Positions 1 to 35,967 of a stretch of 35,967 bases of DNA are shown here, one piece after another. Position numbers and translations under genes: made by a program. Positions within the stretch are counted from its first letter, which is position 1. Each line of letters opens with the position of its first letter. The DNA is from a virus, in IMG/VR virus record IMGVR_UViG_3300049483_000057, positions 1 to 35,967 of that record, one strand, 5' to 3'. Below the pieces are notes generated by a model. That model ran no database searches, had not been told where the DNA came from, and worked only from the letters and a program-made list of their open reading frames with translations.

Positions 1-250
1 CCTGAAGCCCGCGCTCGCCGTGGCGCCCGGGCGGACCTGGCTCGCCAGGGGAGCCGGCCGGTCCGGCATCCCCCTGCTCACCAGGTTTCCCGGCTGGGCC
101 CATCGCACCGTCGCGCCCGGCCGGGCCCCGCTCGCCGCGCGGCCCCCGGGGTCCAGGGACGGGCGCACGGTCGAGCGCGTCTTGCGCCTTGCGGATCGCC
201 TTGGCCGCTAGTGCGGCCGCCAGCAAAGCGTTGGTTTCGGCGTCACGCAC
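1..250 (-). CDS. Collagen-like tail/adhesion protein, N-terminal part (runs off left end)
   Basis: A GTG start at 250 overlaps the portal stop by 8 bases and gives a short helical N-terminus (about 35 residues, Ala/Lys-rich) followed by uninterrupted Gly-X-Y triplets such as [16 protein letters not shown] to the window edge. Gly-X-Y repeats form collagen-type triple helices and are common in phage tail fibres and adhesins. The frame leaves one base at position 1. The minus-strand fragment at the right end of the window begins with two spare bases and also starts in Gly-X-Y repeats, so both fragments probably form one 155-residue gene interrupted by the cut of a circular map. If the window is not circular, this is simply a truncated gene. 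The Gly-X-Y identity is directly visible; the joining is inferred. Confidence 0.75.
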
Positions 251-1679
251 TTTCCAGCGCCTTGACCAGGGCAGCACGTACCGGCGCGTTGACATCGGCC
301 GACAGCGGAACGACGTTATTGGGCGGGCGTCGCTCCAGCGCGGGTTCGTCGATCGCCGACATCAGCTCGTCGAGCCTGTCGCCGGCAATGAAGCCGAATT
401 GCGCCGAAACGATGCGCCGCTGCTGCTCGGAGATCACCGGCGGCGGCATCGCCGCGGCTTGCATGTCGGACAACACCTGGAGCTCGGCGACGACATCCGC
501 CAAGTTGAAGTCGCGCGGCCACACCGCCGTCGGTCGGGCGTCCATCGCCAGCCATCGTGCGGATAGCTCCCAGGCCCGCGTTTCGAGGTCCTCGATGCGC
601 GCCGAGAACTTAGCCAGCTCGCCGTTGATCGCTGCAAAACGCATGCGCATGGCGATCCCGGACTCCTGCTGGTTGATCGACGCCACGTTCAGCCCAACCT
701 CGTCTATCTGGTCACGCATCTTGTCGATTCGCTGCAGGTAGACGGTCGCCGGTCCGTCCGGAGGAGCGATGAACGACGGGGTCGATCCCTCGTGTACCAG
801 TAGGTTTTGCGTGCCGATCGTCTCGCCCACGGTCTTGGCTGCCGTAAGTTTGATCTCGTTGGCGGTGCCATCAGGCACCTGCATCGTCAGCAAGCTGAAG
901 GTCTGCGAGCGCAGGATTTCGTCGAGTTCACTATCCAGGTTGTACAGCCTGCGCGCCATATCGGCGATCGTTGCGAACGGCCCAAAGTGCGGATACGTGC
1001 CGCCCTCAGTAAAGATCAGCAGCGGGCACTCTCCGAGTCCGTGCGGCGCTGCGTCGAGTGGCTTTTTCTCGCGATCGAAGGCCGCCCACCCGACGCGGTC
1101 AAAGCGCCAAGTGCAAGGTACTCGCGTTTTGTCAGCGCTAACGAACTCGCCTGAGAACTCTGCAAACGTGAACTTGCCATCGTCGCCGAGCTCGTATGCG
1201 GTCAGGTCCTCAGGGAGAACCTGTGACCAAAACGGAACGACGCGGTTGGTAATCTGCTGGGCCAGCGTCGAGGTGTCCGCCATCGATGGCGGCATGTCGA
1301 CCAGCAGCAACATCGATCCGCGGGCTTTCGCGTTTACGCCGAAACCGGACCAGAAGGTATCGATATCGCTACCGCGCCCGTCGATGTCGCCGACCATCCG
1401 CTGGTATAGCTCGTGTGGGACCTCGCGAGCTACGGGCTTGGTCGTCAAGTATCCGACGAAGCGCGAGGATGCGCGCTGCAACGGAGACGAGTAAAAGGCG
1501 ACCTCGCACCGCCGCGCGTACTTTGCCATCGATTCGCGCGGGTAGCGCACCAGCGCGCACGCGCTTACCGATACCGGGTTGCCGCTGCCGTCATACGACA
1601 CCGAAGGTCGAAACGGGCCGTCCCCGTTAAGCGCGTGCGCGATGAAGCGGAAGCGCGTCGCAGAGTTATCGGCGGTCAT
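243..1679 (-). CDS. Phage portal protein (DUF4055/SPP1 gp6-like)
   Basis: A 478-residue protein with the layout of DUF4055-type portals: an N-terminal segment with [13 protein letters not shown], a central region ([19 protein letters not shown], then [20 protein letters not shown]) and a C-terminal helical domain with [19 protein letters not shown]. Portals form the dodecameric DNA channel at the capsid vertex and dock the terminase. It is transcribed divergently from scaffold and coat, and lies some 10 kb from the terminase and MuF genes, which is unusual because these normally sit side by side. It is the first gene of the minus-strand operon that appears to continue into the collagen-like and tail-fibre genes. 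The family assignment is by sequence pattern; I am fairly sure it is a portal. Confidence 0.85.
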
Positions 1680-1785
1680 CGGCGGGTATTCGAGTCCACA
1701 AAGTCAGTCTGCATCGTCAAGCATTCGCGCCATGAATGGTGGCAGGAATAGCCTGCCGCGGTCACCAACTACAGGCGTGAGGCCT
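1680..1785. promoter_or_regulatory. Divergent intergenic region with a perfect 6+6 palindrome
   Basis: This 106-base gap separates the divergent portal and scaffold genes and must hold start signals for both late operons if they are not read from further upstream. It contains a perfect inverted repeat, GGCAGG-AATAG-CCTGCC, at 1741-1757. I could not identify convincing -35/-10 pairs. The palindrome could be a regulator site or an RNA hairpin in the 5' leader of the scaffold transcript. Confidence 0.35.
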
Positions 1786-2457
1786 ATGGACATCGAAACC
1801 CTGAAAGAAGCGCTCGGCAACGAGAAGTTCGCCACGCTTCAGGCCTACGTCACCGACCTGGTCGGGCAGCGCGATGCCGCTCGCAACGAGTCGATCTCTG
1901 GCCGAAAGGGTCTAAAGACCGAGAACGAGGCGCTGAAGGCATTCAAAGTAAAGGCCCTCGAAAAACTCGGTCTCGACTCGGATGACGAACTCGACAGTAT
2001 GCCGGACGCCAAGGGTGCAGCCGAAGCCGCGAAGCAGTTCGAGGCCCGCGTCAAGCGGCTTGAACGTGACTTGGCCGAAGCGAACAAAACGCGCGACGAG
2101 GCAATTGGCAAGCATCGCAGCAGCCTGCAGCGCGCAGCAGTCGCCGACGCGTTGGGCGGTCATGAGTTCGTCGCCCGCGACATCGTCGAGTCCTACGTCG
2201 CCAACCGGCTGACGTGGGAGGGCGACGAGGTGTTCTTCAAGGCCGATGACGGAAAACTCGTCTCGGTAAAGGATGGAGTAGCCGGCGTGGCGAAGAGCCG
2301 CCCCGAGTTGCTCAAACCCACCGGCACGGGAGGTGCGGGTGCTCGCCAGCCTGGCGCAGGAGGCGCCGCCGGCAAGACCATGACCCGTGCCGAGTTCGAG
2401 TCGCTACCTCCCACGCAGCGCGTGGAAGCGGCCAAAGCCGGCGTTCAATTGACCTGA
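1786..2457 (+). CDS. Phage scaffolding protein
   Basis: A 223-residue, highly charged protein. It opens with MDIETLKEALGNEKFATLQ, has a long coiled-coil segment in its middle (KQFEARVKRLERDLAEANK and neighbours) and a Gly/Ala-rich linker followed by a small C-terminal MTRAEFESLPPTQRVEAAK helix. This matches Gp20/GPO-type scaffold proteins, which assemble inside the procapsid and leave before DNA packaging; the C-terminal helix usually contacts the coat protein. It lies directly upstream of the coat gene, as expected. The start at 1786 is chosen because the family begins with this helix; a longer upstream frame would overlap the portal gene on the other strand. Confidence 0.82.
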   Translation: MDIETLKEALGNEKFATLQAYVTDLVGQRDAARNESISGRKGLKTENEALKAFKVKALEKLGLDSDDELDSMPDAKGAAEAAKQFEARVKRLERDLAEANKTRDEAIGKHRSSLQRAAVADALGGHEFVARDIVESYVANRLTWEGDEVFFKADDGKLVSVKDGVAGVAKSRPELLKPTGTGGAGARQPGAGGAAGKTMTRAEFESLPPTQRVEAAKAGVQLT

Positions 2458-2478
2458 CCCTACATATAGGAGCCCGCC

Positions 2479-3630
2479 GTGGCCAACACCCTGACCAACC
2501 TGATCCCCGAGCTGTACGCGAACCTCGATGTCGTCAGCCGCGAACTGATCGGCCTGATCCCTTCCGTCACCCTCGATGCCGTCGCCCAGCGCGCGGCCAA
2601 GGACCAGACGGTGCGCAGTTTCACCGCGCCCGCCGCTGCCGCAAGCGATGTCACCCCGGGCGTCACGCCGCCGGATACCGGAGACCAGACGATCGGCAAC
2701 ACGACTCTGTCGATCAGCAAGGTCCGCAAGGTACCGATTCGCTGGAACGGCGAGGAAGAGCTTTCTGTCAACGCTGGTCACGGTGCACAGTCGATCCGTG
2801 CCAACCAGATCCAGCAGGCCTTCCGGACTCTCTCGAACGAGATGGAAGCCGACCTGGCCGCCCTGCATGCCACCGCTTCGCGCGCCGCGGGCACTGCGGG
2901 TACGACTCCGTTTGGCACCGCCAACGACTACACCGGCGCATCCCTGGCGCGAAAGATCCTGGTCGACAACGGCGCCCCGCAGACCGACCTGCAGCTGGTG
3001 CTCGACACGACGGCCGGCGCCAACGTGCGCGGCAAGCAAGCCGCCGCTGCCGATGCCGGGACAGACTCGATCCTGCGCCAGGGGGTTCTGCTCGACATCA
3101 ACGGCATGATGGTCCGCGAGTCGGGCCAGATCGTGTCGTTCACCAAGGGCACTGGCGCATCGGCGACAACCAACACCGCCGGCTATGCTGTCGGCGCGAC
3201 CACGATCACGCTGGCGTCGGCCGGCACCGGCAACATTCTCGCCGGTGATGTGATCACGTTCGCGGGCGACACAAACCAGTACGTTGTCACCACTGGCGAT
3301 GCCGATACGTCCAACGGCGGCACCGTGGTTCTCGCCGCGCCGGGGCTGCGCAAGGCGATCGCCACGAGTGCCACGGCCATCACGGTCGTTGCCAGTTCGA
3401 CGCGGTCGATGGCGTTCCACCGCGGCGCGATTGTGCTCGCTCAGCGGCTGCCTGCGCTGCCGTCCGGCGGCGACATGGCAATTGACCGAACCACGGTGAC
3501 CGACCCGCGCTCGGGCCTGTCGTTCGAAATCTCGCAGTACGCCGAGTACCGCCAGATGTACTGGGAGGTCGCCTGCGCATGGGGCGTGAAGATGATCAAG
3601 CCCGAACACGCGGCCCTGCTGCTCGGCTGA
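2479..3630 (+). CDS. Major capsid protein, P22 coat-like
   Basis: A 383-residue protein starting at GTG with a good ribosome site (AGGAG six bases upstream). The N-terminus (MANTLTNLIPELYANLDVVS) and the VPIRWNGEEELSVNAG segment are typical of P22 Gp5-like coat proteins with the HK97 fold. Residues roughly 220-300 form a Gly/Thr-rich beta insertion (GYAVGATTITLASAGTGN, then ILAGDVITFAGDTNQYVV) resembling the I-domain of P22-like coats. The C-terminus returns to the shell core (MYWEVACAWGVKMIKPEHAA). It follows the scaffold gene at a short distance and is followed by an overlapping small gene. Confidence 0.88.
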   Translation: MANTLTNLIPELYANLDVVSRELIGLIPSVTLDAVAQRAAKDQTVRSFTAPAAAASDVTPGVTPPDTGDQTIGNTTLSISKVRKVPIRWNGEEELSVNAGHGAQSIRANQIQQAFRTLSNEMEADLAALHATASRAAGTAGTTPFGTANDYTGASLARKILVDNGAPQTDLQLVLDTTAGANVRGKQAAAADAGTDSILRQGVLLDINGMMVRESGQIVSFTKGTGASATTNTAGYAVGATTITLASAGTGNILAGDVITFAGDTNQYVVTTGDADTSNGGTVVLAAPGLRKAIATSATAITVVASSTRSMAFHRGAIVLAQRLPALPSGGDMAIDRTTVTDPRSGLSFEISQYAEYRQMYWEVACAWGVKMIKPEHAALLLG

Positions 3631-3839
3631 TGACCAATACGCCCAAGACGATGCGCGTGATTTCGACGGACGCGGCCAGCCAAGGCCCGTTCGTCGTCAT
3701 CAATGCGGCCGACTTCGATCCGGAGATCCACGATCCATACGACCAGACGGGCGTCGGCCCGGATGCCGACAGCGGATCTCCGGCAGAGGCTCCGCGTCGT
3801 CGTGGGCGCCCACGCAAGCAACCCAACACGGAGGCCTAA
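3630..3839 (+). CDS. Small structural-operon protein with AT-hook-like tail
   Basis: A 69-residue protein whose ATG overlaps the coat stop (ATGA) and whose stop directly abuts the next ATG, so it is translationally coupled in the head-tail operon. The N-terminal half (MRVISTDAASQGPFVVINAADFDPEIHDPYD, shown here only as a region) is a small acidic domain seen in some phage head operons. The C-terminus has RRRGRPRK, which contains the RGRP core of AT-hook motifs and could touch DNA. No function is known to me; head decoration or head-tail joining is possible from position alone. Confidence 0.7.
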   Translation: MTNTPKTMRVISTDAASQGPFVVINAADFDPEIHDPYDQTGVGPDADSGSPAEAPRRRGRPRKQPNTEA

Positions 3840-4814
3840 ATGGCGACCGCTGAAAACGCAAAGCTGCAATACGAGGCGGGCCAATCGGCTGTCGCCATGT
3901 CGGCGCTCACCAATTCCGGTGACGCCACCACATTCACCAGCGCGGCCACCCTCTGGTCCCAGCGCTCAGGCTACGCGCCCGTCGTGCGACCGAACGGCCT
4001 GCTCACTGGCGGGGCGGTGACGCCGCATGCCACCAACGATACCGTTGCGGTCGCCGCACTGACGTGCAACCTGGCCGGCGTCGTCGCGAGCGTCAGCGCC
4101 GGGTCGATCGCGATCACCAGGCCGGCAGGCAACGTCGCAAAAGTCTGCTCGATCACCATCAACTCCAGCGCGGCGCTTGCGGTCGTCGCCGGCACCGACG
4201 GCGCATCGACGACCTTCAGCGAAACACGCGCTGCGGCCGGGGGCCCTCCGCTGATCCCGGTTGGCTCGATCGAAATCGCTCAGGTACGCGTCACGACCAG
4301 CGCTGCGGCGGCGTTATCGGCGAGCCAGATCTACCAGGTTGTCGGCTTGCACACCGAACGCGCCGACTTCCCGCTGTATGACACCAACTACAACGGCGGC
4401 ACGGTCCGGTTCTACGATGTCCTGCCGTTGATCCACACGGGATCCGTGCCGAAAGCCGTGTACGCCAGCTACGCATCTCCCATCTTTGCAGATGTCGCCC
4501 TGGCATCTGACTTCGTGCCGCCCGAGACCTCGCACAGCGTCAGCTCGACCCAGGTATATGGCACGACGCTGGGCAGCACGTCCAGCACGCTCGGGCAAGG
4601 ATCGTTCACGGCATACCTGACCAACGGAGTTGCCGACGCACTGGTGAGCCTGAAGAACCAGACCTTGTGGTTCAAGTTCTTTCCGGACCGCTACGCATCG
4701 GCCTACCTGCTCTCCCAGGGCAAGCTCGGGATCGCGCGCACGTTCCCGGCCGGCGACTCCATCCAGGCGGCCTGCACGATCTCCGCCTCAACTGCCGCCT
4801 CCGAGGTGGCTTGA
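3840..4814 (+). CDS. Putative major tail (tube) protein
   Basis: A 324-residue protein rich in Ala, Thr and Ser with predicted beta structure, lying between the coat gene and the chaperone/tape-measure pair, which is the classic place for the tail tube gene of long-tailed phages. The N-terminal half has repeated short beta motifs (GSIAITRPAGNVAKVCSITI) and the central part has DFPLYDTNYNGGTVRFYDVL. It begins at the ATG adjacent to the previous stop and its stop overlaps the next start. The call is mainly positional; I cannot name a family. Confidence 0.65.
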   Translation: MATAENAKLQYEAGQSAVAMSALTNSGDATTFTSAATLWSQRSGYAPVVRPNGLLTGGAVTPHATNDTVAVAALTCNLAGVVASVSAGSIAITRPAGNVAKVCSITINSSAALAVVAGTDGASTTFSETRAAAGGPPLIPVGSIEIAQVRVTTSAAAALSASQIYQVVGLHTERADFPLYDTNYNGGTVRFYDVLPLIHTGSVPKAVYASYASPIFADVALASDFVPPETSHSVSSTQVYGTTLGSTSSTLGQGSFTAYLTNGVADALVSLKNQTLWFKFFPDRYASAYLLSQGKLGIARTFPAGDSIQAACTISASTAASEVA

Positions 4815-5284
4815 TGCCGTTCGACGCTGCAAAGTTCGAAAGGACGAAGCTCGAAGCGCGGCAGGCGCGGGTGCCAGCTCCGGCACTCGCGCCTTTTTTC
4901 AGCGATGGCGAGGATCCAGTTTTTGTGGTTCGTGGGCTCACCACGAACGAGCTACACAAGGCGCTGGACGCCGGGAAGCGGCAATCCAGCATCGAAACCA
5001 TCGTCAAGGCCATTGCGACGACCGGCGACCAAGCCGGCGCCGTGCGCAAGGCCCTCGGGCTGACTGCGGACACCCCGGGCGAGATAGCAAAACGGCTCGA
5101 GATGCTGGTCTACGGAGCCGTGACTCCTGCGATCGACCTGCCGACCGCCGTGAAACTGGCCGAGGCATTCCCGATCGAGTTTCTGACGCTCACGAACGAG
5201 ATCACGGAACTGACCGGCAAGGGGTTCGACCTGGTAAAGCCTCAAGCCGCCTCGCAGCCGACGACAGCCTCAGCGCCTCAATGA
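4814..5284 (+). CDS. Tail assembly chaperone (gpG-like)
   Basis: A 156-residue protein directly upstream of the tape measure, overlapping the tube gene by ATGA. It starts MPFDAAKFERTKLEARQARV, carries a FVVRGLTTNELHKALDA motif and ends in a low-complexity Ala/Thr/Pro tail. Such proteins coat the tape measure during tail assembly. Many phages make a longer version by -1 frameshifting. The -1 frame is open here into the next small gene, but I see no canonical slippery heptamer, and the ATGA overlap suggests simple reinitiation instead. Confidence 0.7.
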   Translation: MPFDAAKFERTKLEARQARVPAPALAPFFSDGEDPVFVVRGLTTNELHKALDAGKRQSSIETIVKAIATTGDQAGAVRKALGLTADTPGEIAKRLEMLVYGAVTPAIDLPTAVKLAEAFPIEFLTLTNEITELTGKGFDLVKPQAASQPTTASAPQ

Positions 5285-5424
5285 GGCTCGTCGACATGCG
5301 CGGCGGCTACCTCTACCAACATCGGCCGGACTTGTTCCCCCAGGGCTACCTGACGGACGAAGAGATCTGCCTTTGGGCCGCCTACTTCGACCGCAAGGCA
5401 AGCGAGAGCGCCCATCGTGGCTGA
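5281..5424 (+). CDS. Short second tail-chaperone-type protein (47 aa)
   Basis: A 47-residue frame beginning MRLVDMRGGYLYQHRPDLFP, with a further LTDEEICLWAAYFDRKA helix. It overlaps the upstream chaperone by ATGA and the tape measure start by 8 bases. It occupies the place of the gpGT extension in lambda-like tails. Short proteins with this composition are often found just before the tape measure in phages of this type. It may be translated alone by coupling or fused to the previous product by frameshifting. Confidence 0.65.
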   Translation: MRLVDMRGGYLYQHRPDLFPQGYLTDEEICLWAAYFDRKASESAHRG

Positions 5425-7375
5425 CGTAGCCAAGACCGTGTCGATCGTCTTCAAGGGCGAGGACCAGACATCCGCGGCTCTGGCCGGCGTCGAGAAGGGC
5501 CTGCAGGGCATCGGTGCGGCAGGCGATGGGGTGCGCAAGGTCGGCGACGAAGTCGACCGCCTCGGCGGCCTCGCAACGCTTGCCGGCGGCGTTCTTGCTG
5601 GTGCCTTCGCGGCTTTCTCGATCTCCGAGCTGTATCAGGCGTTCATCGCCGCCAATGTCGAGGTAGAGCGCTTTACGCGCGCAGCTACCCAGATCACCGG
5701 CGGCAGCGCTGCAGCAGCAAAAGAACTGGAGTACCTGCGCAGCACATCTGATCGGCTCGGCCTGTCCGTGCGAGACACGAGCAACTCATACGTGTCGTTG
5801 CTGGCCGCCACCAAGGGGACGGCCCTCGAAGGCGACCAGGCCCGGGCCATATTCGAGGCTGTATCCGGGGCGATGGCGAACCTCGGCAGGTCGTCGGCTG
5901 ACACTCAAGGTGCGCTGCTCGCGGTTCAGCAGATCGTCTCGAAAGGCACCGTCAGCGCAGAGGAACTGCGCGGCCAGTTAGGGGAGCGTTTGCCGGGCGC
6001 TTTCGGTATTGCCGCGCGGTCGATCGGCGTAACGACAGAAGAGCTCGGGAAACTCCTGGAAGCAGGCAAGCTCACCGCCGTCGATTTCCTGCCTAAGTTC
6101 GCTGCCGAGCTACAGAAAACCTTTGGGAGCGCTGCGCCTGTAGACGGCTACACCGCGGCGATGAACCGGCTGAAGAACCAGTTCGACCTGACGCTGAACA
6201 CGATCGGGAATTCGGGCGCGTTCTCGACTACCGGAATAGAGTTTGCGACCAAGGCTGTGATCTCTCTCGGTGGCGCTTACGAGCTGCTCAACGCTCAGTT
6301 CGTCGCGGTTCGCGATTTGCTCCGAGGGGGGTCGTTCGAGGTATTCAATGCGCAACTGGAACTGGCGTCAAAGCGCGCCAACGATGCCAGCGACAAGATT
6401 GCCGGCCCTGATGGGCTCAACCAATCCCTCGCCGAGACTGAGCGACTCACGCGCCAGGCTACGGCAGCGTCAGCCGCGTACTCCGATCAATCGGCCGCCG
6501 AGACCGAACGCCTGACCCGCCAGGCCAACGCTCAAACTCAAGCGCTCAAAGATGTCGCCGATGCATTCAAGACGCTCGGGGTGAACCCGGACAAGATCAA
6601 GAAGGACATCTCCGAGGTTCTCGCAGCGTTCGATACCCTGACCACTTCGGAGAGCGTCAAAGGCACGCAGGTACTTGCAGGGCTTGAAGCGACGCTAAAA
6701 CGCATCACCGAAAGCTCAGATCTCGCAGCTTTGCGCGATGGCTTGACGACCGCTTTCCAGGCAGGCCGGTTGTCCGCCGACGAGTTCGCCACCGGACTGC
6801 GAAACCTGGACGATAAACAAGCCCAGTTGACAACCGGCGCGCGCACAGCGGCAGACGCCATCCGCAAACAAGCCGACGAAGCGCAGCGCGCAAAGGAAAA
6901 GGCCGAGCAATGGCGGATCGAGATGGAGAAGATCGCATCGAACGAGCGCATCAAGCTCATCGAAGCGCGCGTCACGACCAACGTCGCGCAGGTCGAGGCC
7001 GACACGAAGCGCATTCAGTCTGCCTTTGACTCGATCAATCAAACGATCAATAGCACCGGCGACCTGATCAACAGTGCATTCGGCATCTTGGCAAGCGGCA
7101 AATGGCTGGACTCCCGCGTCGAGGGGAAATTAATGGCGCAGATCGACATCGAGAATGCGAACCGAGAACGCGCCCTGCGGATGCAAGCCGATCTGACCCA
7201 GGCTCAGATCGAAGTTCTCCGCGCGCAAGCCCAAAACCTTCAGCGCGGCGACGCACTCATCAAGGTCGACGGGTCCGGACTCAAGCCCCACCTGGAGGCT
7301 TTCATGTGGGAAATTTTGAAGGCTATTCAGACACGCGTGAATCAGGATGGTTTGAAGCTCCTGCTCGGGGTCTGA
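5417..7375 (+). CDS. Tail tape measure protein
   Basis: A 652-residue protein starting at GTG. It has the tape-measure signature (LRSTSDRLGLSVRDTSNSY, then SGAMANLGRSSADTQGALLA, GTVSAEELRGQLGERLPGAF and LLEAGKLTAVDFLPKFAAEL) within residues about 85-230, a hydrophobic stretch near residues 50-75, and long helical regions to the end. Near residues 335-375 the motif AAETERLTRQA occurs twice, an internal duplication. Tape measures set tail length and are expelled with DNA; 652 residues predict a rather short tail tube. Position after the chaperones and before tail-tip genes agrees. Confidence 0.93.
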   Translation: MADVAKTVSIVFKGEDQTSAALAGVEKGLQGIGAAGDGVRKVGDEVDRLGGLATLAGGVLAGAFAAFSISELYQAFIAANVEVERFTRAATQITGGSAAAAKELEYLRSTSDRLGLSVRDTSNSYVSLLAATKGTALEGDQARAIFEAVSGAMANLGRSSADTQGALLAVQQIVSKGTVSAEELRGQLGERLPGAFGIAARSIGVTTEELGKLLEAGKLTAVDFLPKFAAELQKTFGSAAPVDGYTAAMNRLKNQFDLTLNTIGNSGAFSTTGIEFATKAVISLGGAYELLNAQFVAVRDLLRGGSFEVFNAQLELASKRANDASDKIAGPDGLNQSLAETERLTRQATAASAAYSDQSAAETERLTRQANAQTQALKDVADAFKTLGVNPDKIKKDISEVLAAFDTLTTSESVKGTQVLAGLEATLKRITESSDLAALRDGLTTAFQAGRLSADEFATGLRNLDDKQAQLTTGARTAADAIRKQADEAQRAKEKAEQWRIEMEKIASNERIKLIEARVTTNVAQVEADTKRIQSAFDSINQTINSTGDLINSAFGILASGKWLDSRVEGKLMAQIDIENANRERALRMQADLTQAQIEVLRAQAQNLQRGDALIKVDGSGLKPHLEAFMWEILKAIQTRVNQDGLKLLLGV

Positions 7376-7379
7376 TGAT

Positions 7380-7733
7380 ATGTTGACGGTACTGTCCGCC
7401 ATCGAGTTCGACCCGACTGGTGTCGTCCAGATCGACGCGCTGCCGGCCAGCAAGCTCGGCGATACCGCGCGGCGCGTCAACCGCATCGCGACGCTCGACG
7501 GCGGCGCCGTGGTCAACGACTTCGGATTTTCCGACTCCGATCGCACGATCGACGTGGCGTGGAGCACGGGCGACGCCGCGTTCGAGGCCGCCATCGTGCG
7601 GCTTGTCGAAACCTACCGGGATCTGCAGATCGCTACGCGGCACGGCGTCTATCGGGCGTCGCCCGAAACCTATCGGGTAGAGCCGCCGCGCTCCACATTG
7701 CGGCTTCTCGTCACCGCCAAACTATCAGCCTAA
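7380..7733 (+). CDS. Putative tail-tip/minor tail protein
   Basis: A 117-residue protein (MLTVLSAIEFDPTGVVQIDA) starting four bases after the tape measure stop. It has a beta-rich pattern with RTIDVAWSTGDAAFEAAIVR and SPETYRVEPPRSTLRLLVTA, as in proteins that measure or cap a tail tip. It sits in the place where gpM- or distal-tail-type genes lie in lambda-like operons. Family not recognised; role inferred from position. Confidence 0.6.
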   Translation: MLTVLSAIEFDPTGVVQIDALPASKLGDTARRVNRIATLDGGAVVNDFGFSDSDRTIDVAWSTGDAAFEAAIVRLVETYRDLQIATRHGVYRASPETYRVEPPRSTLRLLVTAKLSA

Positions 7734-7742
7734 GGGTCCGCG

Positions 7743-8135
7743 ATGACCGTCCCTACTACTGCTACCTACTCCGGCGCGGCAAAAGTCGCCGCGCATACAT
7801 CGTTTCGCGACCTGGTCGACTCCGGGGCTGGCGCCGGCTTCGTCCGCATCCGTGACGCTGCCGATGTGCTTCTCGCCACCATCCCGCTTTCGGACCCGTG
7901 CGGATCGGTCAACGGCACGACGGGCCAGCTCACACTGTCTATCGCGGGCCCCGATACTTCAGCCGACGCGAACGGCACCGCGGCCTACGGCGAAATCTGC
8001 AACAGCTCGGGCACCGTCTATCTGAGCTTGCCGACGCAGGCTGGTTCGACTGCTGTTTCCGGAAAGCTGGTCCTCAATACGTTGTCCATCGTTTCCGGAA
8101 CGACCGTGACTCTGCTGAGCGCAACGATCGGATGA
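7743..8135 (+). CDS. Small beta-rich tail protein
   Basis: A 130-residue protein composed almost entirely of short beta strands (SFRDLVDSGAGAGFVRIRDA, later SGKLVLNTLSIVSGTTVTLL). It begins nine bases after the previous gene and is followed by a GTG start four bases beyond its stop. The composition (Ala, Gly, Ser, Thr rich; no Lys-rich helices) is that of a tail decoration or tip protein. I do not recognise the family. Confidence 0.6.
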   Translation: MTVPTTATYSGAAKVAAHTSFRDLVDSGAGAGFVRIRDAADVLLATIPLSDPCGSVNGTTGQLTLSIAGPDTSADANGTAAYGEICNSSGTVYLSLPTQAGSTAVSGKLVLNTLSIVSGTTVTLLSATIG

Positions 8136-8139
8136 TGCC

Positions 8140-8814
8140 GTGGCCGATGGCTACATCGCAGACATCTCGGGCCCACTGGGTGCGCCTGCCCTGCTGGGCC
8201 GCGATGCGCCAGCGGGCTGGCTCGCGGATTCTGGCGTGCTGCAGCAGCCCCTCCTCGTCGCGTTTGACGACATCCGCGAGCTGATCGTCCCGTCGTCGAC
8301 GATATTCGTGATGGACCTCGTCACGCCGACCGGCGTCGTTCGCGTCCCGATCAGTTCGTGGCAGGCTACTTTGCAGACCGACGCCGCCTGCTACGTCCAG
8401 TGTGTGATACCCGCCGCGGACACCTACGCGACGGCTATCGCTGTCGCTACTGACTTCGTCATCAGCCAGGTTCTGACCCTTTCCAACGGTACGACGATCG
8501 ACTATGAGATGGCGCGCGCCCCGGCGCAAACGCTGATCCTTGACCGTGGAGCGTTCAACTACACCGCTACGCTGTCTGGCTACGCGGCCGCGCTGACTTC
8601 CTCTGAGGCGCCTCCAGTGCTCACCGATCGAACGCTGACCGGTGTGCGTTCGGTGAGCACCTACGCCGACGGAATGCGGGTGCGCTGCTCGATCGACTGG
8701 TCGCTGCGTCCAGGCCAGCGCGCCTACCTGGACTTGACCGAAATACTGGTCGACTACATAAATTTCTATGCGCCCGGCAACGACTGCTACATGGACGTTG
8801 GGGAGCGCGCCTGA
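8140..8814 (+). CDS. Putative tail-tip protein, unknown family
   Basis: A 224-residue protein starting at GTG (MADGYIADISGPLGAPALLG). It has a central TNGTTIDYEMA-like beta region and a C-terminal RPGQRAYLDLTEILVDYINF segment, resembling baseplate or hub proteins with a jelly-roll or hub fold, but I cannot assign a family. Its stop overlaps the start of the next, larger tail protein (TGATGG), indicating coupled synthesis and probably a shared sub-complex at the tail tip. Confidence 0.6.
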   Translation: MADGYIADISGPLGAPALLGRDAPAGWLADSGVLQQPLLVAFDDIRELIVPSSTIFVMDLVTPTGVVRVPISSWQATLQTDAACYVQCVIPAADTYATAIAVATDFVISQVLTLSNGTTIDYEMARAPAQTLILDRGAFNYTATLSGYAAALTSSEAPPVLTDRTLTGVRSVSTYADGMRVRCSIDWSLRPGQRAYLDLTEILVDYINFYAPGNDCYMDVGERA

Positions 8815-10424
8815 TGGGCTATGCGCGCATTGTCAGCGGCGGGCCATCCGGGCGCTACGTGATCGAGTGCGACTACGGATCGGAGGCAAGGACAAGCGTT
8901 CTCGCCGCGCTTGCCGCGCTGCTGGTGCAGATGGACCTGAAGATCTCCGAGGCCACTGTCAAGCTTGCTGATGCGACCGCCGCAGCGAACGAAAAGCGCG
9001 CTGCCGTGCAAGTGGCAACCGATCAGGTCGTCGCCAGCTTTAGTTTTCTTGGGGTCCCGAGTGCGATTGCCGTCAACGCCTTCAACCTCGCCCGCCGACA
9101 GTTGATGTTCTACGACCAACCAGAAACGGACGCCCGCATCCGCCTTGAACAGTTGCAGCTGCAGCGTGCCGATGTCGTGAAACAGATCGCGGAATGGCAA
9201 GCCTTCGACCCACTGCGGATGAAGTCGGCATGGTGTACAGACTACACCGAGGATGCCTCCGGGTACGTGGCAACGATCGATGTCAACGGCGAATCGGACC
9301 TGACGCTGGTGCAGGCAGGCGGAAGGTCGTGGAAGCCGGCGGACGGCGTCATGACGGCGCGGGAAATCATGTCGCCGTCGCAGCTGTTCTTCAACGCGGC
9401 GATCGAGCCCGGCTGGCAGAAGTTTCTCCCTACCTACCGCTGGGGAATCATCACCGCGCTGAACCACGACGCCAACACCGCCGGCGTCTCGCTGTTCGAC
9501 GCCAAGTCGAGCGACTCCCAAAGACTGGGTATCAACCAGTCGGGCGAACTGAGCGCGGTTCCAGTTAGATATATGACCTGCAACTCGCGCGCGTTCCAAG
9601 TCGGCGATCGGGTCGTGGTTGAGTTTCTCGGGCAGATCTGGGCTCTGCCGACCGTTGTCGGGTTTCTCGACAACCCCAAGCCGTGCTCAACAACGGTAGG
9701 CCTGTTCTACACCCGCGGCTACCTGCCACTGGACTTCGGCAATCCGTCGCTGATCAGCAGCCAGGACAAAAACATCGGCGACACCTGGGATGCCGTCACC
9801 GCCCCAACGCCGACCGGCATTCAGAAATTCATGGGCTGGAACGACGCAGTGGCGACGCTGTCGCGATCTGACGGAACGGTCACCGCCAGCATTACGAAGT
9901 TCGCGAACTACGCGCTGGCGCCGACGGTGCAGGTCGACATCGAGTGGACCCTGAACCTCACGCCAGTCGGCGCCCCGTACCTGTTGGACGATGAGATTTT
10001 CTACGGCGTCGTGCAAAACGCTACGATCGACATCACGATCACACGAACGATCATCACCACCCCCAGCAGCGGAGCCGTGTTCACGTCACCGGCCTACGTC
10101 AGCCGTACCTACCCGATCTGGTCCGGTTGGTACATTGACGGAGCTACCACGGCGCAGATATTCCTCGGCCTGACCGACCCCGGCGCGGATCCCTCCGCGT
10201 ACCCGTTTGGCCCCCTGGAATTCAACCCCGCAGATATCGTGGCCCCGGCGGGGCAGGCGTTCACCTTCTCCATGCCGAGTTCGTCGAACGCCTACACCGT
10301 GACCGGCGATGCATCAGGCACGTTCCCGTTCCCGTCCGGCACGCATCTGCCCGCTACGGCAACAGGGATCGGCAGCGCCTCCATTACCTACCCGCCGACG
10401 ACGTGGTCGGCAACCTACCCGTAA
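8814..10424 (+). CDS. Large tail-tip/central fibre-like protein with coiled coil and OB-like segment
   Basis: A 536-residue protein, the largest of the tip genes. Residues about 30-130 form a helical coiled coil (KISEATVKLADATAAANEKR, later RIRLEQLQLQRADVVKQIAE). Residues about 205-290 look like an OB-type beta barrel with VGDRVVVEFLGQIWALPTVV, common in tail hub and baseplate proteins. The C-terminal half is beta-rich with many aromatic residues (SRTYPIWSGWYIDGATTAQI), as in receptor-facing domains. It is probably the hub or central fibre of this operon. No enzymatic motif is seen. Confidence 0.6.
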   Translation: MGYARIVSGGPSGRYVIECDYGSEARTSVLAALAALLVQMDLKISEATVKLADATAAANEKRAAVQVATDQVVASFSFLGVPSAIAVNAFNLARRQLMFYDQPETDARIRLEQLQLQRADVVKQIAEWQAFDPLRMKSAWCTDYTEDASGYVATIDVNGESDLTLVQAGGRSWKPADGVMTAREIMSPSQLFFNAAIEPGWQKFLPTYRWGIITALNHDANTAGVSLFDAKSSDSQRLGINQSGELSAVPVRYMTCNSRAFQVGDRVVVEFLGQIWALPTVVGFLDNPKPCSTTVGLFYTRGYLPLDFGNPSLISSQDKNIGDTWDAVTAPTPTGIQKFMGWNDAVATLSRSDGTVTASITKFANYALAPTVQVDIEWTLNLTPVGAPYLLDDEIFYGVVQNATIDITITRTIITTPSSGAVFTSPAYVSRTYPIWSGWYIDGATTAQIFLGLTDPGADPSAYPFGPLEFNPADIVAPAGQAFTFSMPSSSNAYTVTGDASGTFPFPSGTHLPATATGIGSASITYPPTTWSATYP

Positions 10425-10427
10425 GCC

Positions 10428-10871
10428 ATGCCGATCCAAGTCCTCGTTTCGGGAGTTGATGTCGCGGTGCGAGACATCAGGCTGCTCCCCAAGCGCGTCG
10501 AGCAGATCGTGCTGGCCCGCCTGGCCGTCGTCGCATTCGACGCAGCGCTTGCCGGCATAGACCGGCACACAAAAATCGGAGCGTTACGACGGTCGCTTTA
10601 CAACCGATTGATCCCAGGAGGCCGCGAAGTCGGGAACGATCCGAGCATCGCCGCGCATGCCCGTTTTGTGCATTGGGGAACCCGACCGCACGTCATCGTC
10701 CCGAAGAACAAGCGCGCGCTTCGCTGGGTTTCCGGCAACGGATACGTGTTCGCCGGCAGGGTGAATCACCCTGGCTACCGCGGCGACCCGTACCTGATCA
10801 ACGCAGCCGACGCTGCCGTCCGCCAGTATTCGGCAATCGTCGATGCCGCATTCAAGGAGTCCACCGCATGA
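10428..10871 (+). CDS. HK97 gp10-like neck/minor tail protein
   Basis: A 147-residue protein with the pattern of HK97-gp10-like proteins: a helical N-terminus, then HARFVHWGTRPHVIVPKNKR, ALRWVSGNGYVFAGRVNHPG and RGDPYLINAADAAVRQYS. These proteins help join or complete the tail near the neck. It is placed after the tip genes instead of before the tube gene, another sign of local gene-order change. It overlaps the next gene by ATGA. Confidence 0.75.
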   Translation: MPIQVLVSGVDVAVRDIRLLPKRVEQIVLARLAVVAFDAALAGIDRHTKIGALRRSLYNRLIPGGREVGNDPSIAAHARFVHWGTRPHVIVPKNKRALRWVSGNGYVFAGRVNHPGYRGDPYLINAADAAVRQYSAIVDAAFKESTA

Positions 10872-11191
10872 CGACCTACACCTACCACGATGCCTATCTG
10901 GTGAAGTTCTGCACGACAGAGCGCGAAGGTCGCGCAGCTGACGACGTTGCGGTGCTCGCCGGCAGCGCTACGCTATCGGCCGAGTGGACCGAGCGCCTGG
11001 TCGTCGTCCAGTGCTACATCCTGGCCGCGATGGAGAACCAGGCCGACCCGGACGACCTGTTCGCGGCCAAACTGAAGACCTACCGTCAGCAGCTGCAGGC
11101 GCTGCTGCCGCAGGCCCTGCAAGCCGCCGCTGTTCAGGCGCAGACCATCAGCAACATCGGCCTGATGTCGATCCCGCTGGAGCGATCCTGA
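10868..11191 (+). CDS. Hypothetical head-tail connector-type protein
   Basis: A 107-residue, mainly helical protein (CYILAAMENQADPDDLFAAK, then LQALLPQALQAAAVQAQTIS). The start is set by an ATGA overlap with the gp10-like gene; a longer upstream frame would overlap that gene. Its place between a gp10-like protein and a tail-terminator-like protein suggests a connector or neck role. No family recognised. Confidence 0.62.
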   Translation: MTTYTYHDAYLVKFCTTEREGRAADDVAVLAGSATLSAEWTERLVVVQCYILAAMENQADPDDLFAAKLKTYRQQLQALLPQALQAAAVQAQTISNIGLMSIPLERS

Positions 11192-11192
11192 A

Positions 11193-11567
11193 ATGAGCGC
11201 GATGACTACTCTCGCAACGGCGCGCGATGCGCTTGCCGTCATCTCCGGCGTCAACTCCTGCGCCATCGGTCTGGAGGCGAATATCGGACCCGCTGACTAC
11301 CCGCTGATTCGGCTTGTCCCATCCAGGCTGACTCCCGGCAAACCCTACTCCGGGCGGACCGTCGAGGTGCTGGTGTACTTCGGTCATGCGACGAACCTGA
11401 GTGAAGGGCTGGAAACCGTATATGCGAACCTGTTCGCGCTCGAATCGGCGATCCGTTCGGTAATCCACAATCTCGGTCATCGATACGTCGAGACCATCAC
11501 CGACGAGGACAGGCTCGACGCGTACAAGCTCATGGCCTGCCGCGTCGACATGGTCGCTCCTGACTAG
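11193..11567 (+). CDS. Putative tail terminator (gpU-like)
   Basis: A 124-residue alpha/beta protein (ARDALAVISGVNSCAIGLEA, then YPLIRLVPSRLTPGKPYSGR and TVEVLVYFGHATNLSEGLET) with the size and pattern of tail-terminator proteins that cap the tube and meet the head. It is the last gene of the plus-strand late operon. Its stop codon shares four bases (CTAG) with the stop of the convergent minor head gene, so no separate terminator fits between them. Confidence 0.62.
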   Translation: MSAMTTLATARDALAVISGVNSCAIGLEANIGPADYPLIRLVPSRLTPGKPYSGRTVEVLVYFGHATNLSEGLETVYANLFALESAIRSVIHNLGHRYVETITDEDRLDAYKLMACRVDMVAPD

Positions 11568-12649
11568 GCGCCGAGCGTCCTGACCTTGTACTCGGGTGGC
11601 AAACTGGCGTTGTGCACCGAGTCAGCCGACTGGCCCGTCAACACGCGCCCAAGCTTGGCCTGGCTACCCATGACACGCCCGGCCAAGGGCTCGTTCAGGC
11701 GGCGCAGAAAGTAGGCATCTGCCTCGGCGTCCTCGATTGGCTTGCGCGCCGACAGGTCCGGCCGTGGCGACAGGATGCAGCGGCAGTGCGGGTGGTACGG
11801 AGGCAGCGGGGCTCGAAATTTCGGGTAGACGCCAGCCCCCAGGCCGTAGCGGTCGCGGCCGGCGTAGAGCACGCAGATGCACGGCTCCCCGCCTGGCGCG
11901 CGCTTGACCTCGACGTAAAGCGTTGTCGGATCATCCGCGATCAGAAGTGCCTCGCGCCGAATCGCAGCCCGATGCAATTCGGTGATGGCAATACGGGTCG
12001 AGAAGTACCTCAAGCGCTCGTAAAAGGCCACTCTGAGCTTGTTTTCTAGCACCGTGGCACCCCTGCCAGCCTCCAGCGCGTCGATCGCCTCCAAAGCCCC
12101 GGAATAGGCCGCGCGCAGAGTACCCGTTTTGAGACCGTCCACTTGGAGACCGGCGTAGGCCCGCGCGAATCCGCGCTGCAGTCCGGTGTCCGGAATAAGC
12201 GCCTCGCGCATGTACTTCGGCAAACGCTGCTCGCGGGGGTTGAACTGCAGGGGCTCTTCCGCTGGATCCCGAAATGCGTATCCTTCGAACAGCCGCAGGG
12301 CCAGCGCGCGGGAATCCGAGAAACCGGCAGCGTGCTTGGCAACGATCGATTCGACGGTCGCTGACACCGACGCCGCCTCGGCGTACAGCCGACGCGACAG
12401 AGATATGGTGCCAACCTCCAGCGCCTGCACCGCTTCCGTGCCGACTGCCGCGTCCATGATCGCCGACAGCGCCGTGGACATCGTCGATGCCATATCCCCC
12501 GTGAATGCGTCCATGGCCTGCTGCACGGCGTCGCGCGGCGCCACGCCGTCACGGATGCGCTGCACCATCGCGTGATAGGCGTCGCGAAGCTCGTCGTCCA
12601 GTCCCGCGGACGTTGCATCGAGCAGCGCACGCTCCTGCTGCGGAGTCAC
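11564..12649 (-). CDS. Minor head protein, SPP1 gp7/MuF-like
   Basis: A 361-residue protein. The N-terminal 200 residues are helical. The C-terminal domain has the MuF-type core: RIAITELHRAAIRREALLIA at about 219-238, CICVLYAGRDRYGL with cysteines at about 257 and 259, and YHPHCRCIL with His286, His288, Cys289 and Cys291. A few copies of MuF-like proteins sit inside the capsid and may be ejected with DNA. It normally follows the portal gene; here it follows TerL and a small HTH-like gene, while the portal is far away. It is last in the minus-strand packaging operon. Confidence 0.85.
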   Translation of the reverse strand: MTPQQERALLDATSAGLDDELRDAYHAMVQRIRDGVAPRDAVQQAMDAFTGDMASTMSTALSAIMDAAVGTEAVQALEVGTISLSRRLYAEAASVSATVESIVAKHAAGFSDSRALALRLFEGYAFRDPAEEPLQFNPREQRLPKYMREALIPDTGLQRGFARAYAGLQVDGLKTGTLRAAYSGALEAIDALEAGRGATVLENKLRVAFYERLRYFSTRIAITELHRAAIRREALLIADDPTTLYVEVKRAPGGEPCICVLYAGRDRYGLGAGVYPKFRAPLPPYHPHCRCILSPRPDLSARKPIEDAEADAYFLRRLNEPLAGRVMGSQAKLGRVLTGQSADSVHNASLPPEYKVRTLGA

Positions 12650-12867
12650 TGTGCGTCCTCCATAGGGCCGGCCAGGTCGAAGGCTACGTCAACCGTTCGC
12701 CAAGCGGTGGCCTGCGCCACTCCGAACTGGCGCTGAATGATGCCGCTGGCTTCGCGCCGGCTCACCCCGGACTTCGCGAGCCGAATCGCGGCCTCCAGTC
12801 GGCGAACGCGCGCAATGACGCGCATGTCGAGCGCGTGGACCACTTCGAGGAGTTCTGCCGCGTTCAT
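12646..12867 (-). CDS. Small helix-turn-helix-like protein in packaging operon
   Basis: A 73-residue protein (MNAAELLEVVHALDMRVIAR) with a likely helix-turn-helix around SRREASGIIQRQFGVAQATA. The start at 12867 is chosen because it overlaps the TerL stop as ATGA; its own stop overlaps the MuF start the same way. The size and HTH resemble small-terminase-type or regulatory DNA-binding proteins, but a recognisable TerS already exists upstream. Role unknown; possibly an accessory packaging factor. Confidence 0.65.
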   Translation of the reverse strand: MNAAELLEVVHALDMRVIARVRRLEAAIRLAKSGVSRREASGIIQRQFGVAQATAWRTVDVAFDLAGPMEDAQ

Positions 12868-14252
12868 AGGCCCGAGACGCTGGCGCCGACCGGCGCGGCC
12901 GTACGCGCCCCACACAGTGCGTTGAAGGCTCCGCTGCAGGCATCAGCGTCGTCATCATGCGCGGCGTCTGGGAACCCCTCAAGCTGCGTGAACAGATCGT
13001 CGTTCCACCCGCCGCGGACAAACTCCACCGTGCCGGCCTCGCACTGCGCGGACAACGGGCCGAACAGCGTGACCTTGTCGCCACTGATCGGGTGAACGGT
13101 CAACGTGTAGCCGACCAGCATGCGGACGAACGCGGCAGCCTGCGACTTGCCAGCCTGGCCGGGGTCCTGGAACAGGCCGATGCGCACCCCGACCCCGTCA
13201 GCCTGCGCCGTATTCATCACCGCATGCTCGACGCGCATCGGACTTTCTCTGAGGCGGCGCACATCAGCCACGACGATGCGCTCGACGCGGCCCTCTGCCC
13301 CACGCTTCACGCCCATGCGTACACCAACCGTCCAGTCCGGGTCGTTATCGTCGGTCTTCTCAGTAGCGGCCAGATCCCAGAACCTGATCCAGGTCAGCCC
13401 GGCCGGCGCCGCGTCGATCACGCGCACCCATTCGCGCCGGAAATACAGGCCTGCGGCCGGGCGTATTTTCCAATTCCCGTCCAGGAGCCGGGCGCGCTGC
13501 ACGGCGTTCTGCGCCTTCAAGTTCGCCGCATAGCTAGGGTCAGCCTTGATCAACGCCTGGTTGTCGCTCAACTTGGCGGCGATGAACGTCACGCTCTTGG
13601 GTTCTACATCGGCGCCAAACCGTTTGCGTAGCTCTTCCGGCGAGTCGTCCCACAAGATCGCGTCATTGACCCGGACGAAGTACCGTAGAACGCCTGCGCG
13701 TTCAGGGATTGGAATTCCGGTATCCGGGTCGATCCACCACGCGATGAACTCGGCAACCCAGCTTTCGGAGTCCGGGTTGCATGTCCCCCGCACATAGGGC
13801 CTCACGCCGCACAATGAGCGATTGCGGCTCAAGAGGTAGAAAAACTGGCTCTTGGTGAAATGCGTCAGCTCGTCAAAGCAGATCAGCGGGATCTGCGCGC
13901 CCTGCCAGTCGAAGGCTGTGCTCTCGTGCTCGAGGTGCGCAAACTTGACCTTGGCGCCGTTCGGCCAACGCCACTCCAGGACGTGCTGCACCGGTTCTCC
14001 GCCGGCCAGTGGATATAGCTTCGCGCTCTCGTCCCAAAGACCTCCCGGATTGCGTATCTGGACGGTGTTGCGCCGGAAGAAGACCGCCGCGAACTCTCCG
14101 TTCGTGGTGACGTGACGCAGCGGCTCCAGCAGCAACGCCCAGCTCTTGCCTCCGCCGGCTGCGCCACCGTAGATCGCGATGTCGGCAGCCGTCGCAAGGA
14201 ACCGCTCCTGCGGCCCGGGCTGTGGCCTGATGTCGGGTGTGTCAGCGTCCAT
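12864..14252 (-). CDS. terL: Terminase large subunit
   Basis: A 462-residue ATPase-nuclease that drives DNA into the procapsid. Visible motifs: Walker A GGAAGGGKS at residues 29-37, Walker B LICFDE at 123-128, coupling motif RGTCNP at 155-160, and the RNase H-like nuclease acids Asp293 (FWDLAATEK), Asp363 (FQDPGQAGKS) and the HDDDADA cluster at 432-438. The start at 14252 is used because the family begins shortly before the Walker A motif and it overlaps the TerS end by 11 bases; a 495-residue reading from 14351 would lie inside the TerS gene. Confidence 0.96.
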   Translation of the reverse strand: MDADTPDIRPQPGPQERFLATAADIAIYGGAAGGGKSWALLLEPLRHVTTNGEFAAVFFRRNTVQIRNPGGLWDESAKLYPLAGGEPVQHVLEWRWPNGAKVKFAHLEHESTAFDWQGAQIPLICFDELTHFTKSQFFYLLSRNRSLCGVRPYVRGTCNPDSESWVAEFIAWWIDPDTGIPIPERAGVLRYFVRVNDAILWDDSPEELRKRFGADVEPKSVTFIAAKLSDNQALIKADPSYAANLKAQNAVQRARLLDGNWKIRPAAGLYFRREWVRVIDAAPAGLTWIRFWDLAATEKTDDNDPDWTVGVRMGVKRGAEGRVERIVVADVRRLRESPMRVEHAVMNTAQADGVGVRIGLFQDPGQAGKSQAAAFVRMLVGYTLTVHPISGDKVTLFGPLSAQCEAGTVEFVRGGWNDDLFTQLEGFPDAAHDDDADACSGAFNALCGARTAAPVGASVSGL

Positions 14253-14781
14253 TGCTCGGCAGGTAGAACTGCACCGCGCTGTCGGTCTTAATCGGACCGC
14301 CGTCCTTGCCGGTGTGCTCGACACGATCGCGGAATGCCCCGACGTCGACATGCTTGCCGATCAGCTCGACGTGCTTGATCCGGTCCGATAGCTTGATCTT
14401 CCTGACCATTCCGACCGCGATGCGCTCATCTCCACGACCAGCGTACTCCTCGTACGACTCGATGCCGACGACGATGCCGCGGCGGAACGTCTCCGGCCAC
14501 TCACCGATCGGGCGCATGCCGCCCTGGTCGTTGAACAGGGCCGCGAGGTCGGCCGTAGCCTCTTCGTGCAGCCGGCGTAGGACCCAGTCGGCGTCGACCT
14601 GCACCCGCTCGGCGCGTTCGGCCTTGGCTGCGGCGATAGCCTCGGCGATCTCGGGTTTCCTCAAGTTCTCGAAGCCCATCGCGTCGGCTCGGTTGGTGCT
14701 GTAGCCGGCCCTGCGAGCCGCCGCGGACGCATTTAGGTCCTTGAGGTACTCGGCGACGAAGAGAGCCTGCTTCGGTGTCAC
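14242..14781 (-). CDS. terS: Terminase small subunit (Terminase_2 family)
   Basis: A 179-residue protein beginning at GTG with TPKQALFVAEYLKDLNASAA, ARRAGYSTNRADAMGFENLR and KPEIAEAIAAAKAERAERVQ, the usual DNA-binding helix-turn-helix of Terminase_2 small subunits. The middle (LRRLHEEATADLAALFNDQG) is the oligomerisation segment and the C-terminal part (SDRIKHVELIGKHVDVGAF) is also family-typical. It recognises the packaging start site and recruits TerL. The GTG start overlaps the RusA stop as GTGA, and a longer upstream reading lies within RusA. Confidence 0.92.
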   Translation of the reverse strand: MTPKQALFVAEYLKDLNASAAARRAGYSTNRADAMGFENLRKPEIAEAIAAAKAERAERVQVDADWVLRRLHEEATADLAALFNDQGGMRPIGEWPETFRRGIVVGIESYEEYAGRGDERIAVGMVRKIKLSDRIKHVELIGKHVDVGAFRDRVEHTGKDGGPIKTDSAVQFYLPSNGR

Positions 14782-15197
14782 AGCACGGCCACCCTGACGC
14801 GCACCTCGGGCTGCTCGCCGTAGACCTTCGTCACCGTCAGTCTGGAAATCTGCTTGTCGTCGACCCATATCACTCCGTTGGCGGCGTCCGCGACGGCCTT
14901 GGCGATGTTGTCGATGTCGGGCTTGCACCCGGCCGGGGTTCCTGCAGCTTCGGCGCGGCGCTTCCTGGACCACGACGCGGGGATGGTGTGCACGGCATCG
15001 ATTTCCACGGCAACGGGCCCTGGGATCGGATCTGCGCCGGCCATGGCCTGCTGACCCGCCAGCGCGATCAGGCCCTCGTAGGCGACCGTCTTGGCCGGCG
15101 TGAACATGCGTGCGTAATCGCCGACCTTGCCGATGCGTGCACGGCCCTTTCCTTGGGGCTCGCCCGGGATCACGAAGGCGATGTTGGTTGGCGTCAT
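14778..15197 (-). CDS. rusA: RusA-type Holliday junction resolvase
   Basis: A 139-residue protein with the RusA fold: FVIPGEPQGKGRARIGKVGD at the N-terminus, then KPDIDNIAKAVADAANGVIW with catalytic Asp94 and Asp96, VDDKQI with Asp113/Asp114, and a late Lys in TKVYGEQPEV. RusA cuts four-way DNA junctions, here probably resolving branches made by YqaJ/RecT recombination before packaging. It is placed directly before TerS, a common position in Xanthomonas- and Burkholderia-type phages. Overlaps by ATGA/GTGA on both sides. Confidence 0.92.
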   Translation of the reverse strand: MTPTNIAFVIPGEPQGKGRARIGKVGDYARMFTPAKTVAYEGLIALAGQQAMAGADPIPGPVAVEIDAVHTIPASWSRKRRAEAAGTPAGCKPDIDNIAKAVADAANGVIWVDDKQISRLTVTKVYGEQPEVRVRVAVL

Positions 15198-15334
15198 CGT
15201 GCGGCCTCCGTCATGGCGTCGCGGAACGGAGCGAACAGCGCGAGCCGGTACAGCGCGCGCAGCTGGCGCAGATGCCGATGGCGGTCTATCTTGAGCCAGG
15301 CCCGGATCGACTCCGGGTCGGTGAAGTCGATCAT
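15194..15334 (-). CDS. 46-residue phage protein between HTH protein and RusA
   Basis: A short frame (MIDFTDPESIRAWLKIDRHR) linked by ATGA overlaps to both neighbours, leaving no spacing, which strongly suggests that it is translated. It is basic and helical (HRHLRQLRALYRLALFAPFR) with a short acidic opening. Small proteins of this kind are common beside rusA in related phages, but no role is known to me. Confidence 0.65.
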   Translation of the reverse strand: MIDFTDPESIRAWLKIDRHRHLRQLRALYRLALFAPFRDAMTEAAR

Positions 15335-16155
15335 GTTGAGTTACTTCCGAAGACCAAGTCCATGAACCAGGGCTGATCAACGCGCCGCAGGTCCACGAAA
15401 CGTGGATTGGCGCGGATCCATGCGCGCACGTCGCGCCGATGCAGCACCCACACACCGTGCGGACCATGCGTGCGCTTCGTGGCAGCCAGGCCGCGGCGAT
15501 TGATCCAGTCTGCGATGGTCGCCGGGTTGACGCCAAGCAGTCCGGCAAGGTCAGGGGCTGTCCACTTGTCCGGGTCGGTCCGGTCTAACTTGCGCCGCTT
15601 GATCTGAATGCATATGGCGGTCAAGGTGCGATCGAACTCGGCGCGTGCGAGTTTCTGGCGGATGACCTTGGCGTCGCAGTGCGCCCACTCCTCGAGGATC
15701 TCGATCTCGGCTGCCTTCCACGCATCCAGGCGCGTCCGGTTGGTCCGGGTCACGCCGAGGACTGCGGCACGCTTTTGCACCCACCATGCCGGGCGGCCGC
15801 ACCGAACTGCGATGGCGGTGTAGTCGCCGCGCTTCGTGGCCGTGGCATACCCGTCGCGGATGGCCTGGTCTATCTGGTCTGTCGTTGGGTACTTCTTCGC
15901 GAATCGCTTGCCGGCGGTTCCGACCAGTTGCCGTGGTGCATTGACGCCGAGTTGACGCGCCTTGCCGTAGATCGCGGAGCGCTTGCGGTGCGGCAGCGCG
16001 GCCATGGCGGCGGCCACTCCGCCGACCGGATACACCGCGCGCAGCGTGGCCAGCTCCGTAGTCGCCCAGAAGTAGCCCGATGGCCGCGACGCGGCGCCAG
16101 GGACGCGGCTGATGTCGGCGTCGATCAAGGTCGACGGGGGATCGTCGAAGCTCAT
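15331..16155 (-). CDS. DNA-binding protein with HTH/Myb-like segments
   Basis: A 274-residue basic protein. Residues near 30-75 contain YFWATTELATLRAVYPVGGV with the spacing of a SANT/Myb-like helix bundle (aromatic residues followed by an RKRSAIYGKARQLGV helix). A second unit of the same kind appears around residues 105-145 (AIAVRCGRPAWWVQKRAAVL), and a C-terminal HTH (LAGLLGVNPATIADWINRRG) follows. Start 16155 is used because it overlaps the upstream stop (ATGA). Such proteins occur in the replication-to-packaging junction of many phages, perhaps as late regulators. Exact role unknown. Confidence 0.7.
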   Translation of the reverse strand: MSFDDPPSTLIDADISRVPGAASRPSGYFWATTELATLRAVYPVGGVAAAMAALPHRKRSAIYGKARQLGVNAPRQLVGTAGKRFAKKYPTTDQIDQAIRDGYATATKRGDYTAIAVRCGRPAWWVQKRAAVLGVTRTNRTRLDAWKAAEIEILEEWAHCDAKVIRQKLARAEFDRTLTAICIQIKRRKLDRTDPDKWTAPDLAGLLGVNPATIADWINRRGLAATKRTHGPHGVWVLHRRDVRAWIRANPRFVDLRRVDQPWFMDLVFGSNST

Positions 16156-17009
16156 GCTGCCCTCACTGGCGTATGCCCGGCCTTCGCGAACACGCGGCGG
16201 CGGTACACCGGCCACTGCTCACCGATTCCGGCGTTGAACGCGGTCTCATCCCATGCGCCGATACCAAGCTCGACGCCCTTGGACTCGATGCCGGCGCGGG
16301 TCTCGTGCCACCCGCCATTGCGTTCAGATTCCGGCGGCGGCGCCTTGCCGTTTGCCGACCCTCCGCGCAGCTTGGCCCAGTCCTCTCGGACCGCCTCCAT
16401 GAACGCAGCGTCCCAGTCGGTGTACCTGTAGCCGTGCGCGGCCACCTTACGCTTAAACGCATCCAGGTGCTGCGGCAACTCCGCGAAACCGCGCTCCGTA
16501 GCCCATGCCTGAACCCGCGGACTGACACCGAAGTCTTCCGGCATCGGAACCTTTGGCGGGCGCTTCGCGCGGGCACGCGCGGAACCGCCTCCGTCTCCGT
16601 CTCCGTCTCCGTCTCCGTCTCCGAATACGGGCGCAGATGCTTCGCTGATGCTTTGCGCTTGCGTAGCATATGCTGCGCAAGGGCGTGGCGGCGGCGGGTA
16701 TCTGCTCTCCTTTGCGCGCGTTTGCTGCCTGAAGTCCAGCATCTCCAAATACCGCTTGCCCGCAGCCTCGTAGACACGGACCAGGCGGGCTTGCACGACA
16801 GACGCGAGCAAACGTTCCAGGTTGGCGTCTCGAACGGTGTCGAGTTTCAGGGGATAGAGAGCTGCACGTAGCAGCGATGGGTGCGCGCTGAAGCGCCCGT
16901 AGTCGTCGACGACAGACATCAGCCGGCGATAAAAAACCTCTTGCTCCCAGTTGAGCAGGTTGACCCGCTCACTGGTAAGGATGCCCTCGCGGAGGATTCG
17001 ATTAGGCAT
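16152..17009 (-). CDS. Phage replication initiation protein (O/DnaT-like)
   Basis: A 285-residue protein opening MPNRILREGILTSERVNLLN, followed by WEQEVFYRRLMSVVDDYGRF, a winged-helix N-terminal domain common to phage replication proteins. The middle is a low-complexity Gly-Asp linker encoded by a hexanucleotide repeat, and the C-terminal half (SPRVQAWATERGFAELPQHL, later YTDWDAAFMEAVREDWAKLR) resembles the DnaT/DnaD-like part that loads a host helicase. I chose the ATG at 17009 because relatives begin MPNRILREG; a TTG at 17039 would add ten residues. No helicase loader or helicase gene is visible, so host DnaB is probably recruited directly. Confidence 0.78.
   Translation of the reverse strand: MPNRILREGILTSERVNLLNWEQEVFYRRLMSVVDDYGRFSAHPSLLRAALYPLKLDTVRDANLERLLASVVQARLVRVYEAAGKRYLEMLDFRQQTRAKESRYPPPPRPCAAYATQAQSISEASAPVFGDGDGDGDGDGGGSARARAKRPPKVPMPEDFGVSPRVQAWATERGFAELPQHLDAFKRKVAAHGYRYTDWDAAFMEAVREDWAKLRGGSANGKAPPPESERNGGWHETRAGIESKGVELGIGAWDETAFNAGIGEQWPVYRRRVFAKAGHTPVRAA
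16591..16620. repeat. Five tandem CCGTCT hexamers (Gly-Asp linker)
   Basis: Five perfect copies of CCGTCT (plus strand) preceded by one degenerate copy (CCGCCT). In the replication gene on the minus strand they encode alternating Gly-Asp. The repeat unit is a multiple of three, so slippage would change linker length without breaking the frame. Confidence 0.9.
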
Positions 17010-17060
17010 CTGAATCCGCGGGAAGCAGGACCGTGTCAACTCTCACGTCGGCACCCTCTC

Positions 17061-17396
17061 TTACAGCGATCCGCCGCGCGTGGCGTGGCCCTTGGTGCGC
17101 CGGCACTCTCCGGCCCATCGGATGAGCTTGCTGGCCTGCAGGCGGCGGAAGACGGCGCCGAAGTGGCGGTCATCGGTGGAGGTGATGCCAGCGAGCTTGC
17201 AGGCATCGGTGAGCAGTTCGCCGGACGAGACGCCGTGCTGGTCGAGGTAGGCCAGCATGTGGGCACCGGCCCGCTCAAGGAATGCCGGGTCGATGCGCGT
17301 GGATTTCTCGGCGCCGCGCGCTATCGCGGCGTCACCGGCGGCGCGGGCGGCAATCATGCGCATCGGTACGCCGGCCAGGAGGTCGCCTTGCATCAT
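17061..17396 (-). CDS. Small winged-helix-like early protein
   Basis: A 111-residue protein. Residues about 40-95 (AHMLAYLDQHGVSSGELLTD, then FGAVFRRLQASKLIRWAGEC) have the helix pattern of a winged helix, similar to small accessory proteins beside phage replication initiators. The start overlaps the upstream stop as ATGA; a second Met follows immediately. It lies 51 bases before the replication gene start. Function unknown; a DNA-binding accessory role in replication is likely from fold and place. Confidence 0.65.
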   Translation of the reverse strand: MMQGDLLAGVPMRMIAARAAGDAAIARGAEKSTRIDPAFLERAGAHMLAYLDQHGVSSGELLTDACKLAGITSTDDRHFGAVFRRLQASKLIRWAGECRRTKGHATRGGSL

Positions 17397-17635
17397 GTCG
17401 ACGCCCTCCAGTTCCCAGCCAATACCGGAGATTCCCGACCAATCCCTGCGATTCCCGCACGCTGCGCAGCGGCGGCGATCAGACTGGCTTCATGGACGCG
17501 CCGGAGCACATCACGCTGGACCACCATCTCGACGTACTCGCCGATGTCGACCTGCGCGCACTCGGCAAGTACGGTCAGGGCCTGGTGAAGATCGGGCGCA
17601 AGCTTGAAGCGCACGTCCTTGCGTTCAATGGACAT
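17393..17635 (-). CDS. Ribbon-helix-helix-like protein (Arc/CII-position)
   Basis: An 80-residue protein starting MSIERKDVRFKLAPDLHQAL, where the strand RFKLAPDL and the following helices (TVLAECAQVDIGEYVEMVVQ) fit the ribbon-helix-helix DNA-binding fold. It takes the position of CII-type regulators between cro and the replication genes. The C-terminal tail is Ala/Gly-rich. It may regulate early transcription; target sites are not known. Confidence 0.65.
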   Translation of the reverse strand: MSIERKDVRFKLAPDLHQALTVLAECAQVDIGEYVEMVVQRDVLRRVHEASLIAAAAQRAGIAGIGRESPVLAGNWRAST

Positions 17636-17707
17636 TCAGGCCTCAGAAGCGTGGTCGAACGGATTGCCTTCGCTGCCGGGGCCGTGGCACCTGCTGACGT
17701 CCGGCAT
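17636..17707 (-). CDS. Possible 23-residue peptide between cro and the RHH gene
   Basis: A short ATG frame, MPDVSRCHGPGSEGNPFDHA plus three residues, fits exactly between the cro stop (three bases away) and the next start (its stop touches the following ATG). The tight packing argues for translation, but the peptide is very short and no clear ribosome site precedes it. It may equally be just a leader that couples translation. Confidence 0.35.
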   Translation of the reverse strand: MPDVSRCHGPGSEGNPFDHASEA

Positions 17708-17710
17708 GTC

Positions 17711-17959
17711 CTAGGCGGCCTTCTCTTCGGCCGCCGTATCGCGCAGCACGCCCCATGCCACATCGGGTCGAAGGTCTTCGCACCGAACCGCTCCGTGCGT
17801 TACACGCTCAATCGCTGGGCAGTGCTCAGCCGGAACTCGGTTCAGTCGCCACTGATGGACGACCGCATGGCTCTTCAAGCCAAGAGCGGAGGCCAACTTC
17901 GTGATACCACCGGCTGACTCGATGGCCCGCTCGATGGCGGTGGCGTTGGTGTTGTCCAT
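17711..17959 (-). CDS. cro: Cro-like repressor (YdaS family)
   Basis: An 82-residue YdaS/Cro-type DNA-binding protein: AIERAIESAGGITKLASALG followed by LKSHAVVHQWRLNRVPAEHC, a typical helix-turn-helix that pairs with a divergent CI-type repressor. I place the start at the second ATG (17959) because a consensus -10 element, TATAAT at 17972-17967, overlaps the first ATG (17968), so the first cannot lie within the transcript. It heads the minus-strand replication-packaging operon. Confidence 0.85.
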   Translation of the reverse strand: MDNTNATAIERAIESAGGITKLASALGLKSHAVVHQWRLNRVPAEHCPAIERVTHGAVRCEDLRPDVAWGVLRDTAAEEKAA

Positions 17960-17966
17960 ACCCTGC

Positions 17967-17996
17967 ATTATAGATAGTTTATCTATCCGAGCAAGT
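17967..17996 (-). promoter_or_regulatory. Predicted cro promoter, near-leaderless
   Basis: On the minus strand, TTGCTC (around -35) lies 16 bases before a perfect TATAAT at 17972-17967. A transcript would begin 6-8 bases downstream, at about 17961-17959, which is the start codon of cro itself, predicting a leaderless or nearly leaderless mRNA. The -35 match is only partial. Confidence 0.55.
17970..17986. promoter_or_regulatory. Repressor operator palindrome
   Basis: A perfect 7+7 inverted repeat, ATAGATA-GTT-TATCTAT, lies between the divergent cro and repressor genes and overlaps the predicted cro promoter, so occupancy would block cro. A further TATCTA half-site occurs at 18002-18007, nearer the repressor start. 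This is the expected arrangement of CI/Cro operators; the binding proteins are inferred. Confidence 0.75.
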
Positions 17997-18029
17997 GGGT
18001 CTATCTACCCTGACGCATACGCTCGCGAC

Positions 18030-18653
18030 GTGAGCATCCACCGACTGATCCGGGACCGGCGCCTGGCGCTTCGCATGTCTGAGGAAGCGCTGGCATCGGC
18101 GGTCGGCGTCTCACGGTCGGCCGTGCAGCAATGGGAGCGTGAGGGCGAACGCGGCACGACGCCGCGCCCGTCGAAGCGCGCCAAGATCGCCGAGGTGCTT
18201 GGCGTAAGCGTTGAGCAGCTGGCCCGCGCCGAATCGTCTCCGCTGTCCGCAGGAAAGTGCCCACCGGCCTACGATGTCTCCCGCGATTCGGGGGTGCCTC
18301 ACGACATGAGACACCTCCCGTTCGACACTCCTCCCACATTTACATGGGAGTCGGTCGTGTCATCCAGGGAACTACCGCCGCAGTTCTGTCTCGCGGTGCC
18401 AGACGATGCACTCGCGCCGCGCACACCGCGCGGGACAGTGCTGATCTTCGAGACCGCGGCCAAGCCGCAGCCGGGAGACGGCGTGCCGGTCGAGGATCGC
18501 TACGGCGGCCGGCACGTCCGGCGATATTTGCCTGGAGTCGGCGGCAACTGGACGGCCGGCGTCCACAATGACGCGTACCCCGAGCTGCAGGCAGAGCGCG
18601 ACGGGTTGGAGATCCTGGCAGCGGCCAGCGGCCGCATGAGTGGAGCGGTATGA
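18030..18653 (+). CDS. CI-like repressor with inactive-looking S24 domain
   Basis: A 207-residue repressor starting at GTG (SIHRLIRDRRLALRMSEEAL). The helix-turn-helix lies at residues 16-38 and a LexA/CI-type C-terminal domain at about 115-200. In the motif where S24 peptidases have the catalytic serine, this protein reads PDDALAP with Ala127, and the Lys position (RHVRRYL) holds Arg. It therefore keeps the dimerisation fold but probably cannot cut itself. It is divergent to cro across the operator and its stop overlaps the next gene, so that gene is likely expressed in the lysogen. Confidence 0.85.
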   Translation: MSIHRLIRDRRLALRMSEEALASAVGVSRSAVQQWEREGERGTTPRPSKRAKIAEVLGVSVEQLARAESSPLSAGKCPPAYDVSRDSGVPHDMRHLPFDTPPTFTWESVVSSRELPPQFCLAVPDDALAPRTPRGTVLIFETAAKPQPGDGVPVEDRYGGRHVRRYLPGVGGNWTAGVHNDAYPELQAERDGLEILAAASGRMSGAV

Positions 18654-19069
18654 CCACAATCAAGATCACCCTGCACGCCCTGGCGATTGCCTGCCTGGCA
18701 TTTGCGCCTGCAGCTGGCGCACAGACCATGTTCAAGTGCAAGGCCGCCAACGGAACGACCTCGTTCCAGCAGGCTCCGTGCGACGGCACCCGCAGCGGCG
18801 AGATCACCGTCGAGCCCGGCAACGTCGTCGAAGGCACGCCTGACGGCGACCGCAAGACGCGCATTCACGCCTCGCGCAGCCTAGACATGAGGATCGCGGA
18901 CGAGAAGCGCGCCGCGAACGAGGCCGCGCGCCCGCCGAACTGGCAGCCATGCTACAGCGAGCAGCAGATGCAGAACGCCGAGACATCGGCCGCCAGCGTG
19001 ACGGCAAGCCCGAAGATTCGGGCCGAACTCGCCGCTAAGGCGCGCAGCATGCGCAACTGCTACCGCTGA
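18650..19069 (+). CDS. Secreted DUF4124-like protein, probable lysogenic accessory gene
   Basis: A 139-residue protein with a classic signal peptide (residues about 1-24: MTTIKITLHALAIACLAFAP then AAGA) followed by a DUF4124-like segment, MFKCKAANGTTSFQQAPCDG, and a charged helical C-terminal part with further Cys (QPCYSEQQM, NCYR). DUF4124 proteins are periplasmic and frequent in Xanthomonadaceae and relatives. The ATG overlaps the repressor stop, so it is probably made from the resident prophage, as expected of a 'moron'. A periplasmic or envelope effect on the host is inferred; no target is known. Confidence 0.75.
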   Translation: MTTIKITLHALAIACLAFAPAAGAQTMFKCKAANGTTSFQQAPCDGTRSGEITVEPGNVVEGTPDGDRKTRIHASRSLDMRIADEKRAANEAARPPNWQPCYSEQQMQNAETSAASVTASPKIRAELAAKARSMRNCYR

Positions 19070-19085
19070 CTGCCAGGAGCCACCT

Positions 19086-19457
19086 GTGCGCATGTTCTTC
19101 GCCGGCTTTGCTACCGCTGCCGTGATTGCTGCCGCGCTCTGGTTCGCGTTCGTCCGCACCCCAGGGGCAACCCCCCAGCAGGCCGCCGAACCACCTCACC
19201 GCGCTCTGGTCCGTTCGCATTTGCGTGATCCGGGGTCGGCTGATTTCGGCCCTGAACGGAAGTCCACGCGTCATGTCAACGTCTGGTGCGGGTCGGTCAA
19301 CTCGCGCAACGGATTTGGCGGGATGACTGGGCAGACACGGTACGTCGCCATTGTGGCCGCCGGCGAAGTCACTTTCGACGAGCCTCCAGGCCGTGCAGAG
19401 CCGAACAGTGACCTGGCGGCGCGATTCAATGGGCGTTGGCACCTCTACTGCGAATAG
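19086..19457 (+). CDS. Small membrane-anchored protein, accessory gene
   Basis: A 123-residue protein with one N-terminal membrane segment (FFAGFATAAVIAAALWFAFV) and a periplasmic part containing ALVRSHLRDPGSADFGPERK and a late VNVWCGSVNSRNGFGGMTGQ, a pattern seen in small envelope proteins of Gammaproteobacteria. It starts at GTG 19086 or ATG 19092. It follows the DUF4124-like gene in the repressor operon and is followed by a rho-independent terminator, so the two form a lysogeny-expressed accessory pair. Function unknown. Confidence 0.7.
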   Translation: MRMFFAGFATAAVIAAALWFAFVRTPGATPQQAAEPPHRALVRSHLRDPGSADFGPERKSTRHVNVWCGSVNSRNGFGGMTGQTRYVAIVAAGEVTFDEPPGRAEPNSDLAARFNGRWHLYCE

Positions 19458-19478
19458 AGAACTCTCCCCTTTCCGATC

Positions 19479-19503
19479 AACCCGCCAGGCGCGGGCTTTT
19501 TTA
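19479..19503 (+). terminator. Rho-independent terminator of the repressor operon
   Basis: The stem CCCGC-CAGGC-GCGGG (19481-19495) is followed by CTTTTTT. It lies just after the membrane-protein gene and before the early-operon promoter region, ending the lysogeny transcript. Confidence 0.85.
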
Positions 19504-19536
19504 CGTCTGCGCGGAACTACGTAACGCATTAGGTGA

Positions 19537-19580
19537 TTGATCGATGGATAGTTTCCCTTGCTTTGATAGGAAAACTATCG
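19537..19580 (+). promoter_or_regulatory. Probable early-operon promoter/operator with GATAG half-sites
   Basis: An interrupted inverted repeat, GATAGTTTCC (19547-19556) and GGAAAACTATC (19569-19579), lies directly before the first early gene. The GATAGTTT half matches the half-site in the cro/repressor palindrome (17973-17980). This suggests control of the YqaJ-RecT operon by the same repressor. A TTGATC at 19537 could be part of a -35 element; no strong -10 was found. Confidence 0.5.
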
Positions 19581-19584
19581 CAAA

Positions 19585-19935
19585 ATGGGACATCGCAACA
19601 CGAAGACCACGATGGCAACCCAGAACACCACCACTGACCACAGAGGCATCTCCGACCTGGTGCTTATGCCCTGGCCCATCCCAGCATTCGACGTGATCCG
19701 GGGCCAGCAGGCAACAAGTCGGGCGACCGTCTATCGCGCGCGCTGCGGCATGCGCCCGGCCTTCCATTCCATGGCCGATGCCATGGAATACGAGAGGGGA
19801 TTCCGCGCCTACCCGGACTCGCGCGACATCGCGATCGACACGCCGGCCTGGACCGGCTACTTCGACGCGGAACGCAGTCAGCAGCTGCGCGACGAGGCGC
19901 GCGCCGATCAGGCCTTCGAGGAGCATACGCAATGA
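19585..19935 (+). CDS. Hypothetical early protein
   Basis: A 116-residue protein, first gene of the plus-strand early operon. It is polar, with SMADAMEYERGFRAYPDSRD near the middle and an acidic helical end (ERSQQLRDEARADQAFEEHT). An internal ATG at 19612 (MATQNTTTDH) is an alternative start. The stop overlaps the next gene (ATGA). No family recognised. Confidence 0.6.
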   Translation: MGHRNTKTTMATQNTTTDHRGISDLVLMPWPIPAFDVIRGQQATSRATVYRARCGMRPAFHSMADAMEYERGFRAYPDSRDIAIDTPAWTGYFDAERSQQLRDEARADQAFEEHTQ

Positions 19936-20114
19936 TCCTCCGCCTCATCACCAAGGCCCAGATCGCATGGCTGCGCTGGACTCTCCGCTGCAATGACGTG
20001 TGGATGTGGGAGTGCTGGGCGGCCGGCATCGCCGAAACCGAAAGCATGCGCGAGTGGGCCCGCCAAGCCGACGCCACGCAGGCCCGCATCGACCGACTGG
20101 AGGATGGACTATGA
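19932..20114 (+). CDS. Small hypothetical early protein (60 aa)
   Basis: A 60-residue, Trp-rich helical protein (MILRLITKAQIAWLRWTLRC, then MWMWECW-like residues) with a charged C-terminal helix (ATQARIDRLEDGL). The N-terminal half could associate with a membrane. ATGA overlaps join it to both neighbours. Unknown function. Confidence 0.6.
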   Translation: MILRLITKAQIAWLRWTLRCNDVWMWECWAAGIAETESMREWARQADATQARIDRLEDGL

Positions 20115-20434
20115 GCAAGTGGCCCCACACCGGAATCGACGCCGGAGGCGCTGTCACCGAGGCAGATCTGGACCTGCGCCAGCGCCTGCTCCAGCAGTGG
20201 GAGCGCGACCAGGCTGCGCTGCGATTGCGCCTGCAGCCGCGCCAGCCGGCATGCATCGTCGACTGCGCATTCTGCAGCGGCGGATCCGACTGCGCGCAGT
20301 ACCTGCGCGATCAGCGCGTGCGCAGCGCCGAAACCGAACGCGACTGCAGCACGCCGACCTGGCGCCTGCTTGGCCGCCTGATCTTCATGGCAAGCGCGAT
20401 CTTCGTGATTGCGGTCGCCTTCGCAACCTTCTGA
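20111..20434 (+). CDS. Hypothetical protein with C-terminal membrane helix
   Basis: A 107-residue protein; start set by the ATGA overlap. The N-terminal half is charged and helical (DLRQRLLQQWERDQAALRLR), a Cys-rich patch follows (CIVDCAFCSGGSDCAQYL), and a C-terminal membrane helix ends it (LLGRLIFMASAIFVIAVAFA). The Cys cluster could bind a metal. A good ribosome site for the exonuclease gene overlaps its end. No family recognised. Confidence 0.6.
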   Translation: MSKWPHTGIDAGGAVTEADLDLRQRLLQQWERDQAALRLRLQPRQPACIVDCAFCSGGSDCAQYLRDQRVRSAETERDCSTPTWRLLGRLIFMASAIFVIAVAFATF

Positions 20435-20444
20435 GGAGAGATTC

Positions 20445-21422
20445 ATGAACGCACCCATCGCAGTAACTGCGCCCGATCGCAGCACGTTCCTGGGCGGCTC
20501 CGATGCCGCCGCAGTCATGGGCGTCAGCCCGTGGTCGACGCCGGTCGAACTCTGGCAGAAGAAGACCGGACGAGCGAAATCCGAGGCGCCGGACGTAGCC
20601 GCCTCCAAACGTTACGAGCGCGGGCACAAGCTGGAGCCCTTCATCCGTGACATGGTTATCGACAAGCTGGTGTCGATGGGCCTAGCGGTCGAACTGGCGG
20701 CCTGCAATGCACGCTACATCGACCCCGACTACTCGTTCATGTCGTGCGAGATCGACTTCGAGCTTCGCCTGACGGGCACGGTGGCGATCGGCGACTCCAT
20801 CGTCGTCTTCGAAAACGAACACATCAACGCCGACGCCAAGAGCGTGACAGGGTTCGCACGCAAGAAGTGGGGCGTCGAGGACACCGAGGACGTGCCGATC
20901 GAGTACGCGGCGCAGTTCATGTTCGGCTTGATGGTCACTGGCCGGCGCTACTGCCTCGTGGCGGCCCTGCGCTCCTTCGACGACGTTGACGTGTACTGGA
21001 CCGTGCGCGACGACGAGACGATCCAGGCCATGCGCCCGAAGCTCGCAAGTTTCTGGATCGATCACATTCTCGCGGACGTGCCGCCCGACCCGCTGCTGTT
21101 CGCCGACATCAAAGCCCTGTTCCCATCGGACAACGGCCTGTCGAAGCCGGCGACGCAAGAGATCGCTGACCGCGTGCAGCGCCTGCGCGATGTCAAGGCG
21201 CAGATCAAGAGCCTGGAGGAGGCCGAGAAGGCACTGCAGTTCGACATTGCCGAATTCATCAGCCCGTTCGCTGCCCTGACCTATCAGGGCAAGGAGATCG
21301 CCACATGGAAGGGTCAAAGCACGTCCCGACTCGACCAGAAGGCGCTCGCAGAAGCAATGCCCGAGATTGCCAAGCAGTTCACCACCACCAGCACGATCCG
21401 CGTGCTTCGCCTCAAGAAGTAA
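20445..21422 (+). CDS. YqaJ/lambda-exonuclease-type viral recombinase
   Basis: A 325-residue nuclease. Start at ATG 20445 with ribosome site GAGGAGAG. Motifs: GGSDAAAVMGVSPWSTPVEL at the N-terminus, GHKLEPFI with Glu64, SCEIDFE with Asp104, NADAKSV (Asp130 and Lys132, a D-x-K variant of the usual E-x-K) and EYAAQFMFGLMVTGRRYC. It degrades one strand of double-stranded DNA ends to make the single strand used by RecT, its direct downstream partner. A helical C-terminal extension (QRLRDVKAQIKSLEEAEKAL) is common in this subgroup. Confidence 0.92.
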   Translation: MNAPIAVTAPDRSTFLGGSDAAAVMGVSPWSTPVELWQKKTGRAKSEAPDVAASKRYERGHKLEPFIRDMVIDKLVSMGLAVELAACNARYIDPDYSFMSCEIDFELRLTGTVAIGDSIVVFENEHINADAKSVTGFARKKWGVEDTEDVPIEYAAQFMFGLMVTGRRYCLVAALRSFDDVDVYWTVRDDETIQAMRPKLASFWIDHILADVPPDPLLFADIKALFPSDNGLSKPATQEIADRVQRLRDVKAQIKSLEEAEKALQFDIAEFISPFAALTYQGKEIATWKGQSTSRLDQKALAEAMPEIAKQFTTTSTIRVLRLKK

Positions 21423-21431
21423 GGAACCCCC

Positions 21432-22484
21432 ATGAGTTCAGCCGCCCTCAAATCCATCGCGACCGGCCAGGTCGCCACCAAGGACAAGGAGCCCAAGAGC
21501 ATCGCTCAACTGCTGGCCTCGTCCAACGTGCAGATGCAGATCAAGGCCGCCCTGCCCCGCCACATGACGCCCGAGCGCATGGCACGCATTGCGACCACGG
21601 AAATGCGAAAGGTGCCCAAACTGGCGCAGTGCGATCCGATGTCGTTTCTCGGCGCTGTCATCCAGTGCGCGCAGCTGGGCCTGGAACCCGGCAACGCGCT
21701 GGGCCACGCCTACATCCTGCCGTTCGACAAGCGCGAGAAGGTCGGCAACCAGTGGCGCACCGTGCGCACCGAAGCGCAGGTCATCATCGGCTACCGCGGC
21801 ATGATCGACCTGGCCCGCCGCAGCGGCCAGATCGTGAGCATCGACGCCCGCGCCGTCTACGATGGAGACAAGTTTGACTGCCGCCTCGGCCTGGACGCGA
21901 CAATCGACCACGTACCCGACTGGCAGAACCCGAACCGCGCCGACTCCTCGAAGCTGCGCTTCGTATACGCCGTCGCCAAGCTGAAGGACGGCGGCGTTCA
22001 GTTCGACGTGATGAGCCGCGCCGAGGTTGACGCGATCCGTATGCGCTCGAAGTCGGGCAATGACGGCCCGTGGGTCACGGACTTCGCGGCCATGGCGCTG
22101 AAGACCGTCGTGCGGCGCCTGTTTAAGTTTCTGCCGGTGTCCATCGAGATCCAGCAGGCGGTGAGCCTGGACGAGCAGGCCGACGCCGGCATCAGCCAGC
22201 AGAACAACGCCGTGATCGACGGCGAGTTCCATGTCGTCGACGACGATCCGGCCGACTCTGCGGCCACGCCCTCCAACGTCAACCCGATGACCGGCGAGAT
22301 CTCCTTCGATCCGGCGATCTTCCGCCAGCGCATCAACGACTGCGCGGCCGTCGATGTCCTCGGCATGCTGGCCGATGACGTGCAGGCCATGCCTGACGGT
22401 GAGGTCAAGGCCTCGCTGATGGCCGACATCAAGCGGCGCGACGCCGAGCTCGCGAAGCCCGCCAACACCCAGGAGAAGAAGTAA
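21432..22484 (+). CDS. recT: RecT single-strand annealing protein
   Basis: A 350-residue RecT family protein: IAQLLASSNVQMQIKAALPR, AIQCAQLGLEPG-type core (here VIQCAQLGLEPGNALGHAYI), LPFDKREKVGNQWRTVRTEA, VIIGYRGMIDLARRSGQIVS and FAAMALKTVVRRLFKFLPVS are all family landmarks. It pairs complementary single strands in phage recombination, working with the upstream YqaJ exonuclease. The C-terminal 100 residues are acidic and variable, as usual. Nine bases separate the genes. Confidence 0.96.
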   Translation: MSSAALKSIATGQVATKDKEPKSIAQLLASSNVQMQIKAALPRHMTPERMARIATTEMRKVPKLAQCDPMSFLGAVIQCAQLGLEPGNALGHAYILPFDKREKVGNQWRTVRTEAQVIIGYRGMIDLARRSGQIVSIDARAVYDGDKFDCRLGLDATIDHVPDWQNPNRADSSKLRFVYAVAKLKDGGVQFDVMSRAEVDAIRMRSKSGNDGPWVTDFAAMALKTVVRRLFKFLPVSIEIQQAVSLDEQADAGISQQNNAVIDGEFHVVDDDPADSAATPSNVNPMTGEISFDPAIFRQRINDCAAVDVLGMLADDVQAMPDGEVKASLMADIKRRDAELAKPANTQEKK

Positions 22485-22726
22485 TGGATGCAGCCACCCG
22501 GATCTACGTCATCGCGCCCAAGGGCATCAGCGACATAAAGCCGCGCCTCGTGCGCGCCGTCAACGCGGCCCGCGCGCTGCACCACGTCGCCGATGAATTC
22601 GGCTTCGAGGTGGCGTCACAGGACGACCTCGTGCGCCTGGTCGCGGCCGGCACCCGCGTCGAAGTCGCGGGCACAAAGGCTGCGCCCGCGCCCGAGCCCG
22701 AGCCCCAGGCGGCCCTCCCAATCTGA
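22484..22726 (+). CDS. Small hypothetical early protein with Pro/Glu-rich tail
   Basis: An 80-residue protein starting at an ATG that overlaps the RecT stop (TAATG). It has an IYVIAPKGISDIKPRLVRAV beta-alpha opening, a short helical middle and a low-complexity tail (PAPEPEPQAALP). Possibly an accessory protein of the recombination pair; no family recognised. A 110-base gap follows in which I see no gene. Confidence 0.65.
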   Translation: MDAATRIYVIAPKGISDIKPRLVRAVNAARALHHVADEFGFEVASQDDLVRLVAAGTRVEVAGTKAAPAPEPEPQAALPI

Positions 22727-22836
22727 CCGATCAACCCGGGGCGACCGTGCCGGCAATCTCTCTCTCCTCCCTGCACCAGCCGGCGCCCGAAAGGGCCGCC
22801 CCGTACCTTTTCAGCACTACCACTAAGGACCATGCA

Positions 22837-23088
22837 ATGAACGCACCGACTCCGTGCCAGGCGATCCCCTTCGTTCGCATGAGCACGCTCACATGGATTG
22901 CGACGGACCGGACGATGCCAGACGCGGACACCACGGTGCTGATGTGGGTCGTTTACCCCGACGGCAGCGCGGAGTGGGCGTCGGGCTGGTGGGACGGCAT
23001 AGCATGGCTCGATGCCAGCACCGGCGGCGAGCTGGCCGGCGCTGTGACGCATTGGTGCGAGCCGGACGGCCCGTATGTCGATTGCTGA
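22837..23088 (+). CDS. DUF551 domain protein
   Basis: An 83-residue protein. The pattern WIATDRTMPDADTTVLMWVV, then SGWWDGIAWLDASTG and AGAVTHWCEPDGP, is that of the DUF551 family, small phage proteins of unknown function found in early operons. The start at 22837 is preceded by AAGGA; a longer upstream frame would lack this. Its end overlaps a possible upstream start of the next gene. Confidence 0.8.
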   Translation: MNAPTPCQAIPFVRMSTLTWIATDRTMPDADTTVLMWVVYPDGSAEWASGWWDGIAWLDASTGGELAGAVTHWCEPDGPYVDC

Positions 23089-23110
23089 CCTCGACGACAT
23101 TGGAATCACC

Positions 23111-23659
23111 ATGCAAGACGTAATGCTAGACCTGGAAACCATGGGCAACGGCCCGCGATCCGCCATCGTGGCCATCGGAGCGGTGCGGTTCGACATCGCG
23201 CGAAACCATATCGGAGACCGCTTTTACGCGGCCGTCGACCTTGCGTCCTCGGTCGCCATGGGCGGCGAAATGGACCCCAGCACCGTGCTCTGGTGGATGC
23301 GGCAAAGCGATTCCGCGCGGTCGGCATTCGAGCGGCCGGGCGCGCTGTTGTCCGCGGCGTTGATGCAATTCACCGCGTGGCTACACGACTGCGGGTCTCC
23401 GAATGACGTGCGCGTCTGGGGCAACGGGGCGGCGTTTGATAACGTGATTCTGGCCAGCGCATACCGCTGCGGCAACATGCCGCTGCCGTGGAGGTATTGG
23501 AACGACCGGTGCTATCGCACGATCAGGGCGCAGCACCCCGGCGTGAAACTCGAGCGTGTTGGCGTTCACCACAACGCCGCCGACGACGCGGAGAGCCAGG
23601 CCCGACACCTGCTGGCGATGCTCAATGGATCCACCGTGCTGGCCAGGCTGGAAGATTGA
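23111..23659 (+). CDS. 3'-5' exonuclease, exodeoxyribonuclease VIII/Rv2179c-like (DEDD)
   Basis: A 182-residue nuclease: MQDVMLDLETMGNGPRSAIV has the first DxE motif, FAAVDLA-type and WWMRQSDSARSAF regions follow, VWGNGAAFDNVILASAYRCG holds the second Asp, and HHNAADDAESQARHLL the third (DEDDh type). Such proteins remove nucleotides from 3' ends. I prefer the ATG at 23111 because relatives begin close to the DxE motif; an ATG at 23075 would add 12 residues and overlap the DUF551 gene. It may process DNA ends for recombination. Confidence 0.85.
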   Translation: MQDVMLDLETMGNGPRSAIVAIGAVRFDIARNHIGDRFYAAVDLASSVAMGGEMDPSTVLWWMRQSDSARSAFERPGALLSAALMQFTAWLHDCGSPNDVRVWGNGAAFDNVILASAYRCGNMPLPWRYWNDRCYRTIRAQHPGVKLERVGVHHNAADDAESQARHLLAMLNGSTVLARLED

Positions 23660-23661
23660 CG

Positions 23662-23964
23662 ATGAGTACAAAACATGTCAACACGGATCCGGTGCAGCAT
23701 GGCATTGAGCCGCTAAGACTGTTTGCAGTGGCACATGTCAGAGACCACGAAACAACGCGCCCTGCTATCTATTTTCGTCGAGACGATGCCGAACGCCACG
23801 CCGCCGACTTTGTTGATGGCGTGCTGCGCATTGTTGAACTTTGCGATGTTGACGCAGAGCGCGAGCGCTGGCAGCGGCCCGCCTTCCTTTGGCCCGCCGC
23901 AATGCCCGACGCGGTGGCGCGATGGGTGTCTGCCAACGTGTCTCAAGTTGTGCCGCGTGACTAG
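23662..23964 (+). CDS. Hypothetical protein at left edge of the cassette array
   Basis: A 100-residue protein (MSTKHVNTDPVQHGIEPLRL) beginning two bases after the exonuclease stop, so it belongs to the phage early operon. It contains a compact alpha/beta region (PAIYFRRDDAERHAADFVDG, then LCDVDAERERWQRPAFLW). Eighteen bases after its stop the first attC site starts. It is either the last phage gene before the array or cargo of a cassette whose left site has been lost. Function unknown. Confidence 0.65.
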   Translation: MSTKHVNTDPVQHGIEPLRLFAVAHVRDHETTRPAIYFRRDDAERHAADFVDGVLRIVELCDVDAERERWQRPAFLWPAAMPDAVARWVSANVSQVVPRD

Positions 23965-23981
23965 ATGCGGCGCGTTGAGTG

Positions 23982-24081
23982 GCCTAACGTTCGAGCTAAC
24001 CGGGGGACCACGGCGTGACCAAGCATGCAAACGAGACAAGGCCGGATGCCGTGGGCACTCCGGTTGAGCGATGGGTTGGGC
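23982..24081 (+). repeat. attC site A (integron recombination site)
   Basis: Inverse core R'' GCCTAAC (23982-23988), L''-type GAGCTAACCGG, L'-type CCGGTTGAGCG and core R' GTTGGGC (24075-24081) give the four-box attC layout; the arms can fold into a stem with the usual unpaired base. The site is about 100 bases, with a long loop carrying GGGGGA and a GTG at 24015 that opens the frame of the next gene. The crossover would be between G and TT of the R' box. Confidence 0.85.
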
Positions 24082-24602
24082 GTCTCGTGCCGGAGCGCGC
24101 GAACCGTGGCGCGGCGACCTTGCGCGTGGTGCCATGCAGTTTGCGGGATGCGCAGCGGTTCGTGGCAAGCCTGCACAGGCACCACAAAGACCAGCCGCTG
24201 CCGGGCCACAAACTGAGCCTGGCCGTGGAGGCAAAGACGCGACTGCTGGATGGGCCTGAGTGGGTGCGCGTTGGTGTGGCAATGATCGGCAACCCGAGCG
24301 CGCCGGCCTTGCAGAAGGACCGGCTGTTGGTGGAGATACGCCGTGTGTGCACCGATGGCACTCCGAACGCCTGCAGCATGCTCTACGGCGCCGCGCGCCG
24401 AGCACTGCGGGCAATGGGGTACGAAACGATCATCACGTACACGCTGCCCGAGGAAGGCGGCGCCAGTTTGCGGGCAGCGGGTTTCATTCTCGACAAGGCC
24501 GACGCGGGCGGATGTAGCGCGGATTGGCACAATCGGAGAGGGCGCCGCGCCTTGCCGGTTGGTGACGACCTGATCGGCGGCAAGTGGAGGTGGCTGGGAT
24601 GA
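24015..24602 (+). CDS. XF1762-family (GNAT-like) phage protein, cassette 1
   Basis: A 195-residue protein. From about residue 35 on it follows the XF1762 family: LRDAQRFVASLHRHHKDQPL, VGVAMIGNPSAPALQKDRLL, VEIRRVCTDGTPNACSMLYG, AARRALRAMGYETIITYTLP and EEGGASLRAAGF. This resembles the acyl-transferase (GNAT) fold, as in Mom-type DNA-modification proteins, but substrate and partner are unknown. The first 22 residues are encoded by attC A; GTG 24087, just after the attC core, is an alternative start. Overlaps the next gene by ATGA. Confidence 0.8.
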   Translation: MTKHANETRPDAVGTPVERWVGRLVPERANRGAATLRVVPCSLRDAQRFVASLHRHHKDQPLPGHKLSLAVEAKTRLLDGPEWVRVGVAMIGNPSAPALQKDRLLVEIRRVCTDGTPNACSMLYGAARRALRAMGYETIITYTLPEEGGASLRAAGFILDKADAGGCSADWHNRRGRRALPVGDDLIGGKWRWLG

Positions 24603-24790
24603 CTCGTCAGTTAGTGACGCCGGAGCGCGACCAAGAAGGACCGCGCGGCACCTACGGCTGCGCCTGCGTGAGCCGCGATGCCAGGACATGCTTGATCGTT
24701 CGATACGGCTACCGCGAGGACATGACTGGCCGAGACGAGCGCTGCGAATGCCTCTGCCACCAATGGAGCGACGACGATGACGATTACTGA
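24599..24790 (+). CDS. Cys-rich small protein, copy 1
   Basis: A 63-residue protein (MTRQLVTPERDQEGPRGTYG) with the Cys pattern C-A-C, a middle Cys and CECLCHQW, followed by an acidic tail. A second copy (26397-26624) shares GPRGTYGCAC and CECLCH, and the two genes share a long near-identical DNA block around GGCACCTACGGCTGCGC. The spacing of cysteines suggests a metal-binding fold, perhaps zinc. Start is set by ATGA overlap with the XF1762 gene. A degenerate attC core, CAGTTAGTG, lies within its first codons. Confidence 0.7.
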   Translation: MTRQLVTPERDQEGPRGTYGCACVSRDARTCLIVRYGYREDMTGRDERCECLCHQWSDDDDDY

Positions 24791-25034
24791 GAAGCAGCGC
24801 GACATCATGCGCCACACATTGGGCGTTGGGCGCGGGAGCACTGGCTGGCGAAACCACTTCGTCACCGGCCCCGGTAGCGACGACTACAACGACTGCGAAG
24901 CGCTGGTGGCCGCAGGCCTGATGAGCCGCCGCAATGGCGGCCCGCTGTCCGGCGGCGACCCGATCTACCGCGTGACGGATGCCGGCCAGGATGCGCTGGT
25001 GGGCCGCCCGAAGCAATCGGGGCAGACGGCATGA
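24777..25034 (+). CDS. Small winged-helix-like protein
   Basis: An 85-residue protein: MTITEKQRDIMRHTLGVGRG, GWRNHFVTGPGSDDYNDCEA, LVAAGLMSRRNGGPLSGGDP and IYRVTDAGQDALVGRP. The order helix, helix, then GLM-x9-Y-x-V-T-D-A-G is that of a winged-helix domain ending in a wing, common in small phage proteins. It overlaps the Cys-rich gene by 14 bases and the next gene by ATGA. Function unknown. Confidence 0.7.
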   Translation: MTITEKQRDIMRHTLGVGRGSTGWRNHFVTGPGSDDYNDCEALVAAGLMSRRNGGPLSGGDPIYRVTDAGQDALVGRPKQSGQTA

Positions 25035-25306
25035 CTGAAGACCGCGAGAAGCTGGGCTTGGCCCTGTGCCCGTTCTGCGGCGGGGTAGCACGCTTCGGCA
25101 AGTGCGTGCCGGGCGAGCAGGAAAACGAGAACGACGGTGCGGAGTACATCGAGTGCTGCGACTGCGGCGCCAGCACCTGCCTTGTGTTTCCGCTGATGGA
25201 CAGCGCGAAGCAGGTGCTGCGGGATATGTGGAACCGCAGAACCTTGCCCGACAGCAAGACGCCCAACGTTGGAGCTAAGCCGAAAACAACGGCCCAGGAA
25301 ACATGA
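25031..25306 (+). CDS. Lar-like restriction alleviation protein
   Basis: A 91-residue protein with the Lar family pattern: LALCPFCGGVARFGK, then AEYIECCDCGASTCLVFPLM and MWNRRTLPD. The two CxxC pairs likely hold a zinc. Lar of the Rac prophage lowers restriction by type I systems, so an anti-restriction role is expected from the family. The last fifteen residues, including TPNVGAKPKTTAQET, are encoded by attC B. It is the fourth gene of the first cassette. Confidence 0.82.
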   Translation: MTEDREKLGLALCPFCGGVARFGKCVPGEQENENDGAEYIECCDCGASTCLVFPLMDSAKQVLRDMWNRRTLPDSKTPNVGAKPKTTAQET

Positions 25307-25362
25307 CCCAAGCGCGCAAACGTAGCCGGCCGTTGGTTTTCGGCTTGAGCGACCAGTTAGCC
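25261..25362 (+). repeat. attC site B
   Basis: R'' GCCCAAC (25261-25267) and R' GTTAGCC (25356-25362; one mismatch to GTTRRRY) flank long complementary arms: GCTAAGCCGAAAACAACGGC on the left matches GGCCGTTGGTTTTCGGCTTG on the right with single unpaired bases. The loop contains AGGA and ATG 25303, the start of the next gene. About 102 bases. Confidence 0.88.
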
Positions 25363-25752
25363 GTGGTGGAAGGGGAACGCGACGGCGGTGGCAGGCCAAA
25401 GCTGAAGCGCTGCTGCGGGTGCGGCAGCGTGTTTCAGGTGGCGCCGCGCGGCCCGGTGCCGAACTACTGCCACCGCTACTGCGACCCAGCACAGCGCGAG
25501 GCCCGCAAGGCGCATGAAGCGAGGTACGTGGCACAGCAGAACGGCCGGGCTGCGCGCAACAGGGCCAGCCAAGCGCACCACCAGCGCGTGAAGGATGAGC
25601 TACCCGACTACATCGTGGCGAACCTCTTGAAGATGAGGCTTGCCGAAGTGCCGCAGCAACTGTTGGAGTTGAAGCGGCAGCAACTCACCGCGCACCGAAT
25701 GGCGCGACAACTGAAGGAAGCAACTCGTGAAAGCAGCAAAGACGCTCGTTGA
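25303..25752 (+). CDS. Phage-type zinc-finger protein, cassette 2
   Basis: A 149-residue basic protein. After an attC-encoded leader (MTQARKRSRPLVFGL) it has RCCGCGSVFQ and VPNYCHRYCDPAQREARKAH, two Cys pairs suited to zinc, and a C-terminal helix LPDYIVANLLKMRLAEVPQQ. Proteins of this kind (Cys-rich finger followed by an LPD-helix and a basic coil) are frequent in phage early regions and may bind nucleic acid. GTG 25363 right after the attC core is an alternative start. Its tail overlaps the next gene. Confidence 0.72.
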   Translation: MTQARKRSRPLVFGLSDQLAVVEGERDGGGRPKLKRCCGCGSVFQVAPRGPVPNYCHRYCDPAQREARKAHEARYVAQQNGRAARNRASQAHHQRVKDELPDYIVANLLKMRLAEVPQQLLELKRQQLTAHRMARQLKEATRESSKDAR

Positions 25753-26017
25753 ATCCGTGGCCGACATGGAGCAGGTGACCACGCAAGGCGACCTGCGCCG
25801 GCTGGTGGCGAACAGCCTGCTGGCACTGGCGCGGAAGGAGATCAGCGCCACAGACGTGGAGGCGATGGCAAAGGGACTGGACTCGATCAGCAACAGCCTG
25901 AACGCGGAAATCAAGGTGGCGAAGACCGCCATCGAACTGCGCGAGAAGGGCGCCCAGCTCGGCCAAGTGGTGCAGCTCGGCCAACTGGTGATCGGCAATG
26001 CCCCGCAGGGCGGCTAA
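25727..26017 (+). CDS. Small helical protein paired with the zinc-finger gene
   Basis: A 96-residue helical protein (MKAAKTLVESVADMEQVTTQ), starting at GTG with GAAGGAAG six bases upstream. Its central part, ALARKEISATDVEAMAKGLD, SISNSLNAEIKVAKTAIELR, has a coiled-coil pattern. It usually follows the zinc-finger-type protein in phages. Here the stop codon lies inside attC C (R'' box), another case of cassette gene and site overlapping. Function unknown. Confidence 0.7.
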   Translation: MKAAKTLVESVADMEQVTTQGDLRRLVANSLLALARKEISATDVEAMAKGLDSISNSLNAEIKVAKTAIELREKGAQLGQVVQLGQLVIGNAPQGG

Positions 26018-26067
26018 CGTGCTATTAACCGGCGCCGTCAGGCGTCCGGTTGAATAGCGTGTTATGC
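26012..26067 (+). repeat. attC site C (short, strongly folded)
   Basis: A 56-base site with R'' GGCTAAC (26012-26018) and R' GTTATGC (26061-26067), both imperfect against the consensus, and arms that pair almost completely: GTGCTATTAACCGGCGCC against GGCGTCCGGTTGAATAGCG, loop GTCA, with unpaired T and G. These extra-helical bases on one strand are the hallmark used by integron integrases to choose the bottom strand. Confidence 0.9.
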
Positions 26068-26096
26068 GTGTGGTGGAAAACCGGGAAGGTGTATGA

Positions 26097-26345
26097 ATGA
26101 GTTGGCTCTTTTCGCAGGCGCTGGTGGCGGAATACTCGCGGCCTGGCTACACGGTGCTGGACACGCACATGGGCGCTGGAACGACCGGCGTTGCATGCGC
26201 CCGCGCTGGGCGGAAGTTCATAGGCTGCGAGGTTGACCGCGCGGCTTTCGATTTGGCGTGCCAGCGGATAGAAGCCGCTTACGCGCAAGGCTCCCTGCTG
26301 GATTTGGCACAGCCCGTGCCGGAGCAGCAGGGCATGGGGTTTTGA
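26097..26345 (+). CDS. DNA methyltransferase fragment (SAM-binding part), cassette 3
   Basis: An 82-residue protein (MSWLFSQALVAEYSRPGYTV) with the C-terminal SAM-binding motif of DNA adenine/cytosine N4 methylases, LDTHMGAGTTGVACARAGRK, FIGCEVDRAAFDLACQRIEA. The catalytic DPPY-type motif and the target-recognition domain are absent, so it cannot be a complete enzyme alone. It could be a remnant, half of a split protein, or a small SAM-binding protein that blocks a host enzyme. The start lies 30 bases after attC C. Confidence 0.75.
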   Translation: MSWLFSQALVAEYSRPGYTVLDTHMGAGTTGVACARAGRKFIGCEVDRAAFDLACQRIEAAYAQGSLLDLAQPVPEQQGMGF

Positions 26346-26346
26346 G

Positions 26347-26448
26347 CCCTAACGCTAGGTTGAGCGGACCGCAACGGCCCGCACAGGAGGTAGAGCATGG
26401 GACAAAGTAGCCGGGCCGTTGTGGGTCCGCTCGAACCGTCAGTTGGGC
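26347..26448 (+). repeat. attC site D
   Basis: R'' CCCTAAC (26347-26353) and R' GTTGGGC (26442-26448) border arms with extensive pairing: GGTTGAGCGGACCGCAACGG against CCGTTGTGGGTCCGCTCGAA. The loop carries the strongest ribosome site of the region, AGGAGG six bases before ATG 26397. About 102 bases. Confidence 0.9.
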
Positions 26449-26624
26449 GGCCGCTGGACGAAGGCACGAACACCAGCGGGCCGCGTGGCACCTACGGCTG
26501 CGCATGCGCGCACCACGACGGCAGCATGTGCGCTTGGATTCGGTACGGCGGAGACGGCCCGGAAGACCCTTGCGAATGCTTGTGCCACGGATGGCAGGAG
26601 GACAAAGATGACTACTTGGGCTGA
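26397..26624 (+). CDS. Cys-rich small protein, copy 2, cassette 4
   Basis: A 75-residue paralogue of the protein at 24599. Shared parts are GPRGTYGCAC and CECLCHGW with acidic ends. Its first 17 residues (MGQSSRAVVGPLEPSVG) are encoded by attC D, and no other start codon lies between the attC core and the shared region, so translation must begin in the attC loop. The DNA copies are nearly identical over about 28 bases around GGCACCTACGGCTGCGC. Function unknown; metal binding likely. Confidence 0.75.
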   Translation: MGQSSRAVVGPLEPSVGRPLDEGTNTSGPRGTYGCACAHHDGSMCAWIRYGGDGPEDPCECLCHGWQEDKDDYLG

Positions 26625-26796
26625 TGAGTACGTGACGCTTCTGGAGGACTGCGAGAAGCGCAGCGAGCGCCTTAGCGATTGGGAACTCGGATTCGTGGAC
26701 TCGCTTCAGCGCCAGCTTGCCGAAGGACGCCGCCCGAGTGCGAAGCAGATCGAGACGCTGGACACCATCTGGGAGCGAGCCACCAAGCTCGGCTGA
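26608..26796 (+). CDS. Small acidic helical protein
   Basis: A 62-residue helical protein (MTTWADEYVTLLEDCEKRSE, then SDWELGFVDSLQRQLAEGRR) with an AGGAGGA ribosome site that lies within the end of the Cys-rich gene; the two genes overlap by 17 bases. The pattern RLSDWELGFVDSL resembles small phage proteins of unknown role. Fifth small ORF family of the array. Confidence 0.65.
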   Translation: MTTWADEYVTLLEDCEKRSERLSDWELGFVDSLQRQLAEGRRPSAKQIETLDTIWERATKLG

Positions 26797-26800
26797 CGCC

Positions 26801-27079
26801 ATGCACGTTGAACTGCAGATGGACTTCGCGCTGCTGCAGCGCGCCATTAAGGCCGAGACCGAAGCCGCGCTGCTGCGGGCTGCTCTGGATGCCGAGACGG
26901 CGCGCTGGGAAGAAGCGCTGCGCCTTACGTGGCAGATGGTGGACCCGTTCAATCCGGCCGGCGAGCCTGGCAGCTACTGGCGCGGCCAGGACGCTGGAAT
27001 CGTGGCCGCGCTGACAACACTGCGGGCGAACCTGAAGACGCCCAACGTGGAGTTAAGCGGCCGTACTCGGTCCGCTTGA
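26801..27079 (+). CDS. Small helical protein ending in an attC-encoded tail
   Basis: A 92-residue helical protein (MHVELQMDFALLQRAIKAET, EAALLRAALDAETARWEEAL) beginning four bases after the previous stop. The last 14 residues or so (KTPNVELSGRTRSA) are encoded by attC E. Probably a short coiled coil; function unknown. Confidence 0.65.
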   Translation: MHVELQMDFALLQRAIKAETEAALLRAALDAETARWEEALRLTWQMVDPFNPAGEPGSYWRGQDAGIVAALTTLRANLKTPNVELSGRTRSA

Positions 27080-27093
27080 ACGCAGGGTTAGAG
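27040..27093 (+). repeat. attC site E (canonical short site)
   Basis: R'' GCCCAAC (27040-27046), L'' GAGTTAAGCGG, L' CCGCTTGAACG and R' GTTAGAG (27087-27093) form a 54-base site close to the textbook attC of Xanthomonas-type integrons; the arms pair with an unpaired G in the right arm. The stop codon of the preceding gene (27077-27079) lies in L'. Confidence 0.9.
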
Positions 27094-27116
27094 CGCATTG
27101 GCGCCGGAGCGTGGAA

Positions 27117-27857
27117 ATGGCGAAGTACAACGACCCTGAAGAGCTGCGCGCCCTGGCAGACCGGATTGACCACGAGCAACTGTGGCGCTGGGCTGGCATG
27201 GACCACGACAAGATGACGCCCGAGCAGAAGGACCGCCACATGGCCGGCGTGCACCTGCGCCGCTACGCCAGCGACCGCGGCAACATGCTGGAGCGGCTGA
27301 AAGAAGGCGCCGGTTACATGCGCGGCATGCGCCTGGAGCGCGCGAACCGAGGCACCGACCAGCGTGGCTGCGGCGACAACGAATGGCACCGCGCCTGCAA
27401 TGCCGAGAGCGACCGGCTTGGCGCCGACACGCCCAAGGGCCAGTCTCGGCCGTGGGCCAAGCTGATGCACACCGCGCGCAAGATCAGCGACGAAGTGCCA
27501 CGCATGGTTCTGCTGTTTCAGTACGAGCGCGAGCGCGGCATGCCTGACAGCTACAAGATGTGCGCGCACGACCCGCGCCCCGCAACGCCGCTGCCTGACA
27601 ACCACCTGCGGTGCGCGCTGGGCCATGAGTGCCGGAAGTGCCCGCACCTGGCCGCGATTGACCGCAGCGCCATGACGCCCGAGGCGAAGGACGAGGCCAA
27701 AGCCTGGACGTGCGCGACGCACTTCCTGCTGGAGTCGGACGCGGACGTGTTCATGGAGCAAATCCTGTTCGACAAGAGCGACGACGCCTTCAATGCGCGC
27801 TTGGTCGAGAGCTTCGCTGCCGAATATGACGACGGCAGCTTGGACGACGGGAATTGA
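27117..27857 (+). CDS. Unknown cassette protein, 246 aa, cassette 5
   Basis: The largest cassette gene product (MAKYNDPEELRALADRIDHE). It is mostly helical, with MTPEQKDRHMAGVHLRRYAS, ERLKEGAGYMRGMRLERANR and a Cys/His cluster CALGHECRKCPHL near residue 170, followed by CATHFLLES. The start at 27117 has GGAG eight bases upstream. No family recognised; the Cys cluster could bind a metal. A standard start after the attC core shows that not every cassette uses an attC-borne start. Confidence 0.7.
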   Translation: MAKYNDPEELRALADRIDHEQLWRWAGMDHDKMTPEQKDRHMAGVHLRRYASDRGNMLERLKEGAGYMRGMRLERANRGTDQRGCGDNEWHRACNAESDRLGADTPKGQSRPWAKLMHTARKISDEVPRMVLLFQYERERGMPDSYKMCAHDPRPATPLPDNHLRCALGHECRKCPHLAAIDRSAMTPEAKDEAKAWTCATHFLLESDADVFMEQILFDKSDDAFNARLVESFAAEYDDGSLDDGN

Positions 27858-27861
27858 TGCG

Positions 27862-27952
27862 CTCTAACGCAGAAGTAACCGGCTTGCGCCGCGAGGACGA
27901 ACGATGAACAACACTGCTGCCGGCGCAAGTCCGGTTGACTGCCGGGTTAGGC
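27862..27952 (+). repeat. attC site F
   Basis: R'' CTCTAAC (27862-27868; first base off consensus) and R' GTTAGGC (27946-27952; full match). Arms AACCGGCTTGCGCCG and CGGCGCAAGTCCGGTT pair with one unpaired T. The loop holds GAGGA six bases before ATG 27904, which opens the next gene. Confidence 0.9.
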
Positions 27953-28287
27953 GTCTTCTGCCGCGCCTGCGCAATGGGCCTGCGCCGCTTTGCGACCCGG
28001 ACTTGAACGACGACGCGGCCGATGTGATTGAGAGCTTGTGCTCAGAGCGAGAGGTGCAAGATGCCGCAATAGCGAACCTGCGCATTGACTTGCGCGAGTG
28101 CGCAGATGTGCGCTATAGAGATATTGAGCGCATGCGCCGCGCCTTGCATGAGATTGCCGAAGAATGGGCCGGGGCTGAGTGCGGAGAGCCCGTGCATGCG
28201 CAGGAAGCCTATGCGATTGGGCTGGCGAAGCGGATGTATGCGCTGGCCGCGGAAGGTTTGACGCCTAACGCCAGGTTAAGCGGGTGA
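27904..28287 (+). CDS. Unknown helical protein, cassette 6
   Basis: A 127-residue protein. The first 16 residues (MNNTAAGASPVDCRVR) come from attC F, and no ATG follows in frame before the likely core (DLNDDAADVIESLCSEREVQ, AAIANLRIDLRECADVRYRD and EYAIGLAKRMYAL-type end). The core resembles short phage proteins with an N-terminal helix pair. The last residues, LTPNARLSG, are encoded by attC G. So both ends of this protein derive from recombination sites. Confidence 0.68.
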   Translation: MNNTAAGASPVDCRVRRLLPRLRNGPAPLCDPDLNDDAADVIESLCSEREVQDAAIANLRIDLRECADVRYRDIERMRRALHEIAEEWAGAECGEPVHAQEAYAIGLAKRMYALAAEGLTPNARLSG

Positions 28288-28363
28288 CCACGGCGCCGCA
28301 ACATTACCCGGAGCGCGACACGGCCACCCGCCGTGGGCGCTCCGCTTGAACCGACAGTTATGC
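28263..28363 (+). repeat. attC site G
   Basis: R'' GCCTAAC (28263-28269) and R' GTTATGC (28357-28363), with L'' AGGTTAAGCGG and L' CCGCTTGAACC and a further CCACGGCG/CGCCGTGG pairing inside. About 101 bases. A GTG in the loop opens a 21-residue frame that ends within the right arm, unlike sites A, B, D and F. Confidence 0.9.
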
Positions 28364-28387
28364 AGCACTGCTGCGAAGGAGAGCACG

Positions 28388-28633
28388 ATGGGTGAATACA
28401 TGGCCGCACAGATGGACCGCCAGATTGAATGCGCGATCAGTGAGAACGAGCAACTGCGCCGCGACCTTGAGATTGCGCTCGACATGCTGGCGCAATGGTG
28501 CGTGGCTGTTGACGTGAACGGCACCGGCTGGGATGACTGGGACGAGCACTACAAGGATGCGATGTACCGGCCCGGCCCGCTGCGCGAGCAACTGGACGCC
28601 GCCATTGCGGAAGCCCGCAAGCAGCGGATGTGA
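28388..28633 (+). CDS. Small phage-type helical protein, cassette 7
   Basis: An 81-residue protein (MGEYMAAQMDRQIECAISEN) with a heptad-like helix (EQLRRDLEIALDMLAQWCVA) and an acidic middle (GTGWDDWDEHYKDAMYRPGP). AAGGAG precedes the ATG, which lies 24 bases past the attC G core. Weak family feeling for small early phage proteins; function unknown. Confidence 0.68.
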   Translation: MGEYMAAQMDRQIECAISENEQLRRDLEIALDMLAQWCVAVDVNGTGWDDWDEHYKDAMYRPGPLREQLDAAIAEARKQRM

Positions 28634-28641
28634 TTGGTGCT

Positions 28642-28658
28642 GCATAACGGGTTGTAGC
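28642..28658 (+). repeat. Probable truncated attC at right edge of the array
   Basis: GCATAAC (R''-type, the complement of the GTTATGC boxes of sites C and G) is followed after three bases by GTTGTAG, without the arms of a complete site. It marks the end of cassette-like DNA and may be a deletion remnant of the last attC. Confidence 0.5.
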
Positions 28659-28680
28659 CATCATCCGAAGACTTTGCGCT

Positions 28681-29001
28681 ATGCGATTTCGCACCCGCTC
28701 CGAAGCCGCGCGTTACAGCGCAACGACCCGCTGGCGTGCTGCCGAGGCGCGCGCGCAGGCCGAACGAGACGCCGGCATCCCCGACCTGCCGATTGCGCAG
28801 GATGCGAGAGATCCGATCACACTGGATCTGCGGTCAGCCGGGTATCGTCACCTGCGCATCGAGCCGCGTCTAGGCTACGTGGCGTGGCGTGCTGTCGACG
28901 TTGACACGGGCGAGGTGCTGCACTGCGCGGCCATCAAAGAGCTGCTGCGCTGGATCGCGGGTGAGGTGCCACGCCAGCTCGGCGCGAGGCATTGGCAGTG
29001 A
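28681..29001 (+). CDS. Hypothetical protein after the cassette array
   Basis: A 106-residue protein (MRFRTRSEAARYSATTRWRA) with an N-terminal basic helix and an alpha/beta region (HLRIEPRLGYVAWRAVDVDT, then CAAIKELLRWIAGEVPRQLG). It is the last plus-strand gene and ends nine bases from the convergent minus-strand gene. There is no attC after it, so it is probably original phage DNA. No family recognised. Confidence 0.6.
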   Translation: MRFRTRSEAARYSATTRWRAAEARAQAERDAGIPDLPIAQDARDPITLDLRSAGYRHLRIEPRLGYVAWRAVDVDTGEVLHCAAIKELLRWIAGEVPRQLGARHWQ

Positions 29002-29010
29002 TGCCAAACA

Positions 29011-29313
29011 TCAATCGCGCGCGATGACCACCGCTAGCGTCGTCGCGCCGTCCCACGCATCGGACGCAGCGGTCGAAACCGCCGTCACGATGCGCAGTAG
29101 AGCGTCCTGCTCGTCCTGCGTCAGATCCCTGCGCTGCGCGTCGACGATGCAGCGCGCATAGCCGAGCCGCGGAACCCAGTCGATCATCGATGCGTCAGCC
29201 AGGCTGGCGACCGGCGGCGTGCGGTCGATCTCCAGCGTCAGCCCGCCGTGGTGCAGATAGCCCCGGCCGGCCTGCCACCAGAGGCACGGCGACTGGATGC
29301 CGAACGGGATCAT
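29011..29313 (-). CDS. Hypothetical protein at the end of the lysis operon
   Basis: A 100-residue protein (MIPFGIQSPCLWWQAGRGYL) with a beta opening (GGLTLEIDRTPPVASLADAS) and a helical second half (RRDLTQDEQDALLRIVTAVS). It is the last gene of the minus-strand operon, six bases after the endolysin stop. Small proteins of this kind are common beside phage lysis genes, but I know no function. Confidence 0.62.
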   Translation of the reverse strand: MIPFGIQSPCLWWQAGRGYLHHGGLTLEIDRTPPVASLADASMIDWVPRLGYARCIVDAQRRDLTQDEQDALLRIVTAVSTAASDAWDGATTLAVVIARD

Positions 29314-29319
29314 GGCGCA

Positions 29320-30375
29320 CTACCCGGCGGGCGTGCGGTTGCGCGATGTCGTCTGGCCGAAGTAGTAGCCGACCAGACCGCCGATCACCGCGCTGACGAT
29401 GCTGCCCGCCAGGCCGGCGCGCACATCGTCCGACCAGCTCGCCGTGCCGATGATGCCGATGAGCGAGAGGACAAACAGGTACACCAGCGGCAGCAGAAGC
29501 AGGCCGAACCAGAAACTGGGCGACCGCCAGAAGTCGCCGGCCGCAGCCCGCTCGGCGTCCGCCTTGCGCGCGCCCTCGATGCCGCCGCCGCCGGCCTCTG
29601 CCAGCTGATACCACGCGTCCTCGATCGCCTTTGCCGCTGCCGCGGCCTTGACGGGGTCCGATTTGACCGCCTCGGCCGCCGCTTGTGCGTTGAGCGTGCC
29701 CGTCGCCTCTTTGACGATCTGCACGACCGTTTCGGCCGCCGCGACGTTGCGCTCCGATACCTCGCTGCCCGAACCGAACAGCCTCCCGAGTTTGGGGATG
29801 GCCTCGATGAGCGACGGCAGCGCGGCGGCGATGAATGGCGCGATTGGCATGGGCGGCTCCGGTTGGCCCACAACGGGCCCTGGTGACGTTTTCGCGGGCT
29901 CGGTGGCACCACCATAGCTCGCGTATAGGCGCAAAGCCTCTGGAAGCGTTTTCGTTGGCTGGCCATAGGGCGCCCCGGGCAGGCTGGCCCACTCCTTGGC
30001 ACACCTGGCGATGGCTGCCTCGATACGCCCGTTGAGCACGTCGTCGATGGCGCCACGCCGCGCGATGAGATAGACCGCCGCCAGATCCTGGCTCGGCGGC
30101 GTGAAATCTCGCAGGCCAAGCGCTTTCTTGCACTCGTCCCAGGTGCCCGCCAGAAACTGATACGCGCCGGCCGCGGTGCTCGTCAGCGTCTTCTCGCCGA
30201 GCCGCCTGGTGACCGGCCGGCGCGGGTGGTCGACGAAGTTGTCGAACAACTCGCCGCCGAAATGCCTCCGATAGCCCGCGTCGTCAGCCGTGCCCTCGCC
30301 CACACGCAGCATGCGCAGAAATGCCTGCACGTTGCGGTTGGCCAGCCAGGCGGCGCAGTTGACGGCGTCGATCAC
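29320..30375 (-). CDS. Membrane-anchored endolysin (GH104-like lysozyme plus two TM segments)
   Basis: A 351-residue protein. Residues 15-140 are a glycoside hydrolase 104-type lysozyme: FLRMLRVGEGTADDAGYRRH with the likely catalytic Glu27, STAAGAYQFLAGTWDECKKA and IARCAKEWASLPGAPYGQP. These cut the glycan of peptidoglycan. A Pro/Ala linker (about 160-285) leads to two membrane helices (FWFGLLLLPLVYLFVLSLIG at about 288-310 and AGLAGSIVSAVIGGLVGYYF at about 319-339), which look like holin helices. GTG start overlaps the previous stop (GTGA). A single-protein lysis unit or a tethered lysin is likely. Confidence 0.85.
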   Translation of the reverse strand: MIDAVNCAAWLANRNVQAFLRMLRVGEGTADDAGYRRHFGGELFDNFVDHPRRPVTRRLGEKTLTSTAAGAYQFLAGTWDECKKALGLRDFTPPSQDLAAVYLIARRGAIDDVLNGRIEAAIARCAKEWASLPGAPYGQPTKTLPEALRLYASYGGATEPAKTSPGPVVGQPEPPMPIAPFIAAALPSLIEAIPKLGRLFGSGSEVSERNVAAAETVVQIVKEATGTLNAQAAAEAVKSDPVKAAAAAKAIEDAWYQLAEAGGGGIEGARKADAERAAAGDFWRSPSFWFGLLLLPLVYLFVLSLIGIIGTASWSDDVRAGLAGSIVSAVIGGLVGYYFGQTTSRNRTPAG

Positions 30376-30512
30376 GGCATGTCACCGAACACCAGCGGGC
30401 GGATCACGCCGCCGCATTGCGCCGCCCAGGCCTCGGCGCGCACGCGCTCCTTGAACAGGCTCTCAAAGCCCCCGGGCGCGATCACCATCCAGGCCACGGG
30501 TAGCACCATCAT
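30372..30512 (-). CDS. 46-residue protein preceding the endolysin
   Basis: A short protein, MMVLPVAWMVIAPGGFESLF, whose start overlaps the upstream stop (ATGA) and whose stop overlaps the endolysin GTG. It has a mildly hydrophobic start and a C-terminal WAAQCGGVIRPLVFGDMP. Because of the overlaps it is likely translated, perhaps only to couple synthesis of the lysin. No function known. Confidence 0.6.
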   Translation of the reverse strand: MMVLPVAWMVIAPGGFESLFKERVRAEAWAAQCGGVIRPLVFGDMP

Positions 30513-30949
30513 GTCCCCGGATACACGCCGAGCTGCACGACGGAAGGTGCCGATTGGCCGCACAGGTAGACGTTAAGAAACGTCAACTGCTTGCCGGCGC
30601 CACCGATCACGCGCCACGGGCCCCACCGCTGCGGGGAGTCACTGGGCGCCCACGTCTTGCCCGCCGTCGCCGACCCGCTCACGACGGCGTAATTGCGACC
30701 GTCGTGGTCTCGCGCCAGGGTCGGCGGCAAGAATGTGCAGGCGCGCTGCTTGACCAGCGTACCCGACAGGATCAGGTCGTCCCCGTCGCGTTCCGCCGAC
30801 TGCACGGTCCACTCGATGACCACCGGCCGCACGGCATCGTGCATCCTGACGCCGAGCTCGCCGAGAGGATCGCCGAAGACGATCAGCAGCGACGCCATGA
30901 CAGCGCCGAACGCCAGCGCGAACGGATAGCGGATGGCATGGGCAATCAT
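30509..30949 (-). CDS. Membrane-anchored lysis-region protein
   Basis: A 146-residue protein. Start 30949 is set by the ATGA overlap; a longer upstream reading covers the previous gene. One N-terminal membrane helix (FALAFGAVMASLLIVFGDPL) is followed by an outer or periplasmic beta domain with two Cys (KQRACTFLPPTLARDHDGRN, FLNVYLCGQSAPSVVQL). Position in the lysis operon suggests a role at the cell envelope, but it is not a recognisable spanin. Confidence 0.65.
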   Translation of the reverse strand: MIAHAIRYPFALAFGAVMASLLIVFGDPLGELGVRMHDAVRPVVIEWTVQSAERDGDDLILSGTLVKQRACTFLPPTLARDHDGRNYAVVSGSATAGKTWAPSDSPQRWGPWRVIGGAGKQLTFLNVYLCGQSAPSVVQLGVYPGT

Positions 30950-31230
30950 TTGCCCCACCCGCCGAACTTGAAGCCCAGCCATAGGCCAGCGGCCATCAGG
31001 GCTCCGCCCACCGCGGAGATGACGCGCCGCCAGAGCCATTTGGCACCGTCGTCGCTCGCGTGCTTTGTAAATTGCTCGTAGCCGCGCCGCCAGAACGCGG
31101 TAGTTCGATCCTCGTCGTCGAGGATGTCCTGCAGCGCGCCGCGAAACGCGCGCTGCAGATCGCGCACGGTGAGCTGCGCCACTAGGGCCCTGCGGTCCAG
31201 TGGCAACGGAGCGCTATCGTCTGGATCCAT
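30946..31230 (-). CDS. Holin-like membrane protein
   Basis: A 94-residue protein starting at ATG 31230 (MDPDDSAPLPLDRRALVAQL). A charged helical N-terminal part (RDLQRAFRGALQDILDDEDR) is followed by one C-terminal membrane helix (VISAVGGALMAAGLWLGFKF). Size, single membrane segment and charged end next to an endolysin suggest a holin or antiholin, but the single segment and N-in topology leave this open. Confidence 0.6.
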   Translation of the reverse strand: MDPDDSAPLPLDRRALVAQLTVRDLQRAFRGALQDILDDEDRTTAFWRRGYEQFTKHASDDGAKWLWRRVISAVGGALMAAGLWLGFKFGGWGK

Positions 31231-31244
31231 CGTGCTGCCGCTCT

Positions 31245-31874
31245 TTACGGGTAACGGCCCGTCACCGCTGACAAAATCATCCTGCCGATAGCGCGATGCG
31301 CTGCGGCGCACGGGTGATGGTCAACGGGATGGCACAGCCAACCGGGCGCGTCCACGCTCGCGGCATACAGGTCGACATAGCGCGCGTCGCGCGAACCGGC
31401 CAGCGCGCGCAGGTCTGCCGCCCACGGCGCCAACCACGCATCAGCGGCGGCGTCCCACCGCGGGGGCGCGACCAGCACCAGGCGCGATCGCGGCCAGCGG
31501 TCGGCAATCTCGCGCACGTTGGCCAGCGCCTGGCTGCGGTTGAGCCCCAGCACGGCGTCGTTGGTGCCGAGCATGATGACCAGCACGTCGACATCGACGC
31601 CCGCCAGCCAGCCGACCTGGCTGGCCAGCGCGTCGGCCGTGCTTGCGCCGCCGACTGCAGCGGTCACGACCTCGCCGGCGCGCGCCAGGTCGGCCGTATA
31701 GCTCAGGCCCTGCCGCAACTGCAGCTCGACGCCGCCATGCGGCATATAGCCCGCCGTGATGCTGTCGCCGATGACGGCAATGCGCAGCGGCGCAGCGGCA
31801 TGCACGTCGTTAGACGTGCCGCCACAGGCCGCCAGCAATGCCGCACACAGGGCGGCCACGATGGCCATCACCAC
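31245..31874 (-). CDS. SGNH/GDSL-family esterase lipoprotein
   Basis: A 209-residue SGNH hydrolase with a lipoprotein signal: hydrophobic segment ending in the lipobox LAAC with Cys17. Catalytic blocks: AVIGDSITAGYMP with Ser38, GGAS, VIMLGTNDAVLG with Asn105, and VDHHPCAAAH with Asp185/His187. Such enzymes remove acyl groups from sugars or lipids. Within a tail-fibre/lysis operon it may act on host surface polysaccharide or help exclude other phages. The n-region lacks a positive charge, which is odd. ATG 31868 is an alternative start. Confidence 0.82.
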   Translation of the reverse strand: MVMAIVAALCAALLAACGGTSNDVHAAAPLRIAVIGDSITAGYMPHGGVELQLRQGLSYTADLARAGEVVTAAVGGASTADALASQVGWLAGVDVDVLVIMLGTNDAVLGLNRSQALANVREIADRWPRSRLVLVAPPRWDAAADAWLAPWAADLRALAGSRDARYVDLYAASVDAPGWLCHPVDHHPCAAAHRAIGRMILSAVTGRYP

Positions 31875-31892
31875 TGCCGCCCAGTCGACGAG

Positions 31893-32207
31893 TCAGGCCA
31901 CCGGCTGCTCCGGTGCCGCGTCGGGCACCAGGGCATCGACGACGCCGACTTGGTCCTGCAGCGCGGCGAGAGCGGCGTCGACCTCCGGTGTCGTCGTGCC
32001 AGCCGATTCGAGCGCCGCGGTCAGTGCCGCGACCTTGTCCAGCAAAGTGCGCGTTTCGCCGCCGATCTTGGCGACCTGTGCCGTGACGGTGCCGAGGGAG
32101 TTTGCGAGGTCAGTTTGCGTAGTCATGATGTGTGCGAGGCTTTCCGAAATTTGGCTTAGTGCGCCGTTGGATAGGTTTACATTGATCGTGGCGTTTATGG
32201 TGATCAC
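31893..32207 (-). CDS. Small coiled-coil protein of the tail-fibre operon
   Basis: A 104-residue protein. GTG 32207 is chosen because AAAGGGG lies about eight bases upstream. After a beta opening (ITINATINVNLSNGALSQIS) it is a continuous helix (VTAQVAKIGGETRTLLDKVA, ALTAALESAG) ending in an acidic, Pro-rich tail. It may assist fibre assembly; no family recognised. Confidence 0.65.
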   Translation of the reverse strand: MITINATINVNLSNGALSQISESLAHIMTTQTDLANSLGTVTAQVAKIGGETRTLLDKVAALTAALESAGTTTPEVDAALAALQDQVGVVDALVPDAAPEQPVA

Positions 32208-32220
32208 ATAGGTGCCCCTT

Positions 32221-32415
32221 TCAGTTGATGGTTCCATAGGCTGCGACAACCGATGCCGCAATCAGCAGTAGCGTCTCGTCCTCATGTATCGTGCGCATAC
32301 GTTGTACATCGACCAGACGCGCTGGGATACGAATGCGTCCTGGCATCGACGAGTCGTTTACCGGACCCCAGCTGTCGCCCCACGACGCCCCCCACGAGGC
32401 CCCCCATGTGCTCAT
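32221..32415 (-). CDS. WG-repeat small tail protein
   Basis: A 64-residue protein starting MSTWGASWGASWGDSWGPVN, with four evenly spaced Trp-Gly units, then MPGRIRIPARLVDVQRMRTI and a hydrophobic end. Proteins with repeated WGxSWG at the start occur in many phages between fibre genes; the repeats probably attach to the fibre. It overlaps the upstream fibre stop by ATGA. Confidence 0.7.
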   Translation of the reverse strand: MSTWGASWGASWGDSWGPVNDSSMPGRIRIPARLVDVQRMRTIHEDETLLLIAASVVAAYGTIN

Positions 32416-33500
32416 ACTGGGCCCCACGTATCGCCTGCAACACCAGTGCCGCGAATCCTGATTCCGTTGACATAGAGCACGTCTGTCGGAATCGCGAGCG
32501 TTCCGCCGGTCAGGTCTGACAGCATTGCGTGCAGCTCGACGATGTTTTGCTCCGCTGTCCTGCCGTTAGCGAACAGGTAGTTCCAGATTTCGGCTGCCGA
32601 TGCGCCAGTACCGGCGACAGAGGCCGCCCCGGAGAACACGCCGCTACCTCCGAGCACGGTCGCCAGCGCCGTGGGCACTGAGTAGGCCGAGCCGGCGAAT
32701 GCCCCCGACTGGCCGGTGGCGGACAGGCCGGCTCCTGTGATGGTCGACGCAGCACCCGCAAACGATCCGCTGCCGCCCAGCGCCGCGAGTTGCGCCGACG
32801 TGAGCGGATAGGCCGAGCCGACGAATGCGCCCTCGCCCCCGAGCGCCGCGAGCTGCGCCGTGGTTGTGCTGTTTGCGGATCCGATGAATGCGCCAGTGCC
32901 ACTGGTTGCTGCGAGTGTGGCGGTGACGCCCGAGCCCGCGGATCCGACGAACGTACCCGCACCACCAGTTGCTGCGAGCGAGACCGTCGTGATCGAGTTG
33001 GCCGTCGCGGATAGGGCGCCGCTGGCGCCGGTCGCGGCAAGGGTCGAGACTGCTGGGCTGCTGGCCGATCCCGCGAAGGCGCCTGACGAGCCGGTGATGG
33101 CCGCCGATGCTGTGGCTGATGTCGATGCCGATCCTGAGAACGCGCCCGACGTACCTGTGGCCGCGAGCGAGGCCGTCGTGATCGAGTTGGCCTGTGCGGA
33201 AAACGTGCCAGACGCTCCGCTCGCGGCGAGCGCCGAAAAAGCAAGCGTCGTGATCGTCGCCGACCCAGCGACCGTCGAATAGCTCGACCCGTCGTATGCG
33301 ACCCAGTACTGCTTGTACGCCGTGCCGGCGCTGGCCGACGTGAACGCCGACGCCTCGGAGTACGTCCCCGCGCTGGTGTACGCCTCGCTGCCAGACGCAA
33401 GCGCAGCCGATCCAGCACCGTCCTGGCCGGCGACGATTTGAGCGCCCGTAGGCGTCGCCGTCGCATCGGCCTGGACGATCCAGTAGAGGGTGACGGCCAC
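32412..33500 (-). CDS. Tail fibre-like protein with ten 21-residue repeats
   Basis: A 362-residue protein. The N-terminal 90 residues (AYKQYWVAYDGSSYSTVAGS) resemble small adhesion domains. Residues about 97-306 consist of tandem units of exactly 21 residues built around (S/T/E)GAF-(S/V/A)GSA...LAA(T/L)G, ten copies, the last one degenerate. The C-terminal part (AAEIWNYLFANGRTAEQNIV, then VNGIRIRGTGVAGDTWGPV) may form the tip. Repeats of this kind make beta-helical or beta-roll fibres. Start follows the previous stop by three bases. Confidence 0.8.
   Translation of the reverse strand: MAVTLYWIVQADATATPTGAQIVAGQDGAGSAALASGSEAYTSAGTYSEASAFTSASAGTAYKQYWVAYDGSSYSTVAGSATITTLAFSALAASGASGTFSAQANSITTASLAATGTSGAFSGSASTSATASAAITGSSGAFAGSASSPAVSTLAATGASGALSATANSITTVSLAATGGAGTFVGSAGSGVTATLAATSGTGAFIGSANSTTTAQLAALGGEGAFVGSAYPLTSAQLAALGGSGSFAGAASTITGAGLSATGQSGAFAGSAYSVPTALATVLGGSGVFSGAASVAGTGASAAEIWNYLFANGRTAEQNIVELHAMLSDLTGGTLAIPTDVLYVNGIRIRGTGVAGDTWGPV
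32583..33212. repeat. Ten tandem 63-bp units in the tail fibre gene
   Basis: The DNA encoding the 21-residue repeats has a strict 63-base period. Units are diverged in sequence but keep the same length, which points to selection on the fold and past duplication. Copy number could change by recombination without altering the frame. Confidence 0.8.
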
Positions 33501-33503
33501 GAT

Positions 33504-34352
33504 TTAGGTCGCCGTGACTTGCGGGCGCCAGCCGGTGCTCGTCAGGCTGCCGGTGACGTAGGTAGACGCTGAGAGCGTTGGCAGCGACGGTGCAGCTGCC
33601 GAACTGATGGGGTAGTACGGGCTCGGCACGAACATCCGCATCATCTGCTGTGTCGGCACCCGGTACAGCGGAGCCACCACGTCCCGCAGTTTCTCGCGGA
33701 ATTCAACTTCAGTCGTGCCGTCCGTGAATGCGTTTCGCCACCCAAATACGCAGTGCACGGTGAACGGAGAGCTGGTGTACGTGCGCCCGTTTATTTGAAG
33801 CGATCCAGTCGGAGAGTTGAATGACGTCCCGGCCGATGCGCCAACATTGGCCGGCCACACCATTGACGACCAAAGACTCGACGAGATTCCTGCGAGCCAC
33901 ACCAAGTTTACGCCGTCAGCCCATGCATTGGCGCCGCCCACTTCCCAGGCAATCTGCTCGCGTAAAACAATGATGTTCGTGCCTGCCGCTGACTCATCGG
34001 TTGACCCAACAGCAACACCGAGGCCGCTGGTGTCATCACCAAATTTCAGGATCATGCCGCGTTGATTGCCGGATATCCCGGACACCAACGCCATCAGACC
34101 GAAGTTGTACCCGGACCCGAATATCCTGTCCGACTGCAGCATCACCGGCGTCGCCGAATAGACGGGATTTACGATCCCCCCAGGGACGACCACAGCGCCG
34201 TTTTTCGGCGCGAGCGCAATGCCAGAAACGAGGTCGACGTACCCGCTCGATCCACCAACTGGAACCCAAGCAAAGTCCGGCTTTTTAGCCCACCAGTGCC
34301 TCAGGTATTTCCAGATTGGCGCACGTTTCACCGTGCCGAGTTGCGACTCCAT
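33504..34352 (-). CDS. Tail protein with concanavalin-like pattern
   Basis: A 282-residue protein (MESQLGTVKRAPIWKYLRHW). The middle is rich in beta strands with SLQINGRTYTSSPFTVHCVF, GWRNAFTDGTTEVEFREKLR and DVVAPLYRVPTQQMMRMFVP, a pattern seen in ConA-like lectin/glucanase-type fibre domains of many phages. It probably binds a host surface sugar. ATG overlaps the upstream stop as TAATG. Confidence 0.7.
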   Translation of the reverse strand: MESQLGTVKRAPIWKYLRHWWAKKPDFAWVPVGGSSGYVDLVSGIALAPKNGAVVVPGGIVNPVYSATPVMLQSDRIFGSGYNFGLMALVSGISGNQRGMILKFGDDTSGLGVAVGSTDESAAGTNIIVLREQIAWEVGGANAWADGVNLVWLAGISSSLWSSMVWPANVGASAGTSFNSPTGSLQINGRTYTSSPFTVHCVFGWRNAFTDGTTEVEFREKLRDVVAPLYRVPTQQMMRMFVPSPYYPISSAAAPSLPTLSASTYVTGSLTSTGWRPQVTAT

Positions 34353-34825
34353 TAAATCGCTACCGAGTGCGGGCGCCAGTACAGGGTATTGCCACTTGCG
34401 GCAAGAGTGACGTTGGCGCGCGACCGCATGCCGAACTTAAATTTGCCTTGCGGCAGCGACACCGGACCATCAGCGGGCGACACAACACGCTGCGCCGCAG
34501 TTGCGGCTTTGCAGGGCATCCAAGCGGCGAAATACCGCTGGTTTTCAGGGGCGTCGGCGGTCGAGTCGCCTGTCCACGTCGGGTAGGTCGTGCCGTCCAC
34601 TGTCGGCACGATGTAGACCTCCATACCGCTATCGGCGCCCGTGAATGCGGCCGAGCCCAGGATAAGGTCCAAGTCCGAAAGCCGGTATTTATTCGTGGAG
34701 TTGTCGATCTCGTCCGAAAGGTTCGTCCACTCGTTGTCGGTCAGTGAGTCTATTTTCTGCGTGGCGCCCGTCCACGCGACAGCTGTTGCTGTAGCCAGGT
34801 AGCCGGATAAGGTGAGGTTTGCCAT
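34352..34825 (-). CDS. Phage structural protein of the fibre operon
   Basis: A 157-residue beta-rich protein (MANLTLSGYLATATAVAWTG) with TDNEWTNLSDEIDNSTNKYR, LSDLDLILGSAAFTGADSGM and VSPADGPVSLPQGKFKFGMR segments. The same protein kind occurs with the next two genes in many long-tailed phages. Function not established; likely part of the tail tip. Confidence 0.7.
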   Translation of the reverse strand: MANLTLSGYLATATAVAWTGATQKIDSLTDNEWTNLSDEIDNSTNKYRLSDLDLILGSAAFTGADSGMEVYIVPTVDGTTYPTWTGDSTADAPENQRYFAAWMPCKAATAAQRVVSPADGPVSLPQGKFKFGMRSRANVTLAASGNTLYWRPHSVAI

Positions 34826-34833
34826 GTGCTACC

Positions 34834-35322
34834 TCACGACGCCGGTGCGGCGGCAATGTCGCGGTCGCTGATCTTCCCCTCGAACACCAGCGCACCAGGC
34901 AATGCATCGGATCCTGTGCCGCTGACGAACAAGCGTTCGCAGCGTGTGGCGAATCGTTTCCAGACCGCGCGCATCGCTACACGGCTCGCGTTGTTGGCAT
35001 TGGTGCCGAAGGGGTTTTCGAACCCCGCCCTGCGGTCCGCTCGCGACATGTCAAACCGCCCTCGCGTGGACGACTGGAGCAGCAGTTGCAGGCGCTGCAT
35101 GTTAAGTGCGCTCATGCCGTCGATGTCGGTGCCGACCCAGGCATTGCCGATTTCGTCGGCAGTCACGTCGGTGCGCCAGACGACAAACGTGCCAGAGACG
35201 TTGTACCAATCCGCCATGAGCCCGGTTTGACCGTTGGTGCGATAGGCAACAAACGTCGGGTCCGTCTCGGCCACAATCGCGGCCTTGAGCGTCTGGAGTT
35301 GCGCGGTAGTCAGTTCGGCCAT
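34834..35322 (-). CDS. Conserved phage tail-region protein
   Basis: A 162-residue protein of a widely spread phage family: ELTTAQLQTLKAAIVAETDP at the start, YNVSGTFVVWRTDVTADEIG, GMSALNMQRLQLLLQSSTRG and RVAMRAVWKRFATRCERLFV, then GTGSDALPGALVFEGKISDR. Members lie beside fibre genes. Exact role is unknown; a small assembly or structural function is likely. Confidence 0.75.
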   Translation of the reverse strand: MAELTTAQLQTLKAAIVAETDPTFVAYRTNGQTGLMADWYNVSGTFVVWRTDVTADEIGNAWVGTDIDGMSALNMQRLQLLLQSSTRGRFDMSRADRRAGFENPFGTNANNASRVAMRAVWKRFATRCERLFVSGTGSDALPGALVFEGKISDRDIAAAPAS

Positions 35323-35336
35323 GCTGCATCCTCCGA

Positions 35337-35726
35337 TCAGGCGTCAGGCGCGGTCCACGTCCACGCGCCGCGGGCAATGTCCACGCCGTTCTGGATCGTG
35401 CCGGTGAAGGTCAGGCCGTCGCTGGTGCTAAGTTCGTACACCCGCGTTCCGCCCGAGGTTTGCAGGCTCATCCACGTCGGCGTTCCGTTGACGTGAGCAG
35501 AGTTGGTCTGCGTGTAGTTCGCGGAATCCAGCGTCAGGACGCCGGCCGACGCCGAGCCGGGCGTTGCGTCGGCTGTCAGCGTCGCCAGCAACGTGCCGGT
35601 GATCGACGCCCCCGTGTCCGCCGGCTGCGTGCCGTTGTAGAACTTGATCAGATGCGACGCGCCGAGCGTGTCGATGAGGGTCTGTGCCCACGCGGTGCGC
35701 AGGGTCGAATTTGCGTGTTTTGCCAT
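35337..35726 (-). CDS. Phage structural protein of the fibre operon
   Basis: A 129-residue protein (MAKHANSTLRTAWAQTLIDT) with a short helical start and a beta-rich remainder (HLIKFYNGTQPADTGASITG, then TLLATLTADATPGSASAGVL). Related proteins commonly neighbour the previous family in tail-fibre operons. Possibly a fibre cap. No function known. Confidence 0.7.
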   Translation of the reverse strand: MAKHANSTLRTAWAQTLIDTLGASHLIKFYNGTQPADTGASITGTLLATLTADATPGSASAGVLTLDSANYTQTNSAHVNGTPTWMSLQTSGGTRVYELSTSDGLTFTGTIQNGVDIARGAWTWTAPDA

Positions 35727-35749
35727 GCTTCAATCCCCAGGTCTGCGCG

Positions 35750-35967
35750 TCAAGCCGCGCGTTTGAAAACGATGTCTGCGGCCACCAGCAAGCCGTCCTT
35801 GTCGCGCACCGGTAGCAGCTCGATAGCGTCGCCATGCTCTGGCGTCACGACCAGGCGCACAGTGCGCTTCAGCACGTCGCGCTCGAAAACGGCGCGCGCT
35901 GGAATCAGCGTCAGCGCATCGCGTCCGTCAGCGCCCGCGCGGCCACGCTCGCCCTGTGCACCCGCGG
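35750..35967 (-). CDS. Collagen-like tail/adhesion protein, C-terminal part (enters from right end)
   Basis: After two spare bases the frame reads Gly-X-Y triplets (GAQGERGRAGADGRD) followed by a C-terminal domain of about 55 residues: ALTLIPARAVFERDVLKRTV, RLVVTPEHGDAIELLPVRDK and a hydrophobic end VVAADIVF-type. This is a capping domain typical after collagen repeats. It lies 24 bases before the next gene. It fits in frame with the fragment at the left window end: joined length 155 residues. At the junction two extra residues (Ala-Ala) interrupt the triplet register. Confidence 0.75.
   Translation of the reverse strand, partial: AGAQGERGRAGADGRDALTLIPARAVFERDVLKRTVRLVVTPEHGDAIELLPVRDKDGLLVAADIVFKRAA

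Follow-up and report, generated by a model that had tools for sequence, protein, structure and literature searches.

The array within the phage genome

The stretch analysed here, referred to as the window, is the entire IMG/VR record IMGVR_UViG_3300049483_000057 (35,967 bases). PHROG matches to a portal protein, a major head protein, a head morphogenesis protein, TerL, a tape measure protein, a RecE-like exonuclease, RecT, an exonuclease and an endolysin identify it as DNA of a tailed phage. Seven attC-like sites and thirteen short genes (Table 1) occupy the interval from the exonuclease region to a small plus-strand gene that starts at 28681. The thirteen genes are all on the plus strand, and the canonical top strand of the attC sites is the minus strand.

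Table 1 Features of the cassette array and of its downstream end (positions in the window)
Feature	Position	Strand	Evidence and remarks
attC A1	23982..24081	-	100 nt; model R1 49.9 bits, E 5.2e-10
Mom-like DNA modification protein	24015..24602	+	phrog_1384, E 2.4e-29; start perhaps downstream of A1
Small Cys-containing protein	24599..24790	+	Coding score; paralogue of 26421-26624, DNA repeats D2/D3
Cassette gene, no function assigned	24777..25034	+	phrog_13561, E 4e-23
Lar-like restriction alleviation protein	25031..25306	+	PF14354 E 1.2e-5, just under cut-off; phrog_599 E 3e-7
attC A2	25261..25362	-	102 nt; R1 43.2 bits, E 1.9e-8; possible start ATG 25303 in loop
Cassette gene, very weak HNH-like match	25303..25752	+	phrog_8660 E 0.023; possible A2-loop start, coding analysis favours 25345
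Cassette gene	25727..26017	+	Coding score 57; stop codon in A3 left box
attC A3	26012..26067	-	56 nt; R1 44.7 bits, E 8.7e-9
N6/N4 DNA methyltransferase, C-terminal remnant	26097..26345	+	PF01555 E 2.8e-11
attC A4	26347..26448	-	102 nt; R1 31.2 bits, E 1.4e-5; AGGAGG and ATG 26397 in loop
Cassette gene	26397..26624	+	Starts in A4 loop with AGGAGG; paralogue of 24599-24790
Cassette gene	26608..26796	+	Coding score
Cassette gene	26801..27079	+	Coding score; ends inside A5
attC A5	27040..27094	-	About 54 nt; R1 37.2 bits, E 5.2e-7
Cassette gene, 246 aa	27117..27857	+	Coding score 124
attC A6	27861..27952	-	About 91 nt; R1 45.6 bits, E 5.3e-9; GAGG and ATG 27904 in loop
Cassette gene	27904..28287	+	Coding score; start in A6 loop, end in A7
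attC A7	28263..28363	-	101 nt; R1 46 bits, E 4.2e-9
Last cassette gene	28388..28633	+	Coding score 46; adjoins attI-like box
attI-like acceptor	28642..28683	-	R box GCATAAC (28642-28648) and conserved leader up to ATG at 28681
Platform gene	28681..29001	+	106-aa basic protein, directly after attI-like site

Rfam at its gathering threshold gave no match in the window, and a dedicated covariance model was therefore required. This model, R1, was derived from 21 attC sites in bacterial genomes, to which the window contributed none, and its structure comprises the extra L-box base as well as the four boxes. R1 matched 7/7 sites on the minus strand (31-50 bits, E 5.2e-10 to 1.4e-5); its sole plus-strand match in the window had an E-value of 0.51, and there were zero matches in 281 kb of sequence from 18 phages with a shared RecT module. 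The attC hairpins of the window fold and are strong. The original prediction of seven attC-pattern sites in one orientation at these positions was thus confirmed, through the covariance search and folding that it had named as its check. A further test, independent of R1, concerned the boxes at the unit boundaries. In a cassette inserted by IntI, the start box and the R'' box of the cassette's attC are complementary. In the window, the boundary boxes of neighbouring sites are identical in 7/7 letters in 6/7 units (permutation p = 0.0008), and a perfect internal box match is found in 0/7 sites. The mismatch in the seventh unit arises because the truncated methyltransferase cassette has lost its own attC and start. 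Among viral neighbour pairs in general the boundary boxes match in 127/183, and shuffles reached at most 71. The data support an integron-type cassette array within a tailed-phage genome. A CALIN comprises at least two attC sites with R'', L'', L' and R' boxes and a folding strand, and the window holds seven such sites; a complete integron has an intI adjoining attI, which the window lacks, as the tyrosine recombinase profiles PF00589 and PF13495 matched nowhere in it.

The recognisable cargo appears to be mostly counter-restriction, i.e. Mom, Lar and methyltransferases. The methyltransferase remnant of the window consists of the C-terminal 79 residues and matches residues 171-249 of a 249-aa protein of the phage contig L135 at 95%. 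Across 148 phage cassette proteins, DNA methyltransferases lead the recognisable functions, and most of the proteins have no assignable function.

A second property of the sites is that they can carry translation signals for the gene that follows. In 71/186 (38%) long phage attC sites the hairpin loop contains a Shine-Dalgarno (SD) sequence and the start codon of the following gene, compared with 8/186 in shuffled controls, 1/185 on the opposite strand and 16/167 on the same strand in bacteria; in the window, A4 and A6 have such loop starts with SD. These signals, which lie on the gene strand, together with the strength of the hairpins, could be taken to mean that the hairpins are mRNA elements of the operon, serving in presentation or processing of the ribosome-binding site, with the likeness to attC as a by-product and with homologous recombination, for which the phage encodes RecE and RecT, shuffling the genes. 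Exact 7-nt boundary matches between neighbouring sites would be unexpected of RNA leaders, as would the extra L-box base, the R and L boxes, the E-values obtained with a bacterial model, and an attI-like end and phage IntI genes beside such arrays. We therefore consider that explanation scarcely credible.

Gene polarity and cassette boundaries

The original prediction held that the genes are all read in the attC direction, and this has to be reversed. In a class 1 integron the top strand reads TTCAAGCC...GGCTTAAC with the gene on the same strand, as was checked on aadA1 of R100. The equivalent strand in the window is the minus strand, as R1 and the placement of the extra L-box base both indicate, and every gene is on the plus strand. 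Assigning the attC sites to the plus strand from the R-box consensus alone was considered and ruled out by the L-box asymmetry, the aadA1 control and the covariance model. The array thus departs from the CALINs typical of bacteria, in which genes run along the attC polarity.

To place this polarity in context, IMG/VR viral genomes and GTDB genomes were searched with one identical attC pattern and the genes between sites were counted. In the 48 viral arrays, which were mostly found through this single pattern, 2 genes run along the attC polarity and 277/279 against it, whereas in the bacterial arrays 249 run along it and 48/297 against it (p 4e-110); these gene counts are non-independent, given related loci, several genes per array and a gene caller trained on the viral loci counted, and the contrast also holds locus by locus. 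The attC scanner and the gene calls are custom heuristics, trained or tuned on the examined loci, and are supported by the covariance model and the aadA1 control. Since the genes oppose the attC polarity, the units of the window are not simply captured bacterial cassettes.

Comparison with other phage contigs indicates what moves. A1 and the Mom-like gene are homologous to positions 7869-8481 of contig L134, and the homology begins at the left box. A4 is 98% identical to an attC of the intI-bearing phage contig L135, with which the window also shares the methyltransferase segment at 97% DNA identity; the methyltransferase match ends where the left box of A4 is reached, and the counterpart of A4 is located at a different place in L135. 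A7 is 91% identical to L037 12515-12624, and the DNA at 26608-27061 is 86% identical to L120 5865-6318. In viral arrays, 66 HSP ends fall at the canonical R' box and 9 at R''. This pattern of breakpoints, at R' boxes in general and around the methyltransferase and A4 in the comparison with L135, suggests that the movable unit is an attC together with the gene to its right. The 97-98% identity of A4 and part of the methyltransferase cassette to L135 points to recent exchange. The suggestion that cassettes have entered a phage therefore stands, as the genome carries tailed-phage genes and the cassettes recur in other phages with breaks at recombination boxes; only the reading of their genes along the attC polarity fails. 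The 18 phage loci related through RecE/RecT include zero with attC sites and zero that share the array locus, and so they supply no empty site; no excised circle, empty site or variant array of this same phage was seen either. Manatee Spring and Variovorax phages, which have short matches to the window, had no attC in the stretches examined.

These observations bear on the proposal made by Qi et al. 2023 (PMC9892861) for phage CALINs, namely that part of an integron from a bacterial chromosome entered the phage, by ordinary or by illegitimate recombination, and now persists as a passive CALIN. Such an origin would agree with the lack of intI in the window, but the bacterial polarity would be kept, and 277 of the 279 viral genes counted are reversed. 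Captured segments would also not be expected to end at a site that 13 phages conserve ahead of a phage gene, or to consist of cassettes that are common to phage contigs and carry Mom, Lar and methyltransferases; the one site of the published phage TJE1 that we examined has the canonical polarity. Capture is thus very unlikely to account for the array. Our results favour instead a phage integron array of the reversed type, to which we assign a probability of roughly 0.86 from the sequence comparisons. In such arrays genes oppose the attC sites, the array ends at attI and a co-directional gene follows, and the window has this arrangement.

The attI-like site, the platform gene and phage integrases

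The end of the array in the gene direction is marked by a half box at 28642-28648 that matches the outer box of A7. The element was aligned in 13 phages, in which about 42 bp from the box to the start codon are conserved and the cassette side of the box is not, and its minus strand resembles the attI1 core. The window end element therefore looks like an attI site. This attI-like acceptor, its half site and its tie to phage-encoded IntI were absent from the original prediction. A scan with the exact attI pattern returned only 4 stretches, one of them ahead of a broken platform gene.

Homologues of the platform gene sit at the ends of other arrays. A search by this gene, and not by attC, gave 12 viral loci, of which 11 have attC sites upstream, nearly all on the minus strand; the twelfth has only 0.5 kb of upstream sequence. 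The family was found neither in isolated phages nor in bacterial genomes (399 Burkholderiales and 10 others), and the protein had no PHROG match above noise and, in a fold search, no PDB match at E <= 0.001.

The position occupied by the platform gene in the window is taken by intI in other phages. In contig L135 the order is array, box, two direct repeats and intI, which runs in the same direction as the array; here, as in others, a phage-clade IntI lies directly downstream of attI, and the partial integrase of L135 is nearest to a phage clade of 34 members. Many phage intI genes are preceded by a common box followed by TTNAATTCGAC. A search with four phage IntIs recovered at least 130 viral stretches with intI. 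Of 80 intI loci examined, only 32 held upstream attC sites visible to the scanner; reversed arrays numbered 31 and canonical arrays 0. Genes 5' of intI are co-directional with it in 284/292 cases in phages and in 19/78 in bacterial integrons. A clade of 34 phage sequences (support 100/98) was recovered in a tree of 113 IntIs, near the group that contains IntI1; the remaining viral IntIs fall elsewhere in the tree, so that phage IntIs overall are not one clade. Tail, antirepressor and ParB genes are present on the intI-bearing contigs, which often also encode a phage integrase of the ordinary kind. The phrog_2 terminase was present in 21/49 array contigs, but in only 1/35 intI-bearing contigs.

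The presence of the 106-aa gene after the attI-like site, where relatives have intI, and the truncation of one cassette would fit an IntI-type reversed array that is immobile in this phage, a relic whose neighbouring intI has been lost. We regard this as unlikely, if worth retaining, because 12-13 phages whose arrays differ have the platform gene and the attI-like site in conserved form, and because the high identity to L135 speaks for recent exchange. There is no tyrosine recombinase in the window, so that the host or a co-resident phage can only be guessed at as the source of the integrase, and the array may by now be static.

Proposed mechanism and relation to known integrons

At the level of sequence, the region has attC sites, an attI-like end site, genes that oppose the attC sites and cassettes that are shared piecemeal with other phages. 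We propose the following mechanism for a phage integron array of the reversed type. An integron integrase would bind the folded plus strand of each attC and cut at the canonical R' box, which is the left box in the gene direction. Cassettes would be joined to the 3' end of the operon, where the attI-like site lies; newcomers would thus extend the phage early operon downstream, in its own direction, and may be transcribed by read-through. Each movable unit would consist of an attC followed by a gene, and the attC loop would in many units supply the ribosome-binding site and the start codon, such that moving a unit never splits a gene. Some relatives encode an IntI of their own right after attI, whilst the phage of the window would depend on one supplied by the host or by a co-resident phage. 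The array would then act as an exchangeable store of accessory genes, notably for counter-restriction. Taken more broadly, it is likely, with less assurance than for the array of the window itself, that phages possess an integron system of their own, made up of an IntI lineage, attI sites and a pool of reversed cassettes with attC as the ribosome-binding leader, through which accessory and anti-defence genes are traded, and that intI-less phages live off this system by means of the attI platform alone.

Integron parts in phages are not new, since 17 phage CALINs were described by Qi et al. 2023 (PMC9892861), who found 5/6 tested attC sites active with IntI1. The expectation that such a system would be rarely described therefore needs qualification. 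The reversed class, its attI platform and its IntI lineage were not found in the open-access literature searched, a scope outside which most subscription journals and preprints lie, and may have been described before. The arrays of Qi et al. resemble the present one in being attC clusters in phage genomes, mostly without intI and with methyltransferase cargo. They differ in their typical bacterial structure, with which the canonical TJE1 site agrees, and that study contains no report of reversed polarity, a phage attI platform, a phage IntI clade or starts in attC loops.

Bacterial chromosomal and class 1 integrons, with aadA1 of R100 as the control, share with the phage arrays the attC architecture, the breakpoints at R', the matching boundary boxes and the IntI specific patch. 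In the bacterial systems, genes follow the attC polarity (249:48) and intI diverges from the cassettes, whereas the phage genes oppose attC and intI, where present, runs the same way as the genes. The integrons of Treponema (PMC3607928) likewise have intI and cassette genes on one strand. There, however, intI is transcribed toward attI and the cassettes away from it, i.e. intI and not the cassettes is reversed, whereas phage cassettes are read toward attI and the phage intI away from it.

The scheme can be tested with regard to the strand that recombines, to the action of phage IntI on phage attI and to a dual role of the attC hairpin as recombination site and translation start. Bacterial integrons stock resistance genes and anti-phage defence genes. 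If our proposal is true, phages would have a mirror-image system that stocks counter-defence genes and allows site-specific modular exchange across phage lineages. Polarity would then separate the phage cassette pool from the bacterial one, and part of the mosaicism in phage accessory regions would be explained.

Paralogous proteins and attC-encoded N-termini

Small paralogous proteins sharing a GPRGTYGCAC motif are encoded by two cassettes of the window, which lie 1.8 kb apart. The right arm of attC codes for the N-termini of several cassette proteins, and recurrent leader motifs such as SPVDCRVRR arise for this reason.

Coordinates of the features discussed
Sequence	Feature	Position
Window	CI-like repressor	17901-18653
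Window	paralogous small proteins	24599-24790; 26421-26624
Window	attC-encoded N-termini (ATG in attC loop)	25303 (possible); 26397; 27904
L135	methyltransferase-rich array	3657-10754
TJE1 (L276)	CALIN	1016-1075; 49197-49217

Arrays on other viral contigs

About five differing DNA methyltransferases, each in its own cassette, occupy one phage array adjoining intI in L135. In TJE1, a phage with a published CALIN (attC cluster without intI; Qi et al. 2023, PMC9892861), polarity is bacterial, as read from the single site called by our scanner, and two inverted R-type boxes make up the annotated 'terminator' adjoining that site. The integron of L122/L278 is laid out as in bacteria, with intI divergent and attC along the genes; this viral contig is possibly a chromosomal fragment.

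Integrases and lifestyle

A CI-like repressor with an HTH N-terminus, judged by eye, suggests that the window phage is temperate, despite the absence of an integrase from the whole 35,967-nt record. In intI-bearing loci, e.g. L300, L303 and L312, intI often lies near an ordinary tyrosine phage integrase gene, suggesting that their arrays are positioned at the prophage edge.
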